A stretch of DNA of 56,282 nucleotides, from assembly GCA_003212005.1 (NCBI GenBank), contig QCRE01000004.1, positions 1 through 56,282 of the forward strand, written 5' to 3'. Both the position numbers and the translations under genes were made by a program. The notes beneath the pieces were generated by a model. It saw only the letters and a list, made by a program, of their open reading frames with translations. It had not been told where the DNA came from and did no database searches. Position 1 is the stretch's first letter; each line of letters begins with the position of its first letter. This stretch comes from Prochlorococcus sp. AG-459-M13 (GTDB lineage Bacteria; Cyanobacteriota; Cyanobacteriia; PCC-6307; Cyanobiaceae). Shown here in pieces: positions 1-56,282 of the stretch.

Positions 1-98
1 TTCGCCTAATAAAGATTGCAACTAATACTGTTTTGCTGAAAACTATTTTAAGTCACCCTATTGTTTGTTAGATTAATATAAATACTGAAGGTTTTAAT

Positions 99-398
99 TT
101 GTCTGTAGATCGTGAACTTTTGAAAGAAGTTACTCAGGAACTTTGGAATACTGTTAAAAAACTAAGGCCAGAAATTGATAGGCAAACACGCCTTCAGCTT
201 GTTTTAAAGGCTTTATTAACTATTGGCGATCTGCCAGATCAAATGCAGGCAGCAATGGTAGTAGGTGTTTGTGCCGAAATGGATAAAAGCGATATTGAAA
301 ATATTGATTCTAATTCTAAGACTAAAGAAGAAAGTGGCTCTAGTTCCGTTGATACTTCTACGGGAAGAAAAGTATTTAGAAGAAGTTCAGCCAAATAG
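99..398 (+). CDS. Conserved hypothetical protein, 99 aa
   Basis: I do not recognise a named family. The product is a soluble-looking acidic protein. Residues 1-60 are predicted helical and hydrophobic-patterned (LQLVLKALLTIGDLP), and the Ser/Thr-rich low-complexity tail from residue 66 ends in a basic stretch (RRSSAK). The start is a TTG preceded by a GAAGG ribosome-binding match. An AT-rich promoter-like stretch (TTAGATTAATATAAATAC) lies at about 69-87, so the gene probably has its own promoter. The ordered N-terminus with a disordered tail suggests a small binding or regulatory protein, but nothing in the sequence fixes a function. Confidence 0.7.
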   Translation: MSVDRELLKEVTQELWNTVKKLRPEIDRQTRLQLVLKALLTIGDLPDQMQAAMVVGVCAEMDKSDIENIDSNSKTKEESGSSSVDTSTGRKVFRRSSAK

Positions 399-413
399 AT
401 ATACTAAATAAAT

Positions 414-617
414 TTACCCTTTGACTTTTTTTGATTCACTTTTGGATGCCTTAAGAAATAGAAAATAAGAAATTACTATTAAAAGTGGTACGAAGATAGA
501 ATGCAAAGTCATCATCAGCTCAGTCTGACTCATCCCAATAAGACTTGAATCACTTGGTAATTGCTCTGACCATGTACCAGCTAAGTGCCAAGCTTGAGGA
601 ATAGATAAGAAAAACAT
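414..617 (-). CDS. Small membrane protein, 67 aa
   Basis: An uncharacterised short protein with a polar N-terminal half and one clear transmembrane segment at residues 38-55 (SIFVPLLIVISYFLFL), followed by a Lys/Ser-rich C-terminus (SKSESKKVKG) expected to stay in the cytoplasm. It is convergent with the gene ending at 398, leaving only about 15 bases between the two stops. No catalytic motif is visible. Confidence rests on an intact reading frame with a convincing membrane span, not on family recognition. Confidence 0.55.
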   Translation of the reverse strand: MFFLSIPQAWHLAGTWSEQLPSDSSLIGMSQTELMMTLHSIFVPLLIVISYFLFLKASKSESKKVKG

Positions 618-734
618 ATAAATCTTATAAGTTAAAGTTATGTTCAGATAAAGAATATCATCATAAAAAAGAATTGCTTTTTTTCTTCTTATTTCTTAAC
701 TAAAGATCTTTTGAATTGCTAATATCAAATATTT

Positions 735-2264
735 TTAAAGATCTATAATTTTTAGAAGATTTTTATATTCCTTCTTTCCAATAATTTTTTCGGCAGCATA
801 TGCTCCACTTGCTGAAACTGCAGGAATACCTATTCCTGGAAAAGTACTTGCCCCACATGTAAGTAAATTCTTAACAGGTGTTGTACATCCAGGAAATAAA
901 CCTTGTGCAGCTGATAAGGCTGGCCCGTAGCTACCGCAATAAGTATTTGTAAACTTTTCATGGGTTAAGGGAGTTCCAAGCAACTTTATCTCAATTCTGT
1001 TATGGATATCAGGAATTATTTTTCTCAAAGATTTTAGAAATATTGAACACCTTTCTTCTTTGAGATTTTTATAAGATAATTGACTAGCGTTTAGATTCTG
1101 CCATATTTCCCATGGTTCATTTGCAGGTGTATATCCATGAAGGACATGTTTGCCCTTTGGTGCCATAGTATTGTCTAATACAGAAGGTATAGAGAAAACG
1201 GCTACGTTTCTTTCTGCAGTAATTCCTCTCTCCCAATCATCAACGTGTATAGCATGAATGGGTAAATTTTGAAGACCAGAGGCATCAAAACCTAAATGAA
1301 TATGAAGGAAAGAACCACATTTATTTATATTTTTAGCCTTTGGGCTCCATTTTTTTGTAAATTCTCTTGGAATTAATTTTCTGGAAGTCCAAGCATCAGT
1401 ATTCATTACAACATAGTCTGAATTAAATTTGCTCCCATTTTCTAAAGTTACACCTGATGCAATATCATTACTGAAGTTTACAGCCTCTACTTTAGAAGAA
1501 ACTATTAATTCACCTCCATTTTTTTTTAAAGCATTAACTAAAGCTTTTACTATGCTTTCACTTCCTCCTTTTGGATATTCTAAGTAAGATTCTGGTTCAA
1601 ACCATTCATCAAATAAAGTTGCCATCGCAGCAGAATTTGTATCATGCATTGGCATCCCACTTATTAAAAAACTCAGTAAATCAACCCAATTTCTCAGAAA
1701 AGGGTCTCTTAAGTGATTGTCGACGATATCCCCAAAACCACCATTAAGTTTTGATAGTGAACTTAAATTTGGTAAGAGTTTAGTGGCTAATTTAAGAATT
1801 TTTAAAAAATTCATTGTTTCAGGTGAACTCGATAGGAGAGGGATTTCACTAACTATTTGACTAATAGGTTTTATTGCTGATACGAATGAATCCCATTCTT
1901 CAACTGATTTATCCCCTCTTAATAAATCTATTCTTTTTCTAAATGGTTCTTTTCCTACCTCTAAATTAAATTGGCCTTCAGGAACACTCACATGCCATCC
2001 TTGATATTTTAAAAGTTCTACCTTTTCGTCAAGTAATTTAAGTATTTGTCCTAAAGGATTGGTAGTAGGCCATTTACCAATACCACTCCACAATGAAGGT
2101 CCAGATTCAAACTTATAACCTTTTATACTGAAGCTGTGAGCAACCCCACCGGCCTGATTATGTGCTTCTAAAATTAGAACTTTCTTACCTGCTAGAGCTA
2201 ATATCGAACCGCAACATAAACCTCCTATCCCACTCCCAATAATTATCACATCATATTTATTCAT
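735..2264 (-). CDS. FAD-dependent carotenoid desaturase/isomerase-like oxidoreductase
   Basis: A flavoprotein of the CrtI/CrtISO amine-oxidase-like superfamily. The N-terminal dinucleotide-binding fold shows GxGxxG (GSGIGG, about residues 10-15) and the ribose-binding acidic residue of ILEAH about 20 residues later. The C-terminus has the carotenoid-oxidoreductase signature with PGIGIPAVSASGAYAAE. The early FESGPSLWSG stretch resembles the plant/cyanobacterial branch typified by Arabidopsis At1g57770 more than CrtISO itself, so the exact substrate is uncertain. About 509 aa is normal for the superfamily. A TTG lies one codon upstream of the ATG used here (2264); I prefer the ATG. It probably acts on a membrane-associated isoprenoid or quinone-type substrate. 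Confidence 0.8.
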   Translation of the reverse strand: MNKYDVIIIGSGIGGLCCGSILALAGKKVLILEAHNQAGGVAHSFSIKGYKFESGPSLWSGIGKWPTTNPLGQILKLLDEKVELLKYQGWHVSVPEGQFNLEVGKEPFRKRIDLLRGDKSVEEWDSFVSAIKPISQIVSEIPLLSSSPETMNFLKILKLATKLLPNLSSLSKLNGGFGDIVDNHLRDPFLRNWVDLLSFLISGMPMHDTNSAAMATLFDEWFEPESYLEYPKGGSESIVKALVNALKKNGGELIVSSKVEAVNFSNDIASGVTLENGSKFNSDYVVMNTDAWTSRKLIPREFTKKWSPKAKNINKCGSFLHIHLGFDASGLQNLPIHAIHVDDWERGITAERNVAVFSIPSVLDNTMAPKGKHVLHGYTPANEPWEIWQNLNASQLSYKNLKEERCSIFLKSLRKIIPDIHNRIEIKLLGTPLTHEKFTNTYCGSYGPALSAAQGLFPGCTTPVKNLLTCGASTFPGIGIPAVSASGAYAAEKIIGKKEYKNLLKIIDL

Positions 2265-2298
2265 CAAAAAATTAAATTAATGAATAAAAAATTTAAGC

Positions 2299-2409
2299 TT
2301 AAACAAATGTATTTGTGGTTGTTGTGATACTTAGAACAACTGCAAGAAAGAAAATATATGGAACTGCCTTTAGTGGTATATGTCTTTGCCTTTTAGAAAT
2401 AAAGTCCAT
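2299..2409 (-). CDS. Micropeptide with one transmembrane span, 36 aa
   Basis: A short ORF beginning MDFISKRQRHIP and ending in a Thr-rich tail (TTTTNTFV). The middle (about residues 15-29, VPYIFFLAVVLSI) is a single hydrophobic span, with a basic N-terminus that should stay inside. It lies just upstream of the carotenoid-oxidoreductase-like gene in the same direction, with a 34-base gap, so the two may be co-transcribed. Its start resembles that of the micropeptide at 10370-10465 (MDFIKK). I could not match it to a known small photosystem, cytochrome b6f or NDH subunit. Confidence 0.5.
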   Translation of the reverse strand: MDFISKRQRHIPLKAVPYIFFLAVVLSITTTTNTFV

Positions 2410-2564
2410 TTTTTAAAATTAATTAATGTAAAGATATTAGCGTAAATTTGTTACGAATGTGTGTCTGCTCTCGATTTTTTTAGAAATATTTTGAAATAAA
2501 GAAGAAAATTTATTTCTTCTTTTATCGAAACCTTATCTATGATTAATGAAAAAGATTAATTAAG

Positions 2565-3062
2565 ATGATTCTTGAGACAAAAAAATTACCGCTATATAAT
2601 GAGATAAAAAATTTAGAATGTATTTCTAAAAAAGATGGTAGTGGTATTGGATATAAAGATTTAATAGGAACTTGGAAATTTAATACTGTATGGAAGAAAG
2701 GCTCTGAAGAAATGGACAATATATCAAGTGCCATTCTTCAAGTATTTTCAGCACAATTAGAACTAAAGAAAAATTCTCAAAATGATAACGATAATTTTAA
2801 AATAAAAAATTCAATTAGTTTTGGGATATTGACTATTATTTTTTGTGGACAAGCATCACTAAAAGGTAAGAGACCTCTTTTGCCTTTTTTCTTCGAAAAC
2901 TTCATAATAAGTATAGGAAATTATAACTTAGTTAATAAACCTTTAAAAAAACCAGAAGAAAAGCAAATGCCTTTTTTCTCTCTAATAGCTTTAAGTAAAG
3001 AAAATAATTGGATGTGTGCTAGAGGAAGAGGAGGAGGACTTGCGATTTGGACTAAGTCTTAA
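2565..3062 (+). CDS. Conserved cyanobacterial hypothetical protein, 165 aa
   Basis: A soluble protein of unknown role. The pattern GYKDLIGTWKFNTVWKKG near residues 29-46, followed by alternating hydrophobic strands and a Gly/Arg-rich end (CARGRGGGLAIW, residues 151-162), looks like a small beta-barrel fold. The opening is loosely reminiscent of plastid-lipid-associated/fibrillin proteins, but the similarity is too weak for a functional call. The ATG follows a TTAATTAAG spacer without a clear Shine-Dalgarno sequence. It is convergent with the Nif11-type gene, with 4 bases between the stops. Confidence 0.65.
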   Translation: MILETKKLPLYNEIKNLECISKKDGSGIGYKDLIGTWKFNTVWKKGSEEMDNISSAILQVFSAQLELKKNSQNDNDNFKIKNSISFGILTIIFCGQASLKGKRPLLPFFFENFIISIGNYNLVNKPLKKPEEKQMPFFSLIALSKENNWMCARGRGGGLAIWTKS

Positions 3063-3066
3063 TCTT

Positions 3067-3282
3067 TTAGTGATATTCACCAGGATGATCAACTTTTCTG
3101 ACAGTAACTTTACCCACTTTTTGACCATTAAATCTTAAAAGATCATCACCAGAGAAAATATAGCCAAGTCTTTGGGCAATAAGTGCTACATCATCTGCAG
3201 TTGAAGTTGAAGTAACCTCTTTTCTTAAATTATCTTCCGACTGTATTTGGTTTAAAAATTTTCTTATTTCAGAGAAACTCAT
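3067..3282 (-). CDS. Nif11-type leader-peptide family protein, 71 aa
   Basis: The protein has the layout of a Nif11 domain: a short amphipathic N-terminal helix (MSFSEIRKFLNQIQSEDNLRKEV), an acidic/Ala segment (TSTADDVALIAQRLGY), then the IFSGDDLLRF element. This family supplies N-terminal leaders of ribosomal peptides in marine picocyanobacteria (prochlorosins) but also occurs as stand-alone proteins. Here no Gly-Gly cleavage site and no Cys/Ser/Thr-rich core peptide follow; the tail is Lys/Val/His (KVTVRKVDHPGEYH). No LanM-type enzyme or peptidase-transporter is in the window. I therefore call it a stand-alone Nif11-like protein of unknown function. Confidence 0.65.
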   Translation of the reverse strand: MSFSEIRKFLNQIQSEDNLRKEVTSTSTADDVALIAQRLGYIFSGDDLLRFNGQKVGKVTVRKVDHPGEYH

Positions 3283-3380
3283 CTTAAAGTTTAAATATAA
3301 TTTATATTAAAGCCTTATAAAAGGATTAAATTGTTTTTTTGTAATGATCACTAAAACTTAATAAATACTATATTTAATAT

Positions 3381-3701
3381 ATGACTTATTTATTTTTGTA
3401 TGTAATTGGAATAGTTTTGATATGGTGGGTATATCGTGTCGGTTGGATTGAAGCTTTAAAAACAATTATAAAAGTTTTAGTTCCTTCAATCCTGATAATT
3501 TTATTTAATATAAAAGCTGGAAGATTACTTTTCAAAAATCCTTTGGTTGGATTATTGAGTGCTCTACCAACTTCAATATTTATTTATAGAGGTTCCCTTC
3601 CAGTTGTTGCATCTATTAATAACTGGATTGACACTAAAAGAAGCAAATATGAAGATTCTAAAGACGTAATTGATACAGATTCAGTTCCTCTAGATGATTA
3701 A
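3381..3701 (+). CDS. Hypothetical membrane protein, 106 aa
   Basis: An uncharacterised integral membrane protein. Hydrophobic segments lie at about residues 3-19 (YLFLYVIGIVLIWWVY), 28-45 (TIIKVLVPSILIILFN) and 54-72 (PLVGLLSALPTSIFIYRG). A polar acidic C-terminal tail of about 30 residues ends in DTDSVPLDD. The charge pattern (acidic, soluble tail after the last span) is that of a membrane anchor or small scaffold. It sits alone on the plus strand, with a 98-base spacer from the divergent Nif11-type gene, so it should have its own promoter. Confidence 0.6.
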   Translation: MTYLFLYVIGIVLIWWVYRVGWIEALKTIIKVLVPSILIILFNIKAGRLLFKNPLVGLLSALPTSIFIYRGSLPVVASINNWIDTKRSKYEDSKDVIDTDSVPLDD

Positions 3702-3710
3702 TATTTTGAT

Positions 3711-4124
3711 CTAATCAAAACCTATAAATAATTCTTTGTGTACTACAAGAACATCAAATAAAGATGTTCCATGACTAGGACTAATTGGGATATTATCAAC
3801 ATTAAGCACCTCTGCACAAATTAAATGGCCGTCCCATCTTGTATTATATTCACTTGTTTGAATTGACCAATCAATTACTTTTTTAAAGTGCTCAGGCATC
3901 TCTGATCCAATTTTCCTGCATATTTGACAAAGATTTGTAAGAAGAGGTGGTTTGGATGGCCTTTTTAAATCTTTCACAAGACTTGGTTGAGTAAAAACAC
4001 TGGTGTATCTGATGTAATTAATTAATTCATAATCTTTATTTGAAAGTTCTGCTTTATTTAATGCGATTTCAAATTCTTCTAAAGGCGTAATTGGTCTCTT
4101 AATTATTTTATTTATCATTATCAT
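3711..4124 (-). CDS. Conserved hypothetical protein, 137 aa
   Basis: I do not recognise this family. The protein is soluble and mostly helical, with two cysteines close together (LCQICRK, about residues 66-72) and a hydrophobic C-terminal strand (TSLFDVLVVHKELFIGFD). Its start overlaps the end of tatA by about 17 bases, so it is probably translated from the same mRNA by coupling. A second ATG two codons in (4118) is equally possible as start. Linkage to tatA alone does not show a role in protein export. Confidence 0.6.
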   Translation of the reverse strand: MIMINKIIKRPITPLEEFEIALNKAELSNKDYELINYIRYTSVFTQPSLVKDLKRPSKPPLLTNLCQICRKIGSEMPEHFKKVIDWSIQTSEYNTRWDGHLICAEVLNVDNIPISPSHGTSLFDVLVVHKELFIGFD

Positions 4125-4398
4125 TTGATTGTGATAAATCTTTTTCCTCTGATTCTTTCATTAAATCTTCAAGTTCATTAGTAATCTTATTTCTAGGAGT
4201 TTGAGATAAATCTTCTCTCTCTGGCTCATTCATTACTTGTTCAATCTCATTCTGAAATTCATTAGATGCCTTTTTAAGGCTCTTTAAGGTTTTACCAAGT
4301 TGTTTTCCTAATTCTGGTAATTTTTTAGGACCAAAGATTAATAGAGCTAAAATTAATATAACTGTAACTTCTGGTAAACCTACTCCAAAAATATTCAT
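4108..4398 (-). CDS. tatA: Twin-arginine translocase TatA/TatB family subunit
   Basis: A membrane component of the Sec-independent twin-arginine pathway, which exports folded proteins across thylakoid and plasma membranes. It shows the family layout: a single N-terminal span at about residues 7-22 (GLPEVTVILILALLIF), the hinge FGPKKLPELGKQLGK, an amphipathic helix (residues 28-55), then a charged, disordered tail. The FGP motif and Glu in the span are diagnostic. Sequence alone does not cleanly separate TatA from TatB in cyanobacteria. It overlaps the downstream 137-aa gene, suggesting co-expression. No tatC is present in the window. Confidence 0.9.
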   Translation of the reverse strand: MNIFGVGLPEVTVILILALLIFGPKKLPELGKQLGKTLKSLKKASNEFQNEIEQVMNEPEREDLSQTPRNKITNELEDLMKESEEKDLSQSNDNDK

Positions 4399-4827
4399 AA
4401 TAGAAATCTCTTAATTTATTATTTAAACTTATTATTTAATATAATGAAATTGTTTTAAAATATCTTTTTATAAAATAGCTTTGTTACTCTTTATAGAATT
4501 TTTTGAAAAATAATAGTAAATATTATTCCCTTAAAAAAAACTAACCAAAGTAGTTGATAATCGCTTAGATTTAATTTTTTCTGGTACCAATTAATAAAAA
4601 TCTTATGTTTTTTGATAATGTTTTTGATTAGTCTCAGAATTCTTCTAAATTTAGTCTAATTTTATATCAAAACTTTATAAAATTGAATTTAATAAGTATT
4701 TATTTTTATTCATAAAAGAAATTAAAAATTTTTTTCTATATAACTTTTTGAAGGACTTTTTTAATAAAAATATGCTTTCTACAAATAAATTCATGATAAA
4801 AGTTGGTTTTAACTTTCTGTAAATCTT
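4399..4827. other. Gene-free AT-rich interval between tatA and a small secreted-protein gene
   Basis: About 430 bases lie between the divergent tatA and the 79-aa exported-protein gene. It is extremely A+T rich, with many short T and A tracts. I see no reading frame with a credible start and composition, no tRNA, and no strong GC hairpin. It presumably holds promoters for both flanking genes; several TATAAT-like hexamers occur by chance at this composition and cannot be ranked. Confidence 0.5.
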
Positions 4828-5067
4828 ATGAAGATCTTCTTAATTGCTTCTATTTTAATTCCCTTTTCTTCTCCAACTTATGCAGTAACTACAAAAATGT
4901 TTAAGGTATTGGATACATGTGCTAGGTATAGGCTTAATGAGCTTAATGCAAACGAAGCAATGGAAAAATTAAAGTTAAAATCTCAAAATACTTCTCAAGT
5001 TGCGTCAAAGGAGATAGTAGGTAAATATTGTTCTGTTTTTACACCTAACGAAAAAATAAAATATTAA
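4828..5067 (+). CDS. Small secreted or periplasmic protein, 79 aa
   Basis: An N-terminal signal peptide is visible: MK, a hydrophobic core (IFLIASILIPFSSP), and a likely signal peptidase site after TYA (residues 17-19). The mature part, about 60 residues, is Lys-rich and contains two cysteines (DTCARYR and GKYCSVF, about 37 residues apart) that could form one disulfide. No family is recognised. The mature sequence is helical, with an internal NELNANEAMEKLK repeat-like pattern. It is monocistronic. Confidence 0.65.
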   Translation: MKIFLIASILIPFSSPTYAVTTKMFKVLDTCARYRLNELNANEAMEKLKLKSQNTSQVASKEIVGKYCSVFTPNEKIKY

Positions 5068-5102
5068 AAATTTTTTATAGTGTGATAATACTATTTGTTT
5101 AC

Positions 5103-5228
5103 TTAATATTTATTAAGGAATAACTTTTTTCTTATTTTATTTACTTTCTTTGCATTAGTGATTTTTAAATTAAAAAGAACCCCAAGAAATAATACAAATA
5201 ATAAGAGAATATAAACTATTAGTTCCAT
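5103..5228 (-). CDS. Micropeptide with one transmembrane span, 41 aa
   Basis: The ORF starts ATG (MELIVYILLLFVLFLG), giving an uninterrupted N-terminal hydrophobic span of about 17 residues, followed by a strongly basic C-terminal tail (KKVNKIRKKLFLNKY). This is the layout of a small anchor peptide with its tail in the cytoplasm or stroma. It lies on the minus strand between two plus-strand genes. No match to known photosynthetic small subunits was recognised. The span plus charge asymmetry argues against a chance frame, but there is no homology evidence. Confidence 0.45.
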   Translation of the reverse strand: MELIVYILLLFVLFLGVLFNLKITNAKKVNKIRKKLFLNKY

Positions 5229-5375
5229 GAGAATACTCTTTTTTTTTACGTTAATAAAAATGAATAATTTTTTAGTATCTTTTAAAACAATGCAGGAAAA
5301 TTTATTCGAAACTTTGTTGTCATTGTCACAGAAAATTATTAATTACCTCTAAGATATAGTTTTATTGAGATTATT

Positions 5376-5825
5376 TTGCAGATTGGTGATAAGGTTCCTC
5401 AATTTTCTTTGCTAGATCAGAATGGAACTAAAAGAACAAGTAATGGATTAAAAACGCCTTTAGTTTTATTTTTTTATCCAAAGGATGATACACCAGGTTG
5501 CACTATAGAGGTTTGCGGATTTAGAGATAAATATGATCTTTTTAAAGTTCTTGGTGCGCAGGTTTGGGGAGTAAGCAATGGAAGCACTTCAAGTCACTTG
5601 GCATTTGCTAATAAAAATAAATTACAATACCCTTTGCTCTGCGATAATAATGATTCACTTAGGAAAGCATTCAAAGTCCCAAAAGTACTTGGTTTTATGG
5701 ATGGAAGAGTTACCTATGTAATAGATAGAAATGGATTTATTAAACATATTTTTAGAGATTTGTTAAATGGCCCAGAACATATAAAAGAGGCTATAAGAGT
5801 ACTGAAGGAAATTCAAAATCAGTAA
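5376..5825 (+). CDS. prxQ: Thioredoxin-dependent peroxiredoxin, PrxQ/BCP type
   Basis: It reduces hydrogen peroxide and alkyl hydroperoxides using electrons from thioredoxin. The active-site stretch FFYPKDDTPGCTIEVCGF carries the peroxidatic Cys42 (PGC) and the resolving Cys47, the CxxxxC spacing that defines the atypical two-cysteine PrxQ group. The thioredoxin-like fold continues to the C-terminus (VTYVIDRNGFIKHIFRD). At 149 aa it is the normal length without a targeting peptide. The start is TTG, placed by alignment with the family N-terminus (IGDKVPQFSLLDQNG). It is monocistronic; in a phototroph it plausibly protects photosystems from peroxide. Confidence 0.93.
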   Translation: MQIGDKVPQFSLLDQNGTKRTSNGLKTPLVLFFYPKDDTPGCTIEVCGFRDKYDLFKVLGAQVWGVSNGSTSSHLAFANKNKLQYPLLCDNNDSLRKAFKVPKVLGFMDGRVTYVIDRNGFIKHIFRDLLNGPEHIKEAIRVLKEIQNQ

Positions 5826-5963
5826 ATTAATTATTAATAAAAATCTTTTACATATATCTTTTTGCTAATAAAATATTCCCTAGAATTAAATACTAAAAAA
5901 TGAGAAAAAAAATTATTATTTATCTTAGATAACAGTATTTTTTTATGAATTTGGTTAATTGAC

Positions 5964-6308
5964 TTATTTAAACCATACTTTTTTAGAAGATGATTTAATT
6001 TGTTCTTCTTTCAGGTTAGCTATTTTAACAGCTTTTTTAAAAGCTAAATTAGCCTCTACTGAAGTTATTATAGATATGAGAAACAAGCCTGAAATGCCAA
6101 TTAATTGTTCTATTTGAGTAGTTTCTTTATCTCCTTGCAAAATTATTCCAATTGCAATCCATAATGTAACTGAGCCTGCAGTTAAAAAATATGGTAACCA
6201 TCTTCGCTGATAAAGATAACCTGAACCTAGACCTGGTACGATATTTAATAAAGAAGCAATTATTCCACTTGAAGAGGCAAGTACTTCTTCAGTTGAGATT
6301 TTATTCAT
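5964..6308 (-). CDS. Hypothetical membrane protein, 114 aa
   Basis: A small integral membrane protein with hydrophobic segments at about residues 12-30 (SSGIIASLLNIVPGLGSGYL), 38-56 (PYFLTAGSVTLWIAIGIIL) and 68-83 (LIGISGLFLISIITSV), and a Lys/Ser-rich C-terminus. The NIVPGLGSGYLYQRRW motif recalls small TM2-like membrane proteins, where a Gly/Pro turn links two spans, but the family is not certain. It is directly downstream of a 34-aa micropeptide (6-base gap), so the pair probably forms an operon. Confidence 0.6.
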   Translation of the reverse strand: MNKISTEEVLASSSGIIASLLNIVPGLGSGYLYQRRWLPYFLTAGSVTLWIAIGIILQGDKETTQIEQLIGISGLFLISIITSVEANLAFKKAVKIANLKEEQIKSSSKKVWFK

Positions 6309-6314
6309 TTCTAG

Positions 6315-6419
6315 TTAAGTATTTACTAGATGAGCATTTATATATGCAAAAGAGATAACTGCACAAATTACCCAACTGAATGGTAAAAACATTCTTATTT
6401 TTTCGTTTTTATTTTGCAT
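6315..6419 (-). CDS. Micropeptide with one transmembrane span, 34 aa
   Basis: The ORF reads MQNKNEKIRMFLPFSWV and continues through ICAVISFAYINAHLVNT. It has a basic, polar N-terminus followed by one hydrophobic span (about residues 11-28). It ends 6 bases before the start of the 114-aa membrane protein on the same strand, which suggests co-transcription and perhaps a complex. I could not match it to a named small subunit. Support comes from context and physico-chemical pattern only. Confidence 0.45.
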   Translation of the reverse strand: MQNKNEKIRMFLPFSWVICAVISFAYINAHLVNT

Positions 6420-6474
6420 GTTATATATTATGGTTTAAATTAAATGAATTCGTGGTTAAATAATCTAATTAAAG

Positions 6475-6508
6475 AAAAAAAAAGGCGGGCTTTTAACCTG
6501 CCTTTTTA
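6475..6508 (-). terminator. Rho-independent terminator
   Basis: Read on the minus strand, a six-base-pair GC stem (GGCAGG with CCCGCC, one G-T wobble, 6484-6502 with loop) is followed by a run of more than eight T residues. It lies 22 bases downstream of the 79-aa gene ending at 6531 and presumably terminates it. Confidence 0.8.
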
Positions 6509-6530
6509 TCGAATAGTTTTATAAAGCAAT

Positions 6531-6770
6531 TTATGCTTTCTTTTTTGCAGTAGAGAGAACTTTAAGTTCATTCTTGACTTTTTTTTCTCTTTCTTCAAGA
6601 TGCTTTATTTGTGATTTAAAGGAATCTTCAAGTCTTTTTCTTTGGGATACGATTTCATCAAGTTCTTCTTGATGATGATTTTTCTTTAGTTGTTTCATAT
6701 CGCTATCAGAAATAACATATACTGGTCGATATGTGGGAGTTTCAAAAAGAACATCAAACATTGAATACAT
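6531..6770 (-). CDS. Conserved coiled-coil hypothetical protein, 79 aa
   Basis: The N-terminal 20 residues (MFDVLFETPTYRPVYVIS) are hydrophobic and Pro-containing. Residues 25-75 form an extended, highly charged helix (KRLEDSFKSQIKHLEEREKKVKNEL), probably a coiled coil, and the tail is KKKA. A good ribosome-binding site (AAAGGAAA) lies about 6 bases upstream of the ATG. The gene has its own terminator and a long leader region with a strong inverted repeat (6823-6882), pointing to independent regulation. I do not recognise a functional family. Confidence 0.6.
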   Translation of the reverse strand: MYSMFDVLFETPTYRPVYVISDSDMKQLKKNHHQEELDEIVSQRKRLEDSFKSQIKHLEEREKKVKNELKVLSTAKKKA

Positions 6771-6822
6771 AGTTTCCTTTGTTTTAAGTACAAACTTAAT
6801 ATCTTATATATTTCTAAATCTT

Positions 6823-6882
6823 GTAAGGATACAAACCGAAGAGATTGATACGGCAAATACACCGAATTTCGGTTTACCTTAC
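6823..6882. promoter_or_regulatory. Long imperfect inverted repeat upstream of the coiled-coil gene
   Basis: GTAAGG (6823-6828) pairs with CCTTAC (6877-6882), and AAACCGAA (6833-6840) pairs with TTCGGTTT (6868-6875). The two helices are separated by a 4-nt/1-nt internal loop and enclose a 27-nt terminal loop. An alternative compact hairpin (ACCGAA-T-TTCGGT, 6861-6873) uses the same 3' arm, so two mutually exclusive folds are possible. It lies 53 bases upstream of the gene ending at 6531. It may be a 5'-leader element, a free small RNA or an operator; the sequence does not decide which. Confidence 0.45.
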
Positions 6883-6993
6883 TAGACCGTTCAGTATTTA
6901 CCGATCTAATTAATCAATATTCTTAAATATAAATTTCTTAAAAAGAAGTAAAAATAAATTATGAGTTTATTTAATAATAGATTTTTAAATCTA

Positions 6994-7158
6994 TTATCTT
7001 ATAAAAGTGCCTTTTGGATATAATTTGGATATATTTGTTCTTTGTATAAGTTTTTGTTGCTTTAGGTCATATTCATATCTTCTTAACATCATCAAATAAT
7101 TTGTGAATCCAAAAAGTATCAAAAAAATAATAAATTCAAAACCTGCCTTAACGCTCAT
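6994..7158 (-). CDS. Small membrane-anchored peptide, 54 aa
   Basis: The frame begins MSVKAGFEFIIFLILFGF, a single N-terminal hydrophobic span (about residues 6-20), followed by a long charged helical region (MMLRRYEYDLKQQKLIQRT) and a basic end. The topology of a short lumenal/periplasmic start with a positively charged cytoplasmic helix is sensible. An AT-rich inverted repeat (TAATAGATT/AATCTATTA, 6975-6996) overlaps its stop codon but lacks a T tract, so I do not call it a terminator. No homologue is recognised. Confidence 0.5.
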   Translation of the reverse strand: MSVKAGFEFIIFLILFGFTNYLMMLRRYEYDLKQQKLIQRTNISKLYPKGTFIR

Positions 7159-7364
7159 CTTTTTATTTTCAACCTTTTTAAATATTGCAAATTTTGATTA
7201 AGAAAACATCAGTATTTTTATCTAATTAATACTATTTTTAATATTTAAAAAAATTTATTAATTAATTAATAAAGATATAAATTAAGCATAAACATTTAAA
7301 TCAAATAGGTTTTAGGATCTTAAAGAATAATTAATTAGCCAAAAAATTTAAAGGCTTAATATTT

Positions 7365-8252
7365 TTAATTAAAATTTTTATTATTACTAATTTTAGAAAT
7401 ATTATTTTTATAATTGTGATAAATATAAAACAACATAAATATCAATAAAATAATTCCATACATACCTCCTAAGGGATTAGTATTGATAACTCCAGGACCT
7501 ACTAACCAAATAGGAGCATCTTTTGAAATTTCTATTAATCCATTATTGACGAGGAACCATATTCCTACAAGACCTCCATGAAGTCCAGCACAACCCCATA
7601 AGCAATTATCATCTTTTATTCTTATTAATGCTAGTAAAACACCAAGTAAAAATAGTCCAAAAAGGATACTTACCATTTGCCAAAAAGGAATATTAAATCC
7701 TATATGAACAAAACTAAATATAAATGATTGAGAAACGCAAGCCTTTTTAAATCCGTATTGATTTTTTAATTCTTCTAGAAGCCAACCCCTAAATATAAGC
7801 TCTTCTGCAAAACCAATTCCAATTATTAAAAGTAAGGCATTTAATAATATCTGAGATGATAATCTACCTGTCCAATAGCCCCATCCATTGCTTATTAATG
7901 GTATTAATATTAATAACAATAAAATAATTGCATATAAAAACCCTTTGATAAAATAAATAAATCTTTGCTCCCTTTTATCATTTATATTTATACCTAGTAG
8001 TATCCATGTTTGATTTAATCCCCAGCGTATTTCAAACCATTTGGGCATTGAAATAACAAATAATAAGAATGTAAAGATAGTACCTATTAAGGATATATTT
8101 TCCTTTTCTACACCAATTAATAATAAGGGGTTTGCAATAAGCCAGCCAAATAAATAAAGTAAAGGCATTAATAGAATTATTGACACAATTTTAGGTCTTA
8201 TAAGCAAGAATTTTTTATATATTATGTTTATTGAGTGGAACAAATAATTCAT
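7365..8252 (-). CDS. CPBP family intramembrane metalloprotease (CAAX protease-like)
   Basis: A multi-span membrane protein of the CPBP/Abi family (PF02517), putative intramembrane proteases. All three diagnostic motifs are present: EExxxR (EELIFR, E150-E151-R155), FxxxH-type motif 2 with H183 (IFSFVHIGF), and the third-motif histidine H225 (GLHGGLVG). About eight hydrophobic segments fit the family. The 295-aa length is typical. Its substrate is unknown; in cyanobacteria such proteins are broadly distributed and some have roles in membrane maintenance or bacteriocin self-immunity. It lies beside two glycosyltransferases in a region that looks accessory. Confidence 0.85.
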   Translation of the reverse strand: MNYLFHSINIIYKKFLLIRPKIVSIILLMPLLYLFGWLIANPLLLIGVEKENISLIGTIFTFLLFVISMPKWFEIRWGLNQTWILLGININDKREQRFIYFIKGFLYAIILLLLILIPLISNGWGYWTGRLSSQILLNALLLIIGIGFAEELIFRGWLLEELKNQYGFKKACVSQSFIFSFVHIGFNIPFWQMVSILFGLFLLGVLLALIRIKDDNCLWGCAGLHGGLVGIWFLVNNGLIEISKDAPIWLVGPGVINTNPLGGMYGIILLIFMLFYIYHNYKNNISKISNNKNFN

Positions 8253-8360
8253 CTTTTAAATTTATTCTTATTTTTATATATACATAAATAGAAATCAATT
8301 AAGAAATGTTGAAATTATTTTAGAATTTTTCAATATTAATGTTGTTAATTATAAATTAAT

Positions 8361-9194
8361 CTATTTTACTATAGTTTCATTAGGAAGAATTATTCTTTTT
8401 TCTTTTAATGAAAAGTTTTCTGGGACTATAAATTCTTTTTTTGAAGTTGATAAAAAGGAGGCCCACCATGAAAAAGTGCTATTACTTAGTATTGCTAATT
8501 TTGAAGATCTTATCAGATTAAAATCATTTTTAATTGTACCTGAATTTATCATTGATATTTTTAAATCAATAAAATATTTTTTTATTTCTTTTAAAATTTC
8601 TTTTCCATATTTCTGATCCTCTGAAATTAATTTGAATGAGCTATATCCCTTTGAGATGGCATAGGTAATTGATTTTATATAGTATTCTAAATTGCAAATA
8701 TTTAAATCTGATATTTTAAGGAAATCACTTCCCCTTAAATGAATAACTACATCATTATTGCAAATTTGAATATATTCTTGATTTAATTCAATTGGGATTA
8801 CTTTCAATTTGCTAAAGGCGTCCTTAAGACTGGAATATGTCCATTTTTGATTAAAATATCCATCTAAAAATAATATTTTTTTTTCATAATAACGATAATC
8901 TCTTGAACAAAAATTTCTATCATTAATACCTATGATTGGTATATAACTACCGAATCTTAAAGCTGCTGATGTTTTGGCTATAAATTTATTTAATATATTT
9001 ATATTGTAAGAATTATCATAATAAAGCCAAGTAGGTTTTTCAAAAATATAGTTTAAACAATTAATTCTTTTAGGTATATGAATATCTCCTAAAAAAGAAA
9101 TTATAACTTTTTCTTTGGGGTTTCTATATTTTAAACATGCAGCTGTTTGGAATAGTTGATTACCTAATCCACCTACCATTCTTGAAAAAATCAT
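8361..9194 (-). CDS. GT11 family alpha-1,2-fucosyltransferase-like glycosyltransferase
   Basis: The protein shows the GT11 pattern. The N-terminal GGLGNQLFQ (residues 8-16) binds the nucleotide-sugar side. Motif I HLRGSD (H152, R154, D157) is present, although most family members have HxRRxD and here the second arginine is Gly. The C-terminal NSTFSWWAS (238-246) is also present. GT11 enzymes transfer fucose from GDP-fucose to the 2-position of galactose in surface glycans. The altered motif I means donor or acceptor specificity is not certain. It is transcribed divergently from a GT2 gene 50 bases away, suggesting a shared promoter region and a joint role in cell-surface polysaccharide. Confidence 0.83.
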   Translation of the reverse strand: MIFSRMVGGLGNQLFQTAACLKYRNPKEKVIISFLGDIHIPKRINCLNYIFEKPTWLYYDNSYNINILNKFIAKTSAALRFGSYIPIIGINDRNFCSRDYRYYEKKILFLDGYFNQKWTYSSLKDAFSKLKVIPIELNQEYIQICNNDVVIHLRGSDFLKISDLNICNLEYYIKSITYAISKGYSSFKLISEDQKYGKEILKEIKKYFIDLKISMINSGTIKNDFNLIRSSKLAILSNSTFSWWASFLSTSKKEFIVPENFSLKEKRIILPNETIVK

Positions 9195-9244
9195 TTTAAA
9201 TTTCCTATAAGGGATTTAATTTCTTGATGTAAAAAAATTAATTT

Positions 9245-10066
9245 TTGGTTTTTAATAAGCAAATTACTATAAAGTATTTGTATGTAATTATAAATAAATT
9301 GAAAAAAGATCACTATTCTGGAGAAGAGAATGAATTTTTATTTAATATCGTAGTGCCTTTATTTAATGCAGAAAAATATATAGAAAAATGCCTTAACTCT
9401 ATAATTAATCAATCTTATAAAAAGTTTCAAGTACAAGTAGTTGACGATTGTTCAGGTGATTCTTCTTATGAAATAGCATCCTCGATATGTAAAGATCATA
9501 AAAATCTAAAAATGTTGAGGAATCCCAGAAGAATTGGAGCATTAAATAATATATCTAATCTTCTTAGTACTAAGATTAAAAAGCCCACAAAAACAATAGA
9601 TTTGATAATTGATGGTGATGACTATTTATATAGCGGCGATGTCTTTCATATTATTAAAGAAAAGTATATTCAAACTAATTGCTTAATTACTTATGGTAGT
9701 CACATATCCTCTAAAGGCGTTCAAGGTAAAAAATATCCAAGATTAGTTAGAGAATTTAATTTATTTAGAAAGTACTTTTGGTACGGTTCGCATCTAAGAA
9801 CATTTAGACATGATTTGTGGTTAGCTATTAATCCTAAAGACTTACTAAATAAGAATCAAGAATTTTACTCAGTAGCCTGGGATTTGGCAATTATGTTGCC
9901 TATGCTCGAAATGGCTGGCAATCGACAAGAGTTTATAAGTGATGTCTTATATGCTTATAATGATAATAACCCTATTAGTGATCATAGAATTAGAAGAAAA
10001 GAACAAATACAATCTGCAAGAGAAATACGACAAAAAAAAATTTATAGGAAGAGAAAATTTTTTTAG
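9245..10066 (+). CDS. GT2 family glycosyltransferase
   Basis: A GT-A fold glycosyltransferase of family 2. The nucleotide-sugar binding start FNIVVPLFNAEKYI (about residues 33-46), the VVDDCSGDSS segment (65-74) and the metal-binding DGDD (123-126) are all present, and SVAWDLAIMLPMLE near residues 210-223 fits the acceptor side. No membrane span is evident, so the enzyme is probably cytosolic. The start used is TTG; an ATG-like start is absent, and the first 30 residues are Lys-rich and may not be translated, so an internal start is possible. The C-terminus is a strongly basic run (RQKKIYRKRKFF). Confidence 0.8.
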   Translation: MVFNKQITIKYLYVIINKLKKDHYSGEENEFLFNIVVPLFNAEKYIEKCLNSIINQSYKKFQVQVVDDCSGDSSYEIASSICKDHKNLKMLRNPRRIGALNNISNLLSTKIKKPTKTIDLIIDGDDYLYSGDVFHIIKEKYIQTNCLITYGSHISSKGVQGKKYPRLVREFNLFRKYFWYGSHLRTFRHDLWLAINPKDLLNKNQEFYSVAWDLAIMLPMLEMAGNRQEFISDVLYAYNDNNPISDHRIRRKEQIQSAREIRQKKIYRKRKFF

Positions 10067-10226
10067 ATTGTTTAACTATCAATGACTAAAAATATAATAA
10101 ATATCTATATTAATTTCTTTTTTATTCCTACTCTCAAATTTTTTTAAAATTAAATAGTATAAATTTTACTAAGTTGCCAAATCATAAAATTAATGTTTAC
10201 TTGAGTTATATATTTTATTAGATGAA

Positions 10227-10316
10227 ATGGAACTTAATTTCAAGACCTTAATGTTTACAGCATTATCTCCAATACTTATTGTTGCAGCAATTCTTGTGGT
10301 TTATTTATTTCATTAA
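10227..10316 (+). CDS. Micropeptide with one transmembrane span, 29 aa
   Basis: The ORF reads MELNFKTLMFTALSPILIVAA and ends in ILVVYLFH. More than two thirds of the residues form one hydrophobic span after a short polar N-terminus. Its size and layout match the class of single-span subunits of photosynthetic complexes, but I cannot assign it to any named one (compared from memory with PsbX, PsbY, PsaI, PetN, PetG and PetM). It is followed directly by a 14-bp tandem repeat. Confidence 0.45.
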   Translation: MELNFKTLMFTALSPILIVAAILVVYLFH

Positions 10317-10317
10317 T

Positions 10318-10359
10318 TTCAATTTTTTATCTTCAATTTTTTATCTTCAATTTTTTAGG
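10318..10359. repeat. 14-bp tandem repeat, three copies
   Basis: The unit TTCAATTTTTTATC occurs twice exactly and a third time with AGG replacing ATC at its end (10318-10331, 10332-10345, 10346-10359). It lies between two convergent micropeptide ORFs (10227-10316 plus and 10370-10465 minus). Because it is AT-rich and short it probably arose by slippage. It may vary between strains. Confidence 0.8.
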
Positions 10360-10369
10360 CTAACTATTT

Positions 10370-10465
10370 TTAAGGGTGAATAATCCCTGCTTTTTCTAAA
10401 ACAAAGGATAAAATTGCAATGACTGCCATTATTGTAAGAATTTTGTTCTTCTTGATGAAGTCCAT
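10370..10465 (-). CDS. Micropeptide with one transmembrane span, 31 aa
   Basis: The ORF starts MDFIKKNKILTIMAVIAIL and ends VLEKAGIIHP. It has a basic N-terminus and one hydrophobic span (about residues 9-22). The beginning is similar to that of the 36-aa micropeptide at 2299-2409 (MDFISK), hinting at a small family of paralogues. It is convergent with the 29-aa ORF. No named family is recognised. Confidence 0.45.
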   Translation of the reverse strand: MDFIKKNKILTIMAVIAILSFVLEKAGIIHP

Positions 10466-10638
10466 AATATATAGATAATTAATAGTTAGTGGTTTTTAAA
10501 ACTTAATTCTATTTTCGCTTAAAATCATTTCCTGCCATTTGCCATTAGTATATCCAAATTATACTTAATACTGTAATTATGCCTTGATAATCCTTAAATA
10601 CGTAAGAACAATCAATACAATAAAATTCTCTTATGAAT

Positions 10639-10676
10639 CAAAAAAAAAGTAAATCAGCATATTTACTGATTTACTT
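10639..10676 (-). terminator. Strong minus-strand terminator hairpin
   Basis: An 11-bp perfect stem (AAGTAAATCAG at 10647-10657 with CTGATTTACTT at 10666-10676, 8-nt loop) is flanked on its left by nine A residues, which read as a T tract on the minus strand. It would stop a minus-strand transcript coming from the right. No minus-strand gene lies immediately upstream in that orientation, so it either ends an unannotated RNA or blocks antisense transcription. Confidence 0.65.
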
Positions 10677-10709
10677 GAAATCCAAATAGTAGTAATTTAT
10701 AAATGTTGA

Positions 10710-11005
10710 GTTAGGAGGCAATCTAAATGATTGATAGTCCGCCTGAAATTTAGCAAATTTACAAATATAGGAAGCGTATTCCTGATAATGGGATTAATCG
10801 AAAAGTAAAGTTCAATCAATTAGTCTGATAAGACTTCGCTCTATAATTACCAGCGACAAAAGGGACTAAAATTATCGATAATAATCCCCTAATTCACGTA
10901 TTTAAAGATCATGATTAAATAATCTTTATATATGTATCAATTAAATCCTGTAAGTGGGAAATAAGAATTTTAAAAGAGGCCTGTAATTATAGGCCTCTTT
11001 TTTTT
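10710..11005 (+). ncRNA. Putative structured non-coding RNA, about 300 nt, unidentified
   Basis: No coding frame fits this interval, but it is full of helices and less AT-rich than its surroundings. The helices are CAATC/GATTG (10719-10733) within AGGC/GCCT; AGGAA/TTCCT (10769-10783); a 12-bp long-range stem GGGATTA-ATCGA with TCGAT-aa-TAATCCC (10790-10801 with 10875-10888); AGTCT-GATA-AGACT (10822-10835); and AAAGAT/ATCTTT (10904-10927). It ends in a classic terminator (10972-11005). A TATAAA hexamer at 10698-10703 would place the start near 10710. I compared it from memory with RNase P RNA, tmRNA, SRP RNA and 6S RNA and saw none of their conserved blocks. Strand is inferred from the terminator. 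Confidence 0.55.
10972..11005 (+). terminator. Rho-independent terminator
   Basis: An 11-bp perfect stem (AAAAGAGGCCT at 10972-10982 with AGGCCTCTTTT at 10991-11001) with an 8-nt loop runs into an uninterrupted T tract to 11005. It lies at the end of the putative RNA and about 70 bases before the proline iminopeptidase gene, so it cannot belong to an upstream protein gene nearby. Confidence 0.88.
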
Positions 11006-11073
11006 AGGTTTTTATAATCACATATATTTTTTATAAAATAATATTAATTTTCTAATTAATATAAAATATATAA

Positions 11074-12027
11074 ATGGAAGAAAAAAAATTATTCCCCTTC
11101 ATAGAGCCTAGGGAAAAGGGCTTTTTAAAAGTAAGTAAAATACATTCTATATATTGGGAAAGATCTGGTAACCCATATGGTAAAAAAATATTAGTAATCC
11201 ATGGTGGACCTGGAGGAGGAAGTCAGCCAAGATACAGAAGATATTTTAATCCAGAAAAATTTGATATTATTCAATTTGATCAAAGAGGTTGTGGCTATTC
11301 AAGACCTTTTTCAGAATTAAGGGAAAATACAACAAGCGATTTAGTAAGTGATATTGAAAAATTAAGAGTAAATTTAAAAATAGATTCTTGGCATTTATTT
11401 GGGGGTTCATGGGGTTCTACTTTAGCTTTGATTTATGCAATAAAAAATCCATCAAAAGTAAAAACTATGACCTTAAGAGGAGTATTTTTGTGTAGAAAAT
11501 TTGAACTATTATGGTTTTATCAATATGGTGCAAGTGAGATATTCCCAGAGGAGTTTGAAAGATATATCTCTGTAATACCTGAGGATCAAAGGGATAATTT
11601 AATAGCTTCTTTTTATAAATATCTAACATCTAAAGATATTGAACTTAGATCAAAAGCTGCATCTGCCTGGACAAACTGGGAGCTTTCTACAAGCCATCTC
11701 ATTAAAAGAGATCTTAATGTTGGTAAAAGTAAAACTAATTCCTTTTCAGACGCTTTCGCAAGAATAGAGTGTCATTATTTTATAAATAACATCTTCTTAG
11801 AAGATGATTTCATTTTGAAAAATACAAAGATAATAGAATCTATACCAACTAAGATAATACAAGGAAGATACGATATAGTTTGTCCTGTTAGGAGTGCTTG
11901 GGATCTTAATAAAAAATTAATAAATTCAGATTTGATTATCGTGGATGATGCTGGTCATTCTATGAGTGAAAAAGGAATCACAATAAAATTATTAGAGTCA
12001 GTTGAAAAACTAGAAAGATTTACGTAA
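11074..12027 (+). CDS. pip: Proline iminopeptidase (peptidase family S33)
   Basis: An alpha/beta-hydrolase that removes N-terminal proline from peptides in the cytosol. The oxyanion-hole motif HGGPGGG (43-49) and the nucleophile elbow GGSWGS with Ser112 are present. The catalytic Asp is at about 267 (GRYDIVCP) and His at 295 (DAGHSMS). The PGGGSQPRYRRYFNP and FDQRGCGYS stretches are specific to prolyl iminopeptidases. At 317 aa it is the expected length. It is monocistronic, just after the structured RNA and its terminator. Confidence 0.92.
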   Translation: MEEKKLFPFIEPREKGFLKVSKIHSIYWERSGNPYGKKILVIHGGPGGGSQPRYRRYFNPEKFDIIQFDQRGCGYSRPFSELRENTTSDLVSDIEKLRVNLKIDSWHLFGGSWGSTLALIYAIKNPSKVKTMTLRGVFLCRKFELLWFYQYGASEIFPEEFERYISVIPEDQRDNLIASFYKYLTSKDIELRSKAASAWTNWELSTSHLIKRDLNVGKSKTNSFSDAFARIECHYFINNIFLEDDFILKNTKIIESIPTKIIQGRYDIVCPVRSAWDLNKKLINSDLIIVDDAGHSMSEKGITIKLLESVEKLERFT

Positions 12028-12052
12028 ATTGATAAAAATAATTTTAATGTAT

Positions 12053-12226
12053 TTATAGTCCATTTTCTTCAATATTATTTGCAATACTTCTTAGTAATTC
12101 AACAATTTCAGAGTCATCACATTCTGTATCCTCTTTAAGTAAGATGCATTCATCTCTTATACTTACATTAGTACTCCACCAAATTCCTGAACTGTTGGTA
12201 TCATCCCATTCAAATCTGTCAGACAT
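12053..12226 (-). CDS. Small acidic hypothetical protein, 57 aa
   Basis: A short soluble protein starting MSDRFEWDDTNSSGIWWST, very acidic, with a Trp-rich front and a helical C-terminal half (EIVELLRSIANNIEENG). Two cysteines (DECILL and TECDDS) are about 10 residues apart. It is convergent with pip (25-base gap). No family is recognised. The high Asp/Glu content and the WDD and WWS motifs are unlike a chance frame in this AT-rich genome. Confidence 0.55.
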   Translation of the reverse strand: MSDRFEWDDTNSSGIWWSTNVSIRDECILLKEDTECDDSEIVELLRSIANNIEENGL

Positions 12227-12385
12227 TACTTCTAAGAATTAACTTTTATACATTAAAGCCTTGGATTAAGGATCGTGGATTTCTCTTTGTAACTTATTTA
12301 ACTTGGAGATTTTAAAAATAAAGTGCTTATTTTTTTTAGGGTTTTGGAAGGCTTTAAAATTTATATTTATTTTTAAGACTTAAAT

Positions 12386-13891
12386 TTATAATTCAATTTT
12401 TAATTCATATTGATGCTCTACTTTTAGATTGATATCTTTATTTTTAGGAAAGTTTTTTCTTTTTATTAATTGCTTTCTTCTAGAGCCGTGTTTTAAATAA
12501 ACTTCTTTTGAAATATCCCAATAACCTTCCTTTTGAGTTATTTCCTGAATCTTTTTTCTTGCAGTTTTGGTTGTTTGTAAGAGGTCGATTATTGGTTTTG
12601 TATATTTAGAATTTGCATACTTAATTGAATTAAATTTTTCCATCATCCATGGTTCATGTATAAAATTCTCTGGATAATATTTTAGCTCGGGAACCCATCT
12701 TCTAATAAAAGTACCTTTAGGATCATGATCTTTCCCTTGCTTAATAGGATTATAAATTCTATTTATATTAATAGAGGTTGTGCCTGATTGCATTTGGCAT
12801 TGATTCCAGTGAATTCCAGGCTCATAGTCAATAAATTTGCTTGCTAAAACCGAACCTGATTCTTGCCATGGTATCCATAAGTTATAACTTGCAAAAGACA
12901 TCAACATTGCACGCATTCTGAAATTAATCCATCCATTAAAATTTAAAGATCTCATACAGGCATCTATGAAGGGAAAACCTGTTTTACCTTCACTCCATGA
13001 TTGGAGTAAGAAATTATCATTTTTTCTAATTTTATGGAAATAGGGATGAAACTCTTTAAATTCTAATTCAGGCTCACTCTCAAGTTTTTGAATAAAGTGA
13101 CAATGCCAAGTTAGTCTACTTTTCAACATTTTGGAATTATTATTATGATTTAAATTTGCTTTATGAAAAACCTCTTTTAAGGATATACATCCCCAACTTA
13201 TATAAGGCGAAAGTCTTGAACAGCTATCGAATGATTTCTCTGGGCTTGAAATATCTTTTGAATAAGAATTCAATTTATTACTAAAAAAATACTCCATTCT
13301 TTTGAGACCATTTTCTCTACCACCTTTTAATCGACCTTTACATAAGTCGTTCTTAAAACAAAAGTAATCATCTGAAGGTATTAATCCAATATCAATTTCC
13401 ACATTATTAATTTTTGATGGTTCTATAAATAAACTTTTTGCCATATTTTTTTGACATTTCTTTGACCAATTATTTCTATCTATATTTCCTCTGAATACAG
13501 AAAATTGTAAATATTCTTTCCAAACAATTTGTTTCTTTGAAGCCCAATTCCTTACTTCTTTATCTCTTTGGTAAGTAAAATAGTCACCTGTTTCTTGATG
13601 ACTATAAATACCTTTTATGTAGAATTTTTTAGATATTTCGTCAAAAATTTCAATAACTTTGCCTGTTCTTATTATTAAAGGCTGACCAATCTTTTTTAGA
13701 GAATTTCGCAAATCTAATATGCTTTCTTTACAAAATTGCCATTGCCTATCTGAATAGGTTCTTTGTAACCAAAGTTCCTTTTCTATTATATATAAAGGAA
13801 TTATATCTCCATCTTTTAAAGATTCCGTAAGAGCTTCATTATCAAATATTCTTAAATCTTTTTTAAACCATAAAATATTTATATCTTTCAT
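12386..13891 (-). CDS. Photolyase/cryptochrome family flavoprotein
   Basis: The N-terminal antenna domain begins with the photolyase signature ILWFKKDLRIFDNEAL (residues 6-21). The C-terminal FAD domain shows SRLSPYISWGCIS (225-237), GKTGFPFIDACMRSL (302-316) and IDYEPGIHWNQCQMQSGTT (354-372). Family members either repair UV-induced pyrimidine dimers with blue light or act as blue-light sensors. The GIHWNQCQMQ region deviates from the usual GDWQW-type sequence of class I CPD photolyases, matching a cyanobacterial/proteobacterial cryptochrome-like branch, so repair activity is not certain. Length is 501 aa. A second, very different photolyase homologue lies at 52408-53904. Confidence 0.85.
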   Translation of the reverse strand: MKDINILWFKKDLRIFDNEALTESLKDGDIIPLYIIEKELWLQRTYSDRQWQFCKESILDLRNSLKKIGQPLIIRTGKVIEIFDEISKKFYIKGIYSHQETGDYFTYQRDKEVRNWASKKQIVWKEYLQFSVFRGNIDRNNWSKKCQKNMAKSLFIEPSKINNVEIDIGLIPSDDYFCFKNDLCKGRLKGGRENGLKRMEYFFSNKLNSYSKDISSPEKSFDSCSRLSPYISWGCISLKEVFHKANLNHNNNSKMLKSRLTWHCHFIQKLESEPELEFKEFHPYFHKIRKNDNFLLQSWSEGKTGFPFIDACMRSLNFNGWINFRMRAMLMSFASYNLWIPWQESGSVLASKFIDYEPGIHWNQCQMQSGTTSININRIYNPIKQGKDHDPKGTFIRRWVPELKYYPENFIHEPWMMEKFNSIKYANSKYTKPIIDLLQTTKTARKKIQEITQKEGYWDISKEVYLKHGSRRKQLIKRKNFPKNKDINLKVEHQYELKIEL

Positions 13892-13947
13892 TTTTAAATT
13901 TTATTTCTATTATAAAAAAATAAAATATTTATTTGCTCTTAATTAAA

Positions 13948-14064
13948 TTACTTTTTTTGGAATAAGTTTAAAAACTCTTCACTATCCATTCAAGAAAAAC
14001 TTTTTTCTTTTATAGATTCAATTACTTTTGTGAAGTATCTGTATTTCATTTGGAACTCACTCAT
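13948..14064 (-). pseudogene. Small ORF interrupted by an in-frame TGA
   Basis: An ATG at 14064 opens MSEFQMKYRYFTKVIES and runs 24 codons to KEKSFS, meets TGA (13990-13992), and continues in the same frame as MDSEEFLNLFQKK to a TAA at 13948-13950. The joined 37-residue product has coherent composition, and a TGG-to-TGA change would explain the break (SFS-W-MDSEEF). Alternatives are two tiny independent peptides or no gene at all. It lies upstream, on the same strand, of the photolyase homologue. Confidence 0.35.
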
Positions 14065-14137
14065 TAGAAGAATAATTCGCCAATATTTTATATGAAACCT
14101 TTTTTGTATTTCATCAAATTTTTTTATCAGTTTTTTT

Positions 14138-14362
14138 TTATTCCCTTTGATTACTTAAATATTTTTTTCCTATCCACTCAAAAATATTTTTAACTTTCCC
14201 ATTTATTTTGCCGTTAGTTATGCATCTTTTTATATATGGTGCGTCTCCATTTCCTAATTCAAAATATTTTTCAGGAGACGGGATTGTGCAATTATGAAAT
14301 CTCTCAGCATAATTTTCGATTAGTTTTATAAAATCAATCCTGCTTACTAATTTTAAGTTCAC
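14138..14362 (-). CDS. Hypothetical protein, about 74 aa
   Basis: This frame overlaps the end of the upstream DUF2834-like gene. I place the start at a GTG (14362), because the extra upstream residues in this frame (MLFHSVYLCLC) are only the shifted reading of the neighbour. The protein reads VSRIDFIKLIENYAERFHN then a Pro/Glu stretch (CTIPSPEKYFELGNG) and a basic C-terminus (EWIGKKYLSNQRE). It is soluble, with no recognised family. Overlap of about 29 bases suggests translational coupling with the membrane protein. Confidence 0.5.
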   Translation of the reverse strand: MNLKLVSRIDFIKLIENYAERFHNCTIPSPEKYFELGNGDAPYIKRCITNGKINGKVKNIFEWIGKKYLSNQRE

Positions 14363-14693
14363 GCATAAACATAAATATACCGAATGAAAAAGCAAGTGAA
14401 ATTAAAAAAGTTAGAGGAAAATAAATTCCCCATAATTTCAATTTTAATCTTTTCCCCTCAGCAACATAAAATATAAATATTGATATAAGAAGAATAACTG
14501 TATCTGCAGATATAAATCCAGAAGTAGGCGTTATCCATGCGTCATCAAAAAATGCAGTTCCTATTTCTATAACAGAACCATGAATATTCCCATTCCTTAC
14601 TAATTGAATAAATTGAAGAATAAAATAAAATGGCCAAATTAATCCTGCCAAAGAAGTTCCCCCATAAATTGTAAGTCTAATTTTTGACCACAT
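14334..14693 (-). CDS. DUF2834-like membrane protein, 119 aa
   Basis: A small membrane protein with about three spans: residues 10-32 (GGTSLAGLIWPFYFILQFIQLV), 63-79 (ADTVILLISIFIFYVAEG) and 87-110 (LWGIYFPLTFLISLAFSFGIFMFM). The conserved-looking middle (GTAFFDDAWITPTSGFISADT) with its DD and SADT motif resembles DUF2834 proteins, found in bacteria without a known role. Its ATG overlaps, as TAATG, the stop of a short open frame upstream (14693-14803) that may be a gene remnant. Confidence 0.65.
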   Translation of the reverse strand: MWSKIRLTIYGGTSLAGLIWPFYFILQFIQLVRNGNIHGSVIEIGTAFFDDAWITPTSGFISADTVILLISIFIFYVAEGKRLKLKLWGIYFPLTFLISLAFSFGIFMFMRELKISKQD

Positions 14694-14803
14694 TAGTTAA
14701 AGCTTAAAATATATTTATAGCTAGAATCAATAAATAATTGATGTATAAAATAATTCATATCATTAGGAGTTTTTGATGAGAAATTAGAATATCCTTTATA
14801 CAC
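14693..14803 (-). pseudogene. Possible gene remnant upstream of the DUF2834-like gene
   Basis: An open frame ends with TAATG exactly on the start of the DUF2834-like gene, the geometry of translational coupling. It reads VYKGYSNFSSKTPNDMNYF and ends SSYKYILSFN, from a GTG at 14803. Upstream in frame there are only about 18 further codons before tandem stops, with no ATG. It may be the 3' remnant of a decayed gene, or a real 36-aa peptide from the GTG. I lean to a remnant because there is no ribosome-binding site. Confidence 0.3.
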
Positions 14804-14961
14804 TTCTGGAAAATTTTTATTAATACTAATTTTTTCAAAATATACAAAATTATGTTCCTATTATTTTTAAATTTGTTTAAAATCTTCTATTTGTTAGTCG
14901 AATAACTCACATCTCAATTTATGACTATCAGCTATAAAGGAATAATAAGCGAAAAATAGCT

Positions 14962-15072
14962 ATGACTAAAATTTATTTTATTGATATTATTCTTTCTACA
15001 ATGGGGGTATTGATTTATTTACTTGGTCTAAAGAAATTATTATTTAATCAACCAACAACTTTTCAAGATTAA
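14962..15072 (+). CDS. Micropeptide with one transmembrane span, 36 aa
   Basis: The ORF reads MTKIYFIDIILSTMGVLIYL then LGLKKLLF and a polar tail ending TTFQD. One hydrophobic span covers about residues 5-21, followed by basic residues, which fits a cytoplasmic C-terminus. It stops 6 bases before the next small ORF (15079), so they are probably one transcript. No named small subunit was recognised. Confidence 0.5.
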   Translation: MTKIYFIDIILSTMGVLIYLLGLKKLLFNQPTTFQD

Positions 15073-15078
15073 TAAAGG

Positions 15079-15225
15079 ATGAAAACAAATAGTAAAGAGA
15101 TGCCTATTGAAATTGGTATCAAACGACTTTCTTTATTAAAAGAAAAAGGATTAATAACAGAAGAAATATTTTATGATGCAGAAGAGTTATTGCTCAAAAG
15201 TGAAATCGATATTTGTAATAAATAA
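15079..15225 (+). CDS. Small soluble hypothetical protein, 48 aa
   Basis: The ORF starts MKTNSKEMPIEIGIKRLSLL and continues KEKGLITEEIFYDAEELLLKSE. It is predicted to be two amphipathic helices, with a turn at EKGLITEE reminiscent of short SHOCT-like or helix-hairpin modules (KxKGLITEEEF...). That pattern, an oligomerisation-type motif, is the only hint at function. An AAGGAT ribosome-binding match precedes the ATG. It is likely co-transcribed with the membrane micropeptide just upstream. Confidence 0.5.
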   Translation: MKTNSKEMPIEIGIKRLSLLKEKGLITEEIFYDAEELLLKSEIDICNK

Positions 15226-15320
15226 TAACTTCATTAAAGTTTCTATTAATAAAAATGAAATTTAATCTTCTAGGTAATTAAATTAAACCTTAACTGATTA
15301 AATTTATTAAAATTATAATT

Positions 15321-15944
15321 ATGCAAATAACAAATAAATTATGGGAAAGTAATTTTGATCTTGCCTTATTAAGTTTAAATTCAAAATTTGTTCAAGGTAT
15401 CAAAAATGGAATTTTGCCAAAAATAATATTTCAAGAATATGTAGCTCAAGATTACTTTTTTTTAGAAAGTTTTTCTAGAGCATATGGTTTAGCAATTTCT
15501 AAATCTAAAGATAAAAATTCAGAAAAGGTCTTAATTCAACTTTTAGAAGGAGTATCAGAGGAGTTAATACTTCATGAGACTTATGCAAAAGAATGGGATA
15601 TTGATCTAACAAATAACTTTATAAAACCTGCTACTAAAAATTATACCGACTTCTTAGACGAAGTTTCTAAAAAACAAAGCGCTGTAGAGATAATGTTTGC
15701 AATGACTCCCTGCATGCGTTTATATTCTTGGATAGGTAAGTCATTATCAAATAAGGTTTTAAATAATCCATACAAAGAATGGATAATTACTTATTCTGAT
15801 GATAGCTTTGATAATTTAGCGAAATCTCTTGAAAATCTTATTGATTCATCTAAAGAGGCATATAATATTAATAAAGCAAATTTTTTATATAAGAGAGCAA
15901 TGGAATTGGAATTAGAGTTTTTTAATGCTTATTCAAAATTCTGA
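15321..15944 (+). CDS. tenA: TenA family aminopyrimidine aminohydrolase (thiaminase II)
   Basis: TenA hydrolyses the amino group of aminopyrimidine breakdown products of thiamin, salvaging HMP for re-synthesis. The all-helical fold shows the substrate-site segment QDYFFLESFSRA (43-54, D44) and the catalytic cysteine of the TenA-C subgroup in MTPCMRLYSWIG (Cys131, Tyr135). Glu near the C-terminus (MELELEFF) fits the general acid. At 207 aa it is slightly short but complete. It is followed after 33 bases by thiD, whose product phosphorylates the HMP that TenA releases, so this is a salvage operon. Confidence 0.92.
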   Translation: MQITNKLWESNFDLALLSLNSKFVQGIKNGILPKIIFQEYVAQDYFFLESFSRAYGLAISKSKDKNSEKVLIQLLEGVSEELILHETYAKEWDIDLTNNFIKPATKNYTDFLDEVSKKQSAVEIMFAMTPCMRLYSWIGKSLSNKVLNNPYKEWIITYSDDSFDNLAKSLENLIDSSKEAYNINKANFLYKRAMELELEFFNAYSKF

Positions 15945-15977
15945 TTAACGCAGAATGTTTAAATTTTTAAAATAGTT

Positions 15978-16760
15978 ATGTATTCAAAAATTGCACTTTC
16001 GATTGGTGGTAGTGACTCTGGAGGAGGAGCTGGAATTCAAGCTGATCTAAGAACTTTTATGGCATTAAATGTTCATGGGTGCTCTGCAATTACATGTGTA
16101 ACAGCTCAAAATAGTTTGGATGTAAACTGCGTTGAAGCCGTAAAAAAGCATACTTTGATAAGCCAAATTGATACTGTATTTTCAGATTTTAATATTAATG
16201 CCTTAAAAACTGGAATGCTGCTAAACGAAAGTATCATTAATTATACAGCTTCAAAATTAAAATATTATTCTATCCCCAAAATTATTGATCCAGTGATGGT
16301 ATCTAGAACTGGGTCTAAATTACTTGAGGATACTGCAATTTCTGCGTATAAAAAATTACTTTTACCAATTGCTGAAATAGTTACTCCCAATATTTTTGAA
16401 GCAAACATTTTATCAAACTTGGATATCAAAAATAAGGAGGATATAGAGCTTTCTGCACAGAATATTATTAAACTTGGAGCTAAAGCAGTTTTAATAAAAG
16501 GTGGTGGATTAAAAGATATGCAGGGTAAAGATTTTTATTTTGATATCAGCGGAAAAAGAAAATGGTTTACTAATAAATTTGTAAATACTAAGAATACACA
16601 TGGAAGTGGCTGTACTTTAAGTGCTGGAATTTGTGGTTATAGGGCCTTAGGATTTGACCTAATAGATTCAATTAAAAAAGCAAAACTATTTATTGAAAGA
16701 TCTTTGGAGAAATCATATAAAATTGGATCTGGTCCTGGACCTCTTGGACATTACCAATAA
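15978..16760 (+). CDS. thiD: Hydroxymethylpyrimidine/phosphomethylpyrimidine kinase
   Basis: ThiD phosphorylates 4-amino-5-hydroxymethyl-2-methylpyrimidine twice to the pyrophosphate used for thiamin assembly. This ribokinase-fold enzyme shows the N-terminal GGSDSGGGAGIQADL (10-24), the DPVMVSRTGSKLL block (104-116), and the C-terminal anion hole HGSGCTLSAG with Cys212. At 260 aa it is full length. It lies downstream of tenA in the same direction. A palindromic terminator-like element overlaps and follows its stop. Confidence 0.95.
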   Translation: MYSKIALSIGGSDSGGGAGIQADLRTFMALNVHGCSAITCVTAQNSLDVNCVEAVKKHTLISQIDTVFSDFNINALKTGMLLNESIINYTASKLKYYSIPKIIDPVMVSRTGSKLLEDTAISAYKKLLLPIAEIVTPNIFEANILSNLDIKNKEDIELSAQNIIKLGAKAVLIKGGGLKDMQGKDFYFDISGKRKWFTNKFVNTKNTHGSGCTLSAGICGYRALGFDLIDSIKKAKLFIERSLEKSYKIGSGPGPLGHYQ

Positions 16761-16818
16761 ACCTGCGAAAATTTTTTGAAATAAAAAAAAAGAAAAATTT
16801 TTTCTTTAAAGGTTTATT
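16757..16818. terminator. Terminator-like nested inverted repeats after thiD
   Basis: AATAAACCT (16757-16765) pairs with AGGTTTATT (16810-16818), enclosing an 18-bp AT palindrome (AAAGAAAAATTTTTCTTT, 16790-16807). It includes the thiD stop codon and sits between convergent genes, so it could stop transcription from both sides. The stem is AT-only in part and the T tract is weak. Confidence 0.35.
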
Positions 16819-16829
16819 TAAAGATACTT

Positions 16830-17015
16830 TTAAAACCACCATTTTTTATTTAGTTTTTTTAAAAATAAAATTTCTTCTGTTTCCCATCCACCTTCTAACC
16901 ATTCAAGATGTTCTAATAATAAAGACTCACTTTCTCCTTTTGTTAAATGACCTAATCTGTTTGCAATCCCATCAAATCTTACTTTCATCAACTCTTCAAT
17001 TTTGATGTTATTCAT
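16830..17015 (-). CDS. Small hypothetical protein, 61 aa
   Basis: A soluble helical protein (MNNIKIEELMKVRFDGIANR...), with an acidic, Leu-rich middle (ESESLLLEHLEWLEGGWETEE) and an aromatic basic end (KKLNKKWWF). No family was recognised. It is convergent with thiD. The regular helical heptads suggest a small adaptor or a dimeric protein, but this is a guess. The reading frame is clean with ATG start. Confidence 0.55.
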   Translation of the reverse strand: MNNIKIEELMKVRFDGIANRLGHLTKGESESLLLEHLEWLEGGWETEEILFLKKLNKKWWF

Positions 17016-17202
17016 AAGTTAAGAAACTAATTTTATCTAGAAAAACTTGAAAGATTAATAATGTCAATGAAATTATTAAATTTTTATATTTAAGAAAATC
17101 TAAATGGTATTAATTGTGACTATTTAGAGTTGATAGTAATTAAGACTTATTCTCATAAAATATATTACGAGTTAATTTGAAAAATAATATATCTAAATTT
17201 TT

Positions 17203-17346
17203 ATGAGAAATGAAGAAAAAACAACAACAAAAACTGTTGTTAATGTAGGTTTTTGTGAAAGTACTTCTGAATGGCTTAATAGAATAATGACGGAATTAGC
17301 GGATGAAAGTAAGAATTTTGTTGATTTATCTGTTTTGTGTGCTTAA
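17203..17346 (+). CDS. Small hypothetical protein, 47 aa
   Basis: The ORF starts MRNEEKTTTKTVVNVGFCES and ends NFVDLSVLCA. It is soluble, with two cysteines about 28 residues apart and a helical middle (EWLNRIMTELADESK). It ends one base before the stop of a 25-codon minus-strand ORF. No family is recognised. Confidence 0.45.
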   Translation: MRNEEKTTTKTVVNVGFCESTSEWLNRIMTELADESKNFVDLSVLCA

Positions 17347-17347
17347 T

Positions 17348-17425
17348 TTAATTTCTAACATTTAAAGTTTGGGATTCTACATAAGGCTTCCCTTTTTCCC
17401 CATTAGAAAAACTTATAGATGTCAT
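17348..17425 (-). CDS. Possible micropeptide, 25 aa
   Basis: A 25-codon ATG frame (MTSISFSNGEKGKPYVESQT, ending LNVRN) is soluble and polar. It stops one base from the stop of the convergent 47-aa ORF, which is the compact packing typical of this genome. At this length a chance frame is quite possible; there is no ribosome-binding site and no homologue recognised. Confidence 0.25.
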   Translation of the reverse strand: MTSISFSNGEKGKPYVESQTLNVRN

Positions 17426-17515
17426 TTGAATTAACTATTTTTTAAGTATTTATTCGTATAGCTGACGACAAAAAATGTGGATAAAAATAACTAACTTGAT
17501 AAAAATTATTTAACT

Positions 17516-17572
17516 ATGCAACCAATTTCAGAAGAACTTTACAAGAAATTAGTTAAAACTTCCAAAAAATGA
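17516..17572 (+). CDS. Possible upstream micro-ORF, 18 aa
   Basis: An 18-codon ATG frame (MQPISEELYKKLVKTSKK) overlaps the next small ORF through ATGA. That geometry is typical of translational coupling, so it could be a short leader peptide for the downstream membrane micropeptide. Its size makes it uncertain. Confidence 0.25.
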   Translation: MQPISEELYKKLVKTSKK

Positions 17573-17673
17573 AAAACATTTTCTTTTATTTTTTAGCTCT
17601 TGATATCGGGGTCATAATCGGTAAATTTAATTCTACCGATAGCTTTAGATATCATTTAGGGCTATTTAACTAA
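17569..17673 (+). CDS. Micropeptide, 34 aa, weak transmembrane span
   Basis: The ORF reads MKNIFFYFLALDIGVIIGKF then NSTDSFRYHLGLFN. Its first 18 residues are hydrophobic after a Lys, so it may be a signal anchor. It overlaps the 18-codon frame upstream by ATGA and ends 21 bases before the cupin gene, so it may be co-transcribed with that gene. No family is recognised. Confidence 0.35.
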   Translation: MKNIFFYFLALDIGVIIGKFNSTDSFRYHLGLFN

Positions 17674-17694
17674 AAGATTTTACAAAAAGTAAAT

Positions 17695-18156
17695 TTGGAT
17701 AAAAAAAGTTCAGAAATTATTAAACAATTTAAATTATTACCTCATCCTGAAGGGGGATGGTTTAAGGAAATACTGCGAAGTGATAATCATGTAATGAGGA
17801 AAGATGGTGAAAAAAGAAATAATATAACAGCTATATACTATATGCTCCTTAAGAATGAAATAAGTAGTTGGCATAGAGTAAATTCAGCTGATGAAATATG
17901 GATTTATCTTAAAGGCGCACCTCTCAATTTATGGTGTCTTGATGATGGTAATAAAAAGTTGAGAAAACTTAGGTTAGATTCAAATAATCCTATTGAAATG
18001 ATTCCATCTGGATATTGGCAGGCAGCTAAAAGTATAGGATCATTTACTCTAGCTAGTTGTTGTGTAGGCCCTGGCTTTGATTTCTCAGATTTTCAAATGC
18101 TAAGAAATTTAGAGCCTTCTTTAAGACCAACTAAAGCTTTGAAAAAACTTATTTAA
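17695..18156 (+). CDS. Cupin superfamily protein (DUF985)
   Basis: A single-domain cupin of the DUF985 type. The opening PHPEGGWFKEILRSD (residues 17-31) and the middle WHRVNSADEIWIYLKGAPL (62-80) with its His and Glu metal-binding positions are family hallmarks; the VGPGFDFSDFQML near residues 124-136 closes the barrel. Function is unknown in most bacteria; members bind a metal and small ligands. The 153-aa length is typical. The TTG start is chosen because the family N-terminus begins here. Its stop overlaps the ATG of the next gene (TAATG), so the two are translationally coupled. Confidence 0.85.
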   Translation: MDKKSSEIIKQFKLLPHPEGGWFKEILRSDNHVMRKDGEKRNNITAIYYMLLKNEISSWHRVNSADEIWIYLKGAPLNLWCLDDGNKKLRKLRLDSNNPIEMIPSGYWQAAKSIGSFTLASCCVGPGFDFSDFQMLRNLEPSLRPTKALKKLI

Positions 18157-18533
18157 TGAATAAGGATGCTATAAAGACTATTGGCAAAAAACAGACTTCA
18201 AGAGAAGATACTCTTTTGTTTAAGGTAAATGAGGTTGAAGGATTAAAGGAGACTCTTGATAAGGATTTTTCAGAATGGTCTGATTTTGATTGCTGGGACA
18301 ATATGGGTGCACAACAATGGATTTTTTCAAGAGCTTTGGATGTTTATCGTGGTAAAAAAATAGATATTAAATGTGAATGCTGTGAAGTTATTGACTTAAA
18401 TCAAATTGAAATAAAGAACATATCTAATCAAAAATGCCATGGGATGAAAAGTGCATATATGATCGAAAATATGGTATCTGAAATTGGTTTAGCTAAAAAA
18501 AGAAGAGAAAGTGATGGCACATATTCAGCATAA
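18156..18533 (+). CDS. Conserved hypothetical protein with Cys cluster, 125 aa
   Basis: An unrecognised soluble protein whose start overlaps the cupin stop by one base. The N-terminal half is acidic with Trp-rich segments (SEWSDFDCWDNMGAQQW), and a CECCEVIDL cluster near residues 74-82 with a further Cys (QKCHG) could bind a metal or iron-sulfur group. The C-terminal part is helical and basic (KKRRESDG). Coupling to a cupin gene suggests joint function. A T-rich terminator follows directly. Confidence 0.65.
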   Translation: MNKDAIKTIGKKQTSREDTLLFKVNEVEGLKETLDKDFSEWSDFDCWDNMGAQQWIFSRALDVYRGKKIDIKCECCEVIDLNQIEIKNISNQKCHGMKSAYMIENMVSEIGLAKKRRESDGTYSA

Positions 18534-18543
18534 TATCTTATAT

Positions 18544-18568
18544 AAAAGATTTTTTAATCTTTTTTTTT
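18544..18568 (+). terminator. Rho-independent terminator, AT-rich
   Basis: An 8-bp stem AAAAGATT (18544-18551) with AATCTTTT (18556-18563), loop TTTT, continues into a T tract to 18568. It is 10 bases after the stop of the cupin-operon second gene. The stem is AT-rich with only one G-C pair, so it is moderate in strength. Confidence 0.55.
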
Positions 18569-18661
18569 AGGAATCCTTTTTTTGCCTTTAAGAATCATCA
18601 GTAAAGGTAAACCTATAATCATAAGGCTGCCATCTATTAATAAAAAAGTATTCAAATTCAC
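18554..18661 (-). CDS. Micropeptide with one transmembrane span, 35 aa
   Basis: A GTG-started frame (VNLNTFLLIDGSLMIIGL, then PLLMILKGKKRIPKKKD) has one hydrophobic span (about residues 6-25) and a very basic C-terminus, the positive-inside pattern of a tail in the cytoplasm. It overlaps the terminator of the plus-strand operon. The non-ATG start lowers confidence. Confidence 0.4.
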   Translation of the reverse strand: MNLNTFLLIDGSLMIIGLPLLMILKGKKRIPKKKD

Positions 18662-18683
18662 TTATCCATTTTTCTAGAGTCTC

Positions 18684-18869
18684 TCATCTAAATGGTATAC
18701 CCTTTTTTACTGAATCTTTTTTCATTTCATCGATTTCTTTCCTGACTTTGTAGTAGTAAGCCAACTCTTCGGGATCATCGGAACCCAGACCATAATTCAT
18801 TGTCGCCGCAAGATATATTCTATGCATTCGGTACGTGGATAATGCCATAAAAAAATTAATCATCTTCAA
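18684..18869 (-). CDS. Small hypothetical protein, 61 aa
   Basis: A soluble protein with a hydrophobic N-terminal helix (MKMINFFMALSTYRMHRIYLAATMNYG) and a charged second helix (EELAYYYKVRKEIDEMKKDSVKK). An internal ATG at residue 8 is also a possible start. It sits beside the GTG-started micropeptide on the same strand. No family is recognised, but composition supports coding. Confidence 0.55.
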   Translation of the reverse strand: MKMINFFMALSTYRMHRIYLAATMNYGLGSDDPEELAYYYKVRKEIDEMKKDSVKKGIPFR

Positions 18870-19019
18870 GCATATCTAAATTATTTTTCATTTGCTTATT
18901 TCTCTCTTACCAAGAGAAGTAAATTATTTTAATAATAAAAAGTTATGCTCTAATTTCTACTCTAATTCGTTTATATTTATTGATCTTGAAAATTTTTGCG
19001 GTAGTTGGCTTTAGGGCTA

Positions 19020-19091
<72 letters not shown>

Positions 19092-19101
19092 AATTTTAAA
19101 G

Positions 19102-19183
19102 TGGGCCGGGTTGGATTTGAACCAACGTAGGCAGAGCCAGCGGATTTACAGTCCGCCCCCTTTAACCACTCGGGCACCGACCC
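19102..19183 (-). tRNA. trnY: tRNA-Tyr (anticodon GUA)
   Basis: The minus strand shows acceptor stem GGGTCGG with CCGGCCC, D arm GCCCGAGTGG, anticodon loop CTGTAAA (anticodon GTA) on stem GCGGA/TCCGC, a long variable arm typical of bacterial tyrosine tRNA, and T arm GTTGGTTCAAATCCAAC. Discriminator A is present, and CCA is not encoded. Length is 82 nt. It lies upstream of tRNA-Thr and divergent from aroQ. Confidence 0.97.
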
Positions 19184-19284
19184 CCACCATTTGAACTTAT
19201 CAGTTAATGGTCACTTTGTGTGAAAATGTTTTGGTTTTTTTGTTTCTTTCTAGATAGCATTTAGAAGAAAAGACTTAATTACTG

Positions 19285-19716
19285 ATGAATATTCTTTTGA
19301 TAAATGGGCCTAACCTTAATCTGTTGGGAATGAGAGAACCTGAGATATATGGAAATAAAACCTTAAATGATATTGAGAAAGACTTAACCAAAGTTGCTCA
19401 AGAAAAAAATGTTAACCTTGAATGTTTTCAAAGTAATCATGAAGGTGAAATAGTTGATAAGATTCAAGACTCGGTTAAAAGTATCCAAGGAATATTAATA
19501 AATGCTGGAGCTTTAACTCATACATCAATTTCTTTAAGAGATGCTTTAATTGGATCAAAAATTCCATTTGTAGAACTACATATCTCAAATATTTTTAGCA
19601 GAGAAGAGTTTCGTAAAGAATCTTTTCTTACAGATAAAGCAATAGGAATAATAAGTGGATTTGGTTTTACGAGTTATTTCCTTGCTCTTGAAGGAATAAT
19701 TGAATTCTTAAATTAA
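19285..19716 (+). CDS. aroQ: 3-dehydroquinate dehydratase, type II
   Basis: It catalyses the third step of the shikimate pathway, 3-dehydroquinate to 3-dehydroshikimate, in the cytosol as a dodecamer. Visible are the opening [17 protein letters not shown] (residues 7-23) with Arg17 and catalytic Tyr22, NAGALTHTS with Asn73 (72-80) and VELHIS with the catalytic His99. The 143-aa length is standard. It begins a co-directional run aroQ-miaE-cobI-DUF1823 with short gaps, reading away from the tRNA pair. Confidence 0.96.
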
Positions 19717-19730
19717 TAAATTTTTAGTAA

Positions 19731-20339
19731 ATGCAAGTTGAATTTAAAAGGCCTTCTTTCTGTATTAAATATTTATCTTCATTAACCTCAGATGAATGGA
19801 TCAATCTTGCTTTGTCAAATCCAATAGATATGCTTATAGACCATGCTAATTGTGAAAGAAAAGCTGCAGGAGTTGCTATTCAATTAATGTTTAGATATCC
19901 CTCTGAACCAGATCTGGCTGAAGTTTTGAGTCCAATAGCTAGAGAGGAATTAGAGCATTTTGAGAAAATACTCTATTTTCTCAAAAATCTTGGTAAATCT
20001 CTTAAAGCCTTAAAGCCTCCCCCATATGGAACTGAATTGTCCAGGATTATAAGAAAGGATGAACCTAATAGGATGTTAGACAGTTTCTTAGTAGCAGGAC
20101 TCATAGAAGCTAGGAGTCATGAAAGATTAAGTTTACTTGCATTAAACTCTGAACTGGAATCTTTCAGGCGCCTTTATGAGTCTTTACTAGAAAGTGAAGC
20201 AAGACATTTTGGTATTTATTGGAAATTAGCACAGAAAAAATTCTCAAAAGCCAAAACCTTAGACAGGTTAAAGGAATTATCTAAAATTGAGTCGAAAATC
20301 CTGTCTCAGACTTTTTCTATGCCAAGAGTTCATAGTTAA
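19731..20339 (+). CDS. miaE: tRNA-(ms2io6A)-hydroxylase, diiron
   Basis: MiaE hydroxylates 2-methylthio-isopentenyl-adenosine at position 37 of tRNAs. It is a ferritin-like four-helix diiron monooxygenase. The ligands fit: Glu42 (CERKAAG), the Glu73-x-x-His76 pair (REELEHFEK), Glu126 (IEARSHERL), and Glu156-x-x-His159 (ESEARHF). The 202-aa length matches. It starts 14 bases after aroQ and ends 20 before cobI. Confidence 0.92.
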   Translation: MQVEFKRPSFCIKYLSSLTSDEWINLALSNPIDMLIDHANCERKAAGVAIQLMFRYPSEPDLAEVLSPIAREELEHFEKILYFLKNLGKSLKALKPPPYGTELSRIIRKDEPNRMLDSFLVAGLIEARSHERLSLLALNSELESFRRLYESLLESEARHFGIYWKLAQKKFSKAKTLDRLKELSKIESKILSQTFSMPRVHS

Positions 20340-20359
20340 GTAAATATTTAAATTAACTT

Positions 20360-21112
20360 ATGGGAATTCACAAGATTTTGAAAAAATTTATTGGTTTTGA
20401 AACTAATTTTGCTTCCTTAACAATTGTTGGTGTTGGCCCTGGAGATCCCTCTCTTTTAACCATCTCTGCAGTAAATGCAATTAAAAAGGCAGACGCTATA
20501 TTTTTCCCAATTTCAAATGATGAAAAAAATAGTTTTGCAGCGGAGATAGTTAAAGAACATATCAAATTTAAGAAAAAAATACCTATCATTTTTCCTATGG
20601 CAAGAAAGGAATATGATCCTGAAGAGATATGGTTAAATGCAGTAAATCAGATTGTCAAATATTTAGAAAATAATGAATCAGTTGTATTATTGTGCTTAGG
20701 AGATACTTCACTTTTTGCAAGTTCTTCAAATATTTTGAGAATAATAAAAAAGAATCATCCTAAAATAATTACTAAAACCATACCAGGGATTTCTTCAATA
20801 GCAGCAGCAGCAGCTTTTAGCGATTTTGATTTGGTGAAAAAAGATGAGACTTTGATAATAAAAGAATGTCCTTCTTCTGAATCACAATTAAAAGCTCTGT
20901 TAATTCAGGGTAAACTTAGCAAACAAGTATTAGTATTAATGAAAGTCGGGAAAAGATGGAGTTTTGCCAAAAAAATCTTACAAAAGGAAAATATCATTAA
21001 TAAATCTCTAATTGCTTTAAATGTTGGCATGCCTGATCAAATTATTCAAAATGCATCAAAGTATAATAGGGAAATAATGCCTTATTTCTCTTTGATTTTG
21101 ATAAGATTCTAA
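20360..21112 (+). CDS. cobI: Precorrin-2 C20-methyltransferase
   Basis: An S-adenosylmethionine-dependent methyltransferase in cobalamin (B12-type) corrin-ring synthesis, methylating precorrin-2 (or its cobalt form) at C20. The tetrapyrrole-methylase fold is recognised by GVGPGDPSLLT (24-34), LLCLGDTSLF (about 111-120) and the IPGISSIAAAAA block, and MKVGKRW near residue 194. At 250 aa it is typical. The strain therefore makes its own corrinoid (pseudocobalamin in this clade by family knowledge). Its stop is 4 bases from the next gene. Confidence 0.9.
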   Translation: MGIHKILKKFIGFETNFASLTIVGVGPGDPSLLTISAVNAIKKADAIFFPISNDEKNSFAAEIVKEHIKFKKKIPIIFPMARKEYDPEEIWLNAVNQIVKYLENNESVVLLCLGDTSLFASSSNILRIIKKNHPKIITKTIPGISSIAAAAAFSDFDLVKKDETLIIKECPSSESQLKALLIQGKLSKQVLVLMKVGKRWSFAKKILQKENIINKSLIALNVGMPDQIIQNASKYNREIMPYFSLILIRF

Positions 21113-21116
21113 TTGA

Positions 21117-21605
21117 ATGCAAGAAAAAAATACTCTTTTATTTCCAAAAGAATTATCTTGGCCTTTAAGTAAAAAATTGCTATTTTTAATTCTTAGTGAC
21201 CTAGTTAGTGATGTTTTTGTTTGTGAATTGATTTGGGAGAGGCTTTTTTACACTAAACTAAGATCTAGAGATGGTTGGATATCTAGCGAATATACTCCTA
21301 CCTATTGGTCTGGAAAATATAATACCGCTCCTGAAATAATTTCAGAGAGAGGTGCCTCGATTCATTTAACACGCTCAATACCAAAGGATCATAAACAGAA
21401 TTTAAAAAAAATCCTTGATTTTAAAGGTTATAAGATCAATGAATTGTATCCAAGGAGAACTAGAAGGGCAACTGCAGTTAATTGGTTAATTTTTTGGGGA
21501 ATTGAATCTAACTCTAAGTTAAAAGATTATGATAAGTTACCAATAGTATCTTCTCCACCTGATAGTCCAATACATGGGCATAAAGGAGATCCTGAAATAA
21601 AATAA
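21117..21605 (+). CDS. DUF1823 family protein
   Basis: A cyanobacteria- and plastid-specific protein family of unknown function. The region ERGASIHLTRSIPKDHKQNL then DFKGYKINELYPRRTRRATAVNWLI (about residues 79-130) matches the DUF1823 core, including the LTRSIP and RRTRRATAxNWL motifs. An N-terminal ELIWERLFY helix and a disordered C-terminus (SSPPDSPIHGHKGDPEIK) complete it. It lies 4 bases after cobI and 66 before der. Confidence 0.82.
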   Translation: MQEKNTLLFPKELSWPLSKKLLFLILSDLVSDVFVCELIWERLFYTKLRSRDGWISSEYTPTYWSGKYNTAPEIISERGASIHLTRSIPKDHKQNLKKILDFKGYKINELYPRRTRRATAVNWLIFWGIESNSKLKDYDKLPIVSSPPDSPIHGHKGDPEIK

Positions 21606-21671
21606 TTTGTTTAGAATAAAAGATCGCAATGAGGGTATAGTTGTATTAGATATAATTTCCAAGAGGCATAA

Positions 21672-23048
21672 TTGACTCTTCCATCAATAGCAATAATCGG
21701 AAGACCTAATGTTGGGAAATCTACCTTGGTTAATAGGTTATGCCAAAGTAATGATGCAATTGTATTTGATAAGCCTGGAGTTACTAGAGATAGAACTTAT
21801 CAAAATGCTTCTTGGGGTGGGAAGGAGTTTCAAGTCGTTGATACGGGAGGGCTAGTTTTTGAAGACGATAGTGAATTTCTTCCTGAGATTCGTAGTCAAG
21901 TTTTTTTAGCATTAGAAGAGGCTTCTATTGCTTTATTTGTAGTTGATGGAAATCAAGGAGTCACGGACGGAGATTTATCAATAGCAAAATGGTTGAGGAG
22001 TTCAGCTTGCAAAACATTTGTTGCAGTTAACAAGTGTGAATCTACATCTTTGGGGATTTCTTTGGCCTCTGAATTCTGGAAATTAGGATTAGGTGAACCT
22101 TTTCCTATATCTGCGATCCATGGCTCTGGAACAGGAGATCTTTTAGATCTTGTTATTGATGAGCTTCCTGACGATTTTAATACTGAGGATCAAGAAGACA
22201 AAATAATGATGTCGATTATTGGAAGACCAAATGTTGGGAAATCTAGTCTGCTAAATGCTATTTGCGGGGAAAAAAGAGCAATAGTTAGTGATATAAGTGG
22301 GACTACGACTGATTCAATAGATACACTTATCAAGAAAGATTCCCATCTTTGGAAAATAGTTGATACTGCTGGGATAAGAAGAAAAAAAAATGTAAAATAT
22401 GGGACTGAATTTTTTGGGATAAATAGGGCATTTAAATCTATTGATAGAAGTGATGTTTGCGTCTTGGTTATCGATGCTATAGATGGTGTGACTGATCAAG
22501 ATCAGAAATTGGCAGGGCGAATAGAAGAGCAGGGTAGAGCATGTGTAATTGTTGTGAACAAATGGGATCTTGTAGAGAAAAATAATTCCACAATCTATCA
22601 AGTAGAGAAAGAACTTAGATCAAAATTATATTTTTTACATTGGTCAAAAATGATTTTCATATCAGCTTTGACTGGGCAAAGAGTTGAAAATATATTTGAG
22701 CATGCTTTTAGTGCTGTAACACAACATAGAATGAGAGTCACAACATCAGTTGTTAATGAAGTTCTGAAGGAGGCTCTTGGATGGAAAAGTCCACCAACAA
22801 AGAGAAGCGGGAAGCAAGGAAGAATTTATTATGGAACTCAAGTGAAAAACCAGCCTCCAACCTTTAGTCTTTTTGTAAATGACCCCAAATTGTTTGGAAT
22901 AACATACAGAAGATATATTGAAAGACAAATTAGATTAAATCTTGGATTTGAAGGCTCTCCAATAATTTTACTTTGGAGAGGGAAGCAGCAAAGAGATCTA
23001 GAAAAGGAGGCATCAAAAAAGAATATTAAAATTATTCAAAAAGATTAA
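21672..23048 (+). CDS. der: Ribosome-associated GTPase Der (EngA)
   Basis: Der is a tandem GTPase essential for 50S ribosomal subunit maturation. Two G domains are visible: the first with GRPNVGKS (10-17), DTGG (57-60) and NKCE (120-123); the second with GRPNVGKSS (184-192), DTAG (231-234) and NKWD (about 296-299). A C-terminal KH-like domain follows (NPPTFSLF, [10 protein letters not shown]). The start is a TTG with AAGAGG six bases upstream. It overlaps the next gene by one base (TAATG). Confidence 0.97.
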
Positions 23049-23962
23049 TGAATATTCTTACTAAATTTTCTATTGGACAATATGTTGATGGGAATAGAAG
23101 TTGGTTAAGAATTATTGACAGTAGATTAAAGATAATTGCAGTAATGATTTTTTTAATTACTCCAATTTGGGCAGGTCCATTATGGAGATTAAGTTTAGTT
23201 ATTTGTTTGATCGTCCTTACTTTTGCAAGTTTATTACCCTTAAGAGTTTGGTGGAGATCATTAGTCTTTCTTTTAGGTTTGTCGTTAATAATTGGATTTC
23301 TATCATTAATAGCTTCTTCTGATATTCAATCTTTTGATAGTCCTATAAGAGATCCGAATGAATTGGATTTAATTTTAGAAAGTAAGGGAAAATGGAATAT
23401 TTTAGAAATTCCTTCTAAAAAAATTGCATTTATAACTCTTGGTCCATATAACTTATCTAGGAAAGCCTTTGAATTAGGAATAAAAACGTCAACTTTAATT
23501 TTTACGGTGATTCATAGTGTGAATTTGATGCTTCTCACTACATTACAAGAGGATATAGTCTGGGCATTAAGTTGGTTTATGAATCCTTTAAGAAAAATTG
23601 GATTACCTATTGATAAATGGCTTTTTCAATTATTATTAGCTCTGCGCTTTATTCCTTTAGTCCAGGAAGAATTCCAAAATATACTCAAATCAGTATCAGT
23701 AAGGTCGATAAATCTAAGAACTTTAGGATTTAAGAAATCTATTAATGTTTTATTAACGGTATTTGAAAGGCTATTTTTAAATATATTCTTAAGAATCGAT
23801 CAGGGTGCTGATTCATTACTTTCTAAAAAAGATATCCTCATAAAAACAAATAGATTTAAAACTTTTGATAAAAGAAATTATCTAACTATTATTTTTAATT
23901 CATTATCGATATGTTTTATTTGCATGGCAATTTTTCTTAGAAAACAGTATGGTGCATTATGA
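23048..23962 (+). CDS. EcfT/CbiQ-like energy-coupling factor transmembrane protein
   Basis: An integral membrane protein with about five to six spans (for example residues 28-48, 51-75, 139-165 and near the C-terminus), resembling the T component of ECF vitamin transporters. The cytoplasmic helix region with RFIPLVQEEFQNILKSVSVR (about 197-216) corresponds to the conserved coupling motif of EcfT. No ATPase or substrate-binding gene lies beside it, so the cognate vitamin is unknown. It is translationally coupled to der. Confidence 0.8.
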   Translation: MNILTKFSIGQYVDGNRSWLRIIDSRLKIIAVMIFLITPIWAGPLWRLSLVICLIVLTFASLLPLRVWWRSLVFLLGLSLIIGFLSLIASSDIQSFDSPIRDPNELDLILESKGKWNILEIPSKKIAFITLGPYNLSRKAFELGIKTSTLIFTVIHSVNLMLLTTLQEDIVWALSWFMNPLRKIGLPIDKWLFQLLLALRFIPLVQEEFQNILKSVSVRSINLRTLGFKKSINVLLTVFERLFLNIFLRIDQGADSLLSKKDILIKTNRFKTFDKRNYLTIIFNSLSICFICMAIFLRKQYGAL

Positions 23963-23980
23963 ATAACATAATATTTAAGT

Positions 23981-24247
23981 TTGAGTTCAGAGCGTTATTT
24001 AAATCATCCAACATTTGGAATGTTATATCAAGTTTCTCCAGGGATTGAGGGAAAGGATATTTATGCGACTTTATACGCACAAAAAATGTTTTTTTTAGTA
24101 GAGATTAAACAGCGAGAAGTTTTTTTTGAAGTTATACCCTATTTAGATGCTCGAAGTCAGTCTGAATTAAACTTGCAAAGAGCTAGAAGACAAGGATCAG
24201 AAGATTTTCAGAAATGGGATAATTTATTTAGACAAACTTTTTTATAA
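23981..24247 (+). CDS. pipX: PipX, coactivator of NtcA and partner of PII
   Basis: PipX is a cyanobacterial regulator that links nitrogen status to transcription: it binds the PII protein at low 2-oxoglutarate and NtcA at high 2-oxoglutarate. The 88-aa product matches the full-length family: YLNHPTFGMLYQV (N-terminal Tudor-like barrel), FFLVEIKQREVFFEVIPYLDARS (33-56) and a C-terminal helix pair. The start is a TTG 18 bases after the EcfT-like stop. The pipY-type gene follows 2 bases later, the conserved pipX-pipY linkage. Confidence 0.95.
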   Translation: MSSERYLNHPTFGMLYQVSPGIEGKDIYATLYAQKMFFLVEIKQREVFFEVIPYLDARSQSELNLQRARRQGSEDFQKWDNLFRQTFL

Positions 24248-24249
24248 AT

Positions 24250-24888
24250 TTGGAAATTTCAAATTACTATCAAATAAAAAAGAAATTACCTCTTAATGTA
24301 AATTTACTTGCTGTTAGTAAGGGTTTTAGTAGTCAGGAAATCAAAATTATTAATAATGAAGGACAAAACGATTTTGGTGAAAGTAAATTTCAAGAAGCTA
24401 TTGAAAAGCAATACTTACTAAAAGATTTTAAAAATATAAAGTGGCACTTTATTGGCAGAGTTCAAAGTAATAAAATAAGAAAAATAGTGCAAAATTTTGA
24501 CTATATACATTCTGTAGACTCATATGAGAAGTTATTAAAGATTTCTAATGTTTCGATTGAGGAAAAGAAAAATCCATTAATAATGTTGCAAGTCAAATTT
24601 AGTGATGATCCTAATAAAGGAGGCTTTAATACTGAATTATTGTTAGAAAAATGGGATCATATTAAGCAATTAAACAGTGTAAAAATTTCAGGCTTAATGA
24701 CCATTAACCCAAAAGGTTTGAGTTCAAAGGAAAATTTCAAACTATTTAAAAAATGCCGAACCCTTGCAGATTCGCTAAATCTTTATGATTGTTCAATGGG
24801 AATGTCAGGGGATTGGGAGGAGGCGCTTGAAGCAGGGTCTACTTGGTTAAGATTAGGATCAAAAATATTTGGTAAAAGATCATATTAG
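24250..24888 (+). CDS. pipY: YggS/PROSC family PLP-binding protein (PipY)
   Basis: A pyridoxal-phosphate-binding homeostasis protein that controls free PLP and amino/keto acid pools. The PLP lysine is Lys24 in LLAVSKGFS. Other family blocks are WHFIGRVQSNK (72-82), SGLMTINPKG and SMGMSGDWEEALEAGSTWLRLGSKIFG near the C-terminus. The 212-aa length is normal for the short cyanobacterial form. It starts with TTG 2 bases after pipX; in cyanobacteria this operon is known to be functionally linked. Confidence 0.93.
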   Translation: MEISNYYQIKKKLPLNVNLLAVSKGFSSQEIKIINNEGQNDFGESKFQEAIEKQYLLKDFKNIKWHFIGRVQSNKIRKIVQNFDYIHSVDSYEKLLKISNVSIEEKKNPLIMLQVKFSDDPNKGGFNTELLLEKWDHIKQLNSVKISGLMTINPKGLSSKENFKLFKKCRTLADSLNLYDCSMGMSGDWEEALEAGSTWLRLGSKIFGKRSY

Positions 24889-25048
24889 TCAGTAATTAAA
24901 TATTTTTTATAAAAATCTTGCTTATAAACTTGCGGTATACAATAACAAACGTTATTTAAGTATATGTAGTTTATACATTCATAATTATGGATGTATTATT
25001 ACTCAAGGTTTTTTGGCCTTAGTTATCAATTTCAAGAGGATTTAAAAG

Positions 25049-25621
25049 GTGTCACTTATTTCTAAATTAAAAGCGGTTGTAGCAGGTGATGATTATTTGG
25101 ATGATGACTTTGACGAGTTAGATTATGCATCAGAGGATGAATTGAATGGTGTAGATGATTTCAAACAAAATCAGAAAAACTCGAGTGCTCTTTCCAAATC
25201 GAATCCATTTGATTTTATGAATAATAGATCATCAAATGTTGTAGGAATGCCTGGTATATCTAAATCGTCCTCTGAGGTCAGTTTGATGGAGCCCAGAAGT
25301 TTTGATGAAATGCCTCAAGCCATTCAAGCATTAAGAGAAAGAAAAACTGTAATTCTAAATTTGACTATGATGGATCCTGATCAAGCACAAAGAGCAGTTG
25401 ATTTTGTAGCGGGAGGTACTTATGCAATAGATGGACATCAAGAACGTGTTGGTGAAAGCATTTTTCTTTTTGCTCCAAGTTGCGTAAACGTAACAAGTTC
25501 TTTCCCAGAGGAGGCTTCTCCTTCAAACCTTTCAAGCAAAAGGAAATCACAATATAATCTAGATACCAATACAACTCCAGAACCAGCTTGGGGCGAATCT
25601 AAATTATCAGCTTATTCTTAA
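25049..25621 (+). CDS. sepF: Cell division protein SepF
   Basis: SepF anchors and bundles FtsZ at midcell. The C-terminal SepF domain (about residues 78-155) shows the expected [58 protein letters not shown]. The N-terminus ([16 protein letters not shown]) is the amphipathic membrane-targeting helix, followed by an acidic Asn-rich linker. The start is GTG. A TATA-rich leader of about 160 bases separates it from pipY, so it probably has its own promoter; proC follows 7 bases downstream. Confidence 0.93.
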
Positions 25622-25628
25622 TTAATCT

Positions 25629-26441
25629 TTGACTAGAAATATCGCAGTTATTGGTTTTGGAAATATTGCAAAAGCTATTATCACGCCGTTATTTGATAAA
25701 AAATTACTAGATCCAAAAGATGTTTATTGCTTAGTAAATACAAAAAAAAGTTTGGAAAGTATTAGAAAAGGCTATAACTATGATATTAATATTTTTCAAG
25801 CAAACTCAAGAGATTCCAAGATTATATGGGATTGTGAAGTTAAGCTTCTCTCTGTAAAGCCTCAGCAACTTAAAAATATAATTGAAATAGAAAATAATAA
25901 AAATAATAGAGATTTATTGGTGTCTATTTTGGCGGGTGTTTCTTTAGAAAAACTTAATAGAAAGTTCCCAAATCATAAATGTGTAAGGGTCGTTACTAAT
26001 ATCCCGATAACAATTGGTAAAGGATTAACTGGAATTGCATGGGGAGATGAATTAAATGCAGATCAGAAGCAATTAATCAAAAGATTATTTGAAAATTCAA
26101 GTAAAATTTATGAGTTACCTGAAGATCTACTAGATATTTTTTTAGCATTAACGTCTTCAGGCCCTGCGATAATTGCATTGATTATTGAAGCTTTAAGTGA
26201 CGGTGGTTTAACTGGTGGATTGCAAAAAAAACTTTCTGAAGAACTAGTAATGGAGATGATTTTAGGTACTGTTAATTTGATAAAAGATACTAATATAACA
26301 ACTGCTGAGCTTAAGAATATGGTGACTTCTCCAGGGGGGACAACAATATCAGCACTTAGGGTTTTAGAAAACAAGAGTTTAAGATCTGCTTTGATTGAAG
26401 CAGTAGTATCTGCGAGTAATCGTAGTAAGGAATTTCGTTAA
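25629..26441 (+). CDS. proC: Pyrroline-5-carboxylate reductase
   Basis: It reduces 1-pyrroline-5-carboxylate to proline with NAD(P)H, the last step of proline synthesis. The N-terminal dinucleotide-binding fold carries IGFGNIAKAI (8-17). The C-terminal dimerisation domain shows SSGPAIIALIIEALSDGG (171-188) and the signature MVTSPGGTTISALRVLE. At 270 aa it is standard. A TTG start follows sepF after 7 bases. It is convergent with the GT4 gene, with 3 bases between stops. Confidence 0.95.
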   Translation: MTRNIAVIGFGNIAKAIITPLFDKKLLDPKDVYCLVNTKKSLESIRKGYNYDINIFQANSRDSKIIWDCEVKLLSVKPQQLKNIIEIENNKNNRDLLVSILAGVSLEKLNRKFPNHKCVRVVTNIPITIGKGLTGIAWGDELNADQKQLIKRLFENSSKIYELPEDLLDIFLALTSSGPAIIALIIEALSDGGLTGGLQKKLSEELVMEMILGTVNLIKDTNITTAELKNMVTSPGGTTISALRVLENKSLRSALIEAVVSASNRSKEFR

Positions 26442-26444
26442 GAA

Positions 26445-27605
26445 TTAAATATTTTCTATCAAATCTAAGTAAAGTTTTTCCAAGGCTTCGATGTTTTTTT
26501 TAATTGTATATCTTTCAATTACTCTTTTACGTCCTTTTTTCCCAAGAGCCTTTGTGAATGATGGATGATCTACTAAAATTGGAATTATAGTTTTTAATTG
26601 AGTTACAACATTTTCTGTAGATATAACAATACCTGCTCCATTATCTAAAACTTCACCATCAGCTCCAGCATCAGTTGCAACACATGCTGTACCAGTTGAC
26701 ATCGCCTCTAAAAGTGACAAAGAAAGTCCTTCTACTAAACTTGGTAAAAAAAACACCTCTGCTATTTGCATAATTGCTACTCTAGTTTCCAAGTCCATTT
26801 CTGCTCCCCACCAAATTAATTTTTCTTTACTTAGGTTCGAAAAACTATTTTCCAGAGTTGGCTTCATTGGACCGTCCCCAACAATTACTAGTTTGCAATT
26901 ATTCGTATTTGTTTGACGCCAAGATTTTAAAAGTGCTTCAATATTTTTTTCGTTGGCAATTCTGCCCATATACAAAAAGATTCTTTCATTTCCCAGTTTG
27001 TTTTTTACTTGATCATGTTTTTTATTTTTTTCGTAAAAAGGTTTCCAAATATTTTCATTAACTCCGTTTGGAATAATTATTTGTTTTTCTTTCGGTACTC
27101 CTAATTTCTCAAGAACATTTTTTTGAGGTTCTGAAAAGACGATTATTTTATCGAACTTAGCTAAAGATGGAGCATATAATTGATATGTTAGTTGCTGAGT
27201 GCTTGCAGTTAAATTTCTATTATTAGCATCAAATGCCGGATGAAATGTTCCTATAAGTGGGACATTAATTTCATTACAAAGCTCTGGAAGTCTAAAATCT
27301 AATGGAGATAAAGTTAGACTAGCATGTACAATTTCTGGTTTTAATCTTTCCAATGAAAGTCTAAGCTCTTTTTCTGCTCTTGGAGAAGGTATTGTATAAA
27401 CTTGCGACTTAATTAAATATGGAAGACTTACTTCAGGATCATTTGCCAGGAATAATGGGGTTGATGAATTTGAACTCGAGGGATTATCAAAATGAATAAA
27501 ACTAATTTTATGTCCTCTGGCCTTCAATTCCTCAGTCGTTGAATTACCATAAGTTACATTTCCACAGAATGGAGATTTTTTACCTAACCAGGCAATATGA
27601 ACCAC
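26445..27605 (-). CDS. dgdA: GT4 family glycosyltransferase, probable digalactosyldiacylglycerol synthase
   Basis: A GT-B fold glycosyltransferase of family 4. The N-terminus (VHIAWLGKKSPFCGNVTYGN) resembles cyanobacterial DgdA, which adds galactose to monogalactosyldiacylglycerol to make the thylakoid lipid DGDG. The C-terminal nucleotide-sugar site shows IPNGVNENIWKP (178-189), LYMGRIANEKNIE and the family E-x7-E in VEGLSLSLLEAMSTGTACVAT. No membrane span is seen; a peripheral enzyme is expected. The GT4 call is firm; the DgdA assignment rests on recalled N-terminal similarity and is less sure. Start is GTG. Confidence 0.75.
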   Translation of the reverse strand: MVHIAWLGKKSPFCGNVTYGNSTTEELKARGHKISFIHFDNPSSSNSSTPLFLANDPEVSLPYLIKSQVYTIPSPRAEKELRLSLERLKPEIVHASLTLSPLDFRLPELCNEINVPLIGTFHPAFDANNRNLTASTQQLTYQLYAPSLAKFDKIIVFSEPQKNVLEKLGVPKEKQIIIPNGVNENIWKPFYEKNKKHDQVKNKLGNERIFLYMGRIANEKNIEALLKSWRQTNTNNCKLVIVGDGPMKPTLENSFSNLSKEKLIWWGAEMDLETRVAIMQIAEVFFLPSLVEGLSLSLLEAMSTGTACVATDAGADGEVLDNGAGIVISTENVVTQLKTIIPILVDHPSFTKALGKKGRKRVIERYTIKKNIEALEKLYLDLIENI

Positions 27606-27690
27606 ATTAATTGAATCAACTACCTATTAAATTAACAGTCAGAGTACCCAAGATCATAATTTGATAAACTGCTAATGATTTTTAAAAACA

Positions 27691-28476
27691 TTAACTATAT
27701 AATTCCCTCAACATTTTTAGTGAAGATAGTTCTTTCTCTAATTGAGTATAGATCCAATTCTCAAGAATAAATAATATTTTAAGCCAAACTTTTTTAGGTC
27801 CTAATAATTTTCCATTAGATTTTATTGGTAATTCTGGGAAAAGAAGTCTTTGTAATAAGGCCACTTCAGATGCATTTATTTTCACTCTACTTTGAGGATC
27901 TTCGATAGAGGAAAAACCTTCATTTGGTAAAAAATAACAACTCCATTCCCAATTTCCTAAAGGCGGAATAATAGGCTCTCCCGTTTTACAGCAATGATGA
28001 ATTGGTAAATTAACCCCCCCTAGTGCTAAAAGATGTATTAGAGATTGAATACTCATTGAGAGTACTTTAATATCTTCTTCTTTAGATTCTTCATAAAAAT
28101 AAAGCCTATCTAAATGAGCAAGAACGCACGATAAATAGTTTTGTTGCTTATCATTATTACCTACTAATAAAAATGTTAATTCAGTTATTGCTTGAGCGGC
28201 TGCGAGACATTCAATATTTTTCCCTAGACCAGAATAGCTTTTTATTATTTTAATTTGCCGAACAGATTTAAGATTTCTTTTGCCAAAAATCTGCAAATTT
28301 AAATATGTTAAGGGAGTAGCCGCTGCAAGACTACTTTTTGGGCGTCTAGCACCAGGTACCGCTAATCTAACAATACCTTGTTCATCGGTAAGGATTGTAA
28401 TTAATCTATCATTTTCGCCTAATGCAGAAGCTTTAATACAAAGACCTTCTAATCTGCACTCACCTGAACCAGACAT
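27691..28476 (-). CDS. recO: DNA repair protein RecO
   Basis: RecO works with RecF and RecR in loading RecA on gapped single-stranded DNA. The N-terminal OB fold is visible in LEGLCIKASALGENDRLITILTDEQGIVRLAVPGARRPKS (residues 9-48), followed by helical domain and a CCKTGEP element near 163-169 that corresponds to the (degenerate) zinc-finger position. At 261 aa it is typical. Its ATG abuts the stop of the DeoC-like gene directly (TAAATG), so it is the third gene of the hpf operon. Confidence 0.92.
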   Translation of the reverse strand: MSGSGECRLEGLCIKASALGENDRLITILTDEQGIVRLAVPGARRPKSSLAAATPLTYLNLQIFGKRNLKSVRQIKIIKSYSGLGKNIECLAAAQAITELTFLLVGNNDKQQNYLSCVLAHLDRLYFYEESKEEDIKVLSMSIQSLIHLLALGGVNLPIHHCCKTGEPIIPPLGNWEWSCYFLPNEGFSSIEDPQSRVKINASEVALLQRLLFPELPIKSNGKLLGPKKVWLKILFILENWIYTQLEKELSSLKMLRELYS

Positions 28477-29136
28477 TTAAATAACTTTTAGTTCTTGAAA
28501 AATTTCGCAAAAATTAGAGGTACCTACGCAATTAATACCAGCATTAAACAAATCAATAACTTGTATAAGTTTTTTTATACCTCCTACAATTTTAATTTGA
28601 CTTTGGTTTCCTGTTATTTTTAATATCTCGGCTACATCATTTGATGTAATAGTAGGCCCAAATCCGTCACCGAATTGAAAATTTTTTATTCCTAATTCTT
28701 TAGATATTTCAATTACATTATACAAAATTTCTTCTTTTATTTTTGATTTATTTATGATTATTGTAACTGGTAATCCCGATAACTTTACTTGCTCAATTTC
28801 AGCAGCAAAAGTTTCTAAATCTCTCCTGGATAAATTGATAAAGTTTGGGATATACTCAATTCTTTTTGCCCCTTTATCTTTTGCATAACAAACTAATTCT
28901 TCAATAAATGAAACTGGTAAATCTGCTAAAGGGTAAGAGATGAGTACGTTTATGTTTGCGTTGTAATTACCCAAACATTGTTTTAAATCAGATAAATAAT
29001 TAAGAGAAGTAGAAATATTCTTGATGTTGTATTTTTTTACTAAATCGCAATTCGAGCAAAAATTATCCCATGTAAGGTAGGGGTTAATAATAATTGCATG
29101 AATTTTCTCGTTGAATTCATATTCAATATTAGACAT
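28477..29136 (-). CDS. DeoC-like TIM-barrel protein, probably lacking aldolase activity
   Basis: The overall pattern is that of deoxyribose-phosphate aldolase, a TIM barrel that forms a Schiff base through a lysine in KTSTGF. Here the corresponding stretch reads NFQFGDGFG (152-160): the catalytic lysine is replaced by Gln154. The Asp of the usual DxVxN stretch is replaced too (EYIPNFIN, 94-101). A lysine in KIVGGIKK (182-189) corresponds to the second conserved lysine. Length (219 aa) is normal. Seven bases separate it from hpf and none from recO, so it is co-expressed. Loss of the nucleophile argues for another role. Confidence 0.75.
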   Translation of the reverse strand: MSNIEYEFNEKIHAIIINPYLTWDNFCSNCDLVKKYNIKNISTSLNYLSDLKQCLGNYNANINVLISYPLADLPVSFIEELVCYAKDKGAKRIEYIPNFINLSRRDLETFAAEIEQVKLSGLPVTIIINKSKIKEEILYNVIEISKELGIKNFQFGDGFGPTITSNDVAEILKITGNQSQIKIVGGIKKLIQVIDLFNAGINCVGTSNFCEIFQELKVI

Positions 29137-29143
29137 CTAGAAG

Positions 29144-29728
29144 TTATTTAGACTGAATGAGTCCATAACCTCCATGATTTCGCTTATATAAAACTTGAAG
29201 TTCATTATTTTTTTTATTTCGAAAAACATAAAAATCATGATCAATTAAATCTAATTGTTTTCTTGCATCTTCTGATGATATTGGATTCATATCAAAGTAT
29301 TTGTTTTTAATAGATGGTTTAGGGAGAGTAGCTTCTCTTCCATCTTCTAATAAGGGTTTATCGAAAAAGCTTGATTCCTCATCTCTGCTTTTTAATGTCT
29401 CTTTATTTTTTAGATAATTATTATGAATAGCTTTATTATTTCTTTCTTTGTATTTACGTAATTTTCTACAAAGTTTATTTGAAACCAAATCAATGCTTGA
29501 GTAAAGATTTTCAGTTTTTTCTTCAGCTCTGATTACAGTGCCATTTGCAAAAATTGTTACTTCTGCAGTTTGGAATGCGACTCTTGGGTTTTTTTCTATG
29601 GAAAGGTGAATATCTGCTTCTTTAACTATATCCTTGTAGTGATGAGTTGCTTTTTCTATCTTTGCTTCGGTATATTCTTTTAAGGCTTCGGTTAGCTCAA
29701 TATTCTTCCCATGGATTAAAATTTTCAT
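29144..29728 (-). CDS. hpf: Long-form ribosome hibernation promoting factor (LrtA)
   Basis: Long HPF binds the 30S subunit and dimerises ribosomes into inactive 100S particles, e.g. in the dark. The N-terminal S30AE fold is seen in MKILIHGKNIELTEALKEY and the IDLVSNKLCRKLRKYKERN helix (residues 1-95). A basic linker leads to the C-terminal dimerisation domain (about 140-190) with SSEDARKQLDLIDHDFYVF. The 194-aa length fits cyanobacterial LrtA. It is first in an operon with the DeoC-like gene and recO, and is divergent from lipB (44-base shared promoter region). Confidence 0.94.
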   Translation of the reverse strand: MKILIHGKNIELTEALKEYTEAKIEKATHHYKDIVKEADIHLSIEKNPRVAFQTAEVTIFANGTVIRAEEKTENLYSSIDLVSNKLCRKLRKYKERNNKAIHNNYLKNKETLKSRDEESSFFDKPLLEDGREATLPKPSIKNKYFDMNPISSEDARKQLDLIDHDFYVFRNKKNNELQVLYKRNHGGYGLIQSK

Positions 29729-29772
29729 AACAAATCTAAAAATATTTACTTACTCTCTAAATCTACTTAAAT

Positions 29773-30423
29773 ATGGTTAATAGAACAGCAATAATTAAAC
29801 AACCTGATAAAATTTCTTTTTTTAAGGATGTTTATAAATTACAAAAAGAACATCAGGAAGCATTAATTATAGATAACTCTAACCCTGATTTTATTTGGAT
29901 AGGGGAGCACCAACTTTGTTATACCCTAGGGAGAGGATCTAGTTATGATAATTTACTATTCTCCTTGAATGATAATAAATATGATGTTTTTAAAATTGAC
30001 AGAGGCGGTGAGGTTACTTGTCATATGCCTGGACAATTAGTAACTTACTTGGTTTTAGATTTAAGAAATTTTAATAAAGATTTAAATTGGTATTTAAGGA
30101 AAATTGAAAAAATCATTATAAAAATTCTTGGAAATTTTAATATAGATTGTTATTCCAAAAAAGGGTTTACGGGTGTTTGGATAGGAAATAAGAAAATTGC
30201 TTCAATTGGAATTGGTTGCAAAAGATGGATTACGATAAATGGATTTTCAATAAATTTTGACTGCGAATTAGAAAATTTTAATAAAATTGTCCCTTGCGGA
30301 ATTGAGAATTGTCTTATGGCAAATATGATAGATTACAACAAAAATTTAAATATCATAAAAGTTAAGAGAATTGTTAAAAAAATCATTGAGGAAGAATTTA
30401 ATTTTAATTTTGTACCAAAATAG
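29773..30423 (+). CDS. lipB: Lipoyl(octanoyl) transferase
   Basis: LipB transfers octanoate from acyl carrier protein to lipoyl domains, the first step of lipoylation. The fold shows GRGSSYDN (53-60), [23 protein letters not shown] (76-98), the catalytic Lys141 in NKKIASIGI and Cys175 in KIVPCGI. The 216-aa length is normal. In this window its likely client is the lipoyl domain of PdhC (33088-34455). It is followed 27 bases later by an acyl-activating enzyme. Confidence 0.95.
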
Positions 30424-30450
30424 AAATTAAAATTTCAAAATAAATTTAAT

Positions 30451-32391
30451 ATGAATGATTTAGCGTATTGGCCTGCAGCTAAACCTCCTTCTAAAAATGA
30501 TAAATTTGCTAAAAATAGAGATTTTATTGGCAATCTTAATCATATAGATCAAATTTGGGAAAATTTAAAAGTTAAATGTGGCGATACTTTAGCTGTTTGC
30601 GATTTAAGAGGGAAATACAAAGAAAAATTCTCTTATTCTGAGCTAGCTGATTTGATAACAAAAGTCTCTTTTTCTTTTAATAATTATGGGTTAATAAAAG
30701 GGGATGTAGTTACTGTAATATCCGAAAATTCTCCAAGGTGGCTACTAGCAGACCAAGGCTTAATGCGTTTAGGAGCTATAAATGCAGTGAGAGGTATTAA
30801 TTCTCCTTCCGTAGAATTAGAATATATTATTGAGCACTCTAATTCAGTAGGACTAATAGTTCAATCAAAAGAAATTTGGCTGAAGTTAAATAATAAAGAA
30901 GAGTTAAAAAAAAGACTTAAATTTATAATCAATTTAGAAGATGAACAATTTGAAAGTTTAATAAGCTGGAGTCAATTTATAGGTGCAGAAGAAAAAGAAA
31001 ATTCAGAGAATAATATTGAAAAATTTAATCCAAAAATTGATGACATTGCGACTATCCTTTATACCTCTGGGACAACAGGAAAACCTAAAGGTGTACCATT
31101 GACTCATGCAAATTTTTTACATCAAATAATTAATTTAGGCTATATCGCTGATCCAGAACCTGGAACTACTGTATTAAGTGTGTTACCTATTTGGCATTCT
31201 TATGAGAGAAGTGCTGAATACTTCTTTTTATCGTGTGGTTGTTCTCAATACTATACAATTCCAAAATTTCTGAAAGATGATATTACAGAAATACAACCTG
31301 TTGTAATGGCCACTGTACCAAGACTCTGGGAGGCAATACATGATGGGTTTTTTAAGGCGTTGAAAAAAATGCCCTCCAAGAAGCAAAAACTTCTTAAGTT
31401 TTTGATATGTAATAGTTCAGTTTTCAAAAAAAGTCTAAGAAAGATAAGAAATTTAGATATCAATCAAATAACTTTTAAATCAAAAATACCCTTACTGGGC
31501 TCTGTTATTGTCAGATATCCTCTTCATAAATTGTCGACTATTTTTTTATGGCCGAATATTCTTAGACAACTATGCGGCGAAAAACTGAAATTTCCTATTA
31601 ACGGTGGAGGTGCATTGCCAGAACATGTGGATCTTTTTTTTGAATCTTTAGGTGTAGATGTTTTGGTGGGATATGGACTGACAGAAACTTGTCCAGTATT
31701 AACTTGTAGGAGAAGAGAATTAAATGTTAGAGGATCATCAGGTCAGCCTTTAGCATTTACAGAAATCAAAATAGTTAATGATGACAAAAAAAAGATTCTG
31801 AAGTTTAGAGAAGTCGGAAAAATTCTTGTTAAGGGACCACAAGTAATGAAAGGTTATCTTAATAATGCATTAGCCACGAAAGATGTTTTATCGAAAGATG
31901 GTTGGTTTGATACTGGTGATTTAGGTTTTTTAATACCAAATGGTTCTCTTTTTATAACAGGAAGAGCAAAGGATACAATAGTGCTTTCTAGTGGTGAAAA
32001 TATAGAACCAAATCCGCTGGAGACCGAAATCCTTAGTTCTGAATTTATTAATCAGGTCCAACTAGTTGGACAAGATAAGAAATGTTTAACAGCCCTTGTA
32101 GTGCCTAATTTCGAATTGGTTAAAAATAAATTCTTGGAAGAAGATCTATCAAAATTAAATCTGGATAATAATATTTGTAAATTTTTTAAATCGCAAATTA
32201 ATAATTTGCTTAAAGGTCGATTTGGAGCAAGATCAGAAGAACAAATATTAGATTGTTATTTTGTAGATGCTTTTACTTTGGAAAATGGTTTTTTAACACA
32301 AACTCTTAAACAAAAAAGAAAAGAAATTGAAAAACAGTATTCATCTCAAATAGAAAATATGTATGAAAACAAATTTAGAAAGAAAATTTGA
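30451..32391 (+). CDS. Long-chain acyl-CoA/acyl-ACP synthetase (AMP-forming)
   Basis: An adenylate-forming enzyme that activates fatty acids. The ATP loop YTSGTTGKPKGVPLTHAN (about 205-222), GYGLTETCPVLTC (about 407-419) and the hinge region GRAKDTIVLSSGENIEP (about 508-524) are diagnostic. At 646 aa it matches the cyanobacterial Aas-type acyl-acyl carrier protein synthetases that recycle free fatty acids from membrane lipids, rather than a CoA-dependent enzyme, though the sequence alone cannot decide. It is downstream of lipB in the same direction, with ylqD 38 bases after it. Confidence 0.9.
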   Translation: MNDLAYWPAAKPPSKNDKFAKNRDFIGNLNHIDQIWENLKVKCGDTLAVCDLRGKYKEKFSYSELADLITKVSFSFNNYGLIKGDVVTVISENSPRWLLADQGLMRLGAINAVRGINSPSVELEYIIEHSNSVGLIVQSKEIWLKLNNKEELKKRLKFIINLEDEQFESLISWSQFIGAEEKENSENNIEKFNPKIDDIATILYTSGTTGKPKGVPLTHANFLHQIINLGYIADPEPGTTVLSVLPIWHSYERSAEYFFLSCGCSQYYTIPKFLKDDITEIQPVVMATVPRLWEAIHDGFFKALKKMPSKKQKLLKFLICNSSVFKKSLRKIRNLDINQITFKSKIPLLGSVIVRYPLHKLSTIFLWPNILRQLCGEKLKFPINGGGALPEHVDLFFESLGVDVLVGYGLTETCPVLTCRRRELNVRGSSGQPLAFTEIKIVNDDKKKILKFREVGKILVKGPQVMKGYLNNALATKDVLSKDGWFDTGDLGFLIPNGSLFITGRAKDTIVLSSGENIEPNPLETEILSSEFINQVQLVGQDKKCLTALVVPNFELVKNKFLEEDLSKLNLDNNICKFFKSQINNLLKGRFGARSEEQILDCYFVDAFTLENGFLTQTLKQKRKEIEKQYSSQIENMYENKFRKKI

Positions 32392-32429
32392 TTTGTTGTA
32401 TCTATATTTAGAAAGTAATTTTATTTTTT

Positions 32430-32873
32430 ATGGAAACAAAAAACTCACTATCGATAAAACGCTCCATAGCTATTAAAGCTATAGTTACACCCACTTGGAA
32501 GGAGGATGCTGAGAAAGAATTAAGCAAAGCAATTTCAAACATTGACCAGCAATTATCTAATCTTGAGCAAGAGGGGCAGCAAATAGTAAGTAATATAAGA
32601 TCCCAGTCTGTTAATCCTTTAGATCCAAGGGTTCAAGAACAAGTTAGTCAGGTGCAAGAACAAGTTGCAGCAAAACGAAATGAAATTGAAGAACAAAAAA
32701 GAAATCTACTTCAACAACAGAGTCAAGTTCGCGAATTAAAGATGGATGAAATTGTTGATCAAGGACAAGTAGATAGTTTCTGTGATGTCACTGTGGGTGA
32801 AAATCTTATTGAAAAAATGCGAGTCTCAATTACTGTTAAAGATGGAATTATTCAATCTATAGATAATAATTAG
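32430..32873 (+). CDS. ylqD: YlqD family protein
   Basis: The product is mostly a long coiled coil (about residues 25-110), rich in Gln and Glu (LSNLEQEGQQIVSNIRSQ, VQEQVAAKRNEIEEQKRNLL), ending in a small beta domain (DSFCDVTVGENLIEKMRV). That layout, including the QVxQGQVxxxxxVxVGDNL-like end, matches the YlqD family of Bacillus and cyanobacteria. No molecular function is known. The gene has no coupled neighbour and a gap of about 215 bases follows before pdhC. Confidence 0.8.
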   Translation: METKNSLSIKRSIAIKAIVTPTWKEDAEKELSKAISNIDQQLSNLEQEGQQIVSNIRSQSVNPLDPRVQEQVSQVQEQVAAKRNEIEEQKRNLLQQQSQVRELKMDEIVDQGQVDSFCDVTVGENLIEKMRVSITVKDGIIQSIDNN

Positions 32874-33087
32874 AGAAAAGATTTATTATTTCTGATAAAA
32901 ATAAATCTTAATTGAGAAAAATTCTAAATTATAGTCGTTCTAAATTATTACTTTCTTAAGTTTTGAGAGTTTCCACTCTGAGCATGATTTCGTATAATGA
33001 AAACAAGGGTTTAAAGGGTTCTTAATCATAAAAACTTTAGAAGGTTTGTTAGAAATCCCTTGAAACTTATGCAATAACAATTTTCTT

Positions 33088-34455
33088 ATGTCTCACGAAA
33101 TATTCATGCCTGCCTTAAGTTCTACTATGACGGAAGGCAAGATTGTGGAATGGTTGAAAAATCCAGGAGATAAGGTTGAAAGAGGCGAATCTGTATTGGT
33201 TGTTGAATCTGATAAAGCAGATATGGATGTTGAATCTTTTCAAGATGGATATCTTGCAGCAGTTTTAATGCCTGCAGGTAGCACTGCACCAGTTGGAGAA
33301 ACTATTGGTCTTATTGTAGAAAATGAGGATGAGATAGCTTCTGTTCAGGAACAAAATAAAGGAAATCAGCCCGAAGTTTCTAGTCCGGATCAACTTGAAT
33401 TGGTAAACAAAAAAAATGAAGAAAAACCACTAGCCCAAAATGAAATTGTTGAAAAAGAAGAAAAAGAAGTCGTCTTAAAGAGTGAAAAGCCAGTCCTATC
33501 TTTTAATAGTGACCAAATTAGTGCTGCTACAAGTAATGTTTCTTCAAGGGTAATTGCATCTCCAAGAGCTAAAAAACTTGCCTCTCAAATGGGTGTTGAC
33601 TTAGCAAAGGTTCATGGATCTGGACCTCATGGAAGAATTCAAGCAGATGATATTTTAAAAGCTAATGGCCAACCTGTCTCTATACCATGGATAGGAGAGG
33701 GTGGTTCTCCTGCAAGTATTCCTGGTGCAAATTCACTAGTTGAAAGCAAACCAGAAATATCAGGAAACAGTTTTGGTAATCCTGGAGAAACGGTTCAATT
33801 TAATACTCTTCAAAAAGCAGTAAATAAAAATATGGAATCTAGTTTGAATGTTCCATGTTTTAGAGTGGGATACTCTATTAACACAGATAAATTAGATAAT
33901 TTTTATAAAAAGGTAAAACAGAATGGAGTCACTATGACTGCTTTGCTAGTAAAGGCTGTTGCAAAGACACTAAAGAAACATCCGCAAGTTAACTCAAGTT
34001 TCTCAGAAAATGGAATTTCATATCCAGAAAATATAAATATTGCTGTTGCTGTCGCTATGGAAGATGGCGGATTAATAACTCCAGTATTAAAAGAACCTTG
34101 TAATACTGATTTATTTGAATTATCTAGGGAATGGAAAGATCTGGTAAAAAGATCAAGATCAAAACAATTGGAACCTGATGAATACTCAACGGGAACCTTC
34201 ACTTTATCTAACCTTGGTATGTTTGGAGTTGATAGATTTGACGCAATTCTCCCCCCAGGTACTGGTGCTATTTTAGCGATAGCAGCATCGAAACCAACTG
34301 TTGTAGCTAATAGTGATGGTTCAATATCTGTTAAAAAAATAATGCAAGTAAATCTTACAGCTGATCACAGAGTGATCTATGGAGCTGATGGTGCTTCATT
34401 CTTGAAAGACTTGGCTTCCCTGATTGAAAATGAGCCCGAGACACTTGTATCTTAA
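33088..34455 (+). CDS. pdhC: Dihydrolipoamide acetyltransferase, E2 of pyruvate dehydrogenase
   Basis: The E2 subunit transfers acetyl from lipoamide to CoA in the pyruvate dehydrogenase complex. Domains in order: one lipoyl domain (1-77) with the lipoylated Lys43 in ESDKADMDVES; a Pro/Glu-rich linker; a peripheral subunit-binding domain (about 155-190, SPRAKKLASQMGVDL, GSGPHGRIQADDIL); and the catalytic domain (about 230-455) ending in ADHRVIYGADGASFL with His427. The standard HxxxDG has Tyr instead of Asp (HRVIYG), which is usual in the cyanobacterial and plastid branch. It is followed 6 bases later by queA. Confidence 0.95.
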   Translation: MSHEIFMPALSSTMTEGKIVEWLKNPGDKVERGESVLVVESDKADMDVESFQDGYLAAVLMPAGSTAPVGETIGLIVENEDEIASVQEQNKGNQPEVSSPDQLELVNKKNEEKPLAQNEIVEKEEKEVVLKSEKPVLSFNSDQISAATSNVSSRVIASPRAKKLASQMGVDLAKVHGSGPHGRIQADDILKANGQPVSIPWIGEGGSPASIPGANSLVESKPEISGNSFGNPGETVQFNTLQKAVNKNMESSLNVPCFRVGYSINTDKLDNFYKKVKQNGVTMTALLVKAVAKTLKKHPQVNSSFSENGISYPENINIAVAVAMEDGGLITPVLKEPCNTDLFELSREWKDLVKRSRSKQLEPDEYSTGTFTLSNLGMFGVDRFDAILPPGTGAILAIAASKPTVVANSDGSISVKKIMQVNLTADHRVIYGADGASFLKDLASLIENEPETLVS

Positions 34456-34461
34456 ATTTAA

Positions 34462-35598
34462 TTGATTTCTCAAATTAATAATGAAGGAAGAGATTATAAG
34501 CTTGAAGCTTATGATTACTTTTTAGATCCTTCATTAATTGCTAGTAAACCTTCTGCAATAAGGCATGAATCAAGAATGATGATAGTTAGAAATAGTGTTT
34601 TAGAAGAGAATTGCTTAACTAATAAATTTACCAAGAATCTTTTAGATGAATTTAAAAAAGGCGATCTCGTGGTTGTAAATAATACTAAAGTAATGAAGGC
34701 AAGGTTAAAGGTTGAATTAGAAAATAGGACGTTAGTCGAATTATTAGTCTTAGAAAGATCCCATAAATGTGTTTGGTTATGTTTGGCAAAGCCAGCAAAA
34801 AAATTAAAAATAAATAAAAAAATAATATTAAAATCTCCTTCTGCAAAAGATATTAATTTGATGGTTGATGGGGTTGATGAAGAAACTGGAGGGAGATTTA
34901 TTAAATTTCCTGAAAATATAACTGATCTCAATTCAATGAATGACCTTCTTGATAAATTCGGGGAAATCCCTCTCCCACCTTATATAAAAAATTACGAAGA
35001 AGAATCTTTTCATGAGAATAGTTATCAAACTGAGTATGCAACTAATCCAGGGGCTGTTGCCGCGCCAACTGCTGGTTTACACTTAAGCAAAAGTCTTATT
35101 TCCAATCTAAAAAAAAAAGGAGTAATAATTTTACCGATAACTTTGCACGTGGGCTATGGAACATTCAAACCAATTGATCAAGAAGATCTAAGTGACTTGA
35201 AACTTCATAAAGAATGGGTAAGTGTTAATAAGGAAGTAGTGGAGGAAATAAAAAAAATAAAGAAAACAGATAGAAGAATAATTGCTATTGGAACAACTAG
35301 CGTGAGAGCTCTTGAAAGTTGTTATTCTTACGAAATTAATGACTTTATTCCTATAGCGAAATACGTGGATTTAGTAATTAAGCCAGGTTATAAATTTAAG
35401 GTAGTTGATGGATTATTAACTAATTTTCATCTTCCAAAAAGTTCATTATTACTATTAGTAAGTGCAATGATTGGTAGAGAAAGATTAATAGATTTGTATA
35501 AAAAAGCCATAAAGGAAAAATTTAGATTTTTCTCTTATGGCGATGCTATGTATATTTCACCAGATTCATTACTGGAGAAAAACAGATTTAGGCTTTGA
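34462..35598 (+). CDS. queA: S-adenosylmethionine:tRNA ribosyltransferase-isomerase
   Basis: QueA moves the ribosyl part of S-adenosylmethionine to preQ1 in tRNA, giving epoxyqueuosine. It shows [15 protein letters not shown] near the start, the block [10 protein letters not shown] (about 168-177), [15 protein letters not shown] (about 195-209), [10 protein letters not shown] and [12 protein letters not shown], all family signatures. At 378 aa it is full length (TTG start). It overlaps the 3' end of the convergent cysK by 11 bases. No other queuosine gene is in the window. Confidence 0.95.
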
Positions 35599-36574
35599 CT
35601 GGTTCTTGAATAATTCCGCTTGGAACTTCAGTAAACATAATTGATGATAAATATCTCTCTGCTAAATCAGGTAGAACAACTACAATAGTTTTCCCCGCAT
35701 ACTCATCTTGTTCAGCTAATCTAACAGCAGCAGCAGCAGCAGCTCCACAAGATATTCCAACTAAAAGACCTTCTTCTTTTGCTAATCTAAGAGCCATCTC
35801 GATTGACTCGTCATTTGTTACCTGTTCAACCTTATCAACAATTGACAAGTCGAGGTTCTTAGGAATAAATCCTGCTCCAATTCCTTGAATTTTATGTGGT
35901 CCAGATTTAACCTCTTCTCCATTCATTGTCTGTGTAATAACAGGGCTATGTGAGGGTTCTACAGCTACAGAAGTGATATTTTTGCCCTTCTCTTGCTTAA
36001 TGTATTTTGAAACTCCTGTGATTGTGCCGCCAGTTCCGACCCCTGCAACTAAAACATCAATTTCACCATCGCAATCGTCCCAGATTTCTGGCCCAGTAGT
36101 TTTGAAATGAATTTCAGGGTTTGCTGGATTATCAAATTGACCTGGCATGAAATATTGAGAAGGATTACTTTCTGCAATTTCTTTAGCCTTAGCTATTGCT
36201 CCAGGCATACCTTTAGATGCCTCTGTCAAAACAATTTCAGCACCTAACACTGCCATAACCCTTCTTCTTTCAATTGACATGGATTCTGGCATTGTAAGGA
36301 TCAGTTTATAACCTCGTGCTGAAGCAGTAAAAGCTAGAGCAATTCCTGTATTTCCAGAAGTTGGCTCAACAATAGTTTTTTCTTTTGTAAGCTTCCCACT
36401 TTTCTCTGCATCCCAGATCATATTTGCGCCAATCCTACATTTGACACTATAAGCAGGGTTTCTACCTTCAATTTTTGCAAGTACTGTAGCTTTCGCGTTT
36501 TTAGTAACTGATTTTAATTTTACTAATGGAGTGTTTCCAATAGCAAAACTGTTGTCCTCATAAATTTTTGCCAT
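35588..36574 (-). CDS. cysK: Cysteine synthase A (O-acetylserine sulfhydrylase)
   Basis: CysK makes cysteine from O-acetylserine and sulfide with PLP. The PLP lysine is Lys45 in [15 protein letters not shown], the CysK-type variant of the SVKDR motif. [14 protein letters not shown] (67-80) binds substrate, and [15 protein letters not shown] (about 176-190) binds the PLP phosphate. Length is 328 aa, normal. It is the last of three sulfur amino-acid genes on this strand (metB, metB-like, cysK), with an 82-base gap from the metB-like gene, so it may also have its own promoter. Confidence 0.95.
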
Positions 36575-36656
36575 TTATAAATTGAGAAATATATATTAAT
36601 ACTAACTATTATTCAGAAAAAGAGTATATATTTTCTATACGGTAAATACTAGGAAT

Positions 36657-38126
36657 TTAGAAATTATTTAGTGCTTCGGAAAAGCTTTTCCATAATTGAT
36701 CTTGGTCTTCTAATCCAACTGATACTCTAATAAGGTGCGAAGGTATACCAAAACTTTCGGCCCAATCCAACTCATCATAATGAGCTAGTAAAACATAAGG
36801 ACAAACTAGAGTAAATTTTGTACCTAAACTAGGTCCTTTAGATACTTTTAGAGAATCATAAAAATTTTTAGCTTTGTTCAATCCTCCATTTAATTCAAAC
36901 GATAATAAGCAGCCGTATCCTCCATCAGAAGTGAGTAAAGAATTAAAATTTGGACAATTTTCAGGATGGAAAATTTTTTTAATCTCGCTATGGGTCTCTA
37001 ATCTTTTTTTTAATTCTAAACATGCTTTATTTTGTTCAAAAACTCTTTGATTTACATCTCTACTAACTTTCTCTAGATAAACTGTATCTCCATCGGAAAG
37101 TGTTGGAAGATTAATCTCGTTTAATGCATTTCTAAATTGTTCAATCCATTTACTTTTTGGATTTAGTATTAATGATCCGGCAAGAATATCACCACTACCT
37201 GAAAAAATTTTTGTAAGTGAAGTAAAAACTATATCTGCATGTTCTAAGGAATTTATATTTAAATTTGAACCAATTGTATCGTCAACAATTAAGGGAATAT
37301 TTAACTTTTTTGCTATTTTTGAAATTCTTTTAATGTTTACACATTTGAGCATTGGATTACTCGGTAATTCAATAATTAATGCTGAGGGATTTATTCTTTT
37401 GAGTTCTAATTCAAGATCCTCACAATTTTCTTCTGTAATTAACTTGGCTCCATGAAAGATATTCATTGGTAATTTAAGTACATCTACATATGGAAAACCA
37501 ATCTGGAGTGTTGGTTTAGCTGGAAATAATTTATATATGATTTCTAATGATGTATACAATGCAGACATTCCAGATGAAGTTAAGTGAATATCATTAGAGT
37601 TAATTTTTGTAGATTTTGAAATTCTATTTTTTATTATTTGAGAACATTCATTTACGTAAGATTTTGGAGGGCAATCTTCAAGACCTAGTTCTATAGCAGC
37701 AGCCCTTGAAGATATACCAAGACCAGTATGTTGCCAAAAAGATTTTGCATAAATATTTCCTTCTTTTTCAGTTATTAAGAAAGCTAAATTATCTCTTTTT
37801 TCTATTAATGAGAATTCATCAGAGGTATTTCTATCAATGTATTTTTTGGCTTTAAAAGCTATACCTTCATTCGGATATGGCCAGATACTTTTATTGTTGT
37901 TGTAATTTTCCTTTGTTACTTTTTCGCATAATCTTTTCACTATGGGGTTTAGCCCGAATCTTGGGTAAATGGACTTCAATAAATTCATGCATTCTTGATT
38001 TTTTTCCTCGTAATTTATTACATCCTTCCAAGTTGGTAATGCTACAGAAACTGCATGAATACTATCAGGAATAGAATATCCCAACTCTAAATTTTTCCAT
38101 ATAGGGTTTTTAAGTAAATCTCTCAA
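36657..38126 (-). CDS. Cystathionine gamma-synthase-like PLP enzyme, long form
   Basis: A Cys/Met-metabolism PLP enzyme with an unusual N-terminal extension. The core aminotransferase-fold begins at about residue 165 (SSGMSALYTSLE, 184-195); the PLP aspartate lies in LIVDDTIGS (279-287) and the Schiff-base lysine is Lys306 (FTSLTKIFSG). The N-terminal 160 residues are not part of the common family core; long forms of this kind occur in fungi (STR2-like) and some cyanobacteria. It starts 3 bases after the metB stop, so they are translationally linked. Substrate cannot be told from sequence. Confidence 0.8.
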   Translation of the reverse strand: MRDLLKNPIWKNLELGYSIPDSIHAVSVALPTWKDVINYEEKNQECMNLLKSIYPRFGLNPIVKRLCEKVTKENYNNNKSIWPYPNEGIAFKAKKYIDRNTSDEFSLIEKRDNLAFLITEKEGNIYAKSFWQHTGLGISSRAAAIELGLEDCPPKSYVNECSQIIKNRISKSTKINSNDIHLTSSGMSALYTSLEIIYKLFPAKPTLQIGFPYVDVLKLPMNIFHGAKLITEENCEDLELELKRINPSALIIELPSNPMLKCVNIKRISKIAKKLNIPLIVDDTIGSNLNINSLEHADIVFTSLTKIFSGSGDILAGSLILNPKSKWIEQFRNALNEINLPTLSDGDTVYLEKVSRDVNQRVFEQNKACLELKKRLETHSEIKKIFHPENCPNFNSLLTSDGGYGCLLSFELNGGLNKAKNFYDSLKVSKGPSLGTKFTLVCPYVLLAHYDELDWAESFGIPSHLIRVSVGLEDQDQLWKSFSEALNNF

Positions 38127-38129
38127 TTT

Positions 38130-39293
38130 TCAGAATTTATTTAAAGCAAATAATATGTCCGAGATTAAATCGTTTGTTTCTTCACATCCAATTGATAATC
38201 TTACCAGAGCATCATCTATCCCTAAAAGATTTTTTGTTTCATCATCAACAGAAGCATGAGTCATTGTTGCGGGGTGACAAATTAAACTTTCAACTCCTCC
38301 AAGGCTTTCTGCTAGCGAGAAATATTTAAGAGATTTGCAAAATTTAAAAGTATCCTCTTTTTTAAGATTTAATTTTAGGGTGATCATCGAACCTCCAGAT
38401 CTCATTTGCGATTTTGCTAAATTAAATTGTGGATGTTTTTGATTAAAAGGATAAATTACTTTACTAATTATTTTATGATTCTCTAATTCTTCAGAAATCA
38501 ATTTTGCACTTTGCGTTTGTTGTTCGATTCTTAAAGGAAGAGTTTTTACTCCTCTCGTAATGAGCCAACTATCAAAAGGAGATGGTTGAAGCCCTAGAGC
38601 TTTTTGAGAGAAAAGCATCTTACTATTCCATACCTCATTATTTGTCAGTACTGCTCCACCAAGTGCATCACTATGTCCATTAATAAATTTCGTTGTGCTT
38701 ACGAGTGATAGTGTTGCACCAAGGTCCAATGGTTTTTGAATAAGTGCTGTAGAAAAGGTGTTGTCGACAACTACTGGGATTTGTAGTTTATTCGCTTCAT
38801 CACAAATCGCCTTAATATCAAGTACCTTCAAAAGTGGATTAGTTGGACTTTCTAGCCATATCAACGTTGGCTCGAAGTTTGAAATCTTTTTGATATTATT
38901 TTCGTTTGTAAAATCTGTGTATAAAACTTCTAGTCCAAATTTCTTGAAAACTTTTTCGAACATCCTAACTGTACAACCGTAGAGATTTGACTCGCAGAGT
39001 ATCTTGTCACCTGATTTTAGTGTTGATGAAATTGCAGTTACCGCGCTAATTCCAGATCCAAAAACTGTACAGTATTTAGAATCTTCTATTGATTTAAGGA
39101 TTTTTTCTAGAATTCTAAAGTTTGGATTGCCTGATCTGGTGTAGTCGAAATTCTCTTTATTTCCATGTTTGAAAGTAGATGTAGAAAAAATAGGAGGCAT
39201 AACGCATCCAGTTTCTTCTGCAAATGTTTCCCCATGGTGAATAGATAAGGTCTTAAAACCTGGCTTTTTTATATTATTTTCCTTATTTCCCAT
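38130..39293 (-). CDS. metB: Cystathionine gamma-synthase/lyase family enzyme
   Basis: A PLP enzyme of transsulfuration, joining an activated homoserine to cysteine to form cystathionine, or running related reactions. Family motifs are YTRSGNPNFRILEK (51-64), LESPTNPLLKVLDI (147-160), and the PLP lysine Lys202 in STTKFINGHSDALGG. The C-terminus carries SLGGVESLICHPATMTH. At 387 aa it is the standard length. It lies upstream of the long-form paralogue and cysK. Synthase versus lyase activity cannot be settled here; synthase is preferred by operon context. Confidence 0.88.
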   Translation of the reverse strand: MGNKENNIKKPGFKTLSIHHGETFAEETGCVMPPIFSTSTFKHGNKENFDYTRSGNPNFRILEKILKSIEDSKYCTVFGSGISAVTAISSTLKSGDKILCESNLYGCTVRMFEKVFKKFGLEVLYTDFTNENNIKKISNFEPTLIWLESPTNPLLKVLDIKAICDEANKLQIPVVVDNTFSTALIQKPLDLGATLSLVSTTKFINGHSDALGGAVLTNNEVWNSKMLFSQKALGLQPSPFDSWLITRGVKTLPLRIEQQTQSAKLISEELENHKIISKVIYPFNQKHPQFNLAKSQMRSGGSMITLKLNLKKEDTFKFCKSLKYFSLAESLGGVESLICHPATMTHASVDDETKNLLGIDDALVRLSIGCEETNDLISDILFALNKF

Positions 39294-39314
39294 TATTTTT
39301 AGAATAAGAATTAA

Positions 39315-39349
39315 ATTAAATCTCTCATTTTTTAAAAGAGAGATTTAAT
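39315..39349 (-). terminator. Inverted repeat between rpsD and metB, probable terminator
   Basis: A 12-bp perfect inverted repeat (ATTAAATCTCTC at 39315-39326, GAGAGATTTAAT at 39338-39349) with an 11-base AT loop lies 20 bases downstream of the rpsD stop. Stem G-C content is moderate, and no strong T tract follows on the minus strand, so efficiency is uncertain. Confidence 0.5.
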
Positions 39350-39368
39350 AATCCAAAGAAAAGTAGTA

Positions 39369-39977
39369 TTAAACTTTTCTTGAATAATATTCAACAACTA
39401 GTAGTTCGTTTATTTCAAGAGCCACCCACTCTCTATCACATTTTCCACTTATTTTTCCCGTTAATTTAGGTTTGTCTAAATCAAGATGAGGTGGGACATT
39501 TGCTAAACCAGGGAATTCTATATTACCTTCTACAAGTTTTTTGCTTGCTTTGTTTTCTTTAATTCCTATTACATCGCCTGATTTGCATTGATAACCAGCA
39601 ATATCAAGGACCTTCCCATTAACGGTTACATGTCCATGATTTACTAATTGTCTTGAGCCTGGAATGGTACCTCCAAAACCTAATCTAAAACAAACATTAT
39701 CAAGTCTGTTTTCTAAAAGTCTTAGTAGGTTAGTTCCTGTAGATCCTTCTTGAGCTCTAGCTTTTTTTACATAACGTACTAGTTGTTTTTCAGAAACTCC
39801 ATAATTAAACCTAAGTTTCTGCTTTTCTTCTAGACGGATTGCATATTCTGATCGCTTGCGACGGGCTTGGCCGTGCTGACCTGGAGGATTAGACTTCTTT
39901 GAAGCTTTCCTGGTGAGACCTGGTAGTTCTCCCAAGCGACGCGTAACCCTTAATCTGGGGCCGCGGTATCTTGACAT
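39369..39977 (-). CDS. rpsD: 30S ribosomal protein S4
   Basis: A primary 16S rRNA-binding protein that nucleates 30S assembly. It starts [24 protein letters not shown], typical of cyanobacterial and plastid S4. The S4 RNA-binding domain is at about 90-150 ([32 protein letters not shown]). The C-terminus ends VVEYYSRKV. The 202-aa length is exact for the family. It is monocistronic, with an inverted-repeat terminator downstream and yidD divergent upstream. Confidence 0.98.
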
Positions 39978-40072
39978 AATTTAAATTAAATAGAAATTTG
40001 CAATAAATTTGGATAATTGATTAAATTCAATTAAACTGATTACTACTGGAAATATTATTTTACATCATTAAA

Positions 40073-40309
40073 GTGTTCAAAACTATTAATAAATCAATTA
40101 CTTCTATACTTCTTTTTATGATTTCGTTTTATCAAAAGTGGTTTTCACCTTTTTTCGGACCAAGATGCAGATTTATTCCAAGTTGCAGCTCTTATGGATA
40201 TGAGGCAATTACTAGACATGGTCCTTGGAAGGGAGGGTGGTTAACTTTAAGAAGATTAAGCAGATGTCATCCTTTAACTCCCTGTGGATGTGACCCTGTG
40301 CCTGACTAA
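40073..40309 (+). CDS. yidD: Membrane protein insertion efficiency factor YidD
   Basis: A small membrane-associated protein that helps YidC-mediated insertion of membrane proteins. The signature FYQKWFSPFFGPRCRFIPSCSSYGYEA (about 20-46) and WLTLRRLSRCHPLTPCGCDPVP carry the conserved cysteines. An N-terminal amphipathic helix (ITSILLFMISF) attaches it to the membrane. At 78 aa it matches the family. Start is GTG. It is first of yidD, glutaredoxin-like and murE genes with gaps of 4 and 9 bases. Confidence 0.95.
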   Translation: MFKTINKSITSILLFMISFYQKWFSPFFGPRCRFIPSCSSYGYEAITRHGPWKGGWLTLRRLSRCHPLTPCGCDPVPD

Positions 40310-40313
40310 ATGA

Positions 40314-40616
40314 ATGAAAATATTTATTTTTGTTAGGCAGGGATGTTGCCTTTGTGATTCATTAAAAAACAAACTGGCAAAAATAAATCTTAATGAGTTA
40401 TTCCCTAATCTAGAGGAGCTTAAAGAAATTGATATTGATAGGGTCGATTTATATAAAGATAAATATAAAAAATATGACTATGAAGTACCTGTTATTGCTG
40501 TTGAAGGAATTAGGTCCGAGGAGATTATAGAATTGCCTCGCATTTCTCCAAGATTAAAAGATGATCAATTAAAAAATTGGTTTCAAAAAAATATTAGTTC
40601 CATTCTAGAGAAATAA
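40314..40616 (+). CDS. Glutaredoxin-like protein (DUF836 family)
   Basis: A thioredoxin-fold protein. The N-terminal IFVRQGCCLCDSLKNKL contains the CxxC (CCLC, C11/C12-C14 region) of glutaredoxin-like DUF836 proteins, followed by the DIDRVDLYKDKY strand-helix and the cis-Pro-containing EVPVIAV (residues 57-63). These positions fit a redox-active disulfide protein of about 100 aa. Its partner is unknown. It lies 4 bases after yidD and 9 before murE, so it is likely expressed with them. Confidence 0.85.
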   Translation: MKIFIFVRQGCCLCDSLKNKLAKINLNELFPNLEELKEIDIDRVDLYKDKYKKYDYEVPVIAVEGIRSEEIIELPRISPRLKDDQLKNWFQKNISSILEK

Positions 40617-40625
40617 TTATTTTAT

Positions 40626-42161
40626 ATGAGATCTATAAAATTACATAAACTTTTAGATTTGGTAGGAATTATTCATTCATTAGATTTAATCGATCATGAA
40701 ATTAATAATATTTCTTTTAACTCTAAAGAAGTACAAAAAGGAACTTTATTTTTAGGTATGCCTGGTTTAAATGTTGATGGAGGAAAATATTGTATTGAGG
40801 CAATTGAAAATGGCGCGGAGGCTGCAATTATTGGGTCTGCTGCAAAAGAGAAAATTGGATCTATTGATCGAGAAAGGATTTTGGTTATAGAGGATAATTT
40901 AGATTATATTTTTGGTCAAATAGTCGCTGAGTTTTGGAATAGGCCTTCAAGAAAACTTAAACTTATTGGTGTAACGGGTACAAATGGAAAAACGACAATT
41001 ACTTTTTTATTGGAATATCTTTTAAAAAAATTAGGGAAAAAGACTGCATTATTTGGGACCTTGTTCAATAGATGGCCTGGCTTCTCTGAAGTGGCTTCTC
41101 ATACTACTGATTTCGCTGATAAACTTCAAAAGAAATTAAATGCTGCTGTTGAGGCAGAATCTGAATTCGCGATATTAGAGGTAAGTTCTCATTCTATTGC
41201 TCAAAACAGGATATCAGGCTGCGAATTTGAGGCGGCTATTTTTACTAATTTAACTCAAGATCATCTTGATTATCACTCAGATATGGAATCTTATTTTCAA
41301 ACAAAACGAAAATTATTTTTCCCTCCATATTTAATAGTAAAGGATAGAATTTCTGTATTAAATCATGATGACCCTTGGATATCTAAATTATCATCTGATC
41401 TTGAAAAAAGATCTTCATTAGTCTCGACAAAGGTTACTGACAGTGAATTTGAAAATGATGATTTTTTTTTCGTAACAGATAAAAAATTTACTGAAAATGG
41501 CTCCACCTGTATTTTTCATACACCTACGGAAAAAATTAAACTTTTTGTTCCACTTGTTGGTGAATTTAATTTAATGAATGCGATTCAAGCAATAACAATT
41601 TTGTATAAACTTAATTTCGCTTTAAAAGATTTATCAAAGTTAATAGAATCTTTCCCTGGCGCTCCTGGGAGAATGGAGAAAATAGAAATTGATAATGATG
41701 ACGTTTCAAGATTACTTCCAACAGTAATTATTGATTATGCCCACACGCCTGATGGATTAAAAAAAGTTTTGCAATCAATTAAAAAACTTTGTAAAGGGAA
41801 GCTCATTACTGTTTTTGGCTGTGGAGGGGATCGAGATCGTGATAAAAGGCCTTTAATGGGATCAATAGCTGAAGAGTTCTCTGATCACGTGTTTATAACT
41901 TCAGATAATCCAAGATCAGAAGAACCGCAAAAGATAATAAATGATATTTTGATGGGTATAGAAAAAAGAGAAAAAATAACAATCGATATTGATAGATTTA
42001 AAGCAATAAATGAATCTATCAAATTTGCTAAGAAAGAAGATATTGTTTTAATTGCAGGAAAAGGACATGAAGACTATCAAATCCTCAATGATAAAGTGAT
42101 TGATTTTGATGATAGAAAAATAGCTCAAAAATTACTACAAGAAAAAAGTAATTCTAAATAA
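40626..42161 (+). CDS. murE: UDP-N-acetylmuramoyl-tripeptide synthetase, meso-DAP adding (MurE)
   Basis: MurE adds the third peptide residue to UDP-MurNAc-dipeptide in peptidoglycan synthesis. The ATP loop GVTGTNGKTTITF (117-129) and the Mur central-domain blocks (EVSSHSIAQNRISG, NLTQDHLDYHSDMESYFQTKRKLF) are clear. The C-terminal domain has PTVIIDYAHTPDGLKKVL and the DNPR box (ITSDNPRSEEP), which selects meso-diaminopimelate. At 511 aa it is full length. It ends a yidD-glutaredoxin-murE run. Confidence 0.96.
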   Translation: MRSIKLHKLLDLVGIIHSLDLIDHEINNISFNSKEVQKGTLFLGMPGLNVDGGKYCIEAIENGAEAAIIGSAAKEKIGSIDRERILVIEDNLDYIFGQIVAEFWNRPSRKLKLIGVTGTNGKTTITFLLEYLLKKLGKKTALFGTLFNRWPGFSEVASHTTDFADKLQKKLNAAVEAESEFAILEVSSHSIAQNRISGCEFEAAIFTNLTQDHLDYHSDMESYFQTKRKLFFPPYLIVKDRISVLNHDDPWISKLSSDLEKRSSLVSTKVTDSEFENDDFFFVTDKKFTENGSTCIFHTPTEKIKLFVPLVGEFNLMNAIQAITILYKLNFALKDLSKLIESFPGAPGRMEKIEIDNDDVSRLLPTVIIDYAHTPDGLKKVLQSIKKLCKGKLITVFGCGGDRDRDKRPLMGSIAEEFSDHVFITSDNPRSEEPQKIINDILMGIEKREKITIDIDRFKAINESIKFAKKEDIVLIAGKGHEDYQILNDKVIDFDDRKIAQKLLQEKSNSK

Positions 42162-42242
42162 AATTTGCTAATCAAGGTAGAAAGATATTTACGCAAATCA
42201 CAAGAAAAGTTTCTTAGAATCTAATAAGTAAATTTTAATCAG

Positions 42243-42947
42243 ATGAAAGGGTTAGCCTTAATCGTTGGCGCTGGTGGAATTGGAACGCAAATAGCTAAAG
42301 ATTTGTGTGTAAGTGAAAAGGACTTAGATGTTGTTTTATGTGGAAGAAAAAGTAAATTTAATTCTTTTTGGGAATTAGATACAGAAGATTCTCAATCACT
42401 TTTGCAGTTGAAAAATAAAATAGCAAATCATCCTTCAAAATTAAGACTAGTCATTAATGCTACTGGAAGACTTCATAGTGATTCTCTTCAACCAGAAAAA
42501 AGATTACAACATCTTGATAAAAAAAATATGATGGAAAGTTTTTCAATAAATGCTTTTTCTCCTATTTTATTAGCTAAAACTATAGAGGAATTTATACCAA
42601 AAGATTTTGATTTTAATTTTGCAAGTATAAGTGCAAGAGTAGGAAGTATTGGAGATAATCAAACTGGAGGATGGTATTCATATAGAGCTGCAAAATCTGC
42701 CCAAAATCAGTTTTTAAAATCCTTAAGTATTGAGTGGGCTAGACGTTTTCCAAAGGCTACTATTACATTGCTTCATCCAGGAACAGTAAATACTGATTTA
42801 TCTAGACCTTTTCATAAATTTGTTCCAGAACATAAATTATTTAGTAAAGAAAAATCATCCCAATTTTTGATCAATATTATTAAAAATCAAACTCCAGAAT
42901 CTACTGGAAAATTTATTGCATGGGACAGCTCGGAGATACCTTGGTAA
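42243..42947 (+). CDS. Short-chain dehydrogenase/reductase
   Basis: An NAD(P)-dependent SDR. The nucleotide-binding GxxGxxG is LIVGAGGIGTQIAKDL (6-21); INATGRLHSDSL corresponds to the NNAG region; the catalytic serine is in FASISARVGS, and the active-site YxxxK is in GGWYSYRAAKSAQNQF (about 144-159). The C-terminal LHPGTVNTDLSRPF fits the family's PG motif. Length 234 aa is typical of classical SDRs, with resemblance to CsgA-like members. The substrate is unknown. It is a single gene, convergent with the class V aminotransferase. Confidence 0.88.
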   Translation: MKGLALIVGAGGIGTQIAKDLCVSEKDLDVVLCGRKSKFNSFWELDTEDSQSLLQLKNKIANHPSKLRLVINATGRLHSDSLQPEKRLQHLDKKNMMESFSINAFSPILLAKTIEEFIPKDFDFNFASISARVGSIGDNQTGGWYSYRAAKSAQNQFLKSLSIEWARRFPKATITLLHPGTVNTDLSRPFHKFVPEHKLFSKEKSSQFLINIIKNQTPESTGKFIAWDSSEIPW

Positions 42948-42977
42948 ACTAAACTTTATCTTTATATCAATAGATCT

Positions 42978-44153
42978 TTAAGTCAATATTTTTTTTATTT
43001 CTTTAGAAAGTAAATCAATCTCAGCTTCTGTAGTCATTTGATGTACACATGCTCTGAACCATTTTGGATCTTCTAAAACTCTAATCCAAATTTTCTTTTC
43101 TCCAAGTTTCTTCACAAATTTATCCTTATCTTCAATGTTTTCGATATTAAAACTAACTATCCCATTTAAGTATTTTTTTTCTAAAACTAATTCAACTCCG
43201 TTTAATTGATTTAATTCATCCCAAAGTTTCTCACTTAATTTTTTTATATTTTTTATTTTTTCTTTTTCATGGCAGTCTTTATCCAAAAGATCTAGAGAAT
43301 TACGCAGCCCTGAAAGTAAAGGAATACAAGAGGTGGCTACTTCAAATTTCCTTGCATCATCATGAAAAAGATTATATGAAGGTTCATAAATGCCTTGTTC
43401 TTTTTTTAATGATTTCCAACCAATTATTGTTGGATCTGTTCCATGAATAAATCTATCTGAGACATAAATTGCTCCAAGTCCTTCTGGACCACATGCCCAT
43501 TTATGAGAGGTTATTGAATATAAATCAGAATAAAAAACTTCTTCTTTAATTGTTATGTGCCCAAAGGTTTGAGCTCCATCAACAATTAGATAAGAATTTT
43601 CTCGATTATTTTTTAATTCGATAGAAATTTGTTTTAAAGGAATTTTATATCCAAAGTTCCATAAAATATGAGAAATAATTAGAATCTTTGTCTTGCTATT
43701 TAGATTTTTTAAAATCTCTAAAATTATATTTTCATCGTTTAGATTTTTAATTTTTTGGATTGGCAAAATTTTGAATATTAATTTATTTCTTCTGCAAAAT
43801 TCTCGACTTGCAGCTACCACTCCAGGATGTTCACAGTCACTTATTAACAACTCTTCTCCCTCTTCTACTTTTATTCCCCAAAAAGGCAAAATCATACCAG
43901 AAGAGATATTCTCGGTTAAAGCTACATTCTTTGAATTGATACCTAATTTTTGTGCAATGATTCTTTTTGTGGTCAATATTTCTTTGTAGATAAAAGGCCA
44001 CATATCATTGGTAAATGGTCCTAAATCTTGGATAATTTCCCAAGTTTTAACTATTTCTTCTAAAGAAGATTTTGGTAATGGTCCTTGACCTCCATAGTTG
44101 AAATAATACTTATTTTTTAATGCTGGTATTTGATCTCTTAAATTATTTATCAT
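42978..44153 (-). CDS. Class V aminotransferase-like PLP enzyme
   Basis: A fold-type I PLP enzyme of the NifS/isopenicillin-N-epimerase group. It shows the N-terminal YYFNYGGQGPLP motif, PLP-ring aspartate Asp192 (LIVDGAQTFGH), and Schiff-base Lys218 in SITSHKWACGPEGLGAIY. The active-site Cys loop that defines cysteine desulfurases is not visible, so desulfurase activity is not indicated. At 391 aa it matches the family. It lies 37 bases downstream of the ArsM-like gene on the same strand, suggesting an operon. Confidence 0.82.
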   Translation of the reverse strand: MINNLRDQIPALKNKYYFNYGGQGPLPKSSLEEIVKTWEIIQDLGPFTNDMWPFIYKEILTTKRIIAQKLGINSKNVALTENISSGMILPFWGIKVEEGEELLISDCEHPGVVAASREFCRRNKLIFKILPIQKIKNLNDENIILEILKNLNSKTKILIISHILWNFGYKIPLKQISIELKNNRENSYLIVDGAQTFGHITIKEEVFYSDLYSITSHKWACGPEGLGAIYVSDRFIHGTDPTIIGWKSLKKEQGIYEPSYNLFHDDARKFEVATSCIPLLSGLRNSLDLLDKDCHEKEKIKNIKKLSEKLWDELNQLNGVELVLEKKYLNGIVSFNIENIEDKDKFVKKLGEKKIWIRVLEDPKWFRACVHQMTTEAEIDLLSKEIKKILT

Positions 44154-44190
44154 GGAAAATTTAAATTATATTTTTAAACTCTTGAATTTT

Positions 44191-44985
44191 TTAAATATTG
44201 CCTACTAAAGTCACTGTTCTAAATTCAATATCCTCAATTACTTTCCAAGGTTCAGAACTCCTCTCTGCAAATTTTAAATTTTTAAAACCAAGTTCTTTAA
44301 AATCTCTTATAAAGTCCGGCTCATACCATGCTCCACTAATACATCCTGTCCATAAATCATGATCATTTTGCAATTTTAAAGGCACTTTCTTGTTAGAGAC
44401 AATATCGCTGATTGCAATTCTTCCATTATCGTTTAAAACTCTTTTTATATTTCTTAGAAGGTTATTTCTAGATTCTGGACTTACCAAGTTTAAAACGCAA
44501 TTACTTAAAATAATATCAACTGATTTGTCTGCGATTAATGGATTTAAATCTTTATCTAATTCATCAAGTTTTTCAATTGATCCTTCAAGAAATTCTGTAT
44601 TGTTGAAACCTAAATTTTTTGTAACTTCTTTAGAGGCTGATCTTGATAAGGAAAGCATGTCAGGATTCTGATCAACTCCAATAACTCTCCCTTCTTTCCC
44701 AACAATTTGAGCACAAATGAAAGCATTTTTGCCGCTCCCACTTCCAAGATCTAAGACAATATCATTTTTTTGAACATATTTTGTTGGATCACCACATCCA
44801 TAGTCTCTTTCTATAACTTCTCGAGGAATTGCTTCAAGTAAAACGGGATTAAAACCAACTGGTGTACAAAGACAACTTTCTTTTTCTAGTGCGGCTGAAC
44901 CGTATCTTTCTTGAATCGCATCTTTATGATCAAATGGATTAGGAGCTTTATTCGATATGTTTGTATTACAGCAACTTTCAGACAT
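44191..44985 (-). CDS. arsM: Arsenite S-adenosylmethionine methyltransferase (ArsM-like)
   Basis: A Rossmann-fold SAM methyltransferase with the arsenic-binding cysteines expected for ArsM. The SAM motif is LDLGSGSGKNAF (78-89). Cysteines occur at 38 and 40 (ESCLCTPVGF), 64 (DYGCGDP), 163 (SNCVLNLV) and 215 (TGCISGAW). These last three align with the catalytic triad of ArsM. The enzyme methylates arsenite to volatile or less toxic forms, and would be cytosolic. At 264 aa it is short compared with 280-350 for many ArsMs, and no ArsR repressor or arsenic pump is adjacent. Confidence 0.8.
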   Translation of the reverse strand: MSESCCNTNISNKAPNPFDHKDAIQERYGSAALEKESCLCTPVGFNPVLLEAIPREVIERDYGCGDPTKYVQKNDIVLDLGSGSGKNAFICAQIVGKEGRVIGVDQNPDMLSLSRSASKEVTKNLGFNNTEFLEGSIEKLDELDKDLNPLIADKSVDIILSNCVLNLVSPESRNNLLRNIKRVLNDNGRIAISDIVSNKKVPLKLQNDHDLWTGCISGAWYEPDFIRDFKELGFKNLKFAERSSEPWKVIEDIEFRTVTLVGNI

Positions 44986-45017
44986 ATTTTTTTAAAGAAG
45001 CTTTGATCAATATAGCC

Positions 45018-45044
45018 AAAAAAAAAGCCCCTAGTAAGGAGCTT
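45018..45044 (-). terminator. Rho-independent terminator after the DUF4278 gene
   Basis: Read on the minus strand, AAGCTCC pairs with GGGGCTT (7 bp with one G-U, loop about 6) and leads into nine T residues. It lies 18 bases beyond the DUF4278 stop and 33 bases before the ArsM-like start, separating the two transcripts. Confidence 0.85.
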
Positions 45045-45061
45045 GTTCTTTTTAAATTAAA

Positions 45062-45235
45062 TTATTTAGTGTAATTTACACCTCTGTAATTTAATTCTGC
45101 TTTTTCATTACTTGAAGAAGCGTCATCCATTCTGTTGGTGTATACGTTTCTTCTGTAGGTAAGTTCAACAAGTTGCTTCTTGGCAGCTTCTTTGTTTTGA
45201 ACGTAGTTTTTACCTCTGTAAGTTAGTGTAGTCAT
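45062..45235 (-). CDS. DUF4278 domain protein, 57 aa
   Basis: A cyanobacteria-specific small protein with two copies of the DUF4278 motif: LTYRGKNYVQNK near the start and LNYRGVNYTK at the end (YRGxxY). A central LVELTYRRNVYTNR is a third, degenerate copy. I place the start at the ATG giving MTTLTYRG, as this is the natural family start; an upstream frame extension (MAVLSLRI) is probably leader sequence. The gene has a promoter-like TATAAT, a structured 5' leader and its own terminator. Function is unknown. Confidence 0.82.
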   Translation of the reverse strand: MTTLTYRGKNYVQNKEAAKKQLVELTYRRNVYTNRMDDASSSNEKAELNYRGVNYTK

Positions 45236-45340
45236 GATTCGAAGTGACAAAACGGCCATCCCCCGTTCCCTGGTATGACTCGAACTGCGCCCTCAATTGA
45301 GGGTGAACGAAAATGTAGCTGTTGCTACAGATTTATTATA
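45236..45340 (-). promoter_or_regulatory. Promoter and structured 5' leader of the DUF4278 gene
   Basis: On the minus strand a perfect TATAAT lies at 45335-45340, predicting transcription start near 45328. The leader of about 93 nt contains a 6-bp hairpin TGTAGC/GCTACA (45314-45329), a perfect 14-bp palindrome CCCTCAATTGAGGG (45290-45303), and a GTTCGAGTC stretch followed by a G-rich run. Its GC content is well above the surrounding sequence, which suggests a folded regulatory RNA. No riboswitch class was recognised. Confidence 0.5.
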
Positions 45341-45486
45341 GACGTATTTAGATTGTGTTGTCCATGTTTTAAAGTATGAAATAAATTTTTAATTTTTTTT
45401 TAATTATTATCTAAAGTAAATTTTGGTACTAATTACATCAGGAAAGTATTAAATTTATTAATGGTTTACTTTTTTAAACTTTATTT

Positions 45487-45744
45487 ATGACAGGGTTCTT
45501 ATATTTTTTAGGAAATACTTTAAGGTGGCCAGCCTTAAAACCAAAAGAATTTTTTTCGTTACATGCTTATTTCACTATTATTTATTTGATAACTTTTACA
45601 TTAAGTAAAAATGAAGTTAATCAATCAAATTTAGTTTTCACTGTAGGCATTTTAGCTCCTCTTTTGATAGCTATAGGACAAGGTCTACCAATAAATTGCT
45701 TGGATTTTAAATCTTCTTTAATTAAAGAATTAGGCAAAGAGTAG
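45487..45744 (+). CDS. Hypothetical membrane protein, 85 aa
   Basis: A small protein with an N-terminal hydrophobic helix (MTGFLYFLGNTLRWPALK) and two further hydrophobic segments at about residues 26-41 (YFTIIYLITFTL) and 51-67 (VFTVGILAPLLIAIGQG). A short polar end (KSSLIKELGKE) follows. No family was recognised. It stands alone, convergent with nfu. Confidence 0.55.
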   Translation: MTGFLYFLGNTLRWPALKPKEFFSLHAYFTIIYLITFTLSKNEVNQSNLVFTVGILAPLLIAIGQGLPINCLDFKSSLIKELGKE

Positions 45745-45765
45745 TAAAAATTTTTTTTAAATAAT

Positions 45766-46011
45766 TTATAAGACTTGTACTACTTCACTGATTTCAGGAA
45801 TCATCTCTTTTAACTTTCTTTCTATACCCATTTTCAGAGTCATAGTACTACTAGGGCAACTACCACATGCTCCTTGAAGTCTTACTTTTACTATTGGTCC
45901 ATCAATCTCTGCTATTTCTACATTTCCTCCATCTGATATCAAAAATGGTCTTAGTTCATCTAAAACTTTTTCTACATTCTCATTTGTTAGTGGTAATGTT
46001 TCAGTACTCAT
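45766..46011 (-). CDS. nfuA: NifU-like iron-sulfur scaffold protein (Nfu/CnfU type)
   Basis: A stand-alone Nfu domain carrying the cluster-binding CxxC ([13 protein letters not shown], Cys49/Cys52), preceded by [14 protein letters not shown] and followed by [13 protein letters not shown], all family signatures. Two copies bind a bridging [2Fe-2S] or [4Fe-4S] cluster and pass it to targets such as photosystem I. At 81 aa it matches the plastid/cyanobacterial CnfU form. It is divergent from mqo with a 70-base shared region. Confidence 0.95.
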
Positions 46012-46081
46012 AATTTTGAATAAACTTTATAATAAGCCTAGAAAGAAATGCGATTATTTGCAAAAAAGATAATTTTCTGTT

Positions 46082-47581
46082 GTGACTTCTGAAAAATTTA
46101 CTCTAAAAAATAATAATTATGATGCGATCTTAGTAGGTGCTGGAATAATGAGTTGCACACTTGCCTTACTACTTACAGAAATTTTACCTGAAATAAAAAT
46201 ACTAATTATCGAAAAGTTAAATAAACCTGGTAGTGAAAGCACTGGTGCATTTAATAATGCAGGGACTGGTCACGCTGCAAATTGCGAATTAAATTACACA
46301 CCACTCGACGATGATGGTGATTTATTAATAGAAAAAGCACTTTTAATAAATCGTTCATTTGAAAAATCTATGTCATTATGGGCTTCTTTATATAAAAAAG
46401 GGAAGATAGATATTAAAAATTTTTTAAAATTTATTCCCCATATTAGTTTTGTAAAAGGTAGTGAAAATATTTCTTATTTGAAGAAAAGATACAAAACCAT
46501 GTCTAAATATCCAGAGTTTTCCGATATGGAATTCTCTTCATCATTTAATAAAATCTCGTCTTGGGCACCTCTCATAACAAATAGCAGAAATCCATTGGAT
46601 GAGATTGCTGCTACTAGAATTAAAAGAGGAACGGATATTAATTTTGAAGCTCTAACGAGAGAATATCTTAATTATATTTCCAATAATAGTAATGTTGAAA
46701 TTAGCTATAAAACAAAGCTAATAGATTTAAAAAAAATTGAAAAAAAAGGATGGGAATTAAATGCTCTTTTAGAAGGCAGAAAAGTTTCATTTATGGCTTC
46801 TTATGTTTTTCTCGGAGCGGGTGGAAAAACAATAAACTTTTTGCAAAAATCAAAAATTCCTGAAGCTAAAATTTATGGCGGATTTCCAGTTAGTGGGAAA
46901 TGGCTTATTTGCGAAGAAAAGTCTCTAACTGCAAAACATAATGCCAAAGTTTACGGCAAAGCTGACATCGGATCTCCGCCAATGTCGGTTCCGCATTTAG
47001 ATACAAGATGGATTGAAGGAAAAAAATTTTTGCTTTATGGACCTTTTGCTGGTTTTACAACGAAATTCTTAAAAAAAGGATCATATCTTGATTTATTCAG
47101 TTCAATTAAAAAAAATAATTTATTTTCTATGATTGATGTTGGGATAAAGAATAACGATTTAATTAATTATCTTATTTCTCAATCTCTTTTGAATCATAAT
47201 TCAAGAATTGAAAATCTAAGAAATATGATGCCATCAGCTGATCCTTCTAATTGGTATCTAGAAAATGCTGGACAAAGAGTTCAAATAATTAAAAAAACTA
47301 AAGATGGAGGTTCTTTGCAATTTGGGACCGAAATTGTAAATTCTTCAGATGGATCTCTTGCTGCTTTGCTAGGTGCTTCTCCAGGGGCTAGTACAGCAGT
47401 GGAGATAATGATTGAAATTTTAAAAAAATCTTGCCTTTACAAGTCTAAAGTAATTAATCTAGAAAAGAAAATAAATCATCTTCTTTATGCATCAGAATTT
47501 ACAAATTTGAATGAAAATAATAGTGACTTTTTAGAAAATATTAAAAAAAGAAATAATTCTATTTTAGGTTTCCATCCATAA
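46082..47581 (+). CDS. mqo: Malate:quinone oxidoreductase
   Basis: A peripheral membrane FAD enzyme oxidising malate to oxaloacetate and reducing quinone. The FAD motif VGAGIMSC (18-25) is near the start. Family blocks are [18 protein letters not shown] (residues 57-74), [13 protein letters not shown] and the C-terminal [16 protein letters not shown]. At 499 aa it is standard. The start is GTG. It would feed electrons into the plastoquinone pool and link carbon metabolism to the electron transport chain. It is followed by lepA after 56 bases. Confidence 0.95.
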
Positions 47582-47637
47582 TTTTAATTAGCTAGTATTG
47601 GCAAGAAGATAAGAGAGGAGTTTTTTCTTAATTTTAT

Positions 47638-49446
47638 ATGACTGACATATCTGTTTCAAAAATAAGAAACTTTTGCATAATAGCTCATATTGACCATGGT
47701 AAATCTACTCTCGCAGATAGGTTGCTTCAAGACACTGGGACCGTAAAACAAAGAGATATGCAAGATCAATTTTTAGATAGTATGGATCTTGAGAGAGAGA
47801 GAGGGATAACAATCAAATTACAGGCTGCGAGAATGCAATACAAATCAGATGATTCGCATGAATATATTTTAAATTTAATTGATACACCAGGACATGTTGA
47901 TTTTTCTTATGAAGTAAGTAGATCTTTACAAGCTTGCGAAGGTGCTTTATTAGTTGTTGATGCAAGTCAAGGTGTAGAAGCGCAAACTTTAGCTAATGTT
48001 TATCTTGCTATTGAAAATAATTTAGAAATTATTCCTGTTCTGAATAAGGTTGATTTGCCTGGTGCAGATGCAGAAAAAATAAAGCAAGAAATTGAAGAAA
48101 TAATTGGATTAGATACATCTAATGCAATAAATTGCTCAGCAAAAACCGGAGAAGGCATTAAAGATATATTAGAAGCAGTAGTTAAAAGAATTCCTCATCC
48201 GCAAGATAAAATAAAATCTCCTACAAAGGCTCTTATTTTCGACTCTTATTATGATCCTTACAGAGGTGTAATTGTCTACTTTAGAGTAATATCTGGATCA
48301 ATAAATATAAAAGACAAGATCTTACTTATGGCAAGTAAGAAATATTACGAATTAGATGAAATTGGAATAATGGCTCCTGATGAAAAGAGAGTTAATGAAC
48401 TTCATGCGGGAGAAGTTGGGTACCTATCGGCTTCAATTAAGTCAGTTGCAGATGCAAGAGTAGGAGATACAATAACACTTTTTAATACCCCTGCTAAAGA
48501 TCCACTTCCTGGATATAAAACAGCAAATCCTATGGTCTTTTGTGGATTGTTTCCAACTGATGCAGATCAGTATCCTGATCTAAGAGAGGCTTTAGAAAAA
48601 CTTCAATTATCTGATGCTGCGCTTAAATATGAGCCTGAGACAAGTAGCGCCATGGGATTTGGTTTTAGATGTGGATTTTTAGGACTACTGCACATGGAAA
48701 TTGTTCAAGAAAGATTGGAGAGAGAATATGATTTGGATCTAATCGTAACAGCACCTTCAGTCATTTATAAGATTAATTTAAATGACAAGGAAAAGATATT
48801 TATTGATAATCCTTCAACAATACCAGATCCACAATTAAGAGAATCAATAGAAGAGCCATATGTCAAAATGGAAATTTATTCTCCAAATGACTTTAATGGA
48901 ACACTAATGGGTTTATGCCAAGAAAGAAGAGGTATTTTTATTGATATGAAATATATAACTACAGATAGAGTGACTTTGATTTATGAAATACCTTTAGCAG
49001 AAGTCGTGACAGACTTTTTTGATCAAATGAAAAGTAGAACTCAAGGATATGCATCAATGGAATACCATTTGATTGGCTATAGAAAAAATGATCTTGTTAG
49101 GTTAGATGTTCTTATAAATTCTGAAAGAGCTGATCCCCTAACTTCTATTGTTCATAAGGATAAAGCCTATGGAATTGGCAGGGGCTTAGTAGAAAAATTA
49201 AAGGAGTTAATACCAAAACAACAATTTAAAATACCTATTCAGGCTTCAATAGGAAGTCGTATAATAGCAAGTGAAAGTATAAGTGCATTAAGAAAAGATG
49301 TTCTTTCTAAGTGCTACGGAGGAGATATTTCTAGAAAAAAGAAACTTTTAAAGAAGCAAGCTAAAGGGAAAAAGAGAATGAAGGCTATGGGTAAAGTTGA
49401 TGTACCTCAAGAAGCTTTTATGGCAGTTCTGAAATTAAATCAGTAA
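47638..49446 (+). CDS. lepA: Elongation factor 4 (LepA)
   Basis: LepA is a ribosome-bound GTPase related to EF-G that affects translation under stress. The G domain shows AHIDHGKS (16-23), the switch RERGITIK (about 53-60), DTPGHVDF (79-86) and NKVDLPGA (about 133-140). The C-terminal domain is typical, including HIGYRKND-like region and the basic tail ending [17 protein letters not shown]. Length 602 aa is exact for the family. Confidence 0.97.
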
Positions 49447-49528
49447 TTAATGTCAAATTAAAAACTAAGAACTATTTTATTTTTCAAACAGTAGTTATAT
49501 TTTAGTTGATTAGAAAAAGCATAAAGTT

Positions 49529-50362
49529 TTGAATATTAACTCATCAAATCAAGTCGCTCAGAAAATTAGAAGAACTGGGTATTTAATTGTGCTCTCATAT
49601 CTTTTAATAGTATTGATTATGAAATTATTAGAGGCGAATAACTTTTTTGGTTATTCTTTTTTTTCTTTTAGCAGTGATATTTTTGCACCACCTTCTTTAA
49701 AGCATTTATGTGGAACTGATAGATTAGGAAGAGATGTTTGTTTGAGAACTTTACAAGGGTCATCTATAGCTATTGAAGTTGTATTTCTTGCTTTATCCTT
49801 TGCATTAATTTTAGGGTTACCATTAGGGTTGTTGAGTGGATATTTTGGAGGAATCTTTGATAAATGCATATCACTTTTAATGGATACTATTTTTTCTATA
49901 CCTGTTATTTTACTTTCAGTAGTAGTTGCTTTTGTCTTGGGTAAAGGGATTATTAATGCCTCTATTGCATTGTGTATAGTTTATTCTCCTCAATATTTTA
50001 GGTTAATTAGAAATCAAACAATATTAATAAAATCAGAGACATATGTTGAAGCTGCTAGAGTTTCGGGCACTGATGTCAAAACTATAATTTTTAAATATAT
50101 ATTTCCAAATGTTATTACTCCTTTGCCTGTTCTTCTTACATTAAATGCTGCAGATGCTGTTTTGGTATTAGGAAGTTTAGGCTTCTTAGGTTTAGGAGTT
50201 CCTGCAGATGTCCCTGAGTGGGGAAGTGATCTTAATCTTGCGCTTGCGGCTTTACCTACTGGAATTTGGTGGACTGCTTTATTCCCAGGACTAGCAATGT
50301 TTTTTCTAGTCCTGGGTCTTTCTTTTATAGGGGAAGAACTAGAACATATATTTGAGAAGTGA
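49529..50362 (+). CDS. ABC transporter permease, DppC/OppC-like
   Basis: An inner-membrane permease for peptides or similar solutes. Six spans are visible, starting with residues 16-36. The N-terminal HLCGTDRLGRDVCLRTLQGSSIAI and the EAA loop YVEAARVSGTDVKTIIFKYIFPNVI (about 175-199) are hallmarks of the DppC family. The C-terminal LGFLGLGVPADVPEWGSDL is also standard. The other subunits (DppB, ATPases and binding protein) are not in the window, so the substrate remains unknown. Start is TTG. It is convergent with trmH. Confidence 0.9.
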   Translation: MNINSSNQVAQKIRRTGYLIVLSYLLIVLIMKLLEANNFFGYSFFSFSSDIFAPPSLKHLCGTDRLGRDVCLRTLQGSSIAIEVVFLALSFALILGLPLGLLSGYFGGIFDKCISLLMDTIFSIPVILLSVVVAFVLGKGIINASIALCIVYSPQYFRLIRNQTILIKSETYVEAARVSGTDVKTIIFKYIFPNVITPLPVLLTLNAADAVLVLGSLGFLGLGVPADVPEWGSDLNLALAALPTGIWWTALFPGLAMFFLVLGLSFIGEELEHIFEK

Positions 50363-50381
50363 TAGATGGTTCTAATATTTT

Positions 50382-51053
50382 TTAGTTTTTAACAACCTTT
50401 TTAATTTCTCCATTCTTATTAAGGTTTGGATATTTATTTCCATACTTCTTGTAAATAGGTGCTAGCTCAGGATAACTCCATTCAAATAATGTATTTTGGT
50501 ATTCTGTTGTACTTAAACCTTCTCCATTAAGAGGAAGAAGTCCTTTACTTTGTCTTTGTCGTATAGCTTCAAAAAGAAGAATAGATGCGGCTACTGAGAC
50601 ATTTAAAGATTGAACCATTCCTGTCATTGGTATAAAAATTGATTCGTCAACTTGTGAGATTAGTTCATTACTCAATCCCCATTTTTCTGCTCCTAAAACA
50701 AAACAAGTATTTTCTGTATAGTCAAAATTTCTGTAATCTATTGATTTATCATTAAGTGTTGTGCCATATAACTTTAAACCTTTTTTCTTGAGTTCAGAAA
50801 CTGCAGAAATTGTTGTCTCATGATTAATTAAATTGACCCATTTTTGACTACCTTGAGCTGTACTATTAAAAGTTTTTACTTGATTTTTCTCACAAATAAA
50901 ATTTGCTTCAAAAACTCCTGCTGCATCACATGTTCTTAATATTGCAGATAAATTGTGGGGCTTATTTACAGCCTCAACTAAAACTGTTAAATCCTTCATT
51001 CTGCAATTTAAAACATTTTTTATTCGCTCAAATCTTCTAGGCAAAATTGACAT
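50382..51053 (-). CDS. trmH: tRNA (guanosine-2'-O)-methyltransferase TrmH
   Basis: A SPOUT-class enzyme that methylates the ribose of G18 in tRNAs. The SPOUT knot shows NLSAILRTCDAAGVFEANF (33-51), FVLGAEKWGLSNELISQV (about 136-153) and the AdoMet loop IPMTGMVQSLNVSVAASI. The N-terminal helix (LPRRFERIKNVLNCR) and C-terminal extension match TrmH rather than TrmL. At 223 aa it is the typical length. Other SpoU enzymes cannot be fully excluded. Confidence 0.9.
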   Translation of the reverse strand: MSILPRRFERIKNVLNCRMKDLTVLVEAVNKPHNLSAILRTCDAAGVFEANFICEKNQVKTFNSTAQGSQKWVNLINHETTISAVSELKKKGLKLYGTTLNDKSIDYRNFDYTENTCFVLGAEKWGLSNELISQVDESIFIPMTGMVQSLNVSVAASILLFEAIRQRQSKGLLPLNGEGLSTTEYQNTLFEWSYPELAPIYKKYGNKYPNLNKNGEIKKVVKN

Positions 51054-51220
51054 ATGAAAAATGTTTAAGTAATTAATCTAATTATATTCATACTAAAAAA
51101 GATAATTAAAAATAATTATCATTTATTTTTAGCTGATCAATTTGTATTTAAGATTAAATCTCAAGAATTTTTAAGAGATTATGTGGTTTATAATAATTTA
51201 ATTAACTGAATATTTTTTAA

Positions 51221-51424
51221 ATGGCATACATTGAATGGGACTATACAGTAATAACAAGTATGGTAGAAACACAAGGTTGGACTTTACCAGATAAAGATTC
51301 AAAAGAATGGGAGCAATTTAACGATGAACTTGGCGAAAGGATGAGAGGGGTTGGTATAGTGTTCGAGAAGTATTGTAAATTTAAACCTGATATTGGAGAA
51401 GGAGTTCATCTTTTGGATGATTGA
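51221..51424 (+). CDS. Small acidic hypothetical protein, 67 aa
   Basis: A soluble protein starting MAYIEWDYTVITSMVETQGW, with Trp-rich, acidic composition (KEWEQFNDELGERMRGVG) and one cysteine (KYCKFK). It ends GVHLLDD. No family was recognised. It sits between trmH (divergent) and the DCC-type gene, with about 220 bases before the latter, so it is probably independent of that module. Confidence 0.6.
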   Translation: MAYIEWDYTVITSMVETQGWTLPDKDSKEWEQFNDELGERMRGVGIVFEKYCKFKPDIGEGVHLLDD

Positions 51425-51644
51425 ACTGAAAATTTTAAACCATTGATGTATCCCTTAGTCAATGGTTATTAATAGATAAGATAAAGTAAATTTTGTTAAA
51501 TTAGAGTAATTAATTATTAAGGCTTTATAAAGCTTGTTTAAAAATTTATTTGTAAAAATAATAAAAAAATTTTTTATCAATAAAAGTTCTAATTTTTTTC
51601 CACAAAAATGTTAATTAAATTTTATATTTAAGAGAAAAAGTAAG

Positions 51645-52034
51645 ATGCAAGATAAATTCGTTTTTTTATTTGATGGGGGTTGTCCTTTATGTTTGAGAGA
51701 AACCACTTTTTTAAAACAGAAAGATATCTCAAATAAAATTAATTTCGTTGATATTAATAGTGTTAATTATGACCCTTCTATTTTTAAGAATATTTCATAT
51801 GCTGCAGCAATGTCTAACCTTCATGGAATATTAGAAAATGGAAATATTATCAAAGGGCTAGAAGTTCTCGCATATGCATATGAATTAATTGGGCTTGGCT
51901 GGATTTATTATCCTTTGAAAATTAAATTTATTGCACCGTTCCTAAAATTTGTTTATAAATACTGGGCAAAATATAGACTAAAAATGACAGGGCGATCAAA
52001 TATTGAAAGAATTTGTACTAACAAATGTAAATAA
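51645..52034 (+). CDS. DCC family thiol-disulfide protein (DUF393)
   Basis: A thioredoxin-like protein of the DCC family. The signature FLFDGGCPLCLRE carries DGGCPLC with Cys13 and Cys16, and the middle (ISYAAAMSNLHGILENGNIIKGLEVLAYAYE) matches the family core. A C-terminal basic region follows a hydrophobic segment (WIYYPLKIKFIAPFLKFVY) that may associate with the membrane. It is the first gene of a compact run with DUF2805, DUF2256 and a photolyase homologue (4, 3 and 3-base gaps). Confidence 0.87.
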   Translation: MQDKFVFLFDGGCPLCLRETTFLKQKDISNKINFVDINSVNYDPSIFKNISYAAAMSNLHGILENGNIIKGLEVLAYAYELIGLGWIYYPLKIKFIAPFLKFVYKYWAKYRLKMTGRSNIERICTNKCK

Positions 52035-52038
52035 ACAT

Positions 52039-52275
52039 ATGGAAATTATTGATATTGATAGAGTAATTGAGATGTGTTGGGAAGATAGAACTCCTTTTGA
52101 GGCAATTGAGTATCAATTTGGTTTAAAGGAAGAAGATGCTATCAAAATTATGAGAAATAATCTCAAACCAAAATCATTTAAAGTTTGGAGAAAGAGAGTT
52201 TCAGGACGAAAAACAAAACATATGGGACTTAGAGAATCCACTAGATTTAAATCTACTCATAAAAGAAATTTATAA
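52039..52275 (+). CDS. DUF2805 (TIGR03643) family protein
   Basis: A small conserved protein: IDIDRVIEMCWEDRTPFEAIEYQFGL, EEDAIKIMRNNLKPKSFKVWRKRVSGRKTKH and the end of the TIGR03643 pattern are clear. This looks like a helix-turn-helix plus basic tail, so nucleic-acid binding is possible. I start at the ATG (MEIIDID) rather than at the in-frame ATG 12 codons upstream, as the latter would overlap the DCC gene. It is second in the four-gene module. Function is unknown. Confidence 0.83.
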   Translation: MEIIDIDRVIEMCWEDRTPFEAIEYQFGLKEEDAIKIMRNNLKPKSFKVWRKRVSGRKTKHMGLRESTRFKSTHKRNL

Positions 52276-52278
52276 ATT

Positions 52279-52404
52279 TTGAATAATCTACCAAGTAAAA
52301 TATGTCCTGTTTGTAATAGGCCATTTAATTGGCGTAAAAAATGGAAGGATTGTTGGGAAGAAGTTAAATATTGTTCCAATAGATGTAGGAATAGAAAGGC
52401 TTAA
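52279..52404 (+). CDS. DUF2256 zinc-ribbon micropeptide, 41 aa
   Basis: A TTG-started 41-residue frame reads [16 protein letters not shown] then [16 protein letters not shown]. The two cysteine pairs (CPVC and CSNRC), with FxWRKKW and W between them, match the DUF2256 zinc-ribbon pattern. It is 3 bases after the DUF2805 stop and 3 before the photolyase ATG, so it is a genuine member of the module despite being too short for usual gene calls. Confidence 0.83.
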
Positions 52405-52407
52405 ATT

Positions 52408-53904
52408 ATGAATCAAGTATCAATTATCTTCCCAAATCAACTCTTTAGAGAAAGTCCAATTTTACAATTAAATTGTGAAATTTTACTGTTAGAAGATTCA
52501 TTATTTTTTGGTAATGATAAATTTCATAAGTTAATCAATCATAAAAATAAATTAATTTTCCATAAAGCTTCAATGCTTGCCTATAGAAAATACTTAGAAA
52601 ACTTTGGTTATAAGGTTTTATATTGTAAGAACAAAAATAATTTTTCTACTTTTGATTATTTATCAAAATGTTTGGAGGATAAATATCAACAAATCAATAT
52701 TATAGATCCTCATGATTTTTTAATTATGAAGAGGATAAATAAATTTGTTAAAGCTAATAATCTCAAATTAAAAGTATTCAAATCTCCAATGTTTCTAACT
52801 AAAGAAGACTTAAGAGAATCTTTTAAGGCAAATCAAAAAAAACCTTTAATGGGTAGATTTTATGAGAATCAAAGAAAAAGCCAAAATATATTAGTAAATT
52901 CTGATGGTTCGCCTCAAGGAGGTAAATGGAGTTTTGATGAATTAAATAGAAAGAAATTACCCAAGAACATTAATATTCCTAATATCTTAAAATTTTCGAA
53001 AAACGAGGTTGTTAAAAATGCTGAAAATTTAATTTCCGATTTAAAGATTAATTTCAAAGGCGAAAGTAATTACTTTATATATCCAACTAATTTCGAAGAG
53101 GCAGATAATTGGTTAAATGATTTTTTTGAAAATAGAATTTTTTTATTTGGAGACTATGAAGATGCAATCAGTAGGGAAAATATTTTTCTTTGGCATAGCA
53201 TACTTTCTCCTCTTTTAAATAGCGGATTATTAACTGTAAAAGAAGTTGTAAATAAAGCATTAACCTACAGTGAAAAAAATAATGTACCAATTAATTCCTT
53301 AGAAGGTTTTATACGTCAAATTGTTGGATGGAGAGAATTTATTTGCTTAGTTTATGAAAAATATGGCACAAAAATGCGTACTACAAATTTTTGGAATTTT
53401 GAAAATAAACCAATGCCTGATTGTTTTTATAATGGGACAACAGGAATAGAGCCAGTCGATGTTGTTATAAAAAATATTATTAAATATGGTTATTGCCATC
53501 ATATAGAGAGGCTAATGATTATTGGAAACTTTATGCTTTTATGTCGTATTCATCCTGATCAAGTTTATAAATGGTTTATGGAAATGTTCATAGACTCTTA
53601 TGATTGGGTAATGGTTCCTAATGTTTATGGAATGAGTCAGTTTAGTGATGGAGGTATATTTTCAACAAAACCTTACATTTCTAGTTCAAATTATGTAAAA
53701 AAAATGTCTGACTATAAAAGTGGATCCTGGTGTTTAATCTGGGATGGTTTATTCTGGAAATTTATAAAAGATAATGAAACTTATTTTAGAAAACAGTACA
53801 GATTAGCAATGTTAACGAGGAATCTAGATAAAATGAAAGGTGAAAAGTTAGATAGTCATTTGAGAATAGCTGAAGGATTTATTTGCAATCTTTATCAAAA
53901 TTAA
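52408..53904 (+). CDS. Prokaryotic (6-4) photolyase/cryptochrome-like protein (PF04244)
   Basis: The protein belongs to the bacterial cryptochrome/(6-4) photolyase branch (CryPro/FeS-BCP). The N-terminal antenna domain starts SIIFPNQLF; the FAD domain shows GWREFICLVYEKYG (307-320), GYCHHIERLMIIGNFMLL (361-378), DWVMVPNVYGMSQFSDGGIFSTKPYISSSNY (399-429). Members carry one 4Fe-4S cluster bound by four cysteines. Here the usual cysteines are mostly gone: TTGIEPV (344-350) instead of TDMNC, and MSDYKSGSWC (433-442) in place of SDYC..C, with a shortened loop; only Cys442 remains in a likely position. A cluster is therefore improbable. Length 498 aa. Confidence 0.88.
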   Translation: MNQVSIIFPNQLFRESPILQLNCEILLLEDSLFFGNDKFHKLINHKNKLIFHKASMLAYRKYLENFGYKVLYCKNKNNFSTFDYLSKCLEDKYQQINIIDPHDFLIMKRINKFVKANNLKLKVFKSPMFLTKEDLRESFKANQKKPLMGRFYENQRKSQNILVNSDGSPQGGKWSFDELNRKKLPKNINIPNILKFSKNEVVKNAENLISDLKINFKGESNYFIYPTNFEEADNWLNDFFENRIFLFGDYEDAISRENIFLWHSILSPLLNSGLLTVKEVVNKALTYSEKNNVPINSLEGFIRQIVGWREFICLVYEKYGTKMRTTNFWNFENKPMPDCFYNGTTGIEPVDVVIKNIIKYGYCHHIERLMIIGNFMLLCRIHPDQVYKWFMEMFIDSYDWVMVPNVYGMSQFSDGGIFSTKPYISSSNYVKKMSDYKSGSWCLIWDGLFWKFIKDNETYFRKQYRLAMLTRNLDKMKGEKLDSHLRIAEGFICNLYQN

Positions 53905-54111
53905 AAAATTCAATCATTACCTAAATCTAAAAGCTTAAGAGAACATTAATATTATTCGAAATATTACATGAGAGTGTTAATTTATTAAAAATTTAAAATT
54001 TATTAAGTTAGTGAGATTAATTACTTTAGAAATTTCAAAGATGATTAATTTTCGGAATATAAAAATTGGTTTACACTTATTCGCATTAAAAATTTATTAT
54101 TTGTCTAATTG

Positions 54112-54249
54112 ATGAAAAAAAATACAAAAATTAAAATGTTGTCTAGAGAAAAAGTTCATTCTTTGAACGTTTATTTTTTTTTAGGATTTAATTTAACTCT
54201 AGTAATAATTTTAGGTTTTATTTGGTTTAATAATTCGATTTATAGCTAA
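54112..54249 (+). CDS. Micropeptide with one transmembrane span, 45 aa
   Basis: The ORF reads MKKNTKIKMLSREKVHSLNV, a very basic N-terminus, followed by one hydrophobic span (YFFLGFNLTLVIILGFIWF, about 21-39) and a short NNSIYS tail. The positive-inside layout indicates an anchored peptide with a basic cytoplasmic tail. It sits in a 400-base gap between the photolyase homologue and rsmB. No named small subunit is recognised. Confidence 0.5.
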   Translation: MKKNTKIKMLSREKVHSLNVYFFLGFNLTLVIILGFIWFNNSIYS

Positions 54250-54307
54250 GTTCAATAACTAATTTAATAGTATATTAAGCATATAATCTCAAATAATTTT
54301 TTTTACT

Positions 54308-55621
54308 TTGACCAAAGGATATTTTCAAAGAAGAGCATCTTGGGAAATTCTATTAAAAGTAAGTTCTGGTAGTTATTCAGATCAAGCACTAGAAAAAGTG
54401 CTTAAAAATTACGATTTTAATTCTTTAGATATAGCTTTCATAACTGAATTATCTTTTGGATGTATTAGGTATAGAAAATATCTTGACTTATGGATAGATC
54501 ACGTCTCAAAACTTTCTCATTTAAAGCAACCACCGAAATTGAGATGGCTATTACATGTTGGATTATATCAATTATTAAAAATGGATAAAATACCATTTTC
54601 TGCTGCTATTTACTCAACAGTTGAAGTAGCAAAGAGAACTGACATAAAAGGTTTAGATGGAACTCTAAACGCGATATTAAGAAATACTGTTAGAAATTTA
54701 GAAAAAGATAATTTTCCAAAAATATCATCTGATGAAATTGAAAGGTTGTCTTATATTGAATCGTTACCATTGTGGCTTGTTAAAGAAATTGTTCAATGGG
54801 TAGGAATAAAAGAAGCTAAAAATATTGCTAAATCATTTAATAAAAAACCATCAATTGATTTAAGAATCAATTCTCTAAAAACTGATTTAAATAAATTTTT
54901 GAAAGAACTTAATGAAAGCAATATAAATGCTGAGGCAATTATTAACTTAGATAATGGAGTTGCTTTAAATTCGAATCCAAGGTCAATAAAAAATCTTCCT
55001 GGCTATAATAATGGGTTGTGGGTAGTTCAGGATAGATCCTCTCAATGGGTTGCTCCTCTATTAAATCCAAGAAAGGGGGAAAAGATACTGGATGCGTGCT
55101 CTGCACCTGGCAGTAAAACAACTCATCTAGCAGAATTAGTCCAAGATGATGCTGAAATTCTTGCTGTAGATAGATCTTTAAAAAGATTGAAAATATTGGA
55201 ATCAAATTTAGAAAGATTAAATATAAAAAGCGTTAAAACTTTTAATGCTGACGCCTCAAGTTTGATTAAAATTAAGCCTAATTTTGTATCCTATTTTGAT
55301 AAGATTTTGATTGATGCGCCTTGTTCAGGAATTGGAACCTTTGCAAGAAATCCTGATATCAGATGGTCTTTAAGTAAAGAGAAAATAAATCATTTGATTA
55401 TTTTACAGGAAAAATTATTACAGAATATTTTTCCTCTATTAAAAAGAAATGGTAGTTTAGTTTATTCAACTTGTACAATATGTCCTGAAGAAAACAACTT
55501 ACTAATAAAAAGATTTTTATCGAACAATAAGGAATTAAAATTAGAAAGTGAAAGACAAATTTTGCCAGAATTTAGTAAACCTGGTGATGGATTTTATGCA
55601 GCAAAAATTACTTATAAATAA
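54308..55621 (+). CDS. rsmB: 16S rRNA m5C967 methyltransferase RsmB (Sun)
   Basis: RsmB methylates cytosine 967 of 16S rRNA. The N-terminal NusB-like RNA-binding domain (residues 1-130) precedes the SAM domain. Motif I is LDACSAPGSKTTHLAEL, motif IV DAPCSGIGTF and motif VI VYSTCTICPEENN, where Cys389 is the catalytic nucleophile and the PCS cysteine is the second conserved one. At 437 aa it is full length. TTG start. It is convergent with the penicillin-binding protein gene. Confidence 0.95.
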   Translation: MTKGYFQRRASWEILLKVSSGSYSDQALEKVLKNYDFNSLDIAFITELSFGCIRYRKYLDLWIDHVSKLSHLKQPPKLRWLLHVGLYQLLKMDKIPFSAAIYSTVEVAKRTDIKGLDGTLNAILRNTVRNLEKDNFPKISSDEIERLSYIESLPLWLVKEIVQWVGIKEAKNIAKSFNKKPSIDLRINSLKTDLNKFLKELNESNINAEAIINLDNGVALNSNPRSIKNLPGYNNGLWVVQDRSSQWVAPLLNPRKGEKILDACSAPGSKTTHLAELVQDDAEILAVDRSLKRLKILESNLERLNIKSVKTFNADASSLIKIKPNFVSYFDKILIDAPCSGIGTFARNPDIRWSLSKEKINHLIILQEKLLQNIFPLLKRNGSLVYSTCTICPEENNLLIKRFLSNNKELKLESERQILPEFSKPGDGFYAAKITYK

Positions 55622-55633
55622 AAAAGAATCTTA

Positions 55634-56282
55634 TCATGTAAGCTTTAAATCAAATATTTCACTTATGAATTTTTTCCAAAAATAAGCTGCATTTCCACTT
55701 GATAAATTAGATTTTTTGTTTTCATCAAAACCTATCCAAACCCCTGTTGTAAGATTATTAATTGAACCAATAAACCAAAGATCTCTATTGCCATCAGAAG
55801 TCCCTGTCTTACCATATATTTTTTTATCTTTAATCGATGCCGCTCTGGAGGTCCCTTCTGAGACTGACTTCTCAAGAAGTATATTTAGATTTTTGTTAAC
55901 TGTGGAAGCTAATATTTTCTTGCAAATAAATTTGTTTTCCCAAACTAAATCATTATTATTAGATTCTATTTTTTCAATGACGCTAGGCTTACAAATATTT
56001 CCATTACTATTTAAAACTGCATACGAATTTGTAATATTAAGAAGGTTATCTCCATATGAACCAATTGCTAATGGTAAAAATTCTTCAAGCTTTTGTTCAT
56101 ATCCAAGGCCAAATAAATTTGCTAAATTTATAACTTTTCTAAGACCAATATTATTAGCAATTTTTAAGGGGACAACATTTGAGGAGGTTTTAAAAGATTC
56201 AATTAAAGATATATTGCCTCTGTAGTTTTTAGAAAAATTTTTTGGACAATAATCTTTCCAACAAGTAGGTAAATCTTCAAAT
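55634..56282 (-). CDS. Penicillin-binding protein, transpeptidase C-terminal part (incomplete at window edge)
   Basis: The frame on the minus strand runs into the end of the window with no start in sight. It contains the transpeptidase motifs in order: the SxN motif in FKTSSNVVPLKIANN and the KTG box in IYGKTGTSDGNRDLWFIGSI, followed by GVWIGFDEN and the stop TGA (55634-55636). The SxxK active-site serine must lie upstream, outside the window. The ANLFGLGYEQ and GSYGDNLLNITNSYAVLNSNG pattern indicates a class A PBP (bifunctional glycosyltransferase/transpeptidase) for peptidoglycan cross-linking. Confidence 0.85.
   Translation of the reverse strand, partial: FEDLPTCWKDYCPKNFSKNYRGNISLIESFKTSSNVVPLKIANNIGLRKVINLANLFGLGYEQKLEEFLPLAIGSYGDNLLNITNSYAVLNSNGNICKPSVIEKIESNNNDLVWENKFICKKILASTVNKNLNILLEKSVSEGTSRAASIKDKKIYGKTGTSDGNRDLWFIGSINNLTTGVWIGFDENKKSNLSSGNAAYFWKKFISEIFDLKLT

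Follow-up and report, generated by a model that had tools for sequence, protein, structure and literature searches.

The closest described system is the Yfr8/Yfr9 pair of Prochlorococcus MED4, reported as antisense RNAs at 339952..340241 and complement(339887..340176), each with forms of 180, 220 and 290 nt in Northern blot and 5'RACE analyses (PMC2518516, section 7). According to section 9 of the same paper, three further RNAs, Yfr11, Yfr16 and Yfr19, fall in the light and rise with DCMU, and the light-responsive RNAs named there do not include Yfr8. PMC5069720 ranks Yfr103 first in abundance among the transcripts of marine picocyanobacteria and calls its function "enigmatic"; section 8 of that paper gives a length of 290-328 nt and a palindrome at -58..-29. 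In the literature searched, we found neither an assigned function for Yfr8/9, Yfr11, Yfr16 and Yfr19, described in 2008, nor a paper linking the Yfr103 palindrome with the light and DCMU response of Yfr11, Yfr16 and Yfr19.

The window analysed here is a stretch of 56,282 nt from Prochlorococcus sp. AG-459-M13 (contig QCRE01000004.1), in which a sequence-only reading had proposed an unidentified structured RNA at 10710-11005. The Rfam search, named by that reading as its own possible refutation, returned RF02360 ("Yfr8, Cyanobacterial functional RNA 8/9") with 252 bits and an E value of 5.4e-61, far above the threshold of 40 bits and covering the full model (1-226). The label "unidentified" could hence not be kept, and a new RNA class was ruled out by this match. 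RF02360 is named for Yfr8, yet the model lies on the Yfr9 strand. Its match in genome G015 (339952-340177, minus strand) agrees with the published MED4 coordinates of Yfr8 and Yfr9, so that the plus-strand interval corresponds to Yfr8 and the overlapping minus-strand RNA to Yfr9. Judged by homology, the RNA gene (Table 1) is the already known Yfr8 with its published antisense partner; what had been picked out is a real RNA gene, although it is paired with an antisense RNA and is probably not purely non-coding. Within the genus, 84 of 101 genomes contain a match to RF02360 above the cut-off, among them 27 of the 29 that are at least 90% complete, and none of 14 controls does. A wider search of the family detected it in 62 of 400 genomes, belonging to one genus out of 59, and a covariance model (R1) confined Yfr8 to the genus of the window (9/201 genomes). 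On its upstream side the gene is flanked by a family-2 glycosyltransferase and on its downstream side by an alpha/beta hydrolase, and matching frames exist in MED4. Elsewhere in the window, a Glutamine-II riboswitch aptamer was detected at 45255-45312 (minus strand, 64.7 bits), and tRNA-Thr(GGT) adjoins tRNA-Tyr(GTA) at 19019-19183 (minus strand).

Table 1. Features of the Yfr8/Yfr9 locus in window coordinates.
Feature	Position	Strand	Basis or remark
Yfr8 RNA	10705..11003	+	5' end: gap-free homology to MED4 339952; 3' end: terminator
Yfr9 antisense RNA	~10929-10640	-	homology to MED4 complement(339887..340176)
Rfam RF02360 match	10705..10930	-	model sits on Yfr9 strand
26-bp dyad GTAAATCAG-N8-CTGATTTAC, proposed regulator site and Yfr9 terminator stem	10649..10674	.	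-56..-31 of Yfr8
Yfr9 terminator stem	10647..10676	-	T tract below stem
Yfr8 -10 element TAATTT	10693..10698	+	TANNNT kept in 99/99 aligned sequences
Long-range helix, 5' arm, masks Shine-Dalgarno	10707..10718	+	pairing across alignment
Shine-Dalgarno GGAGG	10714..10718	+	alignment, pattern search
Predicted micro-ORF ATGATTGATAGTCCGCCTGAAATTTAG, MIDSPPEI-stop	10727..10753	+	alignment; N-terminus recurs in RF02363 and Yfr103-like loci
Long-range helix, 3' arm CCCCTAATTCA, CCCC at 10886-10889	10886..10896	+	pairing across alignment
Yfr8 intrinsic terminator	10972..11003	+	terminator scan; both partners of some pairs altered, e.g. G-C to A-U

The structural part of the sequence-only reading was partly borne out. 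None of 200 dinucleotide shuffles folded as well as the interval (z -4.64), the 12-bp long-range stem is present in the MFE fold as 12 pairs, and the plus-strand terminator combines a stem of 13 pairs (five G-C) at 10972-11001 with a T tract behind it. The minus strand also surpasses all of its 200 shuffles in folding (z -4.11). Only two terminator-like sites occur in 10300-11300 (shuffle mean 0.4), and the location of the second (10676-10647) on the minus strand indicates that two overlapping RNAs exist. Relative to the start deduced from MED4, the TATAAA at 10698-10703, noted previously as promoter-like, would occupy -7..-2, and TAATTT is the better -10 element. For Yfr9, the -10 element is kept in 87 and the T tract in 95 of the 99 aligned sequences, and three divergent copies (L102-L104) are without both while retaining Yfr8. 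In the window itself both terminators and the Yfr8 -10 element are present and Yfr9 is without a TANNNT -10 element, which suggests that Yfr9 may be weak here. The consensus fold of the overlap, calculated from the same 18 sequences, reached -79.1 on the plus strand versus -65.4 on the minus strand, and G-U and A-C cells stood at 107:12 versus 47:23, a comparison in which the program favours G-U on the folded strand. The plus strand, that is Yfr8, looks like the more constrained of the two.

The statement that the interval holds no good coding frame overlooks the segment 10714-10753, in which a strong ribosome site precedes a frame of eight codons. GGAGG lies 9 nt after the start of Yfr8 and is followed by an 8-nt spacer and ATG ATT GAT AGT CCG CCT GAA ATT TAG. 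For the alignment, 102 distinct regions were reduced to 99 distinct sequences, L105 being left out because its match covered only 25 nt and L095 because a contig end truncates it, and GGAGG, ATG, frame and stop are kept in all 99, including copies of approximately 70% identity. GGAGG is paired in the long-range helix, so that the start site can be masked; 89.8% of the cells of this helix are paired versus 22-62% in slid versions, and one pair, involving the base before GGAGG, changes on both sides (C-G, A-U, G-U), largely along clade lines. Within the Yfr8 clade, every change in codon 4 alters the amino acid, and this codon sits in an unpaired bulge. Given that RNA structure explains the conservation in the Yfr8 clade as well, this clade alone is weak evidence for translation. 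The best reading is nevertheless that Yfr8 is likely an mRNA-like RNA with the predicted micro-ORF MIDSPPEI. A pattern search for GGAGG-spacer-ATG and M-x-[D/E]-x-P-P-[D/E] matched 95 of 101 genomes of the genus, with 0 matches of the reversed pattern, and, at the family level, 86 of 151 genomes from 44 of 59 genera, with control matches in 13 genomes. The three matches in MED4 are Yfr8, Yfr11 and Yfr16, with GGAGG 8-9 nt past the published starts.

Since this pattern presupposes the frame, the test was repeated on loci chosen without it. All 30 fetched loci found by RF02363 carry a MI[DEN]SPP[EK] frame, mostly of 13 codons; they include a fourth high-light paralogue (MIDSPPEE...), mostly below the Rfam cut-off. 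It can be added that the RF02363 model, built for Yfr11, also catches Yfr16 and, again mostly below the cut-off, this fourth paralogue, of which additional copies were seen. In MED4, Yfr11 corresponds to complement 358606..358754 and Yfr16 to complement 657392..657529, and the genome of the window has a copy of the Yfr11/Yfr16 type, MIDSPPEKFIRLV followed by a stop, at G000:C19:12236-12268 (L211). The body motif CCTGCTCCAACANTCT provided another set of loci, being present in 98 of 121 genomes and 51 of 59 genera of the family and absent from the five genomes searched within the window's own genus. The 49 readable motif loci comprise 30 and 19 of 20 further ones, mostly from genomes without a match to the pattern (L262 was omitted because of its short upstream region). 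A ribosome site and a start codon are present in 46 of them and three are without a frame; Pro-Pro occurs within the first nine residues of 44 of the 46 frames, the other two having Gly-Pro.

The variation within these frames is concentrated at third codon positions. When 17 distinct frames of 13 codons were compared, the four highest entropies among 12 columns (0.79-1.45 bits) belonged to the third positions of codons 3-6, and no other column exceeded 0.32 bits. The mean entropies of codons 2-7 by codon position are 0.32/0.35/1.21 in Yfr103-like loci (24 sequences, Pro-Pro at codons 5-6), 0.20/0.00/0.43 in RF02363 loci (7 sequences) and 0.08/0.24/0.34 in Yfr8 (9 sequences). Pairwise changes between the groups were synonymous in 1336 and non-synonymous in 1635 cases, and 3 of 200 column permutations reached this synonymous share in a sample of 300 pairs, which gives moderate support. 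At the level of sequence, the predicted M-x-D-[S/T]-P-P frame is common to Yfr8, Yfr11, Yfr16, the fourth paralogue and the probable Yfr103 RNA.

The motif loci of Synechococcus and low-light Prochlorococcus are very probably Yfr103, as judged by clade, palindrome, copy number and rough length. Up to eight copies were found per genome, and the median length is 280 nt, 29 of 50 copies falling within 280-340 nt by a crude terminator call that was possible for 50 of 61 copies. RCC307, a strain listed in PMC5069720, holds two such loci. None of five genomes from the window's genus has the body motif CCTGCTCCAACA, and Rfam 15 gave no match to the Yfr103-like RNA in the 14 loci scanned (L215-L228). 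A motif search of 84,980 genomes returned 111 matches; among the 80 listed, 78 have cyanobacterial titles and the other two, Oryzomonas and Desulfatitalea, presumably arose by chance. Yfr8 itself carries both proposed marks of a Yfr103 superfamily, namely a palindrome at about -58..-29 (the dyad at -56..-31) and a 5' GGAGG with M-x-D-[S/T]-P-P. A second Yfr8-like copy at L115 1017-1300 (G081:C23), which has the dyad and a longer frame (MDCNPPEYLQKKF...), seems to stand between Yfr8 and the type found in low-light Prochlorococcus and Synechococcus.

With up to three mismatches, the dyad upstream of Yfr8 has a few sites per genome in 18 of 20 genomes, with three matches of the reversed pattern in all; the two genomes without a match belong to other genera. 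Besides Yfr8, the MED4 sites lie 30 nt before Yfr19, whose identity was confirmed by RF02366, and between two divergent small-protein genes, and weaker versions precede Yfr11 and Yfr16. A matrix scan covered 86 distinct upstream regions and placed the best site 37-41 nt ahead of GGAGG in 82 of them, compared with 2 of 86 after shuffling; the matrix was derived from 12 sites, some of them within the test set, and the four misses are L215, L216, L225 and L267. Another dyad-like site, the fourth (TTAAATTTGCAT..., L148), was set aside, as it heads no recognisable transcript. A protein of 50-60 aa with a HPVKNDLPPSIGAHAYS or HPINNSLPPEIGTHSY core was also observed behind the dyad (L112 699-881, minus strand; L147, L154, L118 and L150); the two copies tested had no Pfam match above the cut-off.

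We hypothesize here, with moderate confidence, that Yfr8 would be an mRNA-like RNA of a shared regulon in which a masked ribosome site feeds a micro-ORF and Yfr9 acts as the antisense RNA. A dimeric regulator at the dyad would very likely set the transcription of the dyad-headed RNAs together, and ribosomes would probably start at GGAGG and translate the micro-ORF when the long-range helix is open. Pro-Pro codons are slow and dependent on EF-P. An early Pro-Pro might pause the ribosome near the 5' end, shield the RNA and couple its fate to translation, a step that we regard as rather tentative. Given that the Yfr8 frame ends after PPE-I and that the longer frames are variable in their C-terminal half, a ribosome on the first seven codons is favoured over a folded peptide. 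The half-lives of 19.7 min for Yfr8, >20 min for Yfr16, 4.8 min for Yfr11 and 6.9 min for Yfr9, as stated in PMC2897979, fit a simple 5' shield in part, that is for Yfr8 and Yfr16 but not for Yfr11. Yfr9 is complementary to the start site and to both helix arms and could thereby block the frame and target the RNA for degradation, for which we see the chances as balanced. During phage infection of MED4, Yfr9 was reported to be induced after 1-3 h, with Yfr8 constant (PMC2518516); together with this complementarity, the induction suggests an antisense control of the frame and not a peptide borne by Yfr9. The wider proposal that Yfr8, Yfr11, Yfr16 and Yfr103 form one regulon of ribosome-engaging rather than base-pairing RNAs, each with a strong start site and a conserved Pro-Pro micropeptide at its extreme 5' end, on which ribosomes would load, pause and protect the RNA, appears doubtful at present.

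Yfr8 might instead be an ordinary non-coding RNA, with GGAGG and the 5' block merely serving as helix arms and a micro-ORF that is never translated. Rfam and PMC2518516 both class it as an sRNA, CCCC is the pairing partner of its 5' GG..GG, and the positions at which the frame varies are found in loops or bulges. This is difficult to reconcile with the unrelated bodies of Yfr11/16 and the Yfr103-like RNAs, which keep the frame, mostly of 13 codons, with different codons, and with the appearance of GGAGG-N-start in just 492 of 20000 mononucleotide shuffles of Yfr8, and we consider such a non-coding role unlikely. PMC2518516 had proposed a type I toxin-antitoxin pair with a toxic peptide on Yfr9, a suggestion that accords with overlapping antisense RNAs, the induction of Yfr9 by phage and a 44-aa Yfr9 frame reported there for MED4 and three strains. 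That published frame was not found among the Yfr9 frames examined here. The longest one with an ATG, GTG or TTG start (40 aa, TTG) ends after four codons in 66 of 95 start-motif sequences, the copies L102-L104 give up the Yfr9 signals and preserve Yfr8, and the conserved frame is located on Yfr8, which together make a toxin on Yfr9 scarcely credible.

The dyad could also be nothing more than the terminator stem of Yfr9, with no part in transcription control, as the T tract follows it on the Yfr9 strand in nearly all aligned sequences. However, it is kept in L102-L104 where this T tract is lost, it recurs in MED4 at the two further sites described above, and its distance to GGAGG is fixed in most upstream regions; we therefore hold a terminator-only role to be very improbable and retain the dyad as a proposed regulator site. 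A phage origin was rejected, because 10600-11060 gave no match in 50,697 phage records. The micropeptide query had no phage match and the Yfr8 start pattern no match in IMG/VR. The downstream motif occurred in 102 IMG/VR stretches, near a rough chance estimate, with a Pro-Pro frame in one of the 80 listed. This stretch (L440, IMGVR_UViG_3300035003_000005) is labelled viral, has a Yfr103-like start (LMEDTPPEQTPGAR), and its listed frames fit phage or host.

The Yfr8 micro-ORF and the shared dyad appear unreported in the literature searched. Neither a micro-ORF in Yfr RNAs nor a dyad joining them was found in the full-text literature, where most subscription papers lay outside the coverage; MIDSPPE and five related strings returned one unrelated paper, and the dyad core GATTTAC combined with Prochlorococcus gave no relevant-looking paper among the full-text matches listed. 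With a promoter site in common and a conserved micro-ORF, several separate Yfr puzzles would become one testable hypothesis, which asks whether Yfr RNAs are read by ribosomes, what role the M-x-D-[S/T]-P-P peptide plays and which regulator binds the dyad.

Compared with the known systems, the locus agrees with Yfr8/Yfr9 (RF02360; PMC2518516) in position, in both strands, in the ends deduced by homology and in the neighbouring genes. In contrast, the accessible text of PMC2518516 places the peptide on Yfr9 and describes neither a Yfr8 micro-ORF nor an upstream dyad. Yfr19 (RF02366) shares the dyad, 30 nt before its published start, but no conserved micro-ORF was seen in it. Yfr11 and Yfr16 (RF02363) resemble Yfr8 in having the dyad upstream, GGAGG at 8 nt from the published start and the MIDSPPE frame, whereas their bodies are about 140 nt long, their frame has 13 codons and the likeness to Yfr8 seen here lies in these elements and not in the RNA bodies. 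We know of no antisense partner of these two RNAs. Yfr103 (PMC5069720) has its palindrome in common with Yfr8, and in the loci regarded as probable Yfr103 the dyad is accompanied by an M-x-D-T-P-P frame; these loci differ in their RNA body, marked by the CCTGCTCCAACA motif, and in being multi-copy. Yfr8 is thus not Yfr103 proper, but it may work like Yfr103.
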